This document shows, piece by piece, positions 1 through 64,000 of a DNA stretch of 64,000 bases. The translations under genes and the position numbers were made by a program. The number at the start of each line of letters is the position of its first letter. Position 1 is the first letter of the stretch. Origin of the DNA: Ustilago trichophora (taxonomy: Eukaryota; Basidiomycota; Ustilaginomycetes; Ustilaginales; Ustilaginaceae); assembly GCA_900323505.1 (NCBI GenBank), contig OOIN01000005.1, positions 1,673,575 through 1,737,574 on the forward strand. Reading direction: 5' to 3'. The notes beneath the pieces are model-generated. The model was given only the letters and a program-made list of their open reading frames with translations, was not told the DNA's origin and ran no database searches.

Positions 1-1
1 T

Positions 2-601
2 GTCGAGTACACCATCTCGCCCTTCGATCAGCGTACGTTGCTTCAGGGTATCCTGCGTGGAGCCGACGCACACCTTATGGCCGGTGCTGAGACTATCACA
101 ACTGCGCAGACCGGTGTTCCTGCATTTGTTGCCAGCTCGCTCAGTGCCACCAAGGCGCCAACCTCAGGCGCTCCCGCTGCTCCGTCGCCTCCTGCCGACA
201 ACATCTACACTGAGACCACCCAGGTGCCAGCCACCTGGACCCCGGTCGAGACAGTGCCTCGCGATCTTAACGACCCTGCCTACAAGGAATGGCAGAAGAA
301 GATCCTCGCCACTGGCGCTGCACCTTACACTCTTTCCATCGGTTCGGCGCACCAAATGGCCTCGTGCCGCATGGGTGCCAACCCTAACATCTCGGCTCTC
401 GACCCAGAGGGACGTGTTTGGGGAGCAAAGAATCTCTGGGTTGCCGATGCTTCCGCCATGCCCGAGTCGAGCGGTGTCAACCCCATGATTACCACCATGG
501 CCACTGCCCGGGGCGTTGCTCGCAACGTCGCCCGCGAGATTGGCGCTGTTGAGCCACTCCACCTCCGCTCCGAGGATGCTGGCCACCAAGCCCGCTTGTA
601 A
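2..601 (+). CDS. GMC-type long-chain alcohol oxidase, C-terminal part (5' end outside window)
   Basis: The reading frame is open from base 2 to the TAA at 599-601, so only the last ~199 residues are visible. They hold the C-terminal signature of glucose-methanol-choline flavoenzymes: an SAHQMASCRMG segment with the active-site His, then ALDPEGRVWG, NLWVADASAMPESSGVNPM and an ITTMATARG helix that closes over FAD. This layout is typical of fungal long-chain fatty-alcohol oxidases, which oxidise fatty alcohols to aldehydes with release of H2O2, usually on peroxisomal or ER membranes. A proline/alanine-rich insert (residues ~45-70 of the visible part) separates the substrate and FAD halves. The protein ends in ARL, a weak PTS1-like tripeptide. 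The family is clear; the exact substrate is inferred. Confidence 0.8.
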   Translation, partial: VEYTISPFDQRTLLQGILRGADAHLMAGAETITTAQTGVPAFVASSLSATKAPTSGAPAAPSPPADNIYTETTQVPATWTPVETVPRDLNDPAYKEWQKKILATGAAPYTLSIGSAHQMASCRMGANPNISALDPEGRVWGAKNLWVADASAMPESSGVNPMITTMATARGVARNVAREIGAVEPLHLRSEDAGHQARL

Positions 602-956
602 ATATATACCAGTGCGCGATGCCTCCAATACATGATTCCCTAGTTTGTAGCCTGGTCTGACTTCTGCCGTTCAGAGTACGTTCTACTTGCCCAAGTGGCC
701 TCCGAGATTGAGGGCCCTTCGAGAAGGAAGTGGTTGACTTTGGGATCTCATCGACACCGCCTTGCACCCAAAGTCAAGAAACAGATTGCAATATCTTCAT
801 TTCATTGAAGGAAAACCAAAAAATTGAATGATTGGGTATCTGAGGTGAAGAAATACAATCAGTCAAGCTTGAGCGAGAAAGTACGAGACTTGAGAGTCAT
901 AGGCGAACGTGCGGAGGGAAAGGAGAATACCAGGATGATTGTGAATGTCTAAAGCC
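602..956. other. Convergent 3' intergenic region
   Basis: This is about 355 bases between the stop of the oxidase and the stop of the minus-strand phosphatase half. I see no ORF with coding character, no tRNA and no repeat. It should hold the two polyadenylation regions. Confidence 0.5.
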
Positions 957-3446
957 TCATGAGGTCGTGGGAGCAGCTGCGGATCCGACCTTGATGCCGA
1001 GCTTGGCAAGCTGACCCGTCAGCACGTGTCGAGCAAAAGCGGACTGTACGACGTTGGTTCTGTCCAAGCAATCCAAGCACGACACCCTAAACACACCAGT
1101 CTGCCTGCTCAGTACTTCGACTCTGTCTCCGTTGCCTGTGTCATCCGTACGTTGGTGGTAGTATTCCATCTCGCCTAGCGTTTGTTCCATCTGACCAATC
1201 AGCTTAGCCACGTTTTCAAACTTCATACCAGAGCATTCTTTGTGGAAGTCGAAGTCAACGTAATGCAGCTTTGTCCGGTCCCACGTCTTTCCTGTCTCCT
1301 TGGATGGGTCCTCCGTTCGGAGATTCTCGACAGCCTCGCGGTAAGCCTTGGAGATGCACCCTTCCTTGCCGCCTTGTTCGGCGAGGTTGACGCAGGTGAT
1401 GGAACCATACCTGTCAACCAGAACGGAAAAGTGCTTGCGACACGCTTCGGTGTTCTCGGCATCGGTGCGTTCGAGCACAGGTGGAGGTTTGAGCGCAAAC
1501 GGACTCTGCGACCAGTACAGTGGGATGGATCCTCGGATCTGTACGAAGCACAAGGCGTCTCCCACCAAGCTGGGAGCAGATTTGGGCGAAGACAGGCTGC
1601 GAAGGACGTAGATGATCTGCTCGGTCTCGACAAAGTTGGCGACTCGACCGGCTTCGTTTATGCCTCGGCGCTGATATCGCAAGCCAGCTCGCTCTTTTGA
1701 TCGTCGTGAAATGACCATCATCTGACAGCGTAGCACTGCATTAGCATCGTCGGCTCCAGATGAAGCGCCGTCATCTTTGGTGACCTCATCGATGGGCTGT
1801 ATAGGCAAGTTGACAGTCTGCACATAGCCTTGCATGACGGGCAGAATGTAAGCGTGCAGGCCGGCGTGGATGAGATCCTTCGACATGTGCTCGTTGTGCC
1901 AGAAACGTCGATCGGCCCTCCTCCACAGCGGAAGATTCGGATAGGGCTCAGCAAGCAAAGGAAAGGCAGCCGGTCGTTGCGAGTCCGAGTCCGATACCTG
2001 TGAATTACGAACTTGGTGTGTAGACTGCGAACCAGGTCGCAAGCGAGGGCTTGAATCGGATTTTGGATTGCTTTCAAGCGCGCGTCTCTTGTTCTGGAGC
2101 GAGGTGGTAAGGTCAAAGTCGTGACTGTACCAGAACTCGCCGCGAGCCCAATACTTGGCCGTCTCCCTGACGGCTTTGTCTTCGAGCTCGGCCTGCTTGG
2201 CAGCATGCCATTGCTCCTCAGGCGTCATTGTGACAGCTACAGAGTCGGTTGCGGCCATGGAATTTTGGACCTCAACTGGTGAGCGATAAGGGCCCGGCGC
2301 GGGAAGTTCGACAGCATCTGTCGATGCTTCCGAGGCGTCGGCTATCTGTGACTGCGCAAGAGCATCCTCAGAGATGGTCTCGATGCGTCCATCAGAGACA
2401 GCTCTGGCAGCACGCGTCAACCACGGCCTGGATTTAGGCATGCGAATTGTATCAGCACGATGCGAAGTGGAGAGTGTAGAGAAGAATGGTTCCTTTGGGA
2501 TGGCAGCTGGCGTCTCGACGTCGTCGTAGTCAGACTCGGAAGAGTCACTTTCGCTTGAAGAGCTACTGTCAGAGGTTGGGTCTTGATCGATGGAAGATTC
2601 GGAAGGCTGTGGGTCGGAAGGTGTGCTGGAGGAGGCGCCTCCCTGCTTGGCCATCTGGGCACGGATGGCCTGTGACGCTTCCTCTTGGAGCAGCGGAATG
2701 GCGAGCACACCGGTACAGCAATAGATGGGGCGAGTGTCGTGGAAATAGTGTCCAATCAGCTTGGAGCTGGTAATGACAAAGAGGTAGCTGCTGCTGAAAA
2801 AGCGCGAAAGTCCGATGAGTCCGGAGGATTCGATGGATGGGTCGTCCGATGATGCGCTGTGGAGGATGGATTTCCAAGCAGAAGGTTGCAAAGGTGTAAT
2901 TTTTGCGTCTTTGCTCCAATCGATGAGGAAGCCGACATCAAGCGAAGTGATGGGAGGAAGTGCTCCAGTAGCATTGAGCGGAGCCGTCGAGGTACTCAAA
3001 GAGGAAGCATTGGAGGCTCCGATGGTTGCGACCTTGAAGCCGTCACCAGAGCCGAACGGACGCGAGGAAGAAGATGTGCTTGCTGCTGCTGTTGTGCTCG
3101 CCTTGACGTGCTGTGAGGCATGCGAGTGATGATGGTGGTGGTGGTGGTGGTGGCGGTGCTGATGTTGCAAATGGCTGGAGCTACAAGGGTACACGAGAAG
3201 GCCTTGTTCGGTTGGCAGGATGCCAATGCGGCGCTCCGGAAGTGGATGCGGGAAAGGTGGAACTGTCCAAGCTGCCATGGCAGAGCTTGAACCTCTTGAT
3301 GGCAGAAGCGGAACCGAAGACATGTTTGGGGAAGACGAGATGGACGTTGTTCTGCTTTTGGCCGATGATGTGGTAGAAGCTGCGTCGGTTGGCCTTGTCT
3401 TTTGCTGTTTGGAATTGCTCGACGAGGAGAAGATGGCTTTGAACAT
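957..3446 (-). CDS. Sac2/INPP5F-type phosphoinositide phosphatase, N-terminal half (split gene)
   Basis: This intronless ORF of 829 residues starts at the ATG at 3446. The first ~150 residues are Ser-rich and carry a poly-His run. Sac-domain signatures follow: a GLIGLSRFFSSSYLFVIT segment, FWYSHDFDLTTSLQ, WHNEHMSKDLIHAG, an RRGINEAGRVANFVETEQI block, IRGSIPLYWSQ, and the CX5RT catalytic loop CLDCLDRTNVVQ near the C-terminus. The protein stops ~25 residues after that loop, where intact family members continue for ~400 more. The missing part is encoded separately at 14853-16450 on the same strand. The family removes phosphate from inositol lipids on endosomal or Golgi membranes (human Sac2 is a PI4P phosphatase). 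The frame has no internal stop, so it looks maintained. No good splice donor is visible near its 3' end. Confidence 0.85.
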   Translation of the reverse strand: MFKAIFSSSSNSKQQKTRPTDAASTTSSAKSRTTSISSSPNMSSVPLLPSRGSSSAMAAWTVPPFPHPLPERRIGILPTEQGLLVYPCSSSHLQHQHRHHHHHHHHHSHASQHVKASTTAAASTSSSSRPFGSGDGFKVATIGASNASSLSTSTAPLNATGALPPITSLDVGFLIDWSKDAKITPLQPSAWKSILHSASSDDPSIESSGLIGLSRFFSSSYLFVITSSKLIGHYFHDTRPIYCCTGVLAIPLLQEEASQAIRAQMAKQGGASSSTPSDPQPSESSIDQDPTSDSSSSSESDSSESDYDDVETPAAIPKEPFFSTLSTSHRADTIRMPKSRPWLTRAARAVSDGRIETISEDALAQSQIADASEASTDAVELPAPGPYRSPVEVQNSMAATDSVAVTMTPEEQWHAAKQAELEDKAVRETAKYWARGEFWYSHDFDLTTSLQNKRRALESNPKSDSSPRLRPGSQSTHQVRNSQVSDSDSQRPAAFPLLAEPYPNLPLWRRADRRFWHNEHMSKDLIHAGLHAYILPVMQGYVQTVNLPIQPIDEVTKDDGASSGADDANAVLRCQMMVISRRSKERAGLRYQRRGINEAGRVANFVETEQIIYVLRSLSSPKSAPSLVGDALCFVQIRGSIPLYWSQSPFALKPPPVLERTDAENTEACRKHFSVLVDRYGSITCVNLAEQGGKEGCISKAYREAVENLRTEDPSKETGKTWDRTKLHYVDFDFHKECSGMKFENVAKLIGQMEQTLGEMEYYHQRTDDTGNGDRVEVLSRQTGVFRVSCLDCLDRTNVVQSAFARHVLTGQLAKLGIKVGSAAAPTTS
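3124..3170 (+). repeat. GGT/GTG microsatellite encoding poly-His in the phosphatase
   Basis: A run of TGG/GGT triplets on the + strand encodes about ten consecutive histidines (residues ~98-108) in the disordered N-terminal region of the phosphatase half. Such triplet tracts often vary in length between strains. Confidence 0.7.
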
Positions 3447-3687
3447 GGTGGCGGCAGATGAGAGTGCAGGTGTACGCTGAGAGGGCGTACAGCTTGCAAG
3501 CTTGCAAGTCAGTGAAGAGCCAGAGACGTCTTTCCGATGGGGAGAAGAGAAGAAGCTGAAGATAGAAGCAGGATGAGGAGAAGCTCGAGTGTCACGAAGC
3601 TGTGTGGTGTCTGAGGCTAGGGGCAGAGGACATGCAATCCGCTAATCCTCCCTTGACGTGCATGCATGTCATGTTGAAATAACAATA

Positions 3688-3714
3688 GGGGGTCTCACCG
3701 CGCGTTGGATTTTC
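3688..3714 (+). repeat. Left terminal inverted repeat of the Harbinger element
   Basis: These 27 bases begin with five G residues. The inverse copy is at 7590-7616 with 27/27 identity. Confidence 0.9.
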
Positions 3715-3925
3715 ATCCAGATGTGTTTTTGAAAACCTGGCTGGGCTGGGTCCATTGAGCGCCCCCATTATCGTTGCGTGATAAATTCCAAGTTTTTGAT
3801 GTTGTCTGTTAGACCTTCCTCCGACTCAGCCGTTGTGACCTGGCCTCCTCATCATACCAGTAGTCACTATACACAATTTGTCACATCTCTTGCACTACTA
3901 CCATGTTTTCTACATTGTATACGGC

Positions 3926-5524
3926 TCACTGGGCTCTAGAGGCTACATTGTTGGTGTTCTGAGTGCTTTGGCTACGTCCAGTTTGAGATCTTGAAGTGGC
4001 TGTGGACCTTGCCCGTGAGCCAGTCTGACGTTCCATCATGGCATTGTAAGCGGCAATGGTCCGCTCATACCTGCGAGATAGCACTGATGTATCCTCTGGT
4101 TCACGTCTGTGGTGGTTGAATAGAGCCCGTAGCATCTCCTCTCGCAGGTCTCTTGCCTGGTCAACCCTGAATCGAGTTCGCTGTGTGTCGCTCATCCCTT
4201 CGGTGGCAGCGGCCAGATCAGCTTCGTACTGAGCCTGATTGTCTCGCCGAGTTCTCCTGGCTGGCTCGGTGGCTTGCTCATACCTTTGCAGGTCGCTCAA
4301 CACTTCGTTTACGTTGCTTTCGGAATAGTCCTCAAGTAGGTAGTCTGCTACATCATCAGGCTTGTCGTACCGACTGGCAAAGGTGTGGGCAACTATGCAT
4401 GCTTGAATTGCCTTCGATGCCGTGCAGTGATCCTCGTCCCTGTACATGTTCCCTTGGTAGCCCTTCAAGAGCTGAAATCAATTCTTGAGATATGCAATGC
4501 CGTGTTCGGCTCGTACACGGATCCTTGACAGCCACCTGTTGAAGTAAGACAGGTCCCTGCTCTGGTCCGCCGCCTTGTTTGTGAAGGGACCGACTGTGAA
4601 GGGTGAGAATCCATATCCTCCGTCAACCCAGACAAACTCACCGTCATCCAGATGAAGCCGTGGTTTGGCAAGGATTTGACTTCCGGAGGTCCATACGTGC
4701 GAGTCTTGAGAAGTTCCAGGGTGACCAACAATGGACTCCACGATACAAAGGGAGTGGGGAAGCATGACCAAAGCAATGTTGCAACTGTACATATGCTTGT
4801 AACTGAAGTAGTCGACGTGATAGAGAGCCGGCTTCCATGCAAGAGGAATGTGCGTACCGTCGGCCACCAACCATCCGCGAGACCACTCAGGCACGTCTAC
4901 GTGATTTGAAACCCACCTGGCTGATCGTGACCGCTCGTCCTCAGTGGCAAATGTTAGCACCTCCGGTGTGATCTCGAGGAGGGCTTCAATGGTGCGTTGT
5001 GTCCAGTTGTTGACTGAGCCCTGGCTGCATCCGCAATGCAAAGCGATATCTCTAAACCCTGCACCATTCCCTGACCGCCCAAAGCGGTACAGCGCAACTG
5101 CGACTTGCTCTCGAACTTCAGATCTTTCCAGCTGTCCAGCGTTGAATGCCCGTGTCTGATGTAGGCGTGTTACTAGGTCTTCAAAGGCCGTCGGTGTCAT
5201 CCTAACGAGTCCTCGGAACAACTTGCGGTCGGTGTGTTGGTATTCGTCAAGCAGATCCACAAGATGATCCTGGCGGCGTCTCTTACGTCCTCGTGGTGCA
5301 GTGTAACGCTGGCTTGCAGCTTGCATATATGTATTGAGAAGCTGATGCATGATTGAGTCGTCCACATCATTGTCATCACCGTCGCTGAAAAGATCGTCTT
5401 GCCAGACCCAAGGATCCTCCACGCTGCCTGTGTCCTGCTGCTGCTCGATGTGGCTGGCAACAGCAAGTTCCAGCATTGACTCGATGCTGTTCAGTAACTC
5501 CACTCGTTTGCTGGTACGTACCAT
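3926..5524 (-). pseudogene. Harbinger transposase (DDE nuclease, HARBI1-like) with one internal TGA
   Basis: The frame opens at the ATG at 5524 and runs to the stop at 3926 with a single interruption, a TGA at 4478-4480. The 348 residues before it carry the DDE triad: D in VADGTHIPLAW, D in HPGTSQDSHVW, and E in RVRAEHGIAYLK. A helix-turn-helix-like segment lies upstream (FRDIALHCGCSQGSVNNW). After the TGA the same frame continues with LLKGYQGNMYRDEDHC, exactly where active relatives continue, and then a C-terminal region rich in Arg, Ser and Gln. A single C-to-T change at a CpG (CGA to TGA) would explain the stop. The domain call is firm. That the copy is dead is an inference, since readthrough cannot be excluded. 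Confidence 0.85.
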
Positions 5525-5620
5525 TACTGCAAGGCAGCTTCATGTTTGAAGCGGTTGGTGGTGGTGGTGGTAGTAAGGAAGAAACAAACATGTGCGCAAC
5601 AAAGGGGTTAATTTCTCCGC

Positions 5621-5672
5621 ACACCTCCACTTCACGCGTGTCAGTCACACCTCCACTTCACGCGTGTCAGTC
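5621..5672 (+). repeat. Two tandem 26-bp units inside the transposon
   Basis: The unit containing CCTCCACTTCACGCGTGTCA occurs twice head to tail (5621-5646 and 5647-5672). It lies in the spacer just upstream of the transposase gene (start at 5524). Each copy carries ACGCGT, so the pair may be a promoter or transposase-binding element. Confidence 0.65.
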
Positions 5673-5875
5673 AAGCTTGTATCAAAGGTCAAGGAGAAAC
5701 AATTCATTGAGTAGTAAGAACAATTGTGAAGAAAGATCATGCAGGGGTATTGTGACTGAGAGGCAGAAATACAAGGGTGAGACGGGGTACATGTACGGAA
5801 GCGGTACTGAGACGGAAGCAGAAATACAATGGCGTCAAGAGCCGGGAATGGGGACATGGAAACAGAAGCTGTGTT

Positions 5876-7331
5876 CTAGGCAGCAGGACGACCCAGGGAG
5901 AAGGCAGCACCGGTGGTGCTGTCATTGTTGTCGTTGAGGATGGGAAGCTGGAAACCTTTGCCGGTCACGACGAGGCGCATCATCTCGAGTGAGAAGTTGC
6001 GCTCAGCCTCACGGGATCTCTGGTCTCTTTCCTTTTCGGCTTCTCTGGCGCGCTCCTGGCTCTCCCTCTCCTCTCGTTGATGCTGGAGACGAAGCGCCTC
6101 ACGCTTGGTCCGTTCCTCTTCGATCCTGACCTTGGCCTGGAGAGCCGCGTTGTTGCTTGTGATGAATGCCTGAGACCAGGTCTCGCGAGCGCTGGATGTG
6201 TCCTTGCGGCCTCTTTTGCCAAACGAAGGCTGCATTTGAGGAGAGTCGTCCAGTCCGGCCGTAGTTGCACTGCGACGGCGAGGGGCAGCAGGAGTGGCAG
6301 GCGTGCTGTTACTGAAGTGAGATTCGGAGCTGGTGGAGTTGCTGGGTTCGAAGGAATTACCACGGAGAACCCTGTTGGTGAAAGGATCGTCCTGTGAAGC
6401 TTGCAGGACAGCGTCGAGAGGGGGCAGTCCTCTGCCAGATGCAGTCTGAGGGGAGTCATCGTCTTCAGTGAGTTCCATAGGCTTGTCAGCTTCCTCAACG
6501 CTGCTACTGTCATTGCAACGTGAAGCGCTGTCATCGTAGCCTGAGCTGGTCAAGAGAAGAGCAGGGCCGGCCTGTGTTCAATCGAGCATCATCTCATGCA
6601 TGCGCTCAAACCACGGATGCTGCGTTGCAAGGCCTGCACGCGAGAGATAGGTCTGGGAGGCAGGAGAGAGAAATGTAAGCATAACCCCAAGTCTAGAAAT
6701 TGACCAAGGTACTTACAGGGTCTTCAGGGTTCATGTCACGGAGAAGAGAGCCGGCACCGGTGAAGGACATCTTGGCCTTGATCTTTCGATACGAGTCGAT
6801 GAGGTTGCGGAACTTAGTCTTGACACGATCAGCCTGACGATCATCCTCTCCTGGAAAGACTTCACGGAAGACCTGCTTCCAGAGTGTGTTCTTCCTTGTC
6901 TTGACGGTCCAAGTGGCAGAACCCGGAGTGCGGCCTGGTACAAGCGCTCGCGCAAAAAGATCGTTCGAAAAGATGACCTCGAGAAGTCGGGCAGTGTCGG
7001 CGTCGGACCAGTGGTAGTACGACTTCTTCTTTGGGTCAGGAGTTAGGCGAGCAGTGTGATTGCGCTGAGCATCTGCCCCAGCTGCCGCTGGAGATGGAGA
7101 TGAGGCGGGTGATGACGGGGAATCCGGCCTGGAAGGAGATGCCAGAGGGGGGGTTTCGATGCTGAGTTGAGGGGAGGTTTCCAAATTGTGTCTAGGGGAT
7201 GTTTCGATGTTGTGTCGAGGGGGTGTTTCAATGTTGTGTGTATCGTGGCTGTGCTCTACTTCCTCAACGTCTAGAGGTGCTGAAGGTGCTGCAGGAAGAG
7301 ATGGAGCAGCGTCTGAAGAGACGGTGGCCAT
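5876..7331 (-). pseudogene. Harbinger-associated Myb/SANT-like DNA-binding protein, one internal TGA
   Basis: Exon 1 runs 7331-6717 and ends at a GTAAGT donor. Exon 2 runs 6652-5876 after a CCTCCCAG acceptor. The frame is continuous (615 + 777 nt) except for a TGA at 6578-6580. Residues ~90-205 form the Myb/SANT-like domain: a YYHWSDADTARLLEVIF helix, then LWKQVFREVFPG, then VKTKFRNLIDSYRKIKAKMSFTG. The HPWFERMHEMM motif just before the TGA is a family hallmark. The tail is charged, with a long Glu/Arg coiled-coil segment. In this superfamily the protein binds the element ends and brings the transposase into the nucleus. As in the transposase, CGA to TGA explains the stop. A second small intron removing it is a less likely alternative. 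Confidence 0.75.
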
Positions 7332-7589
7332 GGTGGAAGAGAGAAGGAGAGAAGGAGGGAGAGAGTATCGAAAAGAGTGTTGGTAGAGCTGAGAGTGTTG
7401 ACGGTGAGAAGGAGAGCAGGATGCGGAAGCGGAAGCTGTACTTCACGAATGCTGAGTTTTTGAAAATTGCGCGTCTTACCCGCAATTTTCAAATGTCCCG
7501 GGTTTTTTGCACTTTGGCAGGGCTTATATAAGCAATTTGCTATGCAAAAACTCAAAACCGATCCGTGATATGAGTTTACACAAATTTTC

Positions 7590-7616
7590 GAAAATCCAAC
7601 GCGCGGTGAGACCCCC
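7590..7616 (-). repeat. Right terminal inverted repeat of the Harbinger element
   Basis: This is the exact inverse of 3688-3714 and ends in five C residues followed by TAATA. Confidence 0.9.
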
Positions 7617-7937
7617 TAATACAAAGTCGCAAGTGTTGGTGTTCGAACTTGGATTCATTTATTTTTTGGACGAAATCGAGCGGACATGTCCAACACAATA
7701 GAAGTGGAGGCGAAAGAAGACACTTGTTGGCATCTTGAGCTTAACATCTTCTAATTTCCATCCAGCGCGACCGGGCGAAGTCCGATGCTCCACTTCCGAA
7801 AGCTTTGCTCTCGAGCCACCTCAATATGCTGTACTGTATCTTGGACGTTCGACTTGTTCGGCGAAACTTGTCTCTCTACACGATCTTTGTCCAGATCAAT
7901 CCTATCGAAACACGCTTCCACCAATATACGAGCAGCC
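7617..7937. other. Promoter/5' region of the SnoaL-like gene
   Basis: About 320 bases lie between the transposon end and the next start codon. No ORF or repeat of note is seen. Confidence 0.4.
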
Positions 7938-8555
7938 ATGGCTACTGAACACTACGAGGACAACGAGCTTCCACCAGCCGGAAACCCTGCCGATGCATCC
8001 AACAAGGACGTCCCTCCCGCCATTGCCCAGTTTGTCGAGAGCTTCTACAAGATTTCGGACACACCCGAAGTTCACGAGCAGTATGCCGACGAATACTTCA
8101 TCCACGACCAAGACAGATTGAGTTTCCAAATTGGGCCTATGCAACCCACCAACAAACGCGAGGGAATCGTTGCGTGGAGGCAAAAGGGCTGGGAAGGCGT
8201 CACCCGACGCAAGCACGTTGTCAACGGCGTCTTTATCAGCCCAAAGTGGGAGAACGAGATCATGCTCGACGGCACCGTCGAGATGGACAAGAATGGTTCG
8301 ACTCTTCGTTTCAACTGGGCTGGAAGAATGGTGTTTGACCAGAAGAGCCTCGACGAGCGCTCTCCTAAAATCGAGAGCTACAAGGTCTGGCTGGTAAGTG
8401 GCCGTGCAACACGATGAGGACTCGCAACTCGCTCTTTCTCAGACTTTGACTTTGCCCACGGATGTTGATACTGATACTGACCTCGCTTCTACCGTTGGCT
8501 GGGATGCACCGTTGCCTCGCATATATATGCTGGCAATTTACAGAGCCAGGATTGA
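7938..8555 (+). CDS. SnoaL/NTF2-like small protein
   Basis: Exon 1 runs from the ATG at 7938 to 8393 and ends at a clean GTAAGT donor. The likely second exon is 8544-8555, after an ATTTACAG acceptor, giving 155 residues. A later AG at 8546 would give a slightly longer tail, so the 3' end is uncertain. The body (IAQFVESFYKISDTPEVHEQYADEYF, then GIVAWRQKGWEGVTRRKHVVNGVF) matches the cone-shaped SnoaL/NTF2 fold: an N-terminal helix-rich half with an aromatic pocket and a C-terminal sheet (MLDGTVEMDKNGSTLRFNWAGRMVF). Related basidiomycete proteins have no known reaction. I would call it a conserved, probably soluble, ligand-binding or lyase-like protein. Confidence 0.6.
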
Positions 8556-9728
8556 GATCCAGCCAAGGTCAAACTCGGACGCAACTGGTAACACGATGAT
8601 TTACCAACACAAGCAAGGTGGTACGATGGAATTGTCGAGGCCATTGTAACCTCAATGCAAGCCAGTTGGCTGCGCTTCGCCTTTGTGAAATGTATCGAGT
8701 CTAGTTGAAGTTTGAGTTCCTGGTCACAAGTCAAGGTTTCGCTACGCTACCATTCTCTGTAGCGACACGACTGAGTCCATTTTTGTTTCAAGAGTTCTCC
8801 GTGCACTCTATCCACTATCTCGAGAGGCCAAGCGAACTTGTGTCTGTCGCTGGTCGAGGAAAGCCGAAGGAAGATTGCCAATGTGTAAAAATGGCGAATA
8901 AGGCTCAGAGCTTGGCAGGGCCCTGACCGACAACTCCACAAGGTACGAGGCCCCAGTGCTTGGGATTGTCTTGCCGGGGTGGTTCCTTGAGCGAGTGATT
9001 CTGCATAGACGAAGCTCTACTATGACCGAGCAGGTCGCCGATGGATCCATCAAACTAGGCAAGCAACCGGATAACGCGCCTCTGCCTCTGATAACCGTCC
9101 ACTCGACGGCAACTCTCCGCGGTCGGGCGCCGTCCGAAGCATTTTTCAAAAAAGATGGCGAGCTGCTGTCAAAAATCTCCACTTTTGCGGGGTGAAGCTG
9201 CATCAAAGGATTGCAGATACAGTACAGAACTGGCACTGTGCACAGAAGCAGATTTGGTTCGGCTATAGAAACCATCAGAGTCCGACAAACCCTCTGTACG
9301 GTCAGTGAACAAGGTAGCCAAGCGAAACAAAGCTTCCAACACGCTCAGGCTCAGGCTCAGGCTAGGCCACCCGTTGCATCTGCCACAGATGCTGAATCTG
9401 AGAATGACATTGTGCCTCTCATACACTGCACCTGCAGCCCCGGCAAGAATCCTCAATACGGCTCACGGACCACTCTCCGAGCTATTCAGTGGGGCTTCAA
9501 GAGGCTCGAGAGTGGCATCCATCATTTCCTAGCCCCGGACTACACGCGCCCCACCGGACCCTCTCCGAGAGCTGGCAACCACCACAGTAGACGCAATGAG
9601 AAGCCATCTGATCCTTACACATACATATAAGCTAGCTAGGTCGTCCTGACCGCTCTTCTTCACAACTCCGCTCATTCGACATTGTTCTTTCTTCCAGCCT
9701 CCTGACAGTACACACACGAACAGCAAAC
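8556..9728. other. 1.2-kb intergenic region with a short CAGGCT repeat
   Basis: ORFs here are short, on both strands, and lack domain character. A hexamer CAGGCT tract is present near 9346-9364. A TATA-like ATATAAG occurs at 9625-9630, ~100 bases before the next start codon. Confidence 0.45.
9624..9631 (+). promoter_or_regulatory. TATA-like box of the decarboxylase gene
   Basis: CATATAAG lies ~100 bases upstream of the ATG at 9729, with a pyrimidine-rich leader between them. Confidence 0.4.
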
Positions 9729-10837
<1,109 letters not shown>

Positions 10838-10929
10838 AAGACTTGGCTGCACTTGTTGGGTTCCGTTCAATAAAGATTAGCATTGCTCCATAATAATAAT
10901 AATCATCACTGAGTTGTACCTGTGCTGTT

Positions 10930-11403
10930 TTACGAGCCGTTGAGCATCTTTTCCATGCAGATGGAGGAATCGACTCCAGCGTAATATCCAAAGTTGGGAA
11001 TGATTCGGTATCCATTACGTGTGTAGAAGCGCTGTGCTTCTACAAGCTTGTCGCCAGTCTCGAGAAGAAGTCGATGGATGCCGAGGGCGAGCGATTTTTG
11101 CTCTAGAAAGACGAGCACTGCGTTTGCAGCGCCCTTACCTCGAGCTTGCTTGGTGACAAACATCCTTTTGAGTTCGGCAGAATTTTCATCAAGCCTTCGA
11201 AGCCCTCCACAGCCTACTGGTTTATCGTTCTGATAGGCTACACAGAAGCACGTCATGTCGTCGGCTGTCGGGGGCGTGCCTGGCTCCGAGTCAACACGTT
11301 CATACAGAACGGCGATGTCAATGCGCTGCTGCTGTCGCAGATGACAGGCATCTGGGTGATCCCAGCTCACCTCTTCGACTCTCAACATGTCTGTCGTCAA
11401 CAT
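10930..11403 (-). CDS. GNAT-family N-acetyltransferase
   Basis: The ORF of 157 residues starts at the ATG at 11403. Motif A of the GNAT fold, which binds acetyl-CoA pyrophosphate, is QARGKGAANAVLVFLEQ, preceded by the beta-4 strand ELKRMFV. Motif B follows as LLLETGDKLVEAQRFYTRNGY, the usual tyrosine-containing end of the fold. The substrate is unknown; the size suits a small-molecule acetyltransferase. An upstream micro-exon is possible: ATGGAGG at 11474-11480, followed by GTAAGT and an acceptor GACGACAG, would give an alternative start. The gene converges with the decarboxylase, with only ~90 bases between their stops. Confidence 0.75.
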   Translation of the reverse strand: MLTTDMLRVEEVSWDHPDACHLRQQQRIDIAVLYERVDSEPGTPPTADDMTCFCVAYQNDKPVGCGGLRRLDENSAELKRMFVTKQARGKGAANAVLVFLEQKSLALGIHRLLLETGDKLVEAQRFYTRNGYRIIPNFGYYAGVDSSICMEKMLNGS

Positions 11404-11480
11404 CCGCCGGAGAGAAGGGTGAGAGTCAGGACTCGCAAAAGGCTCAAATTTGTCAAGTAACGAAACTTACCCTCCATATC

Positions 11481-12114
11481 AAATGCGTATCGCGGGGCTT
11501 CCGATTCTTCCAGCTCTACGGAATTGAGAGAGGATGATGGCTGTCTTGATACGTCTACAAGATCTTAAACACGAGTTTGAAGGAAGACACAGTCGCTACC
11601 GGATCTCAAGAATATATGACTCGGCGCTTTGAACGGCATTCAACAGCTCGGTCAATCTGCGTCGAAATTGGGTAGAAGCCGGTACAGAATTGCATTGCAC
11701 TGCGCACGCGCTTATTATACTTGCGAAGGTCTCTTCCAATAGGTGAATTGCGATAAATATCAGAGCGGAATGCGGAATCGGATTGCGGATTGCGGAGACA
11801 GCCAACGTAGGGGTCGCGATAGGCATTTTAGCCGACAAAGGGCAATCTGGCTCACTCACTTGGCTCACTCACTTGAGTCAGGAAGAACCTCTTTCAAGAC
11901 AGAGAGTGGCCAGACGCGCACACAAAATTTCGGTTTGTGTTAGTTTCGTGATTTGGGCGATTTTCGCCCATCACGCTGCATTCGCCACAGCCGCACTGCT
12001 GCCAAAAGATTGTCTCGCAGATCGACTGGCCTCATCTCTGTGACAGCCCTTTTCCTTTCTGTTTTGTCGCCATCATCCCAACTCATTCTAATACCTTCAA
12101 GGCATTCGGGCAGC
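11481..12114. other. Divergent promoter region (GNAT / MATE)
   Basis: About 630 bases lie between two divergent genes. I see no further gene. A duplicated GGCTCACTCACTT motif occurs at ~11848-11874. Confidence 0.4.
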
Positions 12115-14517
12115 ATGAGCTTTACACCGCGCTACGGCTCGTCCGTAACGAGGGACTACACCTTGCTTCAAGGTCATCCTAGCTCGTATCATCACTTCGG
12201 TGCCCTCGGCTCAAGCCAGCAACGCGGCGCCAACCAATCAACAGCACCAGACGATGACGCTCACAGCATCCATGGCGATCACGATCACGATCACGATCAC
12301 GATCACAATCACAATCACAATCTAGATGACCACGACCACGACCACGACGCCGTAGCCTCAGCATCCTCCATCCATCTCGACGATTCCACCGATAACGGTC
12401 TCAGCAACATTTCGCTTCCTGCAAATCATCTAGCTGTCCCTAGCTCCCCTGCCTTTGGCCGCGGCAATCGTCTCGCAACCGCTCCCGTCGCATCGCCCCG
12501 CAATCGCCGACCCAGCGTCAATGCCTACTCACAAGTGGCGGGCATTCCCTCCGAGTATCTGCTCGGAGGCTCCGCCATTCCTCCAACGCATCATCCCTCT
12601 TCCGCTTCCAACATCACCCTTGGTGCACCCCTCGCACCATCGTCCTCTGTTCCAAAGCAAGCCAGAACATCTCTCGAAGATGGCGATCAACGTACAAGTG
12701 AAGAGCTTGACGCAACCGAATCAACTTCACTCCTTCACCGTCGAGCACCACAACACCCAGATGCTCACCAACACCATGGCTCAAACGCAGTGCCATCCTC
12801 GTACGGTGCCGTGCGACGCTCCTCCATCGACGGTGCCAGCATCATCAGTGGCGGCCCAGGTGTCAGCGGCTGGGCAGCTGCAAACATGATGCGTGAAGCT
12901 CCTCTCCCAGGTGTTGAGCAGATCGAGTCGATTGCTCGCGAGTCGCACGACCACATCGCTTGGAGGGAGGCCAGAGTCTTGATTGGTTACACTGTCCCCA
13001 TCTTTGCCACCCATCTCCTAGAACTCTCACTCTCGGTAGCCTCTGTCTTCTCTCTCGGCCATCTCGGTACCGTCGAGCTTGCTGCCGCCTCCCTCTCCAG
13101 CATGACCGCCAACGTCTCTGGCTTCAGTGTTCTATCTGGTTTCATCTCGGCTCTCGACACTCTTCTCCCATCCGCATATACCCAACAACCCAAGTCAGTC
13201 GGACTGTGGACACAGCGAATGGGCGTCATTCTCATGGGTATTCTCCCCCTCATCCTCGCCGTTTGGCTCAATGCAGAAGCGATCTTGGTCAGCATCGGTC
13301 AGGATCCCGAGGTCGCCTATCTCGCAGGTCGCTACCTTACCGTACTTTCCATCGGTTTGCCCGGGTACGCTCTCTTCGAGGTCTGCCGACGTTACTTGCA
13401 GGCGCAAGGTCTTATGCACGCACCCACCATCGTCCTCATCTTTGTCTCTCCACTCAACGCCATTGCCAACTATCTGCTTGTTTGGGGGCCTGACTCCATC
13501 AGGCTTGGTTTCATCGGAGCCCCACTCGCTTCAGCGCTCTCCATGTGGCTCATGGCCATTCTCTGCTTTTTCCAGTGCGTCCTCGGTCCTCGCGATGCCT
13601 GGGATGGCTTCACCACCGCAGCCTTCAAGTGGGATGGTGTCAGGCCCGTCCTCTACCTTGGTTTTGCCGGCATGATCAGTCTCGCCGCTGAATGGTGGGC
13701 TTGGGAGATTGTAGGACTCGTCACCAGTCAGCTCGGTGTTGTCGCGCTCGCTGCCCAATCGGTGCTCCTCGTCAGCTCCTCAGTCACATACCAGCTGCCC
13801 TTTGGTGCTTCGGTTGCTACTGCTGTCCGCGTCGGCAATCTTCTCGGCGCCAATCGACCCGACGAAGCCAAGATCTCGAGTCGAGTTGCTCTCATTCTCT
13901 CGCTTGCCATGGGTGGTCTCAACTCTGCCCTCTTCCTTATTTTCCGCAAGCAGTGGGGCTGGCTCTTCAGCTCCGACATCGAGGTTATCAAGCTCGTCGA
14001 GTACATCTTGCCCCTGCTTGCTTTCTTCCAAGTTGCCGACGGTATCTGTGGCATTGCTGGCGGTGTCCTCCGTGGTACCGGAAGGCAGGCGGCCGGTGCT
14101 GGCATCAACATGGTTTCCTACTACATTATCGGTATCCCCATCGGCCTGATCCTCACTTTTACTCGCATCAACCTCGGACTCGCCGGCCTCTGGTGGGGTC
14201 TGACCATCGCGCTACTGTTCGGCTCGGCCGGTATGATCTGGATCATCGGCATCACAGACTGGGATTGGGAGGTCAAGAAGGTACAGCTGCGCATGGCTGT
14301 CGACGATCCCTCGGATCCTTCTCACCAAGCTGCTGCAACTGCACACGGCAACGCAAAGCCCGATGTCGAGGTCGCATCTGCCCCTCGCCTGGCTCAGACC
14401 TCGTCCGCTGTCGACGCCATCAACAGCCGCGATCCGGCCCTCAGCCCCCTTGGCCTGCGTCCATCTTCGCTGGCTGGGTCCGTGATCGAGGAGGAGGACG
14501 ATCAAGTGTCCATCTGA
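12115..14517 (+). CDS. MATE-family multidrug/toxin efflux transporter
   Basis: The start is placed at the ATG at 12115 (MSFTPRYGSS), because upstream in-frame codons resemble leader sequence. The product is 800 residues. The first ~290 are hydrophilic and Ser/His-rich, with a striking run of alternating Asp-His and Asn-His pairs at ~56-80. From ~300 to ~715 there are twelve hydrophobic segments in two six-helix halves, typical of eukaryotic MATE carriers: IGYTVPIFATHLLELSLSVA opens helix 1, and VALAAQSVLLVSSSVTYQLP, FGASVATAVRVGNLLGA and ADGICGIAGGVLRGTGRQ belong to the second half. MATE proteins export organic cations or toxins by proton or sodium antiport, usually at the plasma or vacuole membrane. 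The long N-terminus is unusual for the core family but common in fungi. Substrate unknown. Confidence 0.9.
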   Translation: MSFTPRYGSSVTRDYTLLQGHPSSYHHFGALGSSQQRGANQSTAPDDDAHSIHGDHDHDHDHDHNHNHNLDDHDHDHDAVASASSIHLDDSTDNGLSNISLPANHLAVPSSPAFGRGNRLATAPVASPRNRRPSVNAYSQVAGIPSEYLLGGSAIPPTHHPSSASNITLGAPLAPSSSVPKQARTSLEDGDQRTSEELDATESTSLLHRRAPQHPDAHQHHGSNAVPSSYGAVRRSSIDGASIISGGPGVSGWAAANMMREAPLPGVEQIESIARESHDHIAWREARVLIGYTVPIFATHLLELSLSVASVFSLGHLGTVELAAASLSSMTANVSGFSVLSGFISALDTLLPSAYTQQPKSVGLWTQRMGVILMGILPLILAVWLNAEAILVSIGQDPEVAYLAGRYLTVLSIGLPGYALFEVCRRYLQAQGLMHAPTIVLIFVSPLNAIANYLLVWGPDSIRLGFIGAPLASALSMWLMAILCFFQCVLGPRDAWDGFTTAAFKWDGVRPVLYLGFAGMISLAAEWWAWEIVGLVTSQLGVVALAAQSVLLVSSSVTYQLPFGASVATAVRVGNLLGANRPDEAKISSRVALILSLAMGGLNSALFLIFRKQWGWLFSSDIEVIKLVEYILPLLAFFQVADGICGIAGGVLRGTGRQAAGAGINMVSYYIIGIPIGLILTFTRINLGLAGLWWGLTIALLFGSAGMIWIIGITDWDWEVKKVQLRMAVDDPSDPSHQAAATAHGNAKPDVEVASAPRLAQTSSAVDAINSRDPALSPLGLRPSSLAGSVIEEEDDQVSI
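12277..12350 (+). repeat. GATCAC hexamer tract encoding Asp-His/Asn-His pairs
   Basis: Repeats of (G/C)ATCAC with AATCAC variants lie inside the transporter gene and encode alternating D-H and N-H residues. The period keeps the reading frame. Confidence 0.8.
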
Positions 14518-14852
14518 TTTCCTCAGAGCCGCCAACATCAAATTATTCCCCATGCTCCATACAGCCGCACCTTGCAATAATCCATATACAAACCCGTGTC
14601 CATATCAGTCTCTTGCAACACATGAAGTCAGAAGTTTGCAGCCTGTGGCACGAAGTCCTTGCAGAACAAGACGGATGCTTGGGATGGCGATCCTGACTCG
14701 ACTGTGCGGTGTCGAAAGAACGAAGAAGATCAATCAGTGCAATTGCAGAGGTAAGGAAATCCGGCATCGTCGTGCTCAGAGACTAAATTGAGGGGTATAT
14801 TAGCAAGCTAAGCGCATAAAGGGCAACAATGGACAAATGCAAAGCACGGAAT
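14518..14852. other. Convergent 3' intergenic region
   Basis: About 335 bases lie between the stops of the MATE gene and the second phosphatase half. No gene is seen. Confidence 0.4.
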
Positions 14853-16450
14853 CTAGAGCCAAAGACGACGCTTCAAGCCTTCGATCAGAGGGCCAAACAA
14901 CGGCATCATGGCCTTTGCTTCGTCGAGACTGTGTTGGCAAGACAGCAGATTGGAGAGGAAGAGTCGACAAAAGAGATCAGTATTGTCGCGCGGCGAATTC
15001 AAAGTACATACCAATGCTGGAACACGTACCTCTGAATTGTCTTGTGCGTGATAAAAGGCTTGTCCACGTCCTCATCATCAGGATCGAATGCTCCCGCATC
15101 AATACAGGATTCGCGCAACAGCTCGACGATCATCGCTACTTTTCGTTTCGACGAGATACATCCTTCCTCGTCCTCGTCATCTTCAGCATCGTATCCATGC
15201 ATACTTCCACCTGCGGCTTCATTGCCTCGCTGAGACTTTAATGGGTTGCCTTTCACAGTATGATGCAGGTGACGCGAGCGAAGTGTCGCATTGGCGTTGG
15301 AAAGATTCTTGGGATCGTCGATCTCGTCCGAGATAGCACGGAAGGCAAAAATACGCTGAGCAGATTCAGTTGCATGGGCAGAGGAAGCCGTTTCGGCAGC
15401 AGCAGTGGTGGTGGTGATGTTCTTGATCGAGGCGGTGGTGTTGCTCCGCGAGATCGAGTTGAGATACGTCACGACGAATCCCCAGTTGTCTTCTGGATGC
15501 GAAGATTCGTTTGGCGAGGTCACATAGAGGCCTAAACGTGAGCGTGATGTACACCGGGTAGATCGATCCGGGAGAGAGCGAGTGTCAGTTCTCATTCTTT
15601 ACTTTACCGAGCAGCGCGATGGGAGGAGGATTCAAGACATACCTTCTTGAAGACCGACGATATCGCCAACGAGAACTTTGGTGAAGTGGTTGAGCTTTTC
15701 GCTACCAAAGTCATAGCTGCAGACATACAGTGCCTTGGCCGTCAAGAGCGCTACTTTTTCCTCGAGCTTCAACGCTTGGACCGTGTTGGCTTGCAAAGGT
15801 GAGCAAAGTGTCCAGCCGCCGATCAGGTCCTCAGACTCGGGAACAGCCTCACGACGACAGCTTTCGATCGCAGAAGCGCGGACACGCGCCAGACGAATGG
15901 ACTCGGATGGATCACGGCTGTTGAGATCGTCGTAGTAGCGCTCTAGACCGTGCAGACCGATCGAGCCGTACGTGAAGTCGAGCACGGTCTGTCGGAAGAA
16001 GTCGGTCACGGCGCCTTGCACCATCCTGTAGACCGAGTTGGTCGCATCGTCTGTTGAGCGTCCAGTGAGGCAGGCGCAATACATAATTTGTCAGTGAGGC
16101 TGCGCTGAAGCGGTTGTCGACACCAGAAAGATAGTGATATACGTACTGATCATACCGAGGAAGCTCCTCTTTCCTGTTCTCGTAAAATCAACCTTGAGCG
16201 CATCCGTGTTGGAATAGCAGTGCGAGATAGCGTTGGCATTGTTGGCCCAGATGTCATTGAACGCATCGTCGAGTGCCTTTTCCGTCAGCACAAACCGAGC
16301 TTTCGGGATGTTGCTGTCTTTGGAGAGAGGATTGCTGCTGCATGTCGAGCCTACTTCCGTCCTCGAAGGTTGTGCAGCGCTTGGGGGAGCAACAGCGGTG
16401 GCAATCTTCTCCTGCGTTGTTGCTGGTGGCGACGAATCTGCAGCTGACAT
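14853..16450 (-). CDS. Sac2/INPP5F-type phosphoinositide phosphatase, C-terminal half (split gene)
   Basis: Four exons fit one frame: 16450-16147, 16050-15643, 15531-15030 and 14928-14853 (1,290 nt, 429 residues). Donors are GTACGT, GTATGT and GTACGT; acceptors are CAACAG, GTTTAG and CAACACAG. After ~60 low-complexity residues the protein begins exactly where the half at 957-3446 stops: FNDIWANNANAISHCYSNTDALKVDFTRTGKRSFLGMI is the C-terminal part of the Sac catalytic domain. DFFRQTVLDF and the hSac2-like homology region (FTKVLVGDIVGLQEG) follow, then an acidic tail. It has no CX5R loop, so alone it cannot be catalytic. The precise introns argue against decay. The two proteins may associate, or this half may act as a membrane or partner-binding module. 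Confidence 0.82.
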
Positions 16451-16894
16451 CCTTGCTGCAGTGAGTCAAGATAAGAGCTGTCGAGGCGATGGATGGTGTG
16501 GTAGGAGGGCATCCAGTCGAAAGAAAGAGGTGGATGAGCGAGGCTCGGGTCCAAAAAGTGACGTGCATAATGCTCCCGCCCCTAAGCGACTAGGAATTGA
16601 CCCATCGAAATTCAAAGTGACAGAGCAGTGGCAGCCGCGTCATGGGACCTCAAGACTTAACAGCTTTTTCCAATGCGCCACTGCCCCCGCCAAATTCATG
16701 TTGTTCGCCACCAGTTATGCAGGCACAAACTCACCGCATCGCACCGTCACCGGGCAAACCAGACATGAGAGCATGTACAATATGCGACGATCTATTACCA
16801 TGACGAATGAAAGAGAGAGAGGTATTTGCGATCTGAACAAGACCATTACCAATGAAACCAAAGACAAGGAGAACCAAGGACAAGAGACGCTTGC
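16451..16894. other. Upstream region of the second phosphatase half
   Basis: About 445 bases without a supported gene. On the minus strand, CTTGACTCACTGCAG just upstream of the ATG at 16450 resembles a branch point plus acceptor. That suggests a 5'-UTR intron, or the acceptor of a trans-splicing event. Confidence 0.4.
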
Positions 16895-18985
16895 TCAGTT
16901 GTTTCCGTAAGCCTTGATCTTGTTGAACAACAAGACGGAGCAGTATGACTCTTCAATCTTGCTCGCTACCAGCTGACTGAAGACGGCGATATAGAAGAGA
17001 ACAAAGGACAATGCAAAGAGAGACCACGCTGCTCGCATGACAGCGCCGGTAATTTCAGCACGAGTATACTGGTGCGTCCACTTGGGGAGGATCATCTTCC
17101 TCTTCTTTTCGGACAGAAGCTGCTCCTTCTCGGGGTCATGCTTCTTGGGTTTGGGAGTAGGGAAGAGCTGACCAGGTAGATGGACAACTAGCACGTAGAT
17201 GAGCGCGGTCGATAAAAGACCGACCAGCAGCTGCATGAAGATGAGCCACGAGGATCGGCCGAGTGGGCAAATCAGAATCGTGGCACCGGCACGGTAGAGG
17301 GCAACCAGGAAGGCCTTGCCGGAAAGAATAGTCCAAAGCATCGACGTGTTGAGGATGAGCTGCTTAGGATCGCGCAGCTTGAGCTCGTGACCGACGTGTT
17401 CGCTCCATACCATCGCTGGGATCTTGGCGGGAAGGATGAACATTCGCAGCATCGTAACAATGAGGAAGAAGGACCCTGCACCGACCGAGATGGCAATCTG
17501 GATACCGATGGGCAGCTGGTCGAATCTTGCGTCGAGAAAGGTGCTCCAAGCCCAACCCCAAAGGCCGCCAACAATCCAACCGCAGATGACATCCAGGGGC
17601 CAGTGGAGGGCGAGGTACAGACGCGAGATACCACTGGCGAGCGTGAGGATGGTCATGATGACGTGAATAGAGGCGGGGAAATTGAACTCAACCTCGACGT
17701 GGTTGCGGCTGAAGTAATAGGAAGCGTACACACACGCCATGAAAGACGCGTGGCCCGAGGGGAATGAATAGTCGTACTGCCTGAGCGGTCTCCTCAACTG
17801 GTACGGGTTCATCTTGAGGCGGTCCGCCGCGACCCAGGCGGGGCGAGGAACGGGACGGAGGACTTTGATCAAGTTGACAATGCCAAAAGTCACCACACAG
17901 GCTCGCATGATGATGATCAGTGTCAGCTGGTTCCACCTAGACCAGTAGATGCAAGCACCAATTACGATCAACACCGACTCCTGACAGATGTAATGGAAAA
18001 CGAGCGACGGAATCTTGAGCCCAGGGATACTCTGGATGAAGTTGAGGACGGCAACCTCGAACGATCGGTAGGTAGGATGAAGACGAGCGGAAAGCAGATG
18101 CCTCCAGGCTACCTTGTCGCGGTAGTCGATGTTATGACGCTGGCACTGCCTGAGCGAGCACTCGACGATCTGAGTCTCGCACTCCTCCTTGATCTCCTCT
18201 GCCGTCTTGTCATGTAGCTCAATAGGCTCCAGGAGGGCATAGGTGACCTTGGCATAGGGCATCATCATGAGCAGCAAGAAGTCGAAAAGGAAGCTCGAGT
18301 CGGCCTTGCGCAGATGGATCGGGTAGGGCATGTCGTAGCTGATGACGACCGGTACGAGTTCGATTGCGTCGGGGTGGGAAGCAGCAAACTCGAATGTCGG
18401 TAGGCCAAACTTGACGAAATTGTTGCGGGCCACTGTGACTGCCTGTGGGAAGATGACGAGATTCTTGGCAAAGTTTGGGTTGTTGGTCCACTCTTCGAGC
18501 ACCTTGACCAAAGGTGTGCCTCTCTTCTTGACGTAAGAGAAAGTGGAAGTGAGGTAGCCCGTGATGCCTTTCGAGGCGACTTCTGCCACAACGATGGCCG
18601 AGTTGGTCAAAGTCGGAAGACATCCATCGAGAAAGATGTAGGGATGCTCGGCACAGTATATGCGTCGAGTCGTAGCTTGCGAAACCTCGTTCAAGCTAGA
18701 AGCAGTGAATGTTTCGGCAGGAACTGGCTTGCCCTCGTGGTCAACAACCTCGAACTTGACGAATGGGAAGATTGACCTCGGGTGAACGCCTTTGGGTCCC
18801 GTGATGTAAACAACGATCGAGATTCGGCAGAAGAGGTAGATGAGCTGGCAAATCCCCAGCACGATTCCGAATGGAATGTATAGGATCCACAGGAAAGACC
18901 ACCATGTGAGGGATTTCGGGTTGAGACGTCGTGTGGGCCACGAAGCCTCGCAGGCGGCAGTGTCGAGGTCGGTTTCGACAGCCAT
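16895..18985 (-). CDS. Acyltransferase-PAP2 phosphatase fusion membrane protein
   Basis: One exon encodes 696 residues. Residues ~25-330 resemble glycerolipid acyltransferases: membrane segments at 28-60, an AEHPYIFLDG block (~111-120, His and Asp spaced much like motif I), VIFPQAVTVARNNFVKFG (~177) in the place of the FPEG motif, and VPVVISY. From ~335 the protein becomes a PAP2 phosphatase. All three motifs are present: KX6RP (K373-P381), PSGH (408-411) and SRLYLALHWPLD (453-464), within six membrane helices. PAP2 enzymes dephosphorylate phosphatidate or related lipid phosphates in the ER. The fusion could acylate a lysophosphatidate and then remove its phosphate in one polypeptide, which is an inference. 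The acyltransferase half lacks a perfect HX4D and may have altered activity. Confidence 0.75.
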   Translation of the reverse strand: MAVETDLDTAACEASWPTRRLNPKSLTWWSFLWILYIPFGIVLGICQLIYLFCRISIVVYITGPKGVHPRSIFPFVKFEVVDHEGKPVPAETFTASSLNEVSQATTRRIYCAEHPYIFLDGCLPTLTNSAIVVAEVASKGITGYLTSTFSYVKKRGTPLVKVLEEWTNNPNFAKNLVIFPQAVTVARNNFVKFGLPTFEFAASHPDAIELVPVVISYDMPYPIHLRKADSSFLFDFLLLMMMPYAKVTYALLEPIELHDKTAEEIKEECETQIVECSLRQCQRHNIDYRDKVAWRHLLSARLHPTYRSFEVAVLNFIQSIPGLKIPSLVFHYICQESVLIVIGACIYWSRWNQLTLIIIMRACVVTFGIVNLIKVLRPVPRPAWVAADRLKMNPYQLRRPLRQYDYSFPSGHASFMACVYASYYFSRNHVEVEFNFPASIHVIMTILTLASGISRLYLALHWPLDVICGWIVGGLWGWAWSTFLDARFDQLPIGIQIAISVGAGSFFLIVTMLRMFILPAKIPAMVWSEHVGHELKLRDPKQLILNTSMLWTILSGKAFLVALYRAGATILICPLGRSSWLIFMQLLVGLLSTALIYVLVVHLPGQLFPTPKPKKHDPEKEQLLSEKKRKMILPKWTHQYTRAEITGAVMRAAWSLFALSFVLFYIAVFSQLVASKIEESYCSVLLFNKIKAYGNN

Positions 18986-20672
18986 CTTGTGTGGTGATGA
19001 TCAAGTGAGAGGGCGAGCTTGTGAAGCACTTGTCCTTCTTGCGGGTCTTGAGGCAAAGTGTGGATGAAGGAATAGGGTAGCTGTGATACGGAGGAAGGGA
19101 AGAAAGGGAACAATGGAAAGGAAGGGAGAAAGGAACGCTGGACAGCAGGGGGGAGAAAGAGGTGATGGTCGAGTGTGTAAGTATCACGGCAAGTGATCAG
19201 ACAGATAGCCGAGGCAGAGCGACACAGGGCGGTGACAATAAGGAGTGTTCAAGAGGATAGGTGATAGTGACAGCGAAGAGTGCAGGTCTGGCCATTTTTT
19301 CTGAGCTTCATGAAGATTGATCAACGGTCGATTGCGAAGAGAAAGCAATGAGTAAGATCGAGGCAGCGTCAACCAGATCAGATCTTTGCTTCGAGCGGCT
19401 GGAGTAAGATTGATGCGCACACAGACCTTGCACGGGAGGAAGTACACCGGAAAAATAGCCGCAAGAAAAGCCATATCGGTTGGTGACCGTTCACGTATCG
19501 AGAAGAAACCGGAACACAAGATGTTTCCGCAAACGAAAAACTGATCGATTGGCCGGCAGCTGCATGTTGCAAATGCTCAGCTTCCAGGGAAAGGTGTAGC
19601 AATCCATATGATCGAGAAGGAGCAAAATTGACAGACCCTGGATTTGGGCCTGGAAAATTGAACAGGGCATGCAAAGAACGGTTAACTGCACAGGCGAAGG
19701 AGACTGAGAAAGAAGAATGGGTCTACGGAGGCCGATGTCGCGCGCGTGCTTGTGCGTGTGAGGGGCGTGGCACATAGAGGCCAACAATGACACCATGTCT
19801 CAGTTGCCATCCTGGACAGCTAGGGAAACAAACGCCGACAGCGCTGTGCCCACACTTGGAAGCATTTCTGGGTCTGGGTCCATTTGGATCGGACTGTCAA
19901 ATCTGAGACGTCGAGACCCGCGAATTCAAATAACTGGATAAATCTGTTCGCCTATTTTTACCGAGTGCAAATCAGAACCCAATGATTTTCTGAAACTGTT
20001 CGGTTATGCTTAAAGGCAGGGAGGAAGGAAGGGAGGTAAGAGGGAGCGCACGCCGTGTGAATACCTGCATCTTCGGTCCGCCAATCCCACCCGAGACGAA
20101 TCCGTCGCACAGAACAAAGAGAAGCGGCTCAAAGACCGGCCGCCCAGCTGCAAACTCTTGACCGAAGTACGAAAGTCTCACAACTGGTCTCAGACCCTCT
20201 GCCAACAGCTCGGTCTAGATGGTTGGCCGCAAGGCATCAACCACACCTCGCCGCGTTCATCTTTTTTGGGCTCAAATCTTGGATTGGACGAGGAGCGGGC
20301 TCCGTCTGCTGAGCCTGTCACTGTGCAGCGGGCTCTAGATTGAATTCGCGTCGTCGCACGGTGCGCTCCAAACAATGTACAGTAGTACTGCGAGCAATCA
20401 TGGCTTTACGTTAGCCATGTACTTTGCGAGTCTCCACTTTGACAATTTTGCCTGACGGTAAGCGACCCTCTGATGTTTGCTGACTCTGAGAAGGCTTGCA
20501 CCTAGACGATTTAGTCCTTCGACTCTGGCGAAGACTTACTGCAAATATCCTGACTTTCGCTCTCACCATCACGATTCCGAGCATCGTTCCGTCCTTCATC
20601 TCATCGACGAGTATCATATCCTGCAAAGCAAGACTCTTCGTCTTCAAGATACCATCAAAGATCCAAAAGACG
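18986..20672. other. 1.7-kb intergenic region
   Basis: This is the divergent promoter zone between the lipid enzyme and the surface protein. It contains purine-rich GGAAGG tracts (19090-19160 and 20018-20045). No ORF here has recognisable coding character, and I found no tRNA. Confidence 0.45.
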
Positions 20673-21438
20673 ATGTTGCGCTCAAGCACTTGGTCGGCCT
20701 GCGTAGCCGTGGTAGCCCTGCTAAGCTCAATTACTATTCCTATCAAGGCACAAGAAACAACATCGACAGCCTCGTTGGCGACCCTGACTTCCACCAGCAA
20801 TCTTGCGAGTTCAACTGTGGTGCCTTACCTTGCTTCATGTCCTGCCGAGCTCGAGCTGCAGATCAGTATTTGTCTGGATACCGTAGCTCGGGATGGCGCT
20901 GTCCTCCCGTGCAATCCAGACGACTGGTGGTGCAACTGTAACAACTGGCAAGGAATCATGTCGTGCTACCAGCCCTGCCCGAACCTGCAGGACCAGCTCG
21001 ATATCGACTGGAACCAGCAAAATTGCCAGGGCCAGCACGGGTATGCAAACCTCTACGGTGGAAACGCTACAGACTCTTACCTTGGATCTAATATCACTAC
21101 GACCGGCTCAAATGGCTATACAAGAAGCTACTACAGCGAGTAAGTGGTTTTGTTCATGCCGATCGGAACGGGAACCGACAGTCTAGGGCGTAACAATGAG
21201 TACTGACACGCACACATATGCACACCACTCTTTTTCACAATTGCTTACTTTACCGCTCAACAGGATGCCAAAGACGACCACGGCTTCTGCGACGAGCACC
21301 TGGACCTGGTCACCGGCTGCGACAGGATCAACTCAGGAGCGCTCCAAGTCGCAAGCATCTCGGCCTTACGCTATTCCGGCTGGGCTCCTCGCCTTCTCGT
21401 TTTTGCTTGTAGTTACCGTCAACCTCGTCCATCTGTGA
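20673..21438 (+). CDS. Secreted cysteine-rich, probably GPI-anchored surface protein
   Basis: Exon 1 is 20673-21139 (donor GTAAGT) and exon 2 is 21264-21438 (acceptor CTCAACAG), giving 213 residues. A signal peptide (residues 1-25, ending near IPIKA) is followed by a Ser/Thr-rich stretch. A compact domain with eight cysteines follows, spaced C-x10-C, PC, WWCNC, MSC, QPC and one more C. It resembles the eight-cysteine surface domains of basidiomycetes but does not match CFEM spacing well. A second Thr/Ser-rich stretch leads to a C-terminal hydrophobic segment (AIPAGLLAFSFLLVVTVNLV), as in GPI precursors. Several N-glycosylation sites (NAT, NIT) are present. Role unknown: cell wall, adhesion, or interaction with the plant. 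Confidence 0.7.
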
Positions 21439-23316
21439 TCCGTCTTTCCGCTTTCGTCATCTCATAGAGACGTGCTATGTTTGGTACACGTCGTTGTCAC
21501 CTCTTTTGCATCATTGTCTTATCATCACCGATATCGTAATACCAGAATCTTCTCTACCGTGCTGTCCCTGTCTGGGCTTTCCGTGCCGTGTTCTTTGCGT
21601 CTATGATTATTATTGTGATAATTATATTTTGAATTGCCGCTGCCTCAAATCTCCCAGCGATTCGCTTTATCAAATCGGGCATGGGATTTTGTGCGCGTCA
21701 TCTGTTGATTGGTTTCGTTTTGCGTTGAGCGCCCATTTACGCCCTTTTGCAAGCCGTAAAATCGGCGTAACAGAACAATTGTTTGGGCTGATCAGGGTTC
21801 TTGCAGCTTTCTATTCATTCATTGTCGGAAAATGAATTCGCGGAAACGACCACGCTCGACAAAGGCATCGGGAAAAACCCAGATCGGGGTAATGTCACAG
21901 AACTGCAGATTACAGTGTGAAGATTCTTATCGAACCATCATTTCCCTCTACCACGTTGCTCGATGGCCAAAATTTGACAACCAGGGTTCAACGGAAAGCT
22001 GTTCCTACTTTCATCGATGTCGGATCAGGTTTATCCCGTGCCGTATGCGGAAGCGAGCACGTTTGGAGAGTTCATCCGCCTGATACAGCGAAGCAGGTGA
22101 CGCTTATCAGTGAACGATCACCGCGGAGACCCTCGAGGATGAAGCAGGTGTGTATCTGAACAAATCTTTCACATTCATTTGAAGGAATAGACAAGCATTC
22201 GCCAAAAGCTCAGGTTGACAGGCTAACTGGCAAAAAGTTCGAGCGAAGCTCTCTGCAACGTGGTGACCGGAAAGCAGCAAGTGGTATAAATCATGCGATC
22301 ACGACCACATCAGTGACCAAGTTTCACTTCGGGAAGCAACGGGGATCAATTGACTTGCTTGTGGCTTATCATTTCACCTGACTGAAATGCTGCGGTGCTA
22401 TGGGATCTGCACCGGTGATGGTTGATGGGCGTGCAACACCGTCGGATCTCATCCTTGCTTGCTGCCAGCGACTGAGCTGTCATATAATCGAGACAAAGTC
22501 GCCGCTCATCAGTCAGCCAGTAAGCCGCTCTGTTGGGAAACTCGGGAGATACAAGACTCGGTCTGTCAACCTTGCACGTTGCACCATGTCTCAGGGCCCA
22601 GATCCAGACTAATTTTTTTATTTTTGCTTTTTTTTCTCTTAATTCAAATAGCAAGGCTGGGTGTTGGATGTCATCCGGAAATGATTGCCGCCATTGCTGG
22701 GTGACAAGCTGGGTGCTGAGTTTTCGACTTGGCAGCGGCGGCCATGTCAAACGCGAATGACCGTGACCACCGAAACAAATGCAAGCATCAAAGCCTACAT
22801 CGCTTCCGCCATATCCATAACACCGAATAAGTTTCGTATTCATTGATGCACGTATCGCTCTATGAAAGACTGTGCGGTCCCGAACTGAAATGATCCGAGA
22901 CATTCTCAATCGATACATGCGGAAATCTTTTGCACGGTAGCGCTCGATGAAAGAGATTGAGTCTCGCACAGTGAAGATGGAAGGGCAGAAGTCGAATTCA
23001 GAGCTATCAGCATGATCAAAATTGGCTGCAAGTCCCGCCAAAGAGGAGAGGTTGTCCGGCTTGGTCCTGAAGTTTTCGAAGCTAGCCCTCCACCCTGGCC
23101 TGACGCTCTTGGCGAATCCCTGTCCATCCTATCGACTCAACCTTTGCCCTCTGCTCACCATCATCGGCTCGCCTTTCGATTCCACCGGATGCTCATCTAG
23201 TCTTTTCTACCAACTCTTTTGACTACCCTTCCCCGTTATAGCATATCATCAAAGTTCAGCACAAGCAAGCCCCTCTTGCACAATTCTATCAGTATCAGCA
23301 ACAAAGCCTCAGCATC
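21439..23316. other. 1.9-kb intergenic region
   Basis: It is AT-richer around 21,600 and 22,615-22,650 (T-rich). Open frames of up to 231 codons on the minus strand (22346-23041) lack domains and ATG-supported coding character. I see no gene. Confidence 0.45.
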
Positions 23317-24264
23317 ATGCACGTTAGAAAAGTGTTCAAGACCGCTATCGCGTCAACGTTGCTACTAGTTGGTGCAAGTGGTGCCACCAGCCTACCTATG
23401 TCGAGCAACGACAAGTATACTGTCTTGTCCAAACGAGAAGCATCTGGAGATCTCTCTTCATCGCCGCTAGTCAAGCCCACTTGGATGCACTTGGAGAAGC
23501 GTACCGACATTTCAGCCGCGCTATCGGTGCTCAATTCGATCGTTCCTGGTCTCAACCTCTCCTCGTCCACAGGTACTTCCCTCAATGACTCGGGACCATC
23601 AAACTACTCGTTGGCAGGGATTCCACTGAACAATACCGCCAGTCTAAATCAATCCGAAATCGACCGCGCACGCAGCTGCCCAGGCATCGAACTCATCACC
23701 ACTCGTGGTGCAAATGACTCATTCACAGATGGCTACTGGCTCGGAGAGATGGCACGTCAAGTTATGTCGCGTCTGCCTAACGGCACTTCGAGAAGGACCG
23801 AGACCAGGTACGATTCCAACATCGGCAACGACATTCAATCGCAAATCAAAGCGGCCCTGGATGGTAGTTGGTGGGTCGCCAATTACACAACGCTTCTCGC
23901 GCAAAGCTGCCCGAATACAACCATCATCATGATGGCTTACTCGCTTGGGGCAGCTGCCAACACGGTGGCAAGCACGCGCCCTCGCTTCCCAATCAGCCGA
24001 ATCCGTTCCGCAGTCTATTGGGGTAACCCTATGTTTAGCCCTGGTCGACCTCAGAACAGAGGCACGGCCAAGTCGGCATTGGGTCAGACCGCTTTGCTGG
24101 GCTACCGCACTCCTCGTGGTATGCAGCCTGTCGTGCGAGACTACTGCCTCACTGGCGACATTATCTGCACGAATTGGGGCAATCTTACGGTGCACTTGTC
24201 GTACGCCAACTCCACCTGGCAGGACCAGACAGTCGACTACCTTGTCCAGACTGCTCTCACCTGA
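23317..24264 (+). CDS. Secreted cutinase-like serine esterase
   Basis: One exon encodes 315 residues. The signal peptide spans ~1-23, followed by a propeptide-like Ser-rich region with a KR site (~45). The cutinase fold starts at CPGIELITTRGAND (~125). The nucleophile loop reads MMAYSLGAAAN with Ser209. The GxSxG consensus is replaced by A-Y-S-L-G. Asp281 in the C-x4-D-x2-C segment (CLTGDIIC) and His293 (VHLSYAN) complete a triad in family order. Several NxS/T sites suggest glycosylation. Cutinases and acetylxylan esterases hydrolyse plant surface polyesters or acetylated xylan, so it may serve host penetration or surface modification. Substrate not determinable. Confidence 0.78.
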   Translation: MHVRKVFKTAIASTLLLVGASGATSLPMSSNDKYTVLSKREASGDLSSSPLVKPTWMHLEKRTDISAALSVLNSIVPGLNLSSSTGTSLNDSGPSNYSLAGIPLNNTASLNQSEIDRARSCPGIELITTRGANDSFTDGYWLGEMARQVMSRLPNGTSRRTETRYDSNIGNDIQSQIKAALDGSWWVANYTTLLAQSCPNTTIIMMAYSLGAAANTVASTRPRFPISRIRSAVYWGNPMFSPGRPQNRGTAKSALGQTALLGYRTPRGMQPVVRDYCLTGDIICTNWGNLTVHLSYANSTWQDQTVDYLVQTALT

Positions 24265-24631
24265 ACGCCCGACTTGATAGTCGCCATTACCTGGCAGCAC
24301 AAGCTCTCTTAGATCACTCTTTTACTTCAGATTGTCCCGTTCAGTTTTTCCTTGTCACTTTGCTTCACGTAATACAGTAGTCACCGTCTCAAATCCATGG
24401 AAACCTGCGCGTCACAGAAGGAGGCATCACTCCACTCGATACTGACATGATCTTCTATCAACCCGTGAATTTGTGACAAAACGGAACAAAGTGCGTACAG
24501 TGAAAATATGGGCCCGGCAGCTGGAGCATGGCTAGGCTCCTGATTCGATATGATGTGGAAAAGGGAATAGGTTTGCAAGGGAAGCAAAGCGTAATGAAAA
24601 TTACTCTAAGTAAGGGGGGAGCCTGGGTCAA
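24265..24631. other. Convergent 3' intergenic region
   Basis: About 370 bases between the esterase stop and the GT2 stop. No gene is seen. Confidence 0.4.
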
Positions 24632-27442
24632 TTAGAAGTTGAAACGCATGAACACTGGGCTCAACAAGATCGGATACATAACATGTCCGAAGATAGTGAT
24701 GGATCCGGGCCAGAACAAGTTGAAGCCGTAGATGCAAAACTCTTGGCTGAGAAGATTGGTGCCGAAAAGGAGCATGAGGGTTAGGAAGCTCGCCATAACC
24801 AGGTAGCAGTGCCAGTATCGGCTGAAGATATCCTTGATCTCGTCGATCAGACTGGTTTCCTGAACGTCCTTCTGCGTCGCCGCCCAGGTCATGTTGTACT
24901 CGATCGGATGCGCAAGGATGGCGAGGAGGATGTGATAAGGAAGACCGGAGAAGAAGACGATCATTGGCCAAAAGTAAACAAATTGCCTCTTGAGCGCGTG
25001 CAGGAAGCCTTTCTGCCTGCTCCTCAAGAAGCAAAGCAATCGAGCGACGGTACCACCTGCCGAGAAGACGACGAGGATCGAAAGCCACACCTTGAACGAG
25101 TCGACAATGTATAGGCTAGTCACGTTGTCCATGAGACCAACGACGAGGAACATGGCCACAGCGAATGGCAAGCTCATGGCGAGCGCATAGTAGCTGAACA
25201 TGTACGACGAGACCGTGATCTTTTGCGAGAGACTGCACTTGTCGCTGGTGATGAACTTCATGAAGAGTGGAGTCAAAGGACCCCTGGTCAACCAGAAACG
25301 CAGAGGCTGTAGGATGATCTCCGAACAGCCGAACGCGTACTTTTGCCATCGGTTGAGCTCGTCCGAGGGAGTAAGGGAAACGCCTTCGAGGTAGCCAAGG
25401 TTCGAGTAAGTGGCCCAGCGCACGACATAGCCCTGAAGCTGAAGACGCAGCGACATGTCAAAGTCTTCAGAGACTGAGTTCTCGGACCAAGTGATTAGCT
25501 GACCAGTTTTTGGGTCGCGCTCCGAAACCTGGAGGAGAGCGGAGGTACGGAGGTAGGCGTTGTGGCCAACAAAGGGAGCCGTAGCGCCACAGGCGACGAG
25601 CCAAGAGATGGACCAGTTGACAATGTCGGTGAAGAACCCCATCATGTTCTCAAAAAAGTGATCGGCGACGTACATGACACCGGAACAATGCTGGAGAATG
25701 GCCACCTCGGGGCTGGTCTCCATCTCGCTTGCGGCGTCAAGGAAGGCATCGGAGGGAATTCGGGTATCACAGTCGATCAGGAAGATGTAATCACCGAGAC
25801 GGACATCGCCTTCGGCCTGAGCGATACCATCGCGGGCCTGCAGAGCCATCTCGAGAGCTTCATCGTAAGTCTTGGCGCGACCGCCGTCCAGAAGCTGCTG
25901 GACGTCGAAGCTGAAGTCGAGCACAAAGTTGAGGTTGGAGGCTTTTTTGAAACGACCAGCGCGAATAAAGCCGTTCTTGCCGTGACCAGGACGGGAGACC
26001 CATCCACAGCCCTGAGTCTGGTAGAACTCCCGACGCGCCTGCTGCTCCTCTTCGTCGAGAAGCTGCATACCGTCCTCACAGACAAGGATGTTGGCTTTGC
26101 CACCCTGCAGCTCGTACTTCTTCATGGCCTTCTTCATATCGAGAATGGTAGGGGCAATGACACCTTCCAATGACTCCTTATAGACGGGAACCTGGATCGT
26201 GATCGAGGGAAGCTCGACATCAATCGGCAGGGGAACTGGCTTTTCGCCCGAGTAGTAGAGCGAGTTCTTCTTCATGTTGCCATACGGCAGCAGGATCTGC
26301 GCGATACATCCAAAGATGTTGTCCGTGAAGAACTGCGTCAGCATCATGGTGAAGGGAATGGCCAGCAAGGCAAGCAGATACAAATAATTGTTGAGCGTGA
26401 CAGCCGTCACAAGGATGCGGCGCATAAAGATGCCGCTGAAGAGGAGGTTGAGACCGAGACTGAGACCCGTAAGGAAAGGTGCCAAGGAATAGATGGGGCG
26501 CTTGGCGGTGGTCAGCTCGGGAACCATTCCAGCCTCGATCGTCTCGTCCATGTCTGCCTGACTTTTCTCGGAGAAAGGATCCTTTTTCTCGCTCCAGTGG
26601 CTGGTATGGGACGGCGAAGACGTGTGCTTACCGAGTTTGCCATGACCCAGGTCGGAGCGTGATACGAGTGAGGGAAGGCGCGTGTGAGACGAGGCAGCAG
26701 AGCTAGCCGTACTATTGCTTCGGGAGTGCCCAGAGCCATAGATGGAATTTTTGCTTGAACTGTGCTCCAAAAGACTCTGAACGTAGCTTCCCCTTCGGAG
26801 CGACTCGAAGTAATCGAGCACAGAGTTCTGGAAGCTGAGGGCAGCATCCATGAGATCCTTTCCGTCCTCGGTCCAGACGACCATGATGGCTTCTGCCTGG
26901 ATGAAGGCCGCACCCTGACCCTTTCGACACGACCAGAGGTTGTCGAGGTTCTTGACGACCTGCACCCTCTGTTGCGGGGTGAGAATCAGCTCGGTCTGAT
27001 TTGGCTTTAGTGTGGAGAGAGCCGAGTCGATGATCTCGGAAGAAATGATGATGGCTGCTTCGCAACGAAGCTTCTTGATACTCTGCATGGCAACACCGCG
27101 GTAGGCGTCCATGGGATATGCTGCGTAAACGTTGTCGTGAGCACGGAGGAAGATTCCGTCGTTTTCGCTTCCATCGCGGACCAGGTTGACGCGACGAGCC
27201 TTGAGAAACATGGCTTCGGAGATCTGCTGTGCCAAGTGGAATTGGAGCGTGACCTGCTCTAACGTCTCAGCACCTGTTGACTCAGTACCAGGCTGGTTCT
27301 GTGTATAGGATGCGGAAAGACCGTCAGCCGGTGACGCCGAGTCGCTGAGCCTTGCTCCGGCTGCAAACGTCGACGATGAGATGGCGTGGAACGCCTGGGT
27401 TGCCTGGGTCATAAGACCGCCGCGCGAAAAGTTTGAAGTCAT
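24632..27442 (-). CDS. Family-2 processive glycosyltransferase (GT2), copy 1
   Basis: The start is the ATG at 27442; the frame extends further only through non-ATG codons. The product is 936 residues. Residues ~80-240 form a soluble N-terminal domain shared with the paralogue at 35005-37848 and of unknown role. Membrane helices (~325-400) follow, then the GT2 catalytic core: PSITIQVPVYKES, ILVCEDGM (first Asp), FLIDCDTRIP (DxD), GHNAYLRTSAL, SVSEDFDMSLRL (ED), and NRWQKYAFG in the place of the (Q/R)xxRW motif. Four or more C-terminal helices follow. This is the architecture of chitin, cellulose and hyaluronan-type synthases, which polymerise a UDP-sugar and extrude the chain. It lies divergent to a GH16 gene, so a glucan-like product is a reasonable inference. 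Confidence 0.82.
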   Translation of the reverse strand: MTSNFSRGGLMTQATQAFHAISSSTFAAGARLSDSASPADGLSASYTQNQPGTESTGAETLEQVTLQFHLAQQISEAMFLKARRVNLVRDGSENDGIFLRAHDNVYAAYPMDAYRGVAMQSIKKLRCEAAIIISSEIIDSALSTLKPNQTELILTPQQRVQVVKNLDNLWSCRKGQGAAFIQAEAIMVVWTEDGKDLMDAALSFQNSVLDYFESLRRGSYVQSLLEHSSSKNSIYGSGHSRSNSTASSAASSHTRLPSLVSRSDLGHGKLGKHTSSPSHTSHWSEKKDPFSEKSQADMDETIEAGMVPELTTAKRPIYSLAPFLTGLSLGLNLLFSGIFMRRILVTAVTLNNYLYLLALLAIPFTMMLTQFFTDNIFGCIAQILLPYGNMKKNSLYYSGEKPVPLPIDVELPSITIQVPVYKESLEGVIAPTILDMKKAMKKYELQGGKANILVCEDGMQLLDEEEQQARREFYQTQGCGWVSRPGHGKNGFIRAGRFKKASNLNFVLDFSFDVQQLLDGGRAKTYDEALEMALQARDGIAQAEGDVRLGDYIFLIDCDTRIPSDAFLDAASEMETSPEVAILQHCSGVMYVADHFFENMMGFFTDIVNWSISWLVACGATAPFVGHNAYLRTSALLQVSERDPKTGQLITWSENSVSEDFDMSLRLQLQGYVVRWATYSNLGYLEGVSLTPSDELNRWQKYAFGCSEIILQPLRFWLTRGPLTPLFMKFITSDKCSLSQKITVSSYMFSYYALAMSLPFAVAMFLVVGLMDNVTSLYIVDSFKVWLSILVVFSAGGTVARLLCFLRSRQKGFLHALKRQFVYFWPMIVFFSGLPYHILLAILAHPIEYNMTWAATQKDVQETSLIDEIKDIFSRYWHCYLVMASFLTLMLLFGTNLLSQEFCIYGFNLFWPGSITIFGHVMYPILLSPVFMRFNF

Positions 27443-29189
27443 TGTTACTGCCGTGCACAAGCCTTTTGCAACGTTCGACTGGCTGTGATGTGCTTGTTGA
27501 GGCTTGAAAGCCTTTTGAGTGTGCGTGAACGGAGGCTCGGCGCGGACTGTACAACGAGTTAGAAGTAGGGATAGACCGATGGGTACAGGAGGGGGACAAT
27601 GTGTGACCGATGAAGGAAGTTGTTGGAAGGAAGAAAAGAAGGAAAGACTTTGCCAACGACAAGCTGGAGCAAGCGAAGGTGCGATCTGAGATGAGGTCAG
27701 GGTAGGGTGTGAGAGCGGGAAGAGTGAGCGCGAGAGGCGGTCAGATGAAGCCCTTCTTGGTCAAGAGTAAAAAGACGAGATATGAACAAAGATTTGTGCT
27801 ATCAACAGTGGTGACTTGTGCAGAAACAGAAGCAGAGGCTCGTTCGTAGGCTTTGATTGCCGTCCAAAGTCCCTGACTTACACAGGCAAAAGATCTGCAT
27901 GTGGATTTTCCCCTGCTAAGCGTGATACCGACTATGTAGCCATCCTTTCGAGATGAGATCCGCCTTCGTAAAACCCTTTGCGTCGTGTCACTGAGATGTA
28001 TCGATCAAAGCCTGCAATCTTTTTGTCGAGATGCCGGCTATCGGCCAAGCATTATGGTGTCAGAACGTTTCATAGTCTCAACTTGATCATCCGACCCAGA
28101 TGCCATCGAGAAGGGTCGGACAACTAAATCCAGAACTTCCGGGTAAAAAATGAAAAAGAAAGTATTCTGGACATGAGTGAGACCTGGGTACCGGCAAAGA
28201 ATTACGCGACTGAAGCGAAGGGCTGAAACATGGATAGCGACGAGCCCATGGGCCCTTGCAGCACCACCGAGACCGTAACATTTGTCAAAGCGGCCATGCG
28301 ATTCAGCGGAAGCCCTAGCGTGAAGGCAAATCCCTGCCGAATGTGCATGCAGCCAAGTCCGATCGACCCTTTTTTTCTTGGCCTACTTCGCACGTCATGT
28401 TCAAGCTTGATCATTAGCCCATGTGAATGGTAGGGCAAGACCACCTGGCGATCCTCCAGTGCTTTCTCGGTCTCCGAGCGGTTCCGCCAACAGGGCTTCG
28501 GACTTACTGGGTGGTCAATTCACCTCATCGTATGATCAGCTCTGGATATTCGCTGTCGAGACACTTTTGATTGGGATCGATATCGGAAGCAGGATATCGG
28601 ATGCTCTCTTGCTTCTGAGACACTCTCGATGGCCGTGGGAAGCATTCGCCTGAAACGTTGACCTGGTCGACCCTGCAGAAACTTATTGATTGGCAATTTG
28701 GCATTCATAGCGTTCCCGTATCCAGACCTGGGCGGTTCATCCGCGGAATTCGTCAACACAAGCTGTGATAACGGACCCGATGACAGGGGAACGTTTGCGC
28801 ATCCTATCTTGCAGAGTAAATTATTGTATGGTGAGCTGAAACAGGTAATGGTTCATTGCTCTTTGACAAGGTGACATTCTTCTGCAGAGATTTTTTTTTT
28901 TCCTCGTGCAGGGCTTTGATGAATTGAGCGTTGGCCGGTCTTTTTCGGCAAATTTCAGACCGCACGCGCTCACCGCTGCACTCGATGCCCAACAATTTGC
29001 CCTCTTTCTGACTCGTTGCGAGAGGTCATCACTCCCACACCTTCACCATTCCTTCTTCTTTACCATCCCCATCGACGCACACCATCCAGGTCGCTCAAGT
29101 CTTCCCCCTCATCCTCTCACTTGCGACACGAGCTCAAGAGCCATATCCCTCGCTGCAACACCAGAAGCCTAATTTGGTATCCCGGAGCC
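27443..29189. other. Divergent promoter region of the GT2 / GH16 pair, copy 1
   Basis: This 1.7-kb region separates two outward-facing genes. No supported ORF was found. It is a candidate shared regulatory region. Confidence 0.45.
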
Positions 29190-30395
29190 ATGGAAAAATT
29201 GGGCCCGAATTCGGCGGCGGCGCAGGAGCGTCTCGCTTGGTTGAACAGCAAGGAAGCGAAACGCATCCAAACCAAAAACAAGCGGGTCGTCCTGATCGGC
29301 GTGGCTATGGGCATTGCTGCCATGATCGCTGTCGTTCTGGACGGCGTGCTCCGAGTCGAGAAGCAGGACAAGCTCTGCCTCGTCCTAGACGACGACTTCT
29401 CCAACGGATTCAACAAGTCTACATGGTCTCATGAGATCCAGCTCGGTGGCTATGGTACTGGCTCATTTGACTGGACCACTGACTCGGAAGCAAACACCTA
29501 CGTCGAAGACGGGAAGCTTCTTCTCGTACCCACCCTCACCGTGCAGAACCTTTGGGCGCCTTACTTCAACCTGGACGGCTTCAAGCTAGACCTGACCGCT
29601 GCCGGGAACTGCACAGGCAAGTCCGAGACCGACTGCCAAGCTGGTAATAACTTTGATGAGGGTCGCATGGTCAATCCCGTACAAAGCACTCGAATCACGA
29701 CCAAGAACTCGTACTCAATCCGCTATGGTAAAGTCGAAGTGCGTGCCAAGCTTCCCACCGGCAATTGGCTCTGGCCGGCCATTTGGATGATGCCTCGTGA
29801 CTCAGTCTACGGTATTTGGCCGGCGAGCGGTGAAATCGATCTGATGGAGTCGTCCGGCAACATGCCCCGACACCGAATGGATCAGCGAAGTACTGGATCG
29901 GTTCAGTCATCTTACCACTTTGGTCCCGATTGGAGGAGCAATGCCGGTGATCACCATACTGGCTATCAGTTCCGATGGCGCGACTACTTCAATCAGGGAT
30001 ACCACAACTACGTGCTCGAGTGGAACGAGAAGCGCATGCGCGTCTATGTTGATGACCCGCGCACCACCATTTCATACTTTGAATTCCCCAAGGAGCCCAT
30101 GTGGGACTACGGGAAATTCGCTGACATCCAGCTCGAGCCTCCCATTCACAACCCCTGGATCCGAAGCGAGAATCCCAATATTGCACCCTTCGACCAACAC
30201 TTTTACCTCATTCTCAACGTCGCCGTCGGCGGCAAGTACTTTGGGAGTACGGATGACGTCGTGTGGAACTCAGAGTCGGCGTATCCAGCCACCACCTTCT
30301 GGAAAAACGTGAAGAAGTGGTACCCAACCTGGGCCACCGACCCCAAGGATCGAGGCATGTCGGTCGATCGTGTCCGAATGTGGCAAAAGTGCTAA
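29190..30395 (+). CDS. Membrane-anchored GH16 glucanase/transglycosylase-like protein, copy 1
   Basis: The ATG at 29190 gives 401 residues. A short cytosolic N-terminus is followed by one transmembrane helix (~34-56, VVLIGVAMGIAAMIAVVLDG), so it is probably a type II protein with a lumenal or extracellular catalytic domain. The jelly-roll GH16 domain shows FDWTTDSEANTYVEDGKL, GKVEVRAKLPTGNWLWPAIWMM, and the catalytic ExDxxE motif SGEIDLMES, with Glu215 as nucleophile, Asp217, and Glu220 as acid/base. This is the GH16 branch acting on beta-1,3 or mixed-linkage glucans and related wall polymers. The paralogue at 30981-32426 shares the layout. Together with the GT2 neighbours it probably trims or remodels the polymer they make. 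Confidence 0.85.
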   Translation: MEKLGPNSAAAQERLAWLNSKEAKRIQTKNKRVVLIGVAMGIAAMIAVVLDGVLRVEKQDKLCLVLDDDFSNGFNKSTWSHEIQLGGYGTGSFDWTTDSEANTYVEDGKLLLVPTLTVQNLWAPYFNLDGFKLDLTAAGNCTGKSETDCQAGNNFDEGRMVNPVQSTRITTKNSYSIRYGKVEVRAKLPTGNWLWPAIWMMPRDSVYGIWPASGEIDLMESSGNMPRHRMDQRSTGSVQSSYHFGPDWRSNAGDHHTGYQFRWRDYFNQGYHNYVLEWNEKRMRVYVDDPRTTISYFEFPKEPMWDYGKFADIQLEPPIHNPWIRSENPNIAPFDQHFYLILNVAVGGKYFGSTDDVVWNSESAYPATTFWKNVKKWYPTWATDPKDRGMSVDRVRMWQKC

Positions 30396-30619
30396 ATTTA
30401 GCTTCTCGAGCACTGGTAGCTTTCATCCTCACTTGACTTTCCTCCTGGCTTCCTTCTCGCGTTGTGTTGTCACCATCCTGTTTTCACCATGCATCTCATA
30501 CCCGTCCTTCGCTACAATAGAAATGATGCTCTATCCCAACCTCTTTTCATGTGTGCGACTTGTGTAAACTGGAGGAACCACATATAAAAGACACGAAGAG
30601 CTCGAGCCTCACCTGAGCG

Positions 30620-30691
<72 letters not shown>

Positions 30692-30980
30692 GCCGTCTTA
30701 ACAAGTTCACTATTTTTCGGAATTTCATACTGTACGTCCGAAGAGTCCGGCTTGGGGGTCATTGCATCCAGAAATCGCACTCGACGCACGCCACAAGACC
30801 TGCATTTCTCTGCCACTTTTTTTTTCGTGAAATGTTTTCCTTCTAAAATTCTGGACTGAATTGCTGTATACGATGAATAAATGTTGCCACAACGAGGAAC
30901 AGCGATACTACACGACGGAACGGACCCATGACACTGAAGCACAATAAGGACGGAGGCGCAATCGAAAAATTGAAGAGTGC
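30396..30980. other. Convergent intergenic region between the two GH16 genes
   Basis: 585 bases with a 71-base A tract and no gene. It lies close to the axis of the inverted duplication. Confidence 0.5.
30620..30690 (+). repeat. Uninterrupted poly-A tract, 71 bases
   Basis: Seventy-one consecutive A residues follow GAGCG and precede CGCCG. The length is exact in this sequence but may be unstable or affected by sequencing. Confidence 0.85.
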
Positions 30981-32426
30981 TTAGCAGCGCTGCCACATCT
31001 TAACAGAATCAATGGCCATACCACGCTTCTTGGGGTCGGTGGGCCAAGTTGGAAGCCATCGCGACCTGGCAGCCCAAAAGTCAGCGACAGGGTTGGAGCC
31101 GGCATTTTGCCATGGCTTGTTGCGATCCGAGTCGCTGAAGTAGCCGTTGGTTCCGCCGACAGCTACATTGAGGATGAGGTAGAACTTCTGGTCAAAAGGA
31201 GCGCCCTTCTTGCCTATCCAGGGATCCTGTACGGCGGTGCCGTTCCAGAGAAGGTGCGAGAGTTTGCTGAAAGCGAAGAAGTCACGGTCCATGTCGAGCT
31301 TCATGATGTGACGGCTAGGCTTGTCAACCCAAGTGGTCAAGGAGGTGGGAGTCCAATCGAGACCAAACGTGTGAAAGTCTTGCGAAAAGTAGTCACGCGG
31401 AACGGTGAAGTTGGAGGTGGTGAGACCCCATCGGTCGGTGGCTGGCGACGGGCCCCAGTGGAGAGTGGAAGCGACGTTGTTCTGGTAGCGGTCCTTGCGA
31501 GATTCGACGATGTTGCCCTTGGACTCGACCATATCGATCTCACCGCTGCGAGGCCATTCTCCGTACACGGAATCTTCGGGCATCATCCAGATAGCGGGCC
31601 AGATCCAGTCACCAGCGGGAAGACGAGCCCTGACCTCGATTCGGCCACGGTTGATGGAAGCCTTGGTACGGATCCTAGCCGACTTGATGGGCTGAAGAAT
31701 CTCACCGAGGGTCGAGTTGGAGACGCTCTCACACGCGGCTTGAGTCTGAGGGGAAGCAGTACAGGTGCTGTTGAGGCTGTAGGTGTAGTTGCCCGTGATG
31801 GCGGCCTCTCCGACCTCGTCGGAAGTGAGGGTGGGGACCAGATAGAGCTTGCCGTCCTCGATGAACGAGTTGTTGGCCTGGGTGGTGGTCATCTCGAACT
31901 CTTTGTTTCCAAAGCCATCGGTCCTGACTTCATACTCCCAGTTGTCGGTATTGAGGCTGGTCCGTCCCGAAAAGTCATCCTCGAAAGCAAGGCAGAGCTT
32001 CTGTTGAGGTGTGTTGATCCAGCCAAAAGCAATGACGACAGCTGCCAGGATGATGGAGAGCAGACCGAAGAAGCTGAAAGCGAGGTTGTGCTTCCTGCCT
32101 TCCTTGGCTGCTGGCTCAGCAGCCGTGATTGAGGAAGGCGACGAGGTCTGATTGCTATGGCTCTCGGCGCCAACGACAGGAATGGTTTGAGAGGCGGTGG
32201 GAGGCGCCAACTTCTCGTTGCCGCTGCTTGGACTGCGCGAGTGCGAGACAGGCAGGTGAATGACCGAAGATGCAGCGCTGCTCGAGACCGAGGAAGGGAA
32301 TCTTGGAGTGCCTTGTCCGCTCCCACTCCTGTAGTGGTTGCGCAGGAAATGAGGTACCTGAGAGGAAGGCGACCAGCTGAAGCTCTTCTCCTCCATGGGG
32401 GTGGTGTGACCCGACGACGTTGCCAT
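30981..32426 (-). CDS. Membrane-anchored GH16 glucanase/transglycosylase-like protein, copy 2
   Basis: 481 residues, one exon. A Ser/Pro-rich cytosolic tail of ~113 residues is longer than in copy 1. One membrane helix follows (~114-136, NLAFSFFGLLSIILAAVVIA), then the GH16 domain. The catalytic motif SGEIDMVES places Glu296, Asp298 and Glu301. RIEVRARLPAGDWIWPAIWMM and FYLILNVAVGGTNGYF match copy 1 segment by segment, and both end in a conserved SVDRVRMWQKC/AIDSVKMWQRC tail with a terminal Cys. It is convergent with copy 1 and divergent from the second GT2 gene. N-glycosylation sites are frequent between residues 180 and 240. Its predicted role is polymer remodelling alongside the GT2 enzyme. 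Confidence 0.85.
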   Translation of the reverse strand: MATSSGHTTPMEEKSFSWSPSSQVPHFLRNHYRSGSGQGTPRFPSSVSSSAASSVIHLPVSHSRSPSSGNEKLAPPTASQTIPVVGAESHSNQTSSPSSITAAEPAAKEGRKHNLAFSFFGLLSIILAAVVIAFGWINTPQQKLCLAFEDDFSGRTSLNTDNWEYEVRTDGFGNKEFEMTTTQANNSFIEDGKLYLVPTLTSDEVGEAAITGNYTYSLNSTCTASPQTQAACESVSNSTLGEILQPIKSARIRTKASINRGRIEVRARLPAGDWIWPAIWMMPEDSVYGEWPRSGEIDMVESKGNIVESRKDRYQNNVASTLHWGPSPATDRWGLTTSNFTVPRDYFSQDFHTFGLDWTPTSLTTWVDKPSRHIMKLDMDRDFFAFSKLSHLLWNGTAVQDPWIGKKGAPFDQKFYLILNVAVGGTNGYFSDSDRNKPWQNAGSNPVADFWAARSRWLPTWPTDPKKRGMAIDSVKMWQRC

Positions 32427-35004
32427 ATTGTGTATAAATTCTTGAAGAGGATGTGTGGAAGGGGCGATGGCAGGAAGAAGGAAGTGAGCTTGAGGATGTG
32501 GGAGGGAAGGAAGGAAGGGGGGAGGGATTGACTAAAGAGAGCAAGCAACAAGGAAGGAGGGATAAGCGTTGGAAGGGCTGAAGTGGAAGGTCGAAGAGAT
32601 GATGTACAGTAGTCTTGAAGCAAACAGAAACGATTTTGGAGGGACAGAGAGGAATGGAAAAAGTCGAACGAACCCAGATAGGGCGCTTGTATGTCACCGA
32701 GCTGAGAGCGGACGAGCAAGTGCGCAGTCTGTCGGCCACGCTACACTGTCATACAAAACCGGCGCGTGTTCCCAGTCCGGATCGACTCATATCTGATGAG
32801 GCGGCAAAGTGTCTATCGATGAATGGAGAGCGTCTCATGCTGTCGGACTGCTTCACGGAGAGGCCCAAGACACATCGGCAATCTTCCTTCACTGACGAAA
32901 AGACTACACTGACCGGTGCACAAAGAGCTCTGGTCCGACCATGGCTTCGCGTCAGAGCAGCTCACGTACTGCAGTACTACTTGGCCACATGTGCAACGGC
33001 GTCTACAGCACACGATGTCGGAAAGCCTGACATTTAGCATACTGGATGGTCCGAAGTTTGATTAGGGTGCAGGGTAGGTGAATCGGGACACAATCTGAGA
33101 CCTTGCAAGGCTCGACACTGGGAGCTGGGTGCATTCGGATAATGTTCTGCCGAACGGTTGGGTAGCATCGCGATTTCCGGACAAGGGCCCAGATGGTGAT
33201 TGTTCTGTCATTCCGAAACGAAAAGAAGAAAATGAAAAGCGAAAAAAGCCATTCGTTACAAATTTTGTTGTCTTGGGCGCGCACCACAAGCAAACAAATC
33301 CAAAACTCGGCTCCCAGCTTCCGTGCCGATGAGTGGGAAGATCACCGGGAAAATAAAATGAAAAATTTCATTTTTCAATTGACTGGGCACCGGTCGGAGC
33401 CTCGTTCCTGTAATCGCTGTCCGATCAAATTATACTTTTAAGACATGGATGCATGGCCGGCGAGCCCGCTTCTACAGAAGAGTGCAGACAGGCACAAAAC
33501 AGATCGGTCCCACATTTCGAGACAAGGCGGGCTCTCGCGCAGGTATAGCCTCTCCTCTCTTGTCGTGCCCTTGACCAACTTGCCTAGCCTCTTCGGAGAA
33601 ACGAGTTGCCCAGGCGAGACATGTCTGTCGAGACACTGACCGTCGGGCATGAGTTCTACAAACAGATGTACCCTTTCCCGTCCCTGCTCTGCTTCTGTTT
33701 CTGCGCCCACGCCAACCTGTCGGTCAAGGCTATTTCCGCCCGTCTTACGCCCGTCCCACTCCAATCACTTTTCTTCCTTCCTTCAGCAAGAGACTAGACC
33801 CTGCAATCCATTTCCCTTGACGTTGTTACACGATCGCAGCAGCCCAGACCTACTACTTTGTACGGCCCTTGCCCTTCTTCATCCATCTGCATGCACGCTA
33901 GCCTGTCACGCTTTGCGCAGCGCTGAAGGTACCGCTTGGTTCACTCCTGAGCCTGCACATTGTTCATCAGCCCGCTGCAACTCACCTCTTCCAACCTGAT
34001 TTCTCGCCCTCCTGCGCGTGGCGCCCATCTGCTTCGATCTGAACCTTGACTCCCACGCCTTACTGCTGATGCCCAAATCTGAATCATCCCTCCGGTGATC
34101 TTTGACCCATAACTTTGATCGGCGGTTCCACTTCCACAAATTTGCCTCACCCATTGTTCACCTTCTGGGTACCATATTCCATTCCTGGTCATTTCCACCC
34201 ATGTATCGCTCCCGCTTGCTTGTTCCAGAAATCTTGTTCACACGCTGTCCTCTCATCCATGTGTCAGTCACTGGCCGTCTCTTTACCTCAGTCTTATCTT
34301 TAGATTTTTTTTTTTTTTTTTCTCCTTTACTCGACAAGCTCGCAGCTGTGTTCACCGTTCTGCGCACTTACATCGTCTGAACCTTTCTTGTTCTAGTTTT
34401 CGTGCTTTCGCTTCTTGTCGCGATCTCTCTGTATGTCTCGGCTTCTTGCTTGAGTGGCTCTCGATCTTCTTCCCGCCCTTCCAACCTTCTTGCGCGTCCG
34501 TCGTGACCAGTTGCTCGATTGTGTTTCCGCTGGAAAGGGCCAAGCACGACAGAGTGGCCTGACGTGAAAAAAGTCAGGCTAGTAGCACGAGCGCTCGTAT
34601 CGATATCGAGCCTTCTTCTAAAGACATTCTCTGTCCAACTTAAGGACATCAAGTCTCATCCCGCACACGATTTGCTTTCCCCCCCTTCACCTTGACCCTT
34701 TGACTGACATTGATCGGAAGCCACTCTTCCTCTTTTGCGTATCCTTCTTCTACCTAATCTCCTCCCGCCTCATCTCTTCCATCCTTCCTTATCCTTCCTT
34801 CCATCCCTCCTTATCCCTCCTTCCAACCCTTCTTCCCTTCCTCATCGTCCTTCGCACTCTTCCGTTCTTCAAATATTTGATTCTCTCCTTTCTCCTGTCA
34901 GCGACGGTCCCTCAGCACAGCAGCGTCTCTGTGATTGCGTCCCCCACTCAAGATCATCTAGTTAAACCAAAGTTGGCACTGGTCTTTTGGTTGACGAAAG
35001 CAAG
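32427..35004. other. 2.6-kb divergent promoter region of the GT2 / GH16 pair, copy 2
   Basis: This long spacer has short ORFs only. It contains a 19-base T tract (~34302-34320) and a strong pyrimidine tract of CCTT/CCTCC repeats (~34770-34850) in front of the GT2 start. That suggests a long, pyrimidine-rich 5' leader. Confidence 0.5.
34768..34850 (+). repeat. Pyrimidine-rich CCTTCC-type tract in the GT2 leader
   Basis: Nearly pure C/T sequence made of degenerate CCTTCCTTATC units upstream of the ATG at 35005. It may be a promoter or leader element. Confidence 0.55.
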
Positions 35005-37848
35005 ATGAAGCGCGTCGACTCAGCTTCGAGCATCTCTTCGCTCCCTTCGCTCCCCACTTTCAACCACAACCTCACTCCCAGCTCAAGTATTGCCGGGCAT
35101 GGACAATCGGGCTACTATCAAAACCATGACGATGACATGGAGGTGATCGAGTCTGATGACGAGGACCGCATCGTGCCTTCTTCCTCGGCTTCATCCGCAA
35201 GTAACCACCATTATAGCAGCTCGGGGGGAGCCAAGACTCAGCGACCTAAGTCGCAGCGTCGCACCGACTCTTACATCTTCACGAGCGCTCCTTCCTCAAG
35301 CTCGCCGGGATCTTACACCTTTCACTGCACTGCTGAAGACTCCTCGGTTGAGGTAGGACACTCTACCGATGCCATACACGCTTCGCTCGTTCTGGCACGC
35401 CATCTCTTCTCGGTAGCGGTCACGGAAAAGTGGTGCCGGCAAGAAAACTTTTCCAATGCCGTTGCCGTTCGTGTCAGCGTCGGTAGCTACATCTTATACC
35501 CTCAGGAGGGCTCCTCTATGCCTGCCTTTTCCCGAGCCATGCTTGAGCTCAACTGCGATGCTGCCATCATCATCAACACCCCACTGATAGCCGCTGCTCT
35601 CTCAACGCTCAACCCGGGTGAGAACGAGATCCGATTGAGCTCTTCTAAGCGAGTTCAGGTCGTCAAGAGCCTCGACTACCTCGGTGGCGCCCGTCGTGCC
35701 CAGATGGCAGCTTTCTCTGACACGGAGCAGGTGCTTGTCGTCTGGACCGAGTCTTGCCGAGACCTCATCGAGCAGGTTCGAAGCTTTGAACGTCTACTCG
35801 TCGATTACGTCTGGTCGATCACTGCAGATCCGACTGCTTCGGCTCGTCACAGCATGATCTCGCGCTCGCCTTCGCTCATGTCGCTCAATACCACCCTCGA
35901 GAATACTGTTGTCACTTCGGCTTCCGCCGAGTCTGACATGTCGCAATTGGAGAACTACGTGCCCGAGGTCCGTAATGCTTACTGGTTCGCCGGTGCTGTT
36001 CGAGGCCTTGGAGTCTGCATCGCTGCTGTCGTTGTCGCCAACTGGATTCGAACTATCATTCAGGCCGTTCGTATCGATGGCGAACCCATCTATCTTGTGG
36101 CGCTCCTTCCCGTCTTGCCCATGTTTGTCATTCTCCTCCCGCTTGCTGACAACGTGGCCAGCTGCGTCGCTATGGCCCTTGGCCCCATTCGTCCCATGAT
36201 GCGCAACTCGCGCTTCTACTCAGGTGTCTCGCCTGAGCCACCTGTTGGCAAGATCATTCTTCCCCATGTCACCATCCAGGTGCCCGTCTACAAGGAGTCG
36301 CTTCAGCACGTTTTGCAGCCCACCCTCGACTCAGTTCGCGCTGCCATCACCGAATACGAGCTGCAGGGTGGTACGGCCTCAATCCTCATCGCTGAAGACG
36401 GTATGCTCGTTGTCGACGAGGAAGAGAAGCAGGCACGACTCGATTTCTACCGTCGTCATGACATTGCTTGGATCGCACGTCCTCGCCACGGTGACATGTT
36501 TGTTCGTGCTGGTCGTTTCAAGAAGGCCTCCAACTTGAATTTCAGCATGCAGATCTCGAAGAAGTACGAAGAATCCATCCTCGCTAACCCGAATCAGGAC
36601 CGCGAAGCTCTGCTCCAGAGCATCCTCAAGGAGCGACACCCTGAAGCCGACGGCGAGGGAGATGTCAGCCTTGGTGAACTCATCCTTCTGATCGACTCGG
36701 ACACCCGTATCCCCGCCGACTCGCTCCTGCCCAGTGCCTGGGAGATGGCTTCGTCTCCAGACGTGGGTATCCTTCAACACTGCTCTGGTGTTCTGATCGT
36801 TGGTTCTGGTTTCTTCGAAAAGTCACTTGCCTACTTTATGCGCTTCGTCTACTTCTTCATCTCGTGGCAGACTGCCACCGGTGAGGTTGCACCTTTTGTC
36901 GGACACAATGCCTTCCTCCGCAAATCTGCCATCGCCGAGCTGTCGGAGGAGTCGCTCGATGCCAAGAACAGCGACGGCTTCATTCGACCTTGGTCCGAGG
37001 AGACTGTCTCCGAAGATTTGGATCTCGGCTTGCGACTCCTTCTGCGAGGTTGGGTCACAAGATGGGCTACCTACTCCGACTACGGCTTCCAGGAGGGTGT
37101 CTCGCTCACCTATGTCGATGAGGTCAATCGATGGCGCAAATACACCTACGGTATCTTTGAGCTCTTCCTCAATCCGCTTTGGCGATGGCCTGTGCAGGGA
37201 CCCGTGCCCAAGCTTATCCGCACCGTCTTTTGGTCTAGTAAGGTCCCTGTCCACTATAAATTCCATCTGCTGGCCTACGCTGCCAGCTATGTCGCCATTG
37301 CAGTGTCGCTGCCCAGTGCCCTTGCGCTTTACTTTGTCCAGGGCTGGCTCGGTCCTTGGATGCTGCCATTCTTCGTTCCTTCCTTCGAATACTGGGTCGT
37401 CTCTCTGGTGGTTTTTGGCGCGGCTGGTTTTGTTGGTGTCACGATCGCTCGCCATCGAAGTGGCGACGCCAACATCTTCCGCGCTCTTGCTCAACACCTC
37501 CTCTGGTATCCCATCAACATGATCACCGTCGTCTCACTCTCGTTTGCCCTCATCAAGGCCATGGTCTCATTCCTTGTCTCAATCCCCATCTCGTTCGGCG
37601 TCACTGCCAAGGACGATGCCAACTTCCACTTTGCTATTGAGGCTCCCCTGGTGTTGCGACAGTTCTGGCAGTCCAACACCATCTGCCTTGCTATCGTTGC
37701 CTGCGTCAGCGTCCTCGCCACTTCGGCAGTACCGATTGGCTGGCAGATCGCCGACTGGCCCACGATGTTGCCCATCATGTTCATCGCATTGGCCACGCTT
37801 CTGTCGCCGTTCATCCTGAACCCGGCGCTCATCCGATTCTCCTTCTGA
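35005..37848 (+). CDS. Family-2 processive glycosyltransferase (GT2), copy 2
   Basis: The ATG at 35005 gives 947 residues in one exon. The first ~100 residues are Ser-rich and acidic. At ~115-270 lies the same N-terminal domain as in copy 1: the CDAAIIINTPLIAAALSTLN block, then KRVQVVKSLDYL and VLVVWTESCRDLIEQ. Helices follow at ~335-400, then the catalytic core with TIQVPVYKESLQHVLQPTLD, ILIAEDGM, LLIDSDTRIP (DxD), FVGHNAFLRKSAI, TVSEDLDLGLRL and NRWRKYTYG. A C-terminal helix bundle ends in SPFILNPALIRFSF, closely matching the end of copy 1. It is predicted to make a linear polysaccharide at the plasma membrane. Paralogues this close beside duplicated GH16 partners suggest two stage- or substrate-specific versions of one system. 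Confidence 0.82.
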   Translation: MKRVDSASSISSLPSLPTFNHNLTPSSSIAGHGQSGYYQNHDDDMEVIESDDEDRIVPSSSASSASNHHYSSSGGAKTQRPKSQRRTDSYIFTSAPSSSSPGSYTFHCTAEDSSVEVGHSTDAIHASLVLARHLFSVAVTEKWCRQENFSNAVAVRVSVGSYILYPQEGSSMPAFSRAMLELNCDAAIIINTPLIAAALSTLNPGENEIRLSSSKRVQVVKSLDYLGGARRAQMAAFSDTEQVLVVWTESCRDLIEQVRSFERLLVDYVWSITADPTASARHSMISRSPSLMSLNTTLENTVVTSASAESDMSQLENYVPEVRNAYWFAGAVRGLGVCIAAVVVANWIRTIIQAVRIDGEPIYLVALLPVLPMFVILLPLADNVASCVAMALGPIRPMMRNSRFYSGVSPEPPVGKIILPHVTIQVPVYKESLQHVLQPTLDSVRAAITEYELQGGTASILIAEDGMLVVDEEEKQARLDFYRRHDIAWIARPRHGDMFVRAGRFKKASNLNFSMQISKKYEESILANPNQDREALLQSILKERHPEADGEGDVSLGELILLIDSDTRIPADSLLPSAWEMASSPDVGILQHCSGVLIVGSGFFEKSLAYFMRFVYFFISWQTATGEVAPFVGHNAFLRKSAIAELSEESLDAKNSDGFIRPWSEETVSEDLDLGLRLLLRGWVTRWATYSDYGFQEGVSLTYVDEVNRWRKYTYGIFELFLNPLWRWPVQGPVPKLIRTVFWSSKVPVHYKFHLLAYAASYVAIAVSLPSALALYFVQGWLGPWMLPFFVPSFEYWVVSLVVFGAAGFVGVTIARHRSGDANIFRALAQHLLWYPINMITVVSLSFALIKAMVSFLVSIPISFGVTAKDDANFHFAIEAPLVLRQFWQSNTICLAIVACVSVLATSAVPIGWQIADWPTMLPIMFIALATLLSPFILNPALIRFSF

Positions 37849-38307
37849 AGCATCATTGAAGGTTCAGCTCTGGCTACCCTACTCTGTCCTTTGTCAATTA
37901 AATACCAGCCTCGCACTTCCTTTAGTTCAGACTTGCAATGGTTCCTCACGAAAATTTTCCTCCTTTCTCGCATAATAATAGACACAGTAATTCGTTCCCA
38001 AGTGCCCCTCCTGAAGAAGATAGTCTTGCGGTTGTGCGTCGGAAGGGTCTCGCACGGGTGGACTTGCCTCAAACTCAAACATGAAGCGCAAGCCTGACTC
38101 TCTGCTCGAGTTCAAAGAGGCAAGATCACGTCTGTTGTGCACTGGTGTGCTTGCGTGGCAGGGTTGACTGGCTTGGCTTTTCGATCTCTGCCGACTGATC
38201 AAGCGTCCTCCAATTGCACTCCAACGCCCTCGCCATATTCTCGTGCTCAGAATTGAGATGCACGACGTCCGTCGGCGTTGTTCTCATCAATGTGTGGCTG
38301 AAACTGT
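37849..38307. other. Convergent 3' intergenic region
   Basis: About 460 bases between the GT2 stop and the fumarylacetoacetase stop. No gene is seen. Confidence 0.4.
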
Positions 38308-40115
38308 CTACAGAGGGATAGACGGAAGAATTGTCCCCAAGCACTCGCCAAATCCAATCCAATACTCGCCGCTTTTGCCTTTTGCCTTGGCAGACATGCA
38401 CACCGTGTCGCCATCTTTCAAAAATGTCCTCTCCACCTCTTCCTTGCCACCCTTTGTAGACAATTTGAAAGGCTGCTTGCCCATGTGCGACTTTTCGAGC
38501 AGCGAGCCATAGCCTTGAGTGCCAGGGGCCGACAAGGTACCTGTGCCAAGCAGGTCGCCAGGAGAGAGTGGACAACCGGTGGTAGAGTGGTGTGCCAACA
38601 TCTGGCGGATCGTGTAGTAAGTATGTCGCAGGGATGAGTTCGAAATCACGTCGAAGCTGCCGTCCTCCCATCGATTTGCCTCTGCAGCTGTGTTGCGATG
38701 TAGGTCCAGGAAAAGAGGACTGACGTTATCAGCAAAGTGGCATGGCCGGAGAAGAGTGAGGGCAGAGCGGGGTACACAGAGCTACTTACGTCGGATAGCA
38801 ACACTCAATGGGATGTCAAAGTTGGTGTTGTTCGCATCTTCAAGGTATGGCAGCAGAGGCGGGTCATGTTCGTAGCCTGGACAGGTGAACTCTTCGAGGG
38901 CGTGGATGGGGACGATCCACGGCGAGATCGTCGAGGCAAAATTCTGGCGAACAAAAGCAGTGAAGGAAGAAGTTAGCACAAAGAATTACTCGATCATGGT
39001 GTTGTCATGGCGCCAACTTGCCTTGCTCAAGAAAGGGCCTGTACAGGCTCAGAGAGAGGAAAGACGTGTCAGTGACTACTCCGAAACGAATTGCTGTGGC
39101 GAGGATGATTGCTTACCGAGCGGGACGTATTCCCATGTCTGGATGTCTCGAGCGGACCAGTCATTCAGCAGCACTGCGCCAAAAACCTTGTCTGCCGCTT
39201 GAGCGGGTGAGAGCCTCTCTCCGAGCTTTGTTGGCTTTCCGCCGTAGAACTGTCATGTCACGCCCACACGCGACCCAGGTTTGTCAGTATGATCTGTCTC
39301 GTGCCGCACTCAGATAAGGTGCATTGTAGAGAACACTTACGAATCCAACCTCGAGCTCAAAGTCCAATCTTTTGCACGGAGCAACGATCGGCTGAGTGTC
39401 TCCTGGCTTCTCCAGAATCTGCCCCATCGGTCTGTGTATAGGCGTTCCGGAAGGGACGATGCTCGATGCTCTTCCGTGATACGCGACGGGGAGATGCTTC
39501 CAGTTGGGCTGCAGAGCTTTCTCCTTGCCGCGAATGAGGACACCGCAGTTGAAGGCGTGCTCGAGGCTCGAGTAAAAGTCGGTATAATCGCCGATGGTGC
39601 AGGGTAGACACATTACTGTGTCATTGCTTAATCGGTTGACAAAGAGTCTGCGTCCTGTAAGGAGTTCAACGTCTAGGCCTGGACCGATGTTGGACGAGGT
39701 GATGGTGGTAGAGACGTCGATGGGGGAGCCATGAGAGAGCAGTTGCTGGAGGTGCTTGCGGAAGGAGAGCCAGGTGGCTTTGTCGAGGCTCATGAAGCCG
39801 TTGAGTGTTGACTTTGTGTAGCGAGGAGTGGTGAATGACTATCAGTCAGCCGCAAGCAAATCTCATCTCAGCAAAGGCCATCGTTGCATTACTTACTCCT
39901 GCAAAAGTGTCCCTCGTGACGACTTCTGGGAAGAACTTGGTGTACGAGAGCGCCTGAAGGTCTAGAATGTAGTCACCAATAGCCACACCGCATCGTTGGT
40001 TCGAAGTCTCTCCTGACGTGTAAAAGCTGCCATATGGAAGATTCTGGATCGGAAACGGATGGTCGATCGGATATTCGATGATCGACTTCATTGCTACGCT
40101 GGAGGTTGCGTTCAT
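38308..40115 (-). CDS. fahA: Fumarylacetoacetase
   Basis: This enzyme hydrolyses fumarylacetoacetate to fumarate and acetoacetate, the last step of tyrosine/homogentisate breakdown, in the cytosol. Six exons keep one frame: 40115-39897, 39811-39341, 39249-39117, 39038-39022, 38943-38790 and ~38687-38308 (about 457 residues). Conserved blocks appear in order: GDYTDFYSSLEHA (metal Asp and catalytic His), PVAYHGRASSIVPSGTPI, RLDFELEVGF (metal Glu pair), [24 protein letters not shown], and LSPGDLLGTGTLS. Exon 4 is only 17 nt and is followed by a GC-AG intron. The last acceptor could also be 38682, six bases later. The first ATG (40115) and the ATG at 40091 are both possible starts. It shares a catabolic cluster with the P450, the regulator and homogentisate dioxygenase. 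Confidence 0.92.
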
Positions 40116-40779
40116 CGAGGCAGATTTGTGGGTGGGTCGATCACTGATTTGAAGAGAATGGTGGTCCGGAGTCTACCTTGGGATGTCGAGAGATTCTTCG
40201 GAGCTCTAGCCGCCCTTGCGTCGGTCGCACCGAGGAAGCTTTTATCGAACGCTAGAACCCGGCCATATAGGCGGTGTGCAAGGTCCGACGTTGGCACTCG
40301 ATATTCTTGGTCTCTACAACGCCCTTGTCCGTGCGTTCTCAGGGTCCAAGACCCGGCAGAACACGTTGCAAAGAAACGGCAAAATACCCTGTGGTTCTTC
40401 CGAGTTGCAGCAGCTTTCGCCGAAGCCACTGCCGCCTAGAAATCAGGGCCGAACCCAGGGGCAGGCTTCTTGTTCAAATTGAACATACACTCAAGCCTCG
40501 GTCCGCAATGCCGCCCGACCAACTGAGCTCCAAACCCGCAACAATTCTCCTCTGGAGTTTTTGCTGCCAGCATCTTCTGGATTGGACACCAAGTCAAGGA
40601 GCCTCAGTGCTGGTCATTAGCTGGACGAGTGACACCTCAGGGGAAATACAGCCTCACACACCCTTGAAGAGTTCACGTTGCTCAGAAAAACCAAATTCAA
40701 AAAGCAGGTCTGTTCTACTGATAAAAAACGAAGCAATGTGGTGCGAGAAAGTGACGGACATGAATTTTTCGCTACTAGT
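40116..40779. other. Intergenic region, fumarylacetoacetase promoter
   Basis: About 660 bases between the fumarylacetoacetase start and the P450 stop, both on the minus strand. It holds the promoter of the former. No supported gene. Confidence 0.4.
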
Positions 40780-42372
40780 TTACGACTGCTTGTTGGTAAT
40801 GCTAGCAGCCATCTGCAGCTCGGTGCGCGACTTTTCGTTCTCAATCCACTGCTCGATCGTTGCTGGGTCTCGGGGCACAAACCTGATTTTGAATGGCTTG
40901 GGCGTCGAACTGAGACCTTTGGGGTTGGCGCATCCGGTCGCAGGATTGATGTCGTAGTTCTGCTCGGCAGGGTCATCGGACATTTCAATCTTGAAGAAGT
41001 GGATGACCTTGCAGAAGGCGATGTACAGCTCTCTATTGGCCAGGTGAACACCGGCACACATACGGCGACCAGCACCAAACGAGTAGTGTGCCTGCTTGTT
41101 CTCCTCACCGGGCTCGAGGAAGCGCTCGGGGCGGAAGTTCTCAACATCTCCGTAGCGCTCTCGGTCCTGGTGGATGGCCCAAGCGTTGAGGAAGACCGTG
41201 GTGCCAGAAGGAATGTGGACGCCTTTGTAGGTCGAGTCGCCAAGGGTGGCTTTGGGAAGGGCGAGCTTGAGCACGCTGAAGTAGCGCGAGCACTCCTTGT
41301 GTAGGGCGGTAATGTAGTCGACGGTCTCTTCGTCCGAAGAGGGAATTTCGCCGTTGTAGACCTTGTACATCTCGTTGTAGGCTTTCTCCTGGATATCGGG
41401 TCGCTTAGCGAGGAAGCCCATCGACCAGATAAAGGTGTTAGCAAGCGTGTCGAGTCCAGCAGAGACCATAGAGAGACAGATCGAAGACAGCTCCTCGTCT
41501 GTGAGCTTGGCCTCGGGGTCCTTGAGGATATTGCCGGTGATGCAGGGGATATCTGTACCGGCCTTGACACGTGCCTTGAGATCGTTGAGGAGACGGTTCA
41601 TGTACACATCGCGACGGGCACGAATTTGGCCAGCAAACGCGTTGCTGTTGCGTCCAAAACGAGGGAGGTATCGAACGATGGGAAGATAGTCGGCGGGCGA
41701 GTTGGACACAGATCGGAAGTTGGCAACGTGAGTCTCGACTTCAACAATTTCTTGCAGAAGCTCGTCGCTGACCTTGTCAAGACGAGAGCCGTAGTTGACG
41801 ACGAGCGAAACGTTGAGTGCCAGGCGCTGAAAGTAGGCAAAGGGAGCGATGGCCTTGCCCTTGGAGTTGTACAAGTCTTCGACAAGCGAGAGCGTCTCGC
41901 GGTCGATGATGGGCACGTAACTCTGCACAGCGACACGGTTGAGCGCAGTGGCAGCAGCACGACGCTTGCGCTTGCACGACTCATCCCAGGGTGAGGTGCC
42001 GATGGTGAAGCCAGCAGTTGAGGAGACGACGGTATGGAAGGTGTAGAACAAAGGACGGCTGATGTAAATGCTGCCCAAGTCGGTGAGCAAGTCCTTGGAT
42101 GCTTGAGCAGAGTTGATGACTACCACCTCGCGCTCGCCTAGCTGCACCTTGTATACGGGGCCATACTTCTTCGACCACTTGTAGTAGGTCTGAGCCGCAT
42201 CTTCGCCGACTTGGAACAGGTTGCCGACGTAGGGCCAGCCACGTGGTCCGGGAAGGTTGAGCTTGGGCCTTTTGGTGGCCGAGTAGAGCAGCTGTGCCAC
42301 GACCAGTGCCAATCCAAGCCAGGCGAGGTGCGGCACCGAGGCCAGGTTTTCGGAGGAGAGTTCAAACCTCAT
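40780..42372 (-). CDS. Cytochrome P450, CYP504-like (phenylacetate hydroxylase type)
   Basis: 530 residues, one exon. An N-terminal membrane anchor (~12-32) is followed by the proline hinge LPGPRGWPYVGN. Family signatures: an I-helix AGLDT, a K-helix ECSR, an FRPERF block, and the haem loop FGAGRRMCAG with the ligand Cys near 439. The TIGTSPWDESCKRKRRAAATALNR segment is characteristic of CYP504 enzymes, which in Aspergillus hydroxylate phenylacetate (PhacA) or 3-hydroxyphenylacetate (PhacB) on the way to homogentisate. Its place between fumarylacetoacetase and homogentisate dioxygenase supports that role. I cannot decide between the two positions of hydroxylation. The C-terminus extends ~35 residues beyond the usual end. 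A good TATA box lies ~85 bases upstream. Confidence 0.85.
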   Translation of the reverse strand: MRFELSSENLASVPHLAWLGLALVVAQLLYSATKRPKLNLPGPRGWPYVGNLFQVGEDAAQTYYKWSKKYGPVYKVQLGEREVVVINSAQASKDLLTDLGSIYISRPLFYTFHTVVSSTAGFTIGTSPWDESCKRKRRAAATALNRVAVQSYVPIIDRETLSLVEDLYNSKGKAIAPFAYFQRLALNVSLVVNYGSRLDKVSDELLQEIVEVETHVANFRSVSNSPADYLPIVRYLPRFGRNSNAFAGQIRARRDVYMNRLLNDLKARVKAGTDIPCITGNILKDPEAKLTDEELSSICLSMVSAGLDTLANTFIWSMGFLAKRPDIQEKAYNEMYKVYNGEIPSSDEETVDYITALHKECSRYFSVLKLALPKATLGDSTYKGVHIPSGTTVFLNAWAIHQDRERYGDVENFRPERFLEPGEENKQAHYSFGAGRRMCAGVHLANRELYIAFCKVIHFFKIEMSDDPAEQNYDINPATGCANPKGLSSTPKPFKIRFVPRDPATIEQWIENEKSRTELQMAASITNKQS

Positions 42373-42755
42373 CGTGTGACTGTGAAGAAGTTTCTGGTGT
42401 AGTGTGTCCTGAGCGATGTAGGTGAGTAGCGAACAGAGAACGGTCTGACCGGCCTATTTATATAGCATGGAAGCGCAAACAAGGCCCTGTCCGCAGGCAG
42501 CCATTGAGCGCTGTCGGTCTGATACGCTTGTCCATTCTACCGCCTAAAATTCCGCTGCTTAGCAAGGTTAGAGAATTGCAAATCGCCTCTCTTTGGATTA
42601 AGCGGGCGCGCGCTGCCTTCCCCGCTATGTTCAAGTTCAAAAAATCCGGGGTTCCCGATGCGAGGCGAGGGGATTTAACCGTTCTGTAGCCGCGGTGCGA
42701 GGCATGCGCGCCGAGACTGCCGATGAGGTGTATTTGCATTGTGTTAGAGCTAGGC
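42373..42755. other. P450 promoter region
   Basis: About 380 bases between the regulator stop and the P450 start. It contains the TATA box. No gene. Confidence 0.45.
42455..42464 (-). promoter_or_regulatory. TATA box of the P450 gene
   Basis: The minus strand reads CTATATAAATAGG about 85 bases upstream of the ATG at 42372. This is a near-perfect TATA element and suits an inducible gene. Confidence 0.65.
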
Positions 42756-45110
42756 TTATACTACACTGTTGCCAAACGTGTCAATGAAGCTCTGCCAGAG
42801 CCAAACATCCTCGCTGGAGGAGGGCATCTGAGTCCAAAATCCGAGCCAATCCATGCCTGTACTGTTGTCCAAGGCCGGATCCAACATCTGCGCGTCTTGG
42901 CTGAGCATGATGGAATCTGTCTGGGGTAGCGCGGAGCCAGAGAGGGTTGCGGTCGGCAAGACAGGCGTGGAAGGGCGGGTGACGCGGCACTCCACCACTC
43001 GTCGTAAAGTGGCCACATGGTGGCTCGCCCCTCGCCACGTCAAGGCCATCTGCTCCAAGCTGCAAATGCACTGACGGAATAGTCGTTCGCTTTCATTGTT
43101 GGGCTTGGTCGTAACTGGGGAGTCAGGAACACCGTCGCTTTCAAGGAAGCTTGAGAGAGTGACGGCGCTCTGGAAGATAAGATACACCCACGAGGAGGGG
43201 ATGCGCCTGACGCTGAATGTGGACTGGTACTTGGGCAACAGATAACAGATCTCGGTGGCTGCGGCTCTGATCAGATCAGAAGCAGAGATAGCAAGGATGT
43301 TCCCACTGCCGCTCTGGGCATTCTGATGAGGAGATGTTGGGACCGAGTTGAGCGGTAGTCTGGGTCGGTGAAGCAGGAGCATGGATGCCGAAAACCATGC
43401 TCTCATGGTGAGCACCTGTGGAGTCACATTGGTATCGGAACTTATCCCCTGACGGGGGTGACTGCGTCTTATTGCGCCCTGGCCCGTCTGAGTGACGGTT
43501 GCTATGGACGATGCGAGAAGGTCAGATTCGCTCTCGCTGCTCCACTGAAGATGCGATGGCAGTTGTTGGCGCCAGGATCGCAGATCGGCGTCAAGCTCCA
43601 GGACCGATTTGGTGTAGCTGGCCGTGTTGGTAGCCTCTCTGCGTTCTCGCCTCGCTTTTGGGCTGTAAACTTGAAAGAGGATCTTCTCGAGCAGCATCAT
43701 GAGCTTGCAGAAGGCACCAAAAGACGATATGCAGCGGCATTTGACATCAGACATGGTTGATACTCGATCAGGGGCGATGAACTGCCGGGAGCGGTCGTTG
43801 ACAAAGATGTCGTACTCATCTCTCTCCTCGGTGGATGGCAAGGCAACGTCAATGTCGTCGCTACGAAGGGTCATGGGACGCTCGAGGACAGCTGCTAGCA
43901 ATTTGTCCAGCACATAGCAGCCCCACAGAACCCTCTGTCTCTCTTCAAGCCGATAGCCTCGGGAGGATTGTGGATCCGATTGCTGACGGTGAAGGCCGAG
44001 GTCGATGGCATAAATGCAGGCCATACTAGAATGCATGTAAGCGTCGGAAGTATCGCCACCGCCCAATTCCACGAGTGCAAGCAAGATGAGGACTTGAATT
44101 GTTTCGAGTGTCGGAGCGAGAATGTTGGTCTGAACCTGGCGCTTGAGATATCTGACTAGTTTGGCAGCGGTACCGGGTGGACAGACGGCAGGAGGACGTG
44201 TATGTGAAGAGGGTGATGTAGGTGAGCAGGAAGCTTCGTCAAAGAGAGCCGATGTATTCGGAGAGAGTATGTTATGCGGATTGATGTTGTCTTGGGTACT
44301 AGCCGCGACGGCAAGCACTGCATGGTAGAGACACGGGTGAGACTTGGCCAAAACGTGCAGGCTGCTGAACGAAGGGAGATAGATGATGGGCCAGTGGAGG
44401 TGAACGAAGGACTGGTAGACTGTGAGAAGCTGGTCGATGACCTGCCCACTGAGCTCACACGCTGGACTCTCATTTTGAAGGGTGGAACCGTTGGTTGGGA
44501 AAATTTGATCATGGCGATGAGCTGCTGCTCCAGCCTGTCCGATGCTGGGCAGTGACGATATTGCATCCGAGTTTGAGGGCAAGGTGAGCAGCGATTGGAG
44601 TTCGCGATGAGAGATCGAAGTTCTCGTACTATTCGAGCCTTGTTCAGAAGGTGCCGATGCTGCCAGACAGACCTTGTCGAATGGCGTCAGATCACTCGAG
44701 TTTCCGTTGCCGTTGCCAGGGGTGTTGGATCGGGAATGATAAGCTATCGTGGCCAGCTCGTCCAGCGCTGTTGACTGGACCGAGTCGTACTCGAAGCGTG
44801 CACGCTTGATCGAGAGCTGTTGCTCGTTGTCTCCGACATCGCTTTGAGCCGAGTTGCTGCTTTCTGCATACGAGGATGAGAGATCGTGGGTACTGTGTGG
44901 AGGCTCTTCGTGCTGCTGCTCTTGTCGCTGTCGTTCGAGCTTGGAAGGAGGTCCCCGCTTCTTCCCTTGTATATATATGCACTCAAAGTTGCGAGCTCGG
45001 CAGACCGAGCATGGCTCAGCGCCGTCGCATTTGATCTTGCGTCGTGAGCAAAAGGTGCAGGCCTTCGAACCTCGGACACGCTCATAATCAGCCGGTTTCT
45101 TCCGAGGCAT
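42756..45110 (-). CDS. Zn2Cys6 transcription factor, probable cluster regulator
   Basis: 784 residues, one exon. The binuclear zinc cluster is at residues ~18-45 (CTFCSRRKIKCDGAEPCSVC, with the sixth Cys in NFEC), followed by a basic linker GKKRGPPSKLERQRQEQQ. Residues ~225-480 form the middle homology region of fungal regulators (LLTVYQSFVHLHWPIIYLPSF, QVLILLALVELGGGDTSDAYMHSSMACIYAIDLGLHR, RVLWGCYVLDKLLAAVLERPMTL). The family binds CGG-type half sites and often regulates the neighbouring genes. Its position between the P450 and homogentisate dioxygenase genes makes it the best candidate activator of aromatic catabolism here. This is inferred from position only. Confidence 0.85.
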   Translation of the reverse strand: MPRKKPADYERVRGSKACTFCSRRKIKCDGAEPCSVCRARNFECIYIQGKKRGPPSKLERQRQEQQHEEPPHSTHDLSSSYAESSNSAQSDVGDNEQQLSIKRARFEYDSVQSTALDELATIAYHSRSNTPGNGNGNSSDLTPFDKVCLAASAPSEQGSNSTRTSISHRELQSLLTLPSNSDAISSLPSIGQAGAAAHRHDQIFPTNGSTLQNESPACELSGQVIDQLLTVYQSFVHLHWPIIYLPSFSSLHVLAKSHPCLYHAVLAVAASTQDNINPHNILSPNTSALFDEASCSPTSPSSHTRPPAVCPPGTAAKLVRYLKRQVQTNILAPTLETIQVLILLALVELGGGDTSDAYMHSSMACIYAIDLGLHRQQSDPQSSRGYRLEERQRVLWGCYVLDKLLAAVLERPMTLRSDDIDVALPSTEERDEYDIFVNDRSRQFIAPDRVSTMSDVKCRCISSFGAFCKLMMLLEKILFQVYSPKARRERREATNTASYTKSVLELDADLRSWRQQLPSHLQWSSESESDLLASSIATVTQTGQGAIRRSHPRQGISSDTNVTPQVLTMRAWFSASMLLLHRPRLPLNSVPTSPHQNAQSGSGNILAISASDLIRAAATEICYLLPKYQSTFSVRRIPSSWVYLIFQSAVTLSSFLESDGVPDSPVTTKPNNESERLFRQCICSLEQMALTWRGASHHVATLRRVVECRVTRPSTPVLPTATLSGSALPQTDSIMLSQDAQMLDPALDNSTGMDWLGFWTQMPSSSEDVWLWQSFIDTFGNSVV

Positions 45111-45875
45111 GATCAGAGATGTTCAGTGCTTTATGTGTCGGTCGTTCCCGAATACAAATACGTTCAGGGCGAGATTCTGGCTGGATGTGATCTCAGTGTT
45201 GAGCTCGTCATCTGACCGTGGTTGATTCGGCGGCGTCTTGTTAGATGATTTGTCTGACGATCGAGTTGGAGTTACTCAAGCCCGTCCAATACCTGACTCC
45301 ATCGCCTCGGGAGTCTCGATGAGCACTGGGGATGGTATCTCGACGGACAGCCTGGTCTGTGATGGCGGAAAGGAAGAACGAGAACAAGGACTCTTGTTTG
45401 GTTTTGCCGGCAGATTTTTTTTTGTTTTTGTTTTTGTTTTTTATTTATTTATTCTTTAAAGCTCTTGGACCCTGCAGCCCCGCAGATCTGCTCGGCTCGT
45501 TCAACGAATGCCCCTACAACACGTTTCATACTTGTCGACGACTCAGCTGTGATCTCACTCTCATGTGTTGCTCTCTCATCAAGGGAGTCCGAGAGCAAAG
45601 TCGAAGAAGTGTGTCCGCTCGCCTGTCTGACTCAGGCAGAGGTGGCGCCGCGACAACTGGGCTTGACGGGATGATTCACGTGTGGCAACCAATCATTCTC
45701 CACCTATTTGAGGAGCCATCAGAAAAGGCCTGTCTAACCATCAGAATTGCAGTGATTCGCGTTGAGCTGCTTTTCAGCTGTCACTTCTGAAGCTATCGCT
45801 GCTCAGAAGTTCTTCTCAGCATGTTCAGTCATCATGATTTGATTGCTAAGACGAGCGTTGTCATTGGCTGGCTTG

Positions 45876-45912
45876 CGGGCTGACCGGCTGACTGGCTGAC
45901 TGGTTGACTGGA
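45876..45912 (+). repeat. Short CTGACTGG tandem repeat
   Basis: Four to five degenerate copies of GCTGAC(T/C)GG lie in tandem upstream of the hemerythrin gene. Confidence 0.5.
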
Positions 45913-46068
45913 CCAGGTTGGGATGAGCGCTGAGCTGGTCTCCTCATCACGCAACGGAGATGTCACCAAGCTTCTGAAGCTGCTAGACGGTCTCAGCACT
46001 CGTCTCTGGACGGACATCGCTAAGCTATCCATTGGCCTTTCCTGCGTTAAAACCGAGTCGAAAAGCGC

Positions 46069-46076
46069 TATAAAAG
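46069..46076 (+). promoter_or_regulatory. TATA box of the hemerythrin gene
   Basis: TATAAAAG lies 64 bases upstream of the ATG at 46133. An inverted CCAAT (ATTGG) is at 46030-46034. Confidence 0.6.
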
Positions 46077-46132
46077 ACCATCTCGCAAAGTCTTTCAGCG
46101 ATCCTCGTTCTGCCCTGTCCACTGACAAGAAC

Positions 46133-47186
46133 ATGGCTTCCCTTCGACTCTTTGGATACCACACTGCCAGAATTCCGCTTCCAACCTTGATTGTCTCCTC
46201 GAATTTCGCTATTCACCCATTGTTGACACGCACTTTCGCTACTGCCACCATGTCGAGCCTCCGCCTTCTGGACGAGATCAAGGTCAGTCGCTACACATCG
46301 TGTTGCAGTTTCAAGCTGCCGATGCTACAAACGAGGTTTCGCCAATGAAAAGGGGTCTATTCTCACTCTGGCTATCATTCACATCTTTCCCAACAACAGA
46401 TCGACCACGACAACATCCGAGACCTTCTCAGTCGCTTCAATGAGGCTCACGGCAAGAAAGACGAGAAGCTCTGCACCGACAGTGAGTTTTGACTCAGCAG
46501 TCTTGCTCCCTCGGACGTTCGTCGAGCGTACAGTTGACTTTGACTTGGCTGACCGTCTCAATATGGAACAGTTGCCAACACCATCATCCACGAAGCCGCT
46601 ATCCATTCTGATGCCGAGGTATGTCCAGAATTGTTCACTCTCAAGCTTATTAATGTACATTCATCGAGCGCCTTCTCTTACCGGGATTCGTTGGGCACAT
46701 TCTGGACGGCCTCACCGCCAACAGGAGCTATCGATTTACAAAATGATGGACCAGCACGGCATGTCCCAAGCCGCTGAGCAGGACCGCAAGCACCACCAGC
46801 AAGTCAAGCAAGCCATGGCCGATCTCAGCTCTCACGGCATTCCTACCGTCGGTCTGGATGTGTACGCCAAGCACGTCGTCGAAGCATGTCAGCTCTTTAT
46901 CAATCACGCCCTGGAAGAAGAAAAGGATCAGATCCCTCGGCTCTGCAAGGCTCTGAGCGAACACGACCAATCCAAGGCTATCGACGACTTCCTCCAGGCT
47001 CGCAAGATGGCGCCCACTCGACCCCATCCGTCTGCTCCTCAGTCCGGCGGTATGGCCCAGCAGACAGTAGGCGCCATGGGAAAGGCTGCTGACGTTGCCA
47101 TGGATATGGGTCGCGAATTTGTCCCTCTCAAGCATCATCATACCAACGAGCATCAGCATCACAGTGAGGTCAAGGCGGCTTCCTAA
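46133..47186 (+). CDS. Hemerythrin HHE-domain protein, probable mitochondrial targeting
   Basis: Four exons fit one frame: 46133-46282, 46400-46481, 46572-46618 and 46725-47186 (741 nt, 246 residues). Donors are GTCAGT, GTGAGT and GTATGT. Residues 1-40 are rich in Arg, Ser, Leu and Thr without acids, like a mitochondrial presequence. The four-helix HHE domain follows: KIDHDNIRDLLSRFNEAHG, NTIIHEAAIHSDAEELSIYK, QDRKHHQQVKQAM, and a C-terminal VVEACQLFINHALEEEKDQ segment carrying the usual H-x3-E ligands for a di-iron or haem-type site. The C-terminus is His-rich. HHE proteins bind O2, NO or iron. Set within an oxygenase-containing cluster it might handle iron or oxygen, but this is speculative. 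Confidence 0.78.
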
Positions 47187-47489
47187 GCCTTTTTGTGGCA
47201 ATACTAGTTTCTTTTTCTGTCTGCGTCTCGGGCTCGTTCCTTCCCAGCCACTCTCTTCGATGTCTCTGTTCCTGGTCGGGTTTTATGTCTATGCTCGCAA
47301 TCTCGCTATATCCCTCTCTCAGTCTCTCGTGTGTTCGTATCGTATCGCACTCGATCAACGTAATCTGCCCTCCCGCTTCAGCTTGGATGATGTTGTATTG
47401 TGCATTATAATCTGGACGAAAAAACAAGAGACAACTGCACTAAACGGCTGCAGTCGAAACATGTTCCAAGTCGATATCGGCTCATCACA
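47187..47489. other. Convergent 3' intergenic region
   Basis: About 300 bases between the stops of the hemerythrin and homogentisate dioxygenase genes. No gene. Confidence 0.4.
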
Positions 47490-48818
47490 TTATTCTGTAA
47501 AGTTCTTCTTGAGATCAGCCCAGGCTTTCCAGTAATCTTGCTGCACCTTTCCGCTCTCCTCAATCGCATACTTGGTGGTTGCCAGCTGGTAGGCTGATTC
47601 AAACATGAAGCTCATGCTTCCGTCTCCCACCTTGTGCGGCTTCAACGGCGCATTGCTCGCCTTGTCGAAAGTCTCCGCATCTGGGCCGTGAGCCGAGTTC
47701 ATATTGTGCAAACTGGCTCCACCTGGCACAAACCCGGTAGCTTTGGCGTCATAGACGCCGACGATGTTGCCCATAAACTCGGACATGCAGTTGCGGTGGA
47801 AGTAGGGCGGACGGAAAGTGTCTTCTGCCACCAGCCAGCGCGGAGGGAAGATAACAAAGTCGCACACTGCGGTACCATGCGTGTCGGTGGGGCAGGTGAG
47901 GACGGTAAAGATGGACGGGTCGGGATGGTCGTACGAAATGGAACCGATGGTGTTGAACTTGTTCAAGTCGTAGCGGTAGGGAACGTAGTTGCCAGAGAAT
48001 GCGACAACGTCGTAAGGCGAATGAGATTGGCTGTAGGAAAAGAAGCGGCCCATGAACTTGTTGATCACTTGCCAGTCATCGGTCGTATCTTCGTAGGTGG
48101 CAACAGGAGTCTCGAAATCTTCTGGATTGGCTAGACCGTTGGCGCCAATCGGTCCCAAGTCGGGCAGCTCGAAATGTCCTTTGAACGTCTCGCAGATGTA
48201 CCCGAAAGCAGGTTTGGATGTCGAGACATTGTCAGAGGCAGGGAAATCGACAGAGAACTTGATCCCACGCTGGATCACCGCGATATGAAGAGGCGGCACC
48301 TCGAGCAGACCGAATTCGGTCTTGATGAGCAGCGCTACTCTCTGAGGCACAATGAGGAGATCTCCATCCGAGTTGTAGAAGCTCCTTCTGCCCATACCCT
48401 TGGTAGCGGTGTAGGTGTGGATCGCAATGCCATTCTTCAGTGAGGTATCGCCTGCACCGGCCAGCGTCACGAGACCGTCAATGAAGTCGACGTCCTTGCC
48501 GACATCTTCCACCAGCGGATCCCATCGCAGCTGCTGTGGCGTAGGGTGGATATCGGGTGAGTGAGCGTGGAACGATCCGAGCACGCGCTCCTGCTTGTAA
48601 GGCTGGAAGGGCTGGTGGTTAACTGACGGGCGAATGCGGTACAGCCACGAGCGCTGGTTCTTGGCTCGGGGTGCAGTGAAAGCCGTACCAGAAAGCTGCT
48701 CGGCGTAGAGGCCGTGAGCAACCTTTTGAGGAGCGTGGCCAAATGGGGGAAGCGTGTCAGGCTTGGCCTCGGAGACGAAATGGTTGCCAAAGCCTCGCTG
48801 ATACTTGCTTTGCGACAT
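47490..48818 (-). CDS. hmgA: Homogentisate 1,2-dioxygenase
   Basis: This enzyme cleaves the homogentisate ring with O2 and Fe(II) to maleylacetoacetate. The start is the ATG at 48818 (MSQSKYQRGFGNHFVSEA), giving 442 residues, the standard family length, in one exon. The cupin domain contains all three iron ligands: His and Glu in PYFHRNCMSEFMG and His in NMNSAHGPDAETF. Earlier blocks such as RSWLYRIRPS, TAPRAKNQ, GDLLIVPQ and RGIKFSVDF are near-invariant in the family. It supplies the pathway between the P450 product homogentisate and the fumarylacetoacetase at 38308-40115. Maleylacetoacetate isomerase, the missing step, is not in this window. Confidence 0.95.
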   Translation of the reverse strand: MSQSKYQRGFGNHFVSEAKPDTLPPFGHAPQKVAHGLYAEQLSGTAFTAPRAKNQRSWLYRIRPSVNHQPFQPYKQERVLGSFHAHSPDIHPTPQQLRWDPLVEDVGKDVDFIDGLVTLAGAGDTSLKNGIAIHTYTATKGMGRRSFYNSDGDLLIVPQRVALLIKTEFGLLEVPPLHIAVIQRGIKFSVDFPASDNVSTSKPAFGYICETFKGHFELPDLGPIGANGLANPEDFETPVATYEDTTDDWQVINKFMGRFFSYSQSHSPYDVVAFSGNYVPYRYDLNKFNTIGSISYDHPDPSIFTVLTCPTDTHGTAVCDFVIFPPRWLVAEDTFRPPYFHRNCMSEFMGNIVGVYDAKATGFVPGGASLHNMNSAHGPDAETFDKASNAPLKPHKVGDGSMSFMFESAYQLATTKYAIEESGKVQQDYWKAWADLKKNFTE

Positions 48819-49433
48819 GGTGATGGGGCGTCGTTGAAGAGTCGAGTGCAAGGTGAACGTGACAAGGCAGTCGAGGTCGGCGGTAGATATATCATGCAGC
48901 TTTCGCAGAGCCTTGATCTTCGGCAATTATAGAGGATTCAGCAAGATTCAGCCGACCTTGAGGCGAAGCACCTTCGACAACGCCAGAACGCAAAAGCGGG
49001 TGAAGGAAACAAGGGAGAACATGCCATCGCGGCAAAACCCCCCATCTGCGGCAAAAAAGAATGCGGGGAAGCCCGACCTGGACACCGCGGAGACGCCGAA
49101 TTGAAGGTCAGATCGAGCCATGCAAGATCGTGACAGACTTTGCACATTGGCTCAGATCAATGTTCAGCGGCCCTCTCGGCTCCTGACTTGCTATAGAATG
49201 TTCATCAAAACTTGCTTTCATGAGGCTTGCCGCTACTCAACTGACTCAAGGCAGCATCGGATGATTAGCGTGGCAGTTCAAAAGTCTGACTGTATGCCGA
49301 GTTCCGAGTTTCGGATTGTCAGCTTGCGTGTCTGTGCGCACAGGCCGCTCAGCGATAAACCAATTCAACCCATCTTGACGACCACCATCTTGATGACCAC
49401 CATGATCGCCACACTCTCTTGTCCAAATTCAAC
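48819..49433. other. Promoter of homogentisate dioxygenase and spacer
   Basis: About 600 bases, with TATATC-like sequence at ~48884-48892. No supported gene. Confidence 0.4.
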
Positions 49434-50621
49434 ATGAACATGGACGATAGCAAAGACGACACTCTCGGCGCTCCTGCCTCGTCTGCCTCGTCTGCCTCGT
49501 CTGCCTCGTCTGCCTCGTCTCCCTTGTCTCCCTCGTCTCCCTCGTCGCCCTCAACAACACAAAAGCTGCGTGAGTTGTTGGCCAAGTATTATGCATCCAC
49601 AGTCAAACCCGTACAAGTTTGGTGGTAGGGTATTGAAGTCGCTCTGGGTCCCGAGATTGACGACGATTTCCGCCGCCACAACATGAATAGCTTTGTCGAC
49701 CACCCTTTATTCCAGAAGTTGGTCAAGGAGCTGCTCGACCACATTGATGAGCTTCCGCGCTCATTTGCCGACCAAGTCTTTGATCGATCCATGTCCTCGT
49801 TGCCTGCTATTCGACACCGAGCGGATGCAAATCGTCTGCTCACAGACCTCAAAGATGCCAAGCTAGATCCTAGTGATCCGGCTCATTGTCTCGAGACGAT
49901 ACTACGACACATGTACAAGCCTCGGTCACGTCGCCCCGTTCCCTCCCCCACCACGAGGACGCCCGTTGCCGATTTCACATCCGCTTTCTTCGGTCCCAGT
50001 CTCATCTTGCTTCAAGACCACATCACTGTCCACAATGAGCTTTCGTCTCCTGACCTAATTCGTATTTCCAATCCCACCCAGAACAAACCCGCGCAGCCAC
50101 AGCCGCTATCCCAGTCGCGACGGTACTACACCAAAATACTCCCCATCATTCAGTCATCCGGATTTGGAAAAACACGCATGTGCGTCCAGCTCAGTACTAT
50201 CAGCCCTGGCATGCTTGTTTGCCTCCGCGAGAGCAGCATCCGCACCGAGCATCAATACGTCTCATTTCCGCCTCAGGATACGCTCGTCTATTCGTATTTC
50301 GAGACATCCAAAGCTCTCCTCAATGGGGTCGACTTGCCCGTTTCCGCAGAGCAGCATGCCCATTTCAACAGAGCCCATCTTCACATCTGCGCCTGGCTAG
50401 CCATGTACTGCTCCGCCATCGCCTCCTATCTTGAACGCCTCAAGGCAAGTGCTGGCTGTTTGACTAGCCTGCCCTGCGGTCCCGCTTCCGACATACGCTC
50501 TCACCATAATGGTCTCTGCTGGAAGACTGTAGTTTATCATCTCGCGGCTGCCATCCACTCGTCGTCGTCGGATTTTGTCCCACACTCGCTCTTCGATGCC
50601 CCTGACTTGTGTCCAGTCTGA
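49434..50621 (+). pseudogene. P-loop NTPase-like protein fragment with one in-frame TAG
   Basis: A single frame from the ATG at 49434 to the stop at 50621 is broken only by TAG at 49626-49628. Before it, a Ser/Ala/Pro repeat (encoded by a 9-bp repeat) leads into KLRELLAKYYAS. After it come DDFRRHNMNSFVDHPLFQKLVKELL and a modified Walker A, LPIIQSSGFGKTRMCVQLS, then VCLRESSIRTEHQYVSFPPQD. The order (a QSSGxGK[ST]R loop, then an LRE segment and a PPQD segment) resembles the P-loop NTPase domains common in basidiomycete crinkler-like and transposon-derived protein families. The C-terminal half of such proteins is missing here. It is probably a decaying family member near the chromosome end. An intron covering the TAG is possible but not evident. 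Confidence 0.5.
49474..49552 (+). repeat. 9-bp tandem repeat (TCGTCTGCC)
   Basis: Five near-perfect copies followed by TCC-type variants encode Ser-Ala-Ser and Ser-Pro-Ser units in the NTPase-like ORF. Confidence 0.75.
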
Positions 50622-51584
50622 GAAATTGAGTATCGGGGCTTCAATCACATCAATCGATCGAGATAATAGTGAATTACGCCCGATAGGTGTACCTTTAACT
50701 GCGTTACCTGATGTTTGGTATCGGTAAAGTCAATAGTAGATGCTTATAGTTAAATTGGAGCGATTGATTGCCAGGCAAGAGTCTTGAGTTGCCTTGTAGT
50801 TATTATTCCTACAGTATGGTAGCATGCTAAGTCTGTCAGGCTAGCCTTTGTTGATACTTGGTGTTAGCTTGTAGGTAGCTTGGCACTCTGCGATGGGAAG
50901 TATGGTACAGATCAGGTTTGAGAATGTGCAATAGATAGTGTTTGTGCAACTATCAGGTGTGAGAAAGAGAGTTTATGTGAGGAAGAGGGAGTTTATGATT
51001 CGATAGGGAAACAATAGATATCTACAATACACTTTGGTGGTTATATACGCAAGAGTCCTATCTGTGATGGTTACATTTGTGCTTGTAGAGCTTTGTGTGC
51101 AAGGCCTCATCATTGCTTAAGGGCCTAGCTCTATCCACCTCAAGGTGCTCCTACGCAGTCGATCCCCAAAGCATCACTTGGGCAATCAATTATTGCGCTA
51201 TAGTGAGTGATTCCTGTTGGAGAGTCCCTAACTGTGTCATTGTGATGTTCGAAAGGCTTGCACTCAAGTCCTTCTCTTGTTCCCATATTGTCAACATTCT
51301 CTGTTGTATCATGAGTGTTTGCATTTCTTCCCGTGTTGCTGTTTGAAATGATATTGCCAAGGTAATTGCACAACACGCATGGGAGTCTAGACAATTGAGT
51401 CTCGACCGCAAAAGTGCACGTGTCGGCATACGGCGTGCATAGTGAATGCCGTTTGTTGCGTTTTCTATCCCGCTAATGTAATTATAGAACCTGATAATGA
51501 ACTATCAAATGTGCATGTGAGGATTTCCTTTGCTAAAGCGTGGAATCTTGTCAAGATTTCCAACATCCAGAAAGCCAGCTCCAC
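50622..51584. other. AT-rich gene-poor spacer
   Basis: This 0.96-kb stretch is visibly more AT-rich than the arm to its left. Open frames are short and have no domains. It may be decayed mobile or subtelomeric DNA. Confidence 0.45.
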
Positions 51585-51971
51585 ATGCTCGCTCAACAGT
51601 CAAAGAATGCTACCACCCAAGCACCAACGTGCCAGACCCCTGCCCCGTCGTCATCGACCACTGAAGCTAAGAAGCAGCAAAAGCCTGAGCTGCCAGATCT
51701 CTTCACCACCCCCAATCTGCGCACAAAATTGCTCCATTTCATCTGCAACTCAGCCGAGGCTCTCTATCAGGACATGTGCACAGAATACTCCTCTGCCATG
51801 TCTCAGTCTGAACATATGCTCCAAAAGGCAATCAAAACGCATTTGACATCGCAAATCAATAGGCTGGGGACATGTGTCCCCAATGGCTTTCATCAGCCAT
51901 TTGTTACGCCCTGGGGTCTGGCAACCTCGATGGTGTCGTGTGTTGGTGGAAGTGGTCGAGGCCAGGGGTGA
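51585..51971 (+). pseudogene. Unrecognised ORF fragment that runs into the retrotransposon
   Basis: From the ATG at 51585 the frame reads a Thr/Ser/Gln/Lys-rich stretch, then an amphipathic segment (LPDLFTTPNLRTKLLHFICNSAEALYQDM). It continues to ~51901, where a TGTTACG sequence typical of LTR starts begins; the remaining codons are LTR-like. I do not recognise the family. It may be an exon of a gene broken by the insertion, or only a chance frame. Confidence 0.3.
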
Positions 51972-54460
51972 GGCTACCGGCACGGTGGTGTCCGGTACGT
52001 CGGCTGGCAAGCGGTGGCGAGCTACCGGGCTAATAAGGTCTGAGATTTGATCTTGTTACAGGCCTCACGTGGGCTGACCAGGGTCAGGCACAAGTGGAGG
52101 CCGGAGGAGCGCAGCAGCGGCTGTGCGCAGAAATGGCGCACAGGTGCATAAGTACTTGGCCAGCAGGTGGAGCTCACTGGCCGACTTTTCGGAGGGAAAT
52201 CCGCAGGTGGCATCCACCCGGCGATCTGTACGCGCTGAGCGCGAAAAGGCGCCACCAGGGACGTACAGGAGAGGTGCGACCAATGACGCACGGGGGAGGG
52301 ATGGCCAGGGTCTTGTCGTCATCAGGGATGGCGAGCAAGACGCTTGGGGGAGAGATATGAAGGACGCGTAGATGAGGGGGGGAATGAAGTGGGTGGCTCC
52401 CCACGGGTGCCGCCCAGAGCCGACGGACACAGGCTGATACAGCATGTGGCCACGTTGAGCCATACGGCCGCCCTCCTGGTGAGGGTGAGGCCATATATAC
52501 TCACACTGCACAGGCGTGCGATGGGGTGGAGCCCCATCCACTCTACTATCTACTAATATATCTTAACGGTCTTTCAGTTGTCAGTATCACACTGTCTCTC
52601 ATATCAATCGTCTTCGTAGCAATCCAGGCATTGCTACTACCTCGTGTGTGTGTGGCATCACATCATAGACGCCGTCGACACCTTCATCGACGCTACGGAA
52701 CCTCAACCGTAGGCAGTACCTCCACTGCGGTCCTGATACCTCCATCAGTACCATATAACGACTGTCGGAGCGCTACGGACACTCGTGCACCGACAGGCGT
52801 CAACCTGCATTCCCCGAACCCTCGTACAACCTCTCGTACGATTCGCCAAGGTCTAGTTTCGTGCCGCTCTGCCTCTGGACGGAGTGTCCACAGCGGTTAG
52901 TCGAGAGTCGCCCGTAGGCCGTTGTCCACCAATTACTTAGTGGAAAATCGCCAGAAGACATCGATTCGGCGATTCCGGGATTCTCAGGCACACGACCCCT
53001 GACATTAGAGTGGATCGTTCAAGTAGGGCCCCACATTCGAGACCATGGCAGACGAGACTCTCTCTCAGAAGCTTGACGAGCTCATCGGGCTCGTCAAGGC
53101 TCAGCTGGAGCTCACGCAACACATCAACGAGGGCGACGTCGCCAGGCGTGCCTACCAATTCCGAGAGGAACACGAGGAGCGGGCTAGGCAAGCTCCTGAG
53201 GAGGTCGATGACGGGGACGATACCACCGTCGGTAACCCGTTCTCTACCCCCACTCCTGCTGCTCGTCATCGACGGACCGTGGCCTTCGCTCCAGGCGAAA
53301 GGACCTACACGGACCGAGAGAAGTATTCGACGCCTACTGGCATCCGAAACGTCCATCCTCGTCCTACACTGGTCCGCGAAAGCACGGAGGAGGACCACGA
53401 CCTCAACGTCAATGATCTGCAGCCGGCACAGCCGAAGACCCTCTCGTATGCCTTCCCCAAGTTCAACGCAAGGGATGTCGAGGTTTTCATCCTGGAGGCT
53501 GAGGCGTGGTTCCGTTTCAACCGCGTTATGGACCACGAGACGATGGTCAACCACACTGGTGCACACTTGGATGGTGCTGCACGCGAGTGGTGGATTGCCA
53601 AGCTGCGAGTTGATAGGGCTTGTCAGGGGAAGCTGTTTCACGACTGGCACTTCTTCACGCAGCGCCTAGTCGAGCAATACAATCCGCGCAACGCTCGGAT
53701 GGAGGCGTACAACAAGTTGGTCACCCTCAAGCTCACTAGCGATGCACCTGGAGCAGCCACACGACATGTCGAACGATTCCGTGATCTGGAAGGGCAGGTC
53801 AACCTGGAGGATACGGAATTAGTCATTGACATGTTCAGGGGCAGCCTCACCCGCAGCCTGCAGGAGAAGTTCGAGCGCAACCCTCCTACGGACAGATGGG
53901 GATGGTACCGCGAGGTCGAGGACATCGACAGGCAGCGGATGCTGACGCAGCAGTCCATTGCCCGTCATGGCAGCTCACCAGCTGCCGCTCGTCCTGTGCC
54001 AGCAGCCAGGCCCGCCGTCCCTGCCACCCCCCCAGCTAGGCAGCCCATGTCGTCGACGCCAGGCGCTCCCTACCGTCCTGGTAACCGTCCACTGCCGCCG
54101 CATCTGACTCAGCGCCCCAAGCCGAGTGGACCAACGACCTTTGGCAGCGACGTGTGCCACTGGTGCAAGGGCAGCGGTCATTGGGCGAAGGATTGCCCAA
54201 GCAGGAAGCCGCCGCCGACCACACCAAGGCCCATGGGTCCCAGAGTGTCGGTAGCCCTCGCTGACGGCCAGACAGAGGATGACAGCAACGAGGCTGTGGA
54301 GCCAGAGCACGACGAGGACCTTGGGTACGACGCGGTCGATCAAGAGCCCCTAGCCCTAGGCCGCGGTGCGCCAGCCGCGGGAGAAGCACCAGTCCGTCCC
54401 GCCAAAATGGCCAACCTGACCACGCTCCGTCAGCCTGAGGGACGCATCAAAAAACACTGG
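51902..54460 (+). mobile_element. Ty3/gypsy-type LTR retrotransposon remnant (LTR-like sequence, leader, gag), truncated on the right
   Basis: A gag ORF (53045-54517) is preceded by ~1.1 kb that looks like an LTR plus leader: it starts TGTTACG at 51902 and has a TATATA promoter box at ~52492-52500. The LTR 3' boundary and primer-binding site could not be fixed. No protease, reverse transcriptase, integrase or second LTR follows. Shortly after the gag zinc knuckle the sequence changes to telomere-associated repeat DNA (~54,460). The element therefore appears cut by the event that attached the subtelomeric block. Confidence 0.6.
52491..52501 (+). promoter_or_regulatory. TATA-like box in the LTR-like region
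   Basis: CCATATATACTC lies ~550 bases upstream of gag, where a U3/R promoter is expected. Confidence 0.35.
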
Positions 54461-54517
54461 TGCAGTGCCGCAACGGAAAATTCTTTTTCCTTGGCTGGGC
54501 AGCGGACAGGTGGGTGA
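53045..54517 (+). CDS. Retrotransposon Gag protein with CCHC zinc knuckle, 3' end truncated
   Basis: The ATG at 53045 opens 490 residues. The N-terminus (~1-50) is a coiled coil (LSQKLDELIGLVKAQLELTQH). The Gag capsid-like domain spans ~135-300 (FPKFNARDVEVFILEAEAWF, HLDGAAREWWIAKL, FHDWHFFTQRLVEQYNPRNA, DLEGQVNLEDTELV). A Pro/Ala-rich linker leads to the nucleic-acid-binding knuckle CHWCKGSGHWAKDC (C-x2-C-x4-H-x4-C, ~372-385). Shortly after, at ~472, the protein-like sequence ends in KKHW and continues into low-quality residues encoded by telomere-associated DNA. In intact relatives protease would start near this point. Codon use up to the break looks normal, so the truncation is probably not ancient. 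Confidence 0.8.
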   Translation: MADETLSQKLDELIGLVKAQLELTQHINEGDVARRAYQFREEHEERARQAPEEVDDGDDTTVGNPFSTPTPAARHRRTVAFAPGERTYTDREKYSTPTGIRNVHPRPTLVRESTEEDHDLNVNDLQPAQPKTLSYAFPKFNARDVEVFILEAEAWFRFNRVMDHETMVNHTGAHLDGAAREWWIAKLRVDRACQGKLFHDWHFFTQRLVEQYNPRNARMEAYNKLVTLKLTSDAPGAATRHVERFRDLEGQVNLEDTELVIDMFRGSLTRSLQEKFERNPPTDRWGWYREVEDIDRQRMLTQQSIARHGSSPAAARPVPAARPAVPATPPARQPMSSTPGAPYRPGNRPLPPHLTQRPKPSGPTTFGSDVCHWCKGSGHWAKDCPSRKPPPTTPRPMGPRVSVALADGQTEDDSNEAVEPEHDEDLGYDAVDQEPLALGRGAPAAGEAPVRPAKMANLTTLRQPEGRIKKHWCSAATENSFSLAGQRTGG

Positions 54518-54520
54518 CGG

Positions 54521-55025
54521 ACGCGTCAAAATTCAGGGAAATTGCTAGCGTGACAGACACGCTCACCCACACTTCTCTAGTGCCTGACAGACCAATCCAA
54601 CTTTTTGGCTGAGCGGCCCACTCACCCAGCAGACTCACTGAGCTGTCCGTCACTTCACTGACTGGCAGACAGCATGAGTGACAGACATGACTGACTGACT
54701 GACTTGGTGAAGTGACAGACGTGACTGACTGGCAGACATGATTGAGGAAGTGATTCCTGCTGCAGACATATGCAGTGATCAGGTGTGTGACGGTGACCAA
54801 TGTGTACCCATGGACTGCAGCAGACGGACAAAACTCAAATACAAACATTGACAGACAATGTCAAAAAATATGTCTGCCAAAAAAATCTGATCAGAATGCT
54901 GGCCTCAAAATTGAGAGCGCAATGTGTCCTTGGAGCAAGGAGCGTGACGCGTCTGGGTATGAGTAGACAGACTTTCATTGCACCGCACACAATTTGACTC
55001 TGCGCTGACTGACTGACAGACGCGT
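54521..55025. promoter_or_regulatory. Three ACGCGT (MCB-like) boxes upstream of the RecQ gene
   Basis: ACGCGT lies at 54521-54526, 54947-54952 and 55020-55025. This hexamer is the MBF target of G1/S genes in fungi. Function here is untested. Confidence 0.4.
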
Positions 55026-55404
55026 CAAATTTCAGTGAATTCATCTTGGCAGCGTGTACATCCTTCAACAGCACTCTGAACAGCGGCTGGTCCGTCAAGT
55101 CATGGCTCCTTTGTCTGGAAGCGTGTGAAGGACAATGTTGAGACAACAGTCAATGACTCTCACGGCTGGAACCAACAAAGCTAACTCAGATGCTCCCAAA
55201 TGCAGACCGTTGCTTTGAGTTTGCTTTGTGTTTGACGGACAGCTTTTCTCACAGCTTGACTTTGACGTACTTGTCCTTTGTCCGCCATGCACCCACACCC
55301 TTGTCTGTCCTTCACACGCTGTACACCTTTGTCTGTTGTCCATTGTCCGTCACACACCACAGATCTTTGTCTGCTTGTTGCTCACCGCACAGCTTTGTCT
55401 GTCC

Positions 55405-55533
55405 GTCACTGAAACAAAATTTTCCACACCGCTCACAGATCTGCGCTATCCTTTCTTGACTTGATGGCTTTACGGTCACTGAAACAAAATTTTCCACACC
55501 GCTCACAGCTCTGCACTATCCTTTCTTGACTTG
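55405..55533 (+). repeat. Tandem duplication, 59-bp units spaced 70 bp
   Basis: 55405-55463 and 55475-55533 match at all but two of 59 positions. The units start GTCACTGAAACAAAATTTTC. Confidence 0.8.
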
Positions 55534-55719
55534 TTTGCTTTGCAGTGTGTGTCTGCATGAGCGTGAGTGCAAGTGAAACCATCTTACCTTTGTACGTTTC
55601 CCTCTTGGACACATTGAGTGCTTCAAGTGGCTGTTGCTGTAACCCGTTACGCTTGCTGGAATCCTTGACCGTGTACGTCTGACTGTGCTTGCTATGTGCG
55701 CTGCTTGTCTCCTCTGAAG

Positions 55720-55728
55720 CATATATAC
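55720..55728 (+). promoter_or_regulatory. TATA box of the telomere-linked helicase gene
   Basis: GCATATATACTG lies ~120 bases upstream of the ATG at 55841. Confidence 0.5.
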
Positions 55729-55840
55729 TGTGCCTTTCTGACCGTTGCTGACCATCATTGCTCATCAATCCAACAATCCATTCCAGCTTCTCTCTACCGT
55801 ACTCTACCACTTTTATCCACCGCCAGCAAATTCTTCAACC

Positions 55841-58800
55841 ATGTCTCAGCAATCTTTCCATCCTGATGACAGCGTACTTGCTGCTGAACTTGTTGATGCA
55901 GGCATCGACACAATTGACGCAGTCAGTGATACGGACAGGTATGTTTGGGCAATCATCACCACGCATCATCAATGATCAGCAGCTGACATCACTATTTGCA
56001 TTTTTTGAATTCAGTCACGCTCTCCCTGCTGCCAACCAAGCCGCAAATCAAGAAACCGCCATTTCCACTCCAGTGGATCCTCAGCACACCGCTCAGCTGG
56101 CACGCTTCAACTTACGCTTGGTGGACCATCCCCGCATCCTGCTCTGCACCCTGGACAGCTGTTGTCCTCAATTGCCGCTCATCCCAGACTTCAAGCACGT
56201 CACGGCTCACATCAAGAAGGTCCACAAGAAGCCGCTGGTTGGGTCTGCCAAGGAGATGCTGCGTAGCCTCCTTGATGAACTGGATGTACCGTCTCCTGGC
56301 ACGGTCTGCATCAACAAGGATCTTCTGCCAGAGCGCATGATTCCTGAGCTGGGTGAGCTCTTCCAAGGCTACCGCTGCAACTTGTGCTCCTATGCCGTCC
56401 AAGCCAAGTCTGCTTTCTACGAGCATCTGCGTGGGCATCCTGATGCTAAAGGCAGAGCATCGTACACCCATCCTGTTCCCATGCAGAAGTTGCACGAGTG
56501 CGGCAAGAAGATCTGCTACCTTCACGTCTGCAATCAAGATCTGGATCCCACACCGCCTCCTGCCATTCTCACCACCGCTCTGGATGCAAGCACCATCAGC
56601 GCCAATATCAAGACAAAGGTGGATGCCTTCCTCAAGCAGAATGAAGATTGCCTCCGTGAAGCAGACCTGCTCAAGCCAGGCATTCAGCCTGAATCTGCCA
56701 GCGGCAACATTGGTCCTTGGGCCAAGCAGCTGGGTTGGCATGCGTACTGGGCTGGCAAGCCTATTGTGGCCATTGGCGCACTCAGCAAGTCAAAAAAGGT
56801 GTGGCCTGGTGCTCATATAGACTTTGTCCATTGGGTATTGGTCATGACACAGCAAGCAGCCGCAACATGGATGACGGCTTTCCTCAAGACTGGCAGGCAG
56901 GTGCAACAGACTTTCCGTGCCTACAGTCCTGAACCAAGCCAGCCGTACAACCTCAGCCTACCAACAGTCAAGAAACGTGCGGACATGTGGGCCTTTTTAC
57001 TTGCTCTGCTTATCCATGCGGTCTTTGACGGTGTCTCTTTTGGCTATTACGGTGACAGTGACCAGACTGAGCATCTTGGTCTCAGCGCACACCTGGACTC
57101 TGTACTGCAAGATCTGCATGATCTTTACTACGGTGCAGATGCAGACATTGATCCGCTCACTGATGAAGATCTGGCAAGCAAGGCAGTGCCGCTCCTCCTC
57201 CAACTCTCTCACCTCTTGGTCACGCAACAGCCAGAGGTGTATGGTGAGAATGACAAGCTTGCTTTGGTACGGCTGTTCCTCCACCTCTGCGTCAGCGCAG
57301 ATGGCACTCCCATTCCAGTCAATGCCGCTACGTCCATCATTGCCAGCTTGGAGTTCTGCTGCCGTGCAGTGCTCTGGCAGTGGCTGTTGGATCCAGAAGA
57401 TGGTGTGCTCATTGAGCGCTCTGCTGAGGAGATTGCTGCCGAGGTTGATCTACAGATGAAGCGCTATCTGTACAGCACCAGCAGCTCCGCCAGCTCATAC
57501 CTACAATCCCTTCACCGGTATGGCACAGTACTTGCGCAAGATGATGGCACCAACTTCCACTTTTCCTGGCAGCAAGATCTCAAGAGCGTCAAGTTTGGAA
57601 CAGAGACCATCCAAGTGGACCGTCTCCAAGCTCTGATGCATGGTGCGCAAAAGCGGGCAGAAGCTTTGCTACGTCAGCTCTGCCTTTTGCCAGAGGATGC
57701 ATCACTTGCGCTCAACCTGAAGCACATTCTGGATGATCACCGCAACATGCAACCAGACTTCAGCTTTGTGGCCGCTTCTCCGGAGCTGCAGAGCATCAGC
57801 AGTGTTCTCTGCCGTGCTGCTGCTGGTAATGTACCTGCCGCACAACCCCTCATGGATCCATACTCTGATGAGTTGGAGTTCGATGCAGATGCTGCCAATG
57901 CATACTTCAGCATGCACAATGAATTCACCAAGCTGCTTGCGGTGCTCATTGAGCTTGGTAGCGGTCTGCCTGCAAGAGGTACAGAGCTGCTCCAATTGCA
58001 GCACACCAACACGCTTGTTGGTCCACGCAACCTCTTTGTGCATGATGGCAGTGTCTTCACCGCTCTGCCCAGCAAGAAAGGCACTGGACGTCAAAAGGTG
58101 ATTCCACGCTTCCTGCCATACCCAGTGGGATGCATGGTGGTCTTTTACGTAGCTCAGGTGGTGCCGTTTGTCCATCTCCTACATAATGCAGTGCTGCAGC
58201 CCCGTGCGGCCAGCTCTATGCTCTTGGTGGACCATCACGGCAATGCATGGGAGACAAATGCCGTCACCAAGATGCTGCAAGCACTCTGCCAGGAGCACAT
58301 CAGCTCTATCACGGCTGGCCTCAACATGCGCACTTGGCGGCAACTGGCAGTGAGCATTGACCGCAAGCTCATCCGTCCGAGGTCCATGACTGCAGAAGAG
58401 GTGTTGGACAGCGCTCACGATCTTCAAGCTGGACATTCAACACGGACTGCAGAGCAGCACTATGGCCTGGATGCAAGCATGCTGCATCAGCTCACGCAAG
58501 AGAGCATGGATGTCATGTTGGAAGTGTCAGAGCGGTGGCATGCATTCTGGGGTATGCCATCCCGCTTTGAAGAGGACGTCAAGCCATATGACCACCTCAT
58601 GGCAGGAAAGGCAGCAGGAGATGACTGCAAGGCAGTATCTTCACTGAAGCGGCAGCTGGATGCTTTGCAGGAGGACATGCGGTGTGTCAAGCAAAGGCTG
58701 GAGCATCCAATTGAAGTTGCTCCACCAAGCGCTACAAGTGCGGTGCCTGCTGCCCCCATTTCACGCTCTGCTGTGCTAGCAGAACCAGTCAGCAATGCAC

Positions 58801-60830
58801 TCTTCAAGGTGACCGGCAGCCACCGCACCAAGACACTGGAGCAGGCCTATGCGCTCAATGCCATCTATGCCAAGGAGACACCACTGATCATTGTCATGGC
58901 CACTGGGTCCGGCAAGTCTGCACTTTTCATGGCACCGCTGCATTGGCTGCCGCCAGCCTCTGTCATTATTGTGGTGGTGCCATTCATTGCACTCACAGAT
59001 GATCTGATGGAGCAGTGTCAGTGGGTTGGAATTGTGGCAAGCAAGTGGACAGGCTACCGGAGTGCAGACAGAGTAGAGGGCAGTCAGCTGGTCTTTGTTG
59101 CAGCAGAGAACTGCTACAGTCAAGCATTTGCCAACTGGGCGCAAGAGTTGGATCAGCAGAAGCGGTTGGCAGCCATCTTCTTTGATGAGTGCCATGTCTG
59201 CGTAACTCAAAACACCTTCCGTCCGGCAATGGAGAAGATCAAGGCACTCATCTCTGCTGTGCGGGTGCAGCAGTACTTCCTTACGGCTACGCTGCCACCA
59301 ACTCTGGTTCCCACCTTCAAGACCACACTCTGTCTCCCGCAAGATGGTACTGGCATGATCAGGGCGGCCACCAACCGCAAAAACATCTCCTACAAGGTCC
59401 AGCAACTTACATCAAGTGTGGAAATGCCATTCCAAATCAAGCGTCTCCTTGAAGCTCACCCTGCCGGTGCAGTGATGATCTTCTGCAAGTCCACCACTGC
59501 AGCACAAACCACAGCGGAGGATCTCAATTGCACTTGCGTGATCGCAGACATGCCAGAGGAGCAGAAGCAGAGAACGGTTTCAACATGGTTGCGGTGTTCT
59601 GCCACAGAGACCAACACTGGCAAACGCGTCATTGTTGGAACAACAGCTATCGGCACAGGCATCAATCCGCAACATGTCAGTCTGGTGGTCCATTGCGGTG
59701 ATACATGGGACATGGTCAGTTACGTGCAAGAGTCAGGACGCGCTGGACGTAGTGGCAGTGGAGCATCAGCGGTGCTGTTGGCCACCAGAGTCCAAACACG
59801 TGAAGCACAGGTGCAGCTCTACATAGAGGAGCGTACTTGCCGGCGTCTGGCCATCTCACGCTATCTGGACGGAATGCCGGTGACTTGCCTCAGCCAGCCA
59901 GACTTTGCGCTGTGCGACCTCTGCCAGCAGCGTGTGGAAGGACCAGTCACACCGCCAAAGAAGATCATTGGCTTGGAGTCACCGCCAGAGTCTGACAAGC
60001 GTGAGCGGCAGCAGAATGGCAAGACCCAGACTGCTGGTCAACTCCAAGCTGCAAACAGCAGCAGTAGGCGGTTGCAAGTCAGCACCACGGCCTTGGATTC
60101 ACCTACACCACGTCAGCGGCGGCATCAAGGTTTTACGGCAGCTCTAGACCTGAACCATCAGCACTCAGCAAGCAGAGGAGCGCCAAACCAGATATTATCC
60201 TCCACTGCTCAAAACCAGCTTCAGCCAGCATTGCCGGTTCTCAGTTTTACGCCTCCGCCATTTGCATTCAGCCTAAGTCCATCACCGGCACATCCACCTG
60301 TGCACATTGACATTGACACATCAAGCAGCAGATCGCTACTGCAGAGCCTTGCCGGTGTGTGCTCTTTGTGTTACCTCTTCCGCAACCAGCACACATGCTC
60401 TGGACAACATGGAATCCGACACTCTTTCAGCAACTGCAACTGCTGGCCGCAAATCAAGGACAAGTTGCCACAATCAGAGCCACGCATCAATGCAACCTAC
60501 ATTGGCGGCCTCAAGCGCTGCATGCAGAAAGCAAAGCACATTGCTTGTTACGCATGTCTGGTTCCCATCAACATTTGCGCCAACACCAGCTCAACCAATT
60601 CTACAGCATGCTCACGCAGGTATGCTGACATTGTGCTGCCCGTAGTTGCGGCAGTGCTCAGATGCAGAGAGCACACTGCCAATGTGCTGCGGTTGATTGG
60701 CTTGGATCAGATGGACCCACATGCGGTAGTGGTACAAGGTGAGCTAGGTACAGCCGTGACCTACAAAGGTGAGAGTATGCTTCTGGCATTTGCCATGTTT
60801 GCAGCGGCTGTAGAAGCAGCGGCTATGTAG
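55841..60830 (+). CDS. Telomere-linked protein: C2H2 fingers, tyrosine-recombinase-like domain and RecQ helicase
   Basis: Exon 1 is 55841-55938 (donor GTATGT); exon 2 is 56015-60830 (branch CTGACA, acceptor GAATTCAG). The product is 1,637 residues. Two zinc fingers lie at ~80-110 and ~153-175 (CNLCSYAVQAKSAFYEHLRGH). Residues ~660-865 look like a tyrosine recombinase: Arg687 in LPARGTELLQLQH, Arg808 in MRTWRQL, His840 in AGHSTR and Tyr849 in AEQHYG, the last two nine residues apart as in XerD. The RecQ core follows: Walker A K1000 (MATGSGKS), DECH at 1090, FLTATLPP, GTTAIGTGINPQ, QESGRAGR at 1271, and a RecQ-type Cys cluster (CRRL...CDLCQQ). A second Cys-rich region lies near the C-terminus. 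Telomere-linked RecQ genes are known in U. maydis and other fungi. The frame is intact, so it may be active in maintaining or mobilising chromosome ends. Confidence 0.85.
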
Positions 60831-60913
60831 ATAGAAGACTTTGCATGTTTCTCAAAATAAATCATTAATTGCATTTCCAGAGTCTGTGAAAATGCAGACA
60901 AAGTGGAGGCCTG

Positions 60914-60919
60914 ACGCGT
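60914..60919. promoter_or_regulatory. ACGCGT box upstream of the first oxygenase gene
   Basis: TGACGCGTCA is a perfect 10-bp palindrome, 290 bases before the ATG at 61201. Confidence 0.3.
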
Positions 60920-60936
60920 CAATGAGGTTGAATGAG

Positions 60937-61152
60937 TCCATCTCAAAGAGACGCGCAAATTTCAGAAATTGGTCCATCTCAAAGAGACGCGCAAATTCCA
61001 AGAATCAGTCAGTCTCAAAGAGATGGATGAAAATTCAAAATCAGTCCGTCTCAAAGAGACGGATCAAAATCCAAACTGGACACGTCTCAAAGAGATGGAT
61101 CAAAATCCAAACTGGACATGTCTCAAAGAGATGGATCAAAATCCAAACTGGA
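60937..61152 (+). repeat. 36-bp minisatellite, six units
   Basis: Units of 36 bases start at 60937, 60973, 61009, 61045, 61081 and 61117. All contain (G/A)TCTCAAAGAGA. A partly inverted seventh unit follows (GTCTCTTTGAG at 61155). The period keeps one frame open, encoding 12-residue repeats upstream of and in frame with the oxygenase gene. Confidence 0.85.
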
Positions 61153-61200
61153 CACGTCTCTTTGAGTTGGATCACACTTCCCATGGTACATCACACCACA

Positions 61201-62334
61201 ATGACATACATACCTGTACCTGGCGGCACTTCTCAAGCAGATCAGAAGCGCATCAAGAGGCTGCAGTACAGCCTTGCGTCCATCAATGCCAAGACGTACA
61301 CCCTTGACAAACAGTACAAGGTAATGGAGAAGGATCGGCAGGCAAAGTGCTCTTGGACCTTGCCCATCATCACCGGCCAGGCCATCACCTCTTTTGATGA
61401 CTGCAAGAACACAGTCTACACCCGCAACATCAGCCTCCAGGACAGCAAGACCAGGAATGTCTTCCTCCAGCGCTTCTGTCCGGCCACTGAGTCTGCTGCC
61501 TCCAGCATGACCAAGAGCTATAGCAAAGGTGCCACCTTGTTCCGCAAGGTCATGGAGACAGCCAAGTGCAAGAAACACAAGGCAGACACTCGGCAGACAG
61601 TGGATCAGCAGCAGCACTTTCCACACTACCACTTTGGCATCTGGTACGACAAGATGATGGTCAGCTTGACTCTATCGGAAGAGACTCAGCAGCCAGGCAG
61701 GGAGGAAGGCAGGCAAGCTGTGGCGGAGTTCTGCATCTGGTTCAAAGAGTTCACCCGCAAGTTTGTTCTCCCCATCATCAAGAATGGCCACTCTGGTCTC
61801 TGTGATACCTTCAGGTCAGAGCTTCAAGAGCGCATGGATGTCCACTTCCCTTGGGCAGAGAAGCAAGTGGATGACCTGGACCGGTACTGCCACCCGCTGT
61901 ACTCCACCATCTCACCATTCCTTGGCTTCTCCAGCAATGTGCACAAAGACGTGAAGGATGCAGACGTGTCTATCCTGGTCAACCTCGGACAACATGCTCT
62001 CTTGCAGCTGCCAGAGTATGGCATAGCAGTGGAGCTGCAACCACAAGACATCGTCATGTTCCTTTCCAACAGCGTGGAACACCTCACCGTCCAACACCCA
62101 GCTCATGTAAAGGCAAGATCAGACCCTGGAGAGTGCATGGCCATCAGCTGCTTCTTCCGCAAAGGGCTTCAGCAACAGAGAGAGCCAAAGAAGCACAACC
62201 ATACATACTACGCAAGGAAGGCAGAGGAGGAGCAAGAGGCAGAGCGGCAAGCAGCATCAAAGAAGCGCAGGGTGGAGCAGTGCGGTGAGGCTGGGGGACT
62301 TGCCTCTGGAGCTGTAAAAAAGAGTCCAGAATGA
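61201..62334 (+). CDS. 2-oxoglutarate/Fe(II) oxygenase-like subtelomeric protein, copy A
   Basis: The ATG at 61201 gives 377 residues. The frame is open upstream to the helicase stop, and an ATG at 60892 would add twelve-residue repeats, but that leaves only ~60 bases for a promoter. The core shows HFGIWYDKMMVSLTL, FLGFSSNVHKDVKDADVSILVNLGQ with an HxD pair, LLQLPEYGIAVELQPQDIVMF, a distal His in VEHLTVQHP, and MAISCFFRKG. This order fits the double-stranded beta-helix of 2OG/Fe(II) dioxygenases. The gene at 62562-63587 aligns with it across the same blocks. The C-terminus is a basic Lys/Arg/Glu helix. TET/JBP-type members of this superfamily expanded with mobile elements in basidiomycetes, which makes nucleic acid a possible substrate. 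That is inference. Confidence 0.6.
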   Translation: MTYIPVPGGTSQADQKRIKRLQYSLASINAKTYTLDKQYKVMEKDRQAKCSWTLPIITGQAITSFDDCKNTVYTRNISLQDSKTRNVFLQRFCPATESAASSMTKSYSKGATLFRKVMETAKCKKHKADTRQTVDQQQHFPHYHFGIWYDKMMVSLTLSEETQQPGREEGRQAVAEFCIWFKEFTRKFVLPIIKNGHSGLCDTFRSELQERMDVHFPWAEKQVDDLDRYCHPLYSTISPFLGFSSNVHKDVKDADVSILVNLGQHALLQLPEYGIAVELQPQDIVMFLSNSVEHLTVQHPAHVKARSDPGECMAISCFFRKGLQQQREPKKHNHTYYARKAEEEQEAERQAASKKRRVEQCGEAGGLASGAVKKSPE

Positions 62335-62452
62335 CAAGTCCCCCAGCCAAAATTGCTTTCGAGAATCAGGCAATGAATTTTGGCTGGTGAGCACAGAGGG
62401 GGACTTGCCTGTTTGTCGAAGCAAAAATGGCTGAAAGAGACAAGTCCCCCTC
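62289..62452. repeat. Paired hairpins sharing GGGGGACTTG motifs
   Basis: Arms are 62289-62304 with 62333-62348 (15/16), 62343-62353 with 62376-62386 (11/11), and 62396-62409 with 62439-62452 (13/14). The first pair covers the stop codon of the oxygenase gene. They may form RNA terminators or DNA cruciforms. Confidence 0.7.
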
Positions 62453-62561
62453 CAGGCTGGGCTCTCGAGAAAGATTCAACCAGTAGACACCAGCTCCACC
62501 ATAGAATCATCCATCATCGTTCCATATCCACTTGCCAGCAATCCAATCATCCATTCCAGCC

Positions 62562-63587
62562 ATGCCAGCCAAGGGTGAAGCAGCTTTGGATCGAAAGAGG
62601 AAGAGGAATGCAGAGAGAGATGCCTGCAGGAGGCAGAGCTATCGAGACTCCCAGGAAGAATCTACCCACATTGATCTGTCTCGACAACATCATATCAAAA
62701 GGCACACAGACCTCAGCCAGTTTGATCTTATCGAGTGCAAAGCACTAGCAGAAGGCAGCAGCAGCCATTCAACTCGACCCAACCTTACTCTAGCAGACAG
62801 AGACACCAAAGAGATCGTGCTCCAGAGGATTGCACCCACCAGCTATGCCAAGTTTCTCGAAGCCAAGAAGAGTTCCCTCATAGGCAAGCACCTTTATGAT
62901 CAATATCTGGCAAAGAAACCCATCCCCATCTCGACAATCAGCACACAGAAGCTCAAGATCAAGCTCACCAAGAGAAAAGTCATCGAGCATCACCTAGGAA
63001 TCTGGCACTCTCGAGGCAAACAGACTCTGGACTTCACCAAGGAGACCACTGACCCTCGATACAAACCTGAAGCACTCGATCTTCTCTTCTGGGCAAGGAT
63101 GCACACAGACCTGGTGATGAGAACTGCACAACCTTTGATCCATCCCAGCTTCAGGAGCAACATTTCATCTCGATCCAAAGGCAGAAAGTGGCTAGCATCC
63201 ATCTTTGGTTCCAAAAGCATCGAGCTTCTCCATCCCTGGTGGACTACTGTAGCCTTCTTCTCGAACTTTGCAGGTGGCATCCATCTCGACAATGATGACT
63301 GCATTCCATCCTTCTTATTCAACTTTGGAAAAGCTGCTTGGATCGAGTTACCAGAGTTCTCAGTCAAGATCCTTGTCGAACCTATGGACTTGGTCATCCT
63401 CAACTCTCGATCTTTTTACCACAGGACCAGACCCTTCGTTCCTCCTGGACACTCTGCTGCTGCAAACAGGTGGGCATTCAGTGGATTCTTTCGAGATGCC
63501 ATCTATCATAGAGAAACAGTGTGCAAGGTAGCAGAATGGAGGCTCGATAGCATCTTTGGGTATCAGTCAAAAGGAGGATCATCGTGA
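62562..63587 (+). CDS. 2-oxoglutarate/Fe(II) oxygenase-like subtelomeric protein, copy B
   Basis: The ATG at 62562 (MPAKGEAALDRKRKRNAERD) gives 341 residues; the frame extends further only from a TTG. The N-terminus is a basic Lys/Arg-rich helix that could bind nucleic acid. The C-terminal half holds a clearer oxygenase core than copy A: GGIHLDNDD (HxD), FLFNFGKAAWIELPEFSVKILVEPMDLVILNS, a distal His in FYHRTRPF, and NRWAFSGFFRDA with an Arg in the 2OG-binding position. The order HxD, H, R and the spacing match copy A, so the two are diverged paralogues. It lies 220 bases from the telomere array, and the unbroken frame suggests selection. Substrate unknown. Confidence 0.62.
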   Translation: MPAKGEAALDRKRKRNAERDACRRQSYRDSQEESTHIDLSRQHHIKRHTDLSQFDLIECKALAEGSSSHSTRPNLTLADRDTKEIVLQRIAPTSYAKFLEAKKSSLIGKHLYDQYLAKKPIPISTISTQKLKIKLTKRKVIEHHLGIWHSRGKQTLDFTKETTDPRYKPEALDLLFWARMHTDLVMRTAQPLIHPSFRSNISSRSKGRKWLASIFGSKSIELLHPWWTTVAFFSNFAGGIHLDNDDCIPSFLFNFGKAAWIELPEFSVKILVEPMDLVILNSRSFYHRTRPFVPPGHSAAANRWAFSGFFRDAIYHRETVCKVAEWRLDSIFGYQSKGGSS

Positions 63588-63807
63588 CTTCCAGCCATTT
63601 GGCAGGAGGTCTCGTTCCATCCAGTTGGGGGGGATTTTGGCCTCCACTCTGAAATTCAGCTTTGACCCCCAGATTTCCTTTCGACTTGAAAAAATTTGCT
63701 CTCCACCAAAAAGATTCTCGTGTTTCCTGGCTGGGAGCTTCGGGCCTGCTTGGCTGCTCTGTGCAAATTGGAAATAATTTGTAATCAATTCCCATCTCCT
63801 GTTAAGC
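63588..63807. other. Spacer between the last gene and the telomere
   Basis: 220 bases with no repeat or ORF of note. It is the 3' region of the oxygenase gene and the junction to telomeric repeats. Confidence 0.5.
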
Positions 63808-64000
63808 TTAGGGTTAGGGTTAGGGTTAGGGTTAGGGTTAGGGTTAGGGTTAGGGTTAGGGTTAGGGTTAGGGTTAGGGTTAGGGTTAGGGTTAGGGTTA
63901 GGGTTAGGGTTAGGGTTAGGGTTAGGGTTAGGGTTAGGGTTAGGGTTAGGGTTAGGGTTAGGGTTAGGGTTAGGGTTAGGGTGGGTTAGGGTTAGGGTTA
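63808..64000 (+). repeat. Telomeric TTAGGG array (chromosome end)
   Basis: About 32 uninterrupted TTAGGG units run to the window end, with one variant (GGGTGGGTTAGGG) at ~63979-63990. The G-rich strand runs toward the end, as expected of a right telomere. Confidence 0.98.

Follow-up and report, generated by a model that had tools for sequence, protein, structure and literature searches.

Two separate genes in swapped order carry the halves of a Sac2-type phosphoinositide phosphatase in the smut Ustilago trichophora

Phosphoinositides, handled by the Sac2-type enzyme family, direct membrane traffic and polar growth. Gene fissions that become fixed are usually viewed as cuts between domains, and a locus of Ustilago trichophora raises the question of whether a single catalytic domain can be severed and both parts kept as genes. 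The locus lies in a window of 64,000 nucleotides, the whole stretch of DNA analyzed here (contig OOIN01000005.1 of assembly GCA_900323505.1, positions 1,673,575 to 1,737,574), in which an earlier note had read two complete genes in swapped order on the minus strand. At a probability of roughly 0.8, we interpret them as the product of an ancient, fixed DNA fission of a Sac2-type phosphatase, whose two polypeptides would reassemble non-covalently. The features are as follows, in window coordinates.

957..3446, minus strand: N-half gene, single exon, 829 aa, one open frame
1056..1079, minus strand: catalytic loop codons CLDCLDRT (CX5RT), residues 790-797, from the sequence
3687..7617, minus strand: PIF/Harbinger-type DNA transposon between the halves, with 29-bp perfect inverted repeats and an AAT duplication
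7785..14517: stretch between the halves, collinear with contig C3 by DNA match
7785-8417, plus strand: ORF between the halves
9729-10502, plus strand: amidohydrolase between the halves (Pfam)
10930-11403, minus strand: GNAT acetyltransferase between the halves (Pfam)
11953-14517, plus strand: MATE transporter between the halves (Pfam)
14853..16450, minus strand: C-half gene, 429 aa, exons 16450-16147, 16050-15643, 15531-15030, and 14928-14853
15659..15901, minus strand: hSac2 domain, PH-like fold
15971..16050, minus strand: Sac tail, exon 2 part
16051..16146, minus strand: intron 1, directly after GMI (exon model)
16147..16291, minus strand: Sac tail, exon 1 part (DFTRTGKR region), predicted to complete the Sac fold
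16292..16450, minus strand: C-half leader of low complexity with its own ATG (side-by-side leader comparison)

The N-half product comprises the Sac N-terminal domain (Syja_N, Pfam E value of 3.9e-78) and the catalytic core, and ends with the helix after the CX5RT P-loop. It covers about residues 2-432 of yeast Sac1, and its predicted structure, modeled alone, is confident and matches Sac1 up to 431-432. The Sac core with a CX5R(T/S) loop, a trait of the Sac2/INPP5F-type family, is present on this chain, and CLDCLDRTN is kept in 20/20 N-half proteins examined. The earlier note was right that the N half ends soon after the loop, although its figure of about 25 residues was slightly too low: 40 residues run from the catalytic Cys, itself counted, to the end of the 829-aa protein. 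Across smuts the same distance is 33-47 residues (20/20 examined), and the N halves carry short C-terminal tails of their own that vary in length.

The C-half product contains the Sac segment that follows the P-loop and the hSac2 domain (Pfam); the exon model and the Pfam matches bear out the four-exon structure with an intact frame that had been proposed. The end of the Sac domain is not on the N-half chain but is carried by this other gene in both copies of the locus, and hSac2 is likewise confined to C-half genes. In the C half of U. loliicola, the Sac tail aligns to Sac1 residues 436-503. Mean pairwise identity among 13 C halves (11 from other smuts and the two of the U. trichophora genome) is 94% for the Sac tail, compared with 80% for hSac2 and 46% for the leader; neither the 94% figure nor the C-half tree includes incomplete pieces or P0028, P0033, and P0048, three rows that extend into the leader as well. 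Most other smut C halves have a similar start and a KIATAVAP-like leader motif. Modeled alone from an alignment of 42 rows, the C half has a confident hSac2 domain and a poor Sac tail (block pLDDT of 48-72), and the low tail values may owe something to the shallow alignment. A segment that is the most conserved yet is poorly modeled alone is what would be expected if it docks on a partner.

The two genes part in a variable loop that joins the helix following the P-loop to the final helical segment of the Sac domain and is uninterrupted in fused relatives. Both halves lie on the minus strand with the C half upstream of the N half, 11.4 kb and other genes lying between them, in keeping with the 11 kb given earlier. 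Both genes occur twice in the 38.8-Mb genome, as diverged copies that share the swapped order: on the homeologous contig C3, the N half (834 aa) and C half (429 aa) have the same strand, order, and introns and lie about 7.5 kb apart. C3 and the window contig, C5, agree over about 20 kb, one transposon excepted, with 77-91% DNA identity by block, and frames and splice sites are intact on both. Together with the open frames and Pfam domains, this second copy confirms the claim of two complete genes. Between C5 and C3, dN/dS is 0.19 for the N half and 0.14 for the C half at a dS of about 0.3; by segment it is 0.023 for the Sac tail (1 nonsynonymous and 11 synonymous differences) and 0.077 for hSac2. 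Purifying selection acts on both halves. The Harbinger-type element, with DDE_Tnp_4 at 4478-5524 (Pfam), sits about 240 bp upstream of the N-half ATG; the corresponding site on C3 is empty, and this element is ruled out as the origin of the split because C3 shows the same split without it.

An intact Sac2 gene elsewhere, which the earlier note had asked about, was not found in an exon-by-exon search of all six frames of the 45 contigs. Genome-wide, hSac2 (PF12456) occurs in two places, both of them the C-half loci, and Syja_N in eight. The Sac genes on contigs C1 and C2, labeled "Sac1-like" in this analysis, served as a positive control: they match the N half and then directly the Sac tail in one open frame, and the search therefore detects an unsplit Sac gene where one is present.

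Protein searches scored the 7,999 or 8,000 candidates with the most shared words. Among matches to the N half, 21 of 24 are N halves of the smut type, in which PF02383 is present and PF12456 absent, and separate C halves occur in named smuts, including Testicularia, P. flocculosa, and Thecaphora frezii; the half-proteins come from several assemblies and annotators. In other Ustilaginaceae, full-length relatives mostly share 67-79% identity. No row named U. maydis appears among the listed N-half and C-half matches, nor an N half of P. flocculosa or T. frezii among the listed N-half matches. A single fused protein is found in Violaceomyces and in every other named basidiomycete listed (Tilletiaria and Agaricomycetes among them). 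The search with the Violaceomyces protein gave 2,595 relatives; of the best 120, both domains are found in 109, and the remaining 11 are 4 smut N halves and 7 that read across the junction. Seven proteins without PF12456 (P0083-P0088 and P0164) were considered as further splits and rejected: 7/7 continue past the junction and so resemble exon fragments of fused genes. In fused proteins the distance from the Cys to FND is 39-45 residues in 32 of the 33 measured (P0080 has 84), both anchors having been found in 33 of the 39 proteins taken as fused. Four annotations give locus tags for both halves, and in three of them the tags are consecutive. Those of Testicularia (BCV70DRAFT_179306 and 201926) are not, even though the contigs of its halves are of equal length, and this speaks slightly against close linkage throughout. 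P0003, used as query against collections of viral and genome contigs, matched no smut DNA.

Judged by their trees, both halves share ancestry with fused Sac2 proteins. Trees were built with 24 fused proteins included. In the N-half tree, the 19 split rows form one clade (support 100) whose sister is the fused Violaceomyces protein (support 96). The Melanopsichium N half P0010, whose gene model stops before the P-loop, was left out of the C-terminus count and the trees; the chicory-labeled N half P0017 was included in that count and left out of the N-half tree, as was its partner P0048 from the C-half tree. In the C-half tree the split rows again form one clade (support 71), and C halves and Violaceomyces group together with support of 100; trees placing Violaceomyces among the split rows are not rejected (p-AU of 0.08 and 0.21), and the outgroup is not kept together. 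The window C half groups with Melanopsichium (support 81), not with C3. As the trees read, the split state is inherited by a clade and the fused state lies outside it (C-half clade support of 71); a single origin is favored by the C-half tree, short of proof.

Several other explanations were weighed against fission with reassembly. Draft assemblies do suffer cuts that shuffle a normal fused gene, the halves here share one contig and strand, and neighboring locus tags in some other smuts could by themselves be one gene annotated as two; such an artifact is nonetheless extremely improbable, as an assembly error would need to occur twice to give C3 the same genes, strand, order, and introns, the two contigs concur over about 20 kb bar one transposon, and separate halves with consistent N-half ends (20/20) come from several assemblies and annotators. 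This also disfavors the joining of two loci by misassembly that the earlier note had raised. We give equally little credence to both pieces being decaying remnants of a lost Sac2 gene. Six further Syja_N places mean that other Sac-domain genes might cover for such a loss, but dN/dS stays at 0.19 and 0.14 with frames and splice sites intact, and full-length relatives persist in other Ustilaginaceae.

A single polypeptide could also arise if two transcripts were trans-spliced or back-spliced into one mRNA, an option the earlier note had already ranked lower, and the acceptor-like CACTGCAG it saw ahead of the C-half ATG is present on both homeologs. For consensus donors, its view that no good donor ends the N half is also borne out: neither C5 nor C3 has a GTRNGT within 100 nt of the N-half stop, and a scan of 400 nt shows a single one, 140 nt (C5) or 149 nt (C3) upstream of the stop and ahead of the P-loop codons. 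With smut C halves sharing an ATG and leader motif of their own and N halves ending in short variable tails, splicing into one chain is very unlikely. A split intein seems unlikely as well, since an N tail of about 11 residues beyond the conserved helix and a leader of some 52 residues look too short for one. Separated functions, with the N half active alone or serving as a dead scaffold and the C half acting independently as a PH-like adaptor comparable to Mover/TPRG1L, would fit the confident models of the N half and of the hSac2 domain alone, and Mover, as the available text of PMC6856015 describes it, has an hSac2 domain on its own chain. An adaptor has no obvious need of a Sac tail, however, and the tail exceeds hSac2 in identity (94% against 80% over 13 rows) and in constraint (dN/dS of 0.023 against 0.077), while the N halves examined keep the CX5RT loop (20/20). 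We consider separated functions unlikely.

The two-polypeptide reading, put forward in the earlier note, is supported by the C3 copy, the separate smut half-proteins, purifying selection, and the lack of an intact copy in the search. The break probably occurred in DNA rather than through a retrocopy because the C half retains introns, the first apparently common to fused relatives. Retroposition is unlikely, the C half having three introns, the first of them where P0083-P0086 leave the family sequence. At that position these four relatives lose their match (GMM, then S) and, from the protein alone, seem to enter an intron. The C-then-N order may reflect a whole-gene tandem duplication, after which the first N half and second C half would have been lost and other genes later come between; this weaker proposal is based on the gene order, and no relics of lost half copies were found in the genome matches to the N half and C half.

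Under fission with reassembly, each half would be translated separately with its own start and stop. The halves most likely must meet in the cell because the break crosses the catalytic domain, and conservation and modeling make their physical assembly likely. By docking on the N half, the Sac tail of the C half would complete the active fold, the PH-like hSac2 domain of the C half would supply dimerization and membrane targeting, and activity would depend on both chains. A tentative extension, to which we give slightly less than even odds, is an obligate two-subunit phosphatase whose P-loop chain is inactive until the chain with the tail and hSac2 docks, with lipid turnover gated through the production or location of the chains.

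The split proteins resemble fused Sac2/INPP5F-type enzymes in the Sac domain with its CX5RT loop, the Sac tail, and hSac2, and are related to them by tree; they differ in that the stretch from Cys to FND is broken by a stop and tail and then an ATG leader. Mover/TPRG1L of vertebrates is not known to have a Sac tail, unlike the smut C half, which keeps one at 94% identity. The two are similar in that their hSac2 domain sits on a chain that lacks the Sac catalytic core, according to the available text of PMC6856015 for Mover. The monkey-king genes of Drosophila arose by fission through duplication and complementary loss. That route would likewise yield adjacent complementary half-genes in C-then-N order, whereas no relic of lost halves was found at the Sac2 loci.

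No earlier report of a Sac2 split was found among the listed titles and abstract openings of openly licensed papers. The cut lies inside one catalytic domain, just past the active-site helix, and is kept in every smut where halves were found. Such a naturally split enzyme can be compared with a fused outgroup. The split opens the question of how a severed domain holds together and whether control is gained by it, and may serve as a shared derived gene-structure character in smut phylogeny. The nearest parallel is the dynein heavy chain that basidiomycetes encode in two genes, as the earlier note had proposed for dyn1/dyn2: the available text of PMC4540427 confirms dyn1/dyn2 in Ustilago maydis and dhc1/dhc2 in Schizophyllum commune, places the smut split inside AAA4, describes a split point that is constant within each group and was not seen to revert, and reports that knockout of either U. 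maydis gene is lethal. In both cases one ancestral basidiomycete protein would have become two genes, with the break within a folded module. Dynein is a motor and Sac2 a phosphatase, with its catalytic loop and domain end on different chains, and unlike the dynein genes the Sac2 half genes are close together, on one strand, and in swapped order. If the two-subunit reading is true, Sac2 and dynein together would suggest that this lineage readily fixes fissions within folded domains. In U. trichophora too, separate contigs carry the dynein AAA_6 part and Dynein_C.

The Sac2-type phosphoinositide phosphatase of this locus is divided between two genes, an N half and a C half, by gene fission inside a single catalytic domain. 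These genes, their neighbors on the same contig (C5), and their counterparts on the homeologous contig C3 are as follows.

38-601: GMC oxidoreductase gene, C-terminal part, close to the edge of the window
957-3446, minus strand: N-half gene, single frame, 829 aa; Pfam match to the SacI homology domain (Syja_N; E 3.9e-78)
3687-7617: PIF/Harbinger-type transposon, on C5 only, with 29-bp perfect inverted repeats (TIRs) and an AAT duplication
14853-16450, minus strand: C-half gene, four exons, unbroken frame, 429 aa
C3, 2165460-2167964, same strand as the C3 C half: N half, 834 aa, 90% identical to that of the window
C3, from 2177100 down, same strand as the C3 N half: C half, 429 aa, 91% identical to that of the window

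The halves are complementary, with no overlap seen between them. The N half ends 40 residues from the catalytic Cys of CLDCLDRT (Cys counted), and its sequence alignment to yeast Sac1 (3lwt) reaches residue 417; the Ustilago loliicola C-half orthologue P0026 aligns to residues 436-503 of the same protein and weakly matches the human SAC2 hSac2 structure 4xuu (E 0.0014). The C half comprises a leader of ~52 residues, the post-P-loop end of the Sac domain, hSac2 (Pfam E 7.6e-22 in the window), and a conserved C-terminus. Its four exons and perfect frame, as first read from the sequence, were confirmed, with the same intron positions on C3.

Whole-genome profile searches of the 45 contigs with hSac2 and Syja_N found no intact Sac2 gene; such a gene, with the halves unexpressed, is what the earlier note had named as able to overturn the split. 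Both hSac2 loci are C halves. Of the eight Syja_N loci, two are the N halves and the remaining six represent three genes, each present twice. The Sac genes on C1 and C2 served as a control: core and tail stand together there within a single reading frame, so the search is able to see unsplit genes. Assembly error, the other doubt raised earlier, is very unlikely to be the source of the split and of the swapped order (C half upstream of N half): C3 repeats the strand, order, and introns and is collinear with C5 over ~20 kb, at 77 to 91% identity by DNA block, bar one 3.9-kb insert on C5. The genes searched occur in two diverged copies in this 38.8-Mb assembly, versus 20.7 Mb reported for a U. 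trichophora strain (PMC8951962), which makes a hybrid, a highly diverged diploid or dikaryon, and a mixed culture the candidate readings.

Among the matches listed, the split is present in other smuts and not outside them. The N-half search returned 24 proteins, three of them distant and 21 smut-type N halves (463-838 aa), all with PF02383 (Syja_N) and without PF12456 (hSac2), from sources including U. tritici, U. loliicola, Sporisorium graminicola, S. reilianum, Moesziomyces, Melanopsichium, Pseudozyma hubeiensis, Kalmanozyma, and Testicularia. In all 20 whose ends were examined, CLDCLDRTN is present and the chain stops 33-47 residues from its Cys (Cys counted), mostly in an Ala/Ser-rich tail. 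The 40 proteins of the C-half search include separate C halves from U. loliicola, U. tritici, S. reilianum, Melanopsichium, Kalmanozyma, Testicularia, P. flocculosa, and Thecaphora frezii; those reaching the start have a leader, mostly with a KIATAVAP-like motif, and then a segment like LTEKALDDAFND. A fused form exists in Violaceomyces palustris (P0047), where one protein holds both domains with the loop unbroken. As a query it gave 2,595 matches; among the 120 listed, 109 have both domains, 4 are smut N halves, and 7 are pieces reading across the junction.

Linkage elsewhere was judged from the locus tags of both halves in four annotations and from shared contig sizes. Tags are consecutive in U. 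tritici (NDA13_002528, C; 002529, N), U. loliicola (NDA16_001531, N; 001532, C), and a chicory-labelled assembly that looks smut-contaminated (L1887_56517, C; 56518, N). The Testicularia tags (BCV70DRAFT_179306 and 201926) are not consecutive, with a contig of 678,276 bp for both halves, and in three further N/C pairs the contig size is equal to the base (6,633, 8,738, and 23,766 bp). From these tags and sizes, the halves look like near neighbors in several other smuts. P0017 and P0048, filed under chicory (Cichorium endivia), resemble smut halves, P0017 lying close to a Moesziomyces N half in the alignment; by sequence, they are probably smut contamination of the plant assembly.

All 19 split rows of the N tree group together (clade support 100), and Violaceomyces adjoins them (support 96). 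The 13 split rows of the C tree also form one clade (support 71), and the AU test does not reject trees that place Violaceomyces inside them (p-AU 0.08 and 0.21). One fission is favored because the leaders are similar across the C halves. At C-half residues 68-88 (exon 1), WANNANAISHCYSNTDALKV is common to Violaceomyces and the 13 C halves; in the remaining 23 fused rows that were shown, the region reads WA[ND]NGD and mostly YAG[TS]xALKG. This change in the conserved Sac tail seems to predate the fission. Tandem duplication with loss of complementary halves would explain why C precedes N here and why the halves look like close neighbors elsewhere; no relic of the lost half copies was found.

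Most likely, two transcripts yield two proteins, and the Sac domain would be completed in trans by their non-covalent association, with hSac2 adding dimerisation and probably membrane targeting. Human Sac2 lacking hSac2 is reported not to dimerise with full-length Sac2 (PMC6856015). Sac2/INPP5F is described as an inositol 4-phosphatase (PMC11576722), and by analogy with the fused family the smut enzyme is likely a PI4P phosphatase. Trans-splicing of the halves into one product is unlikely because no GTRNGT donor was found near the N-half stop on C5 or C3, which extends to both homeologs the earlier remark that a good donor is lacking there.

Like the split dynein heavy chain, this is one ancestral protein now encoded by two genes through gene fission. 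That precedent, named in the earlier note, is upheld by PMC4540427, which describes two genes for the basidiomycete heavy chain, a smut break inside the fourth AAA module, no observed reversion, and lethality on deleting either gene in U. maydis. This genome agrees, with AAA_6 on C15/C16 and Dynein_C on C28/C34, different contigs with two copies each. No earlier account of the Sac2 split appeared among the titles and abstract openings listed by a literature search.

The 3.9-kb insert on C5 is the Harbinger-type element, which has DDE_Tnp_4 and Myb/SANT open reading frames, looks young, and lies ~240 bp before the start codon of the N-half gene. It is ruled out as the cause of the split because C3 has the split plus an empty site; it may affect expression of one N-half homeolog. 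Its transposase has at least two further copies at 99% (C30 and C5:501354) and at least 16 matches at 51 to 57%.
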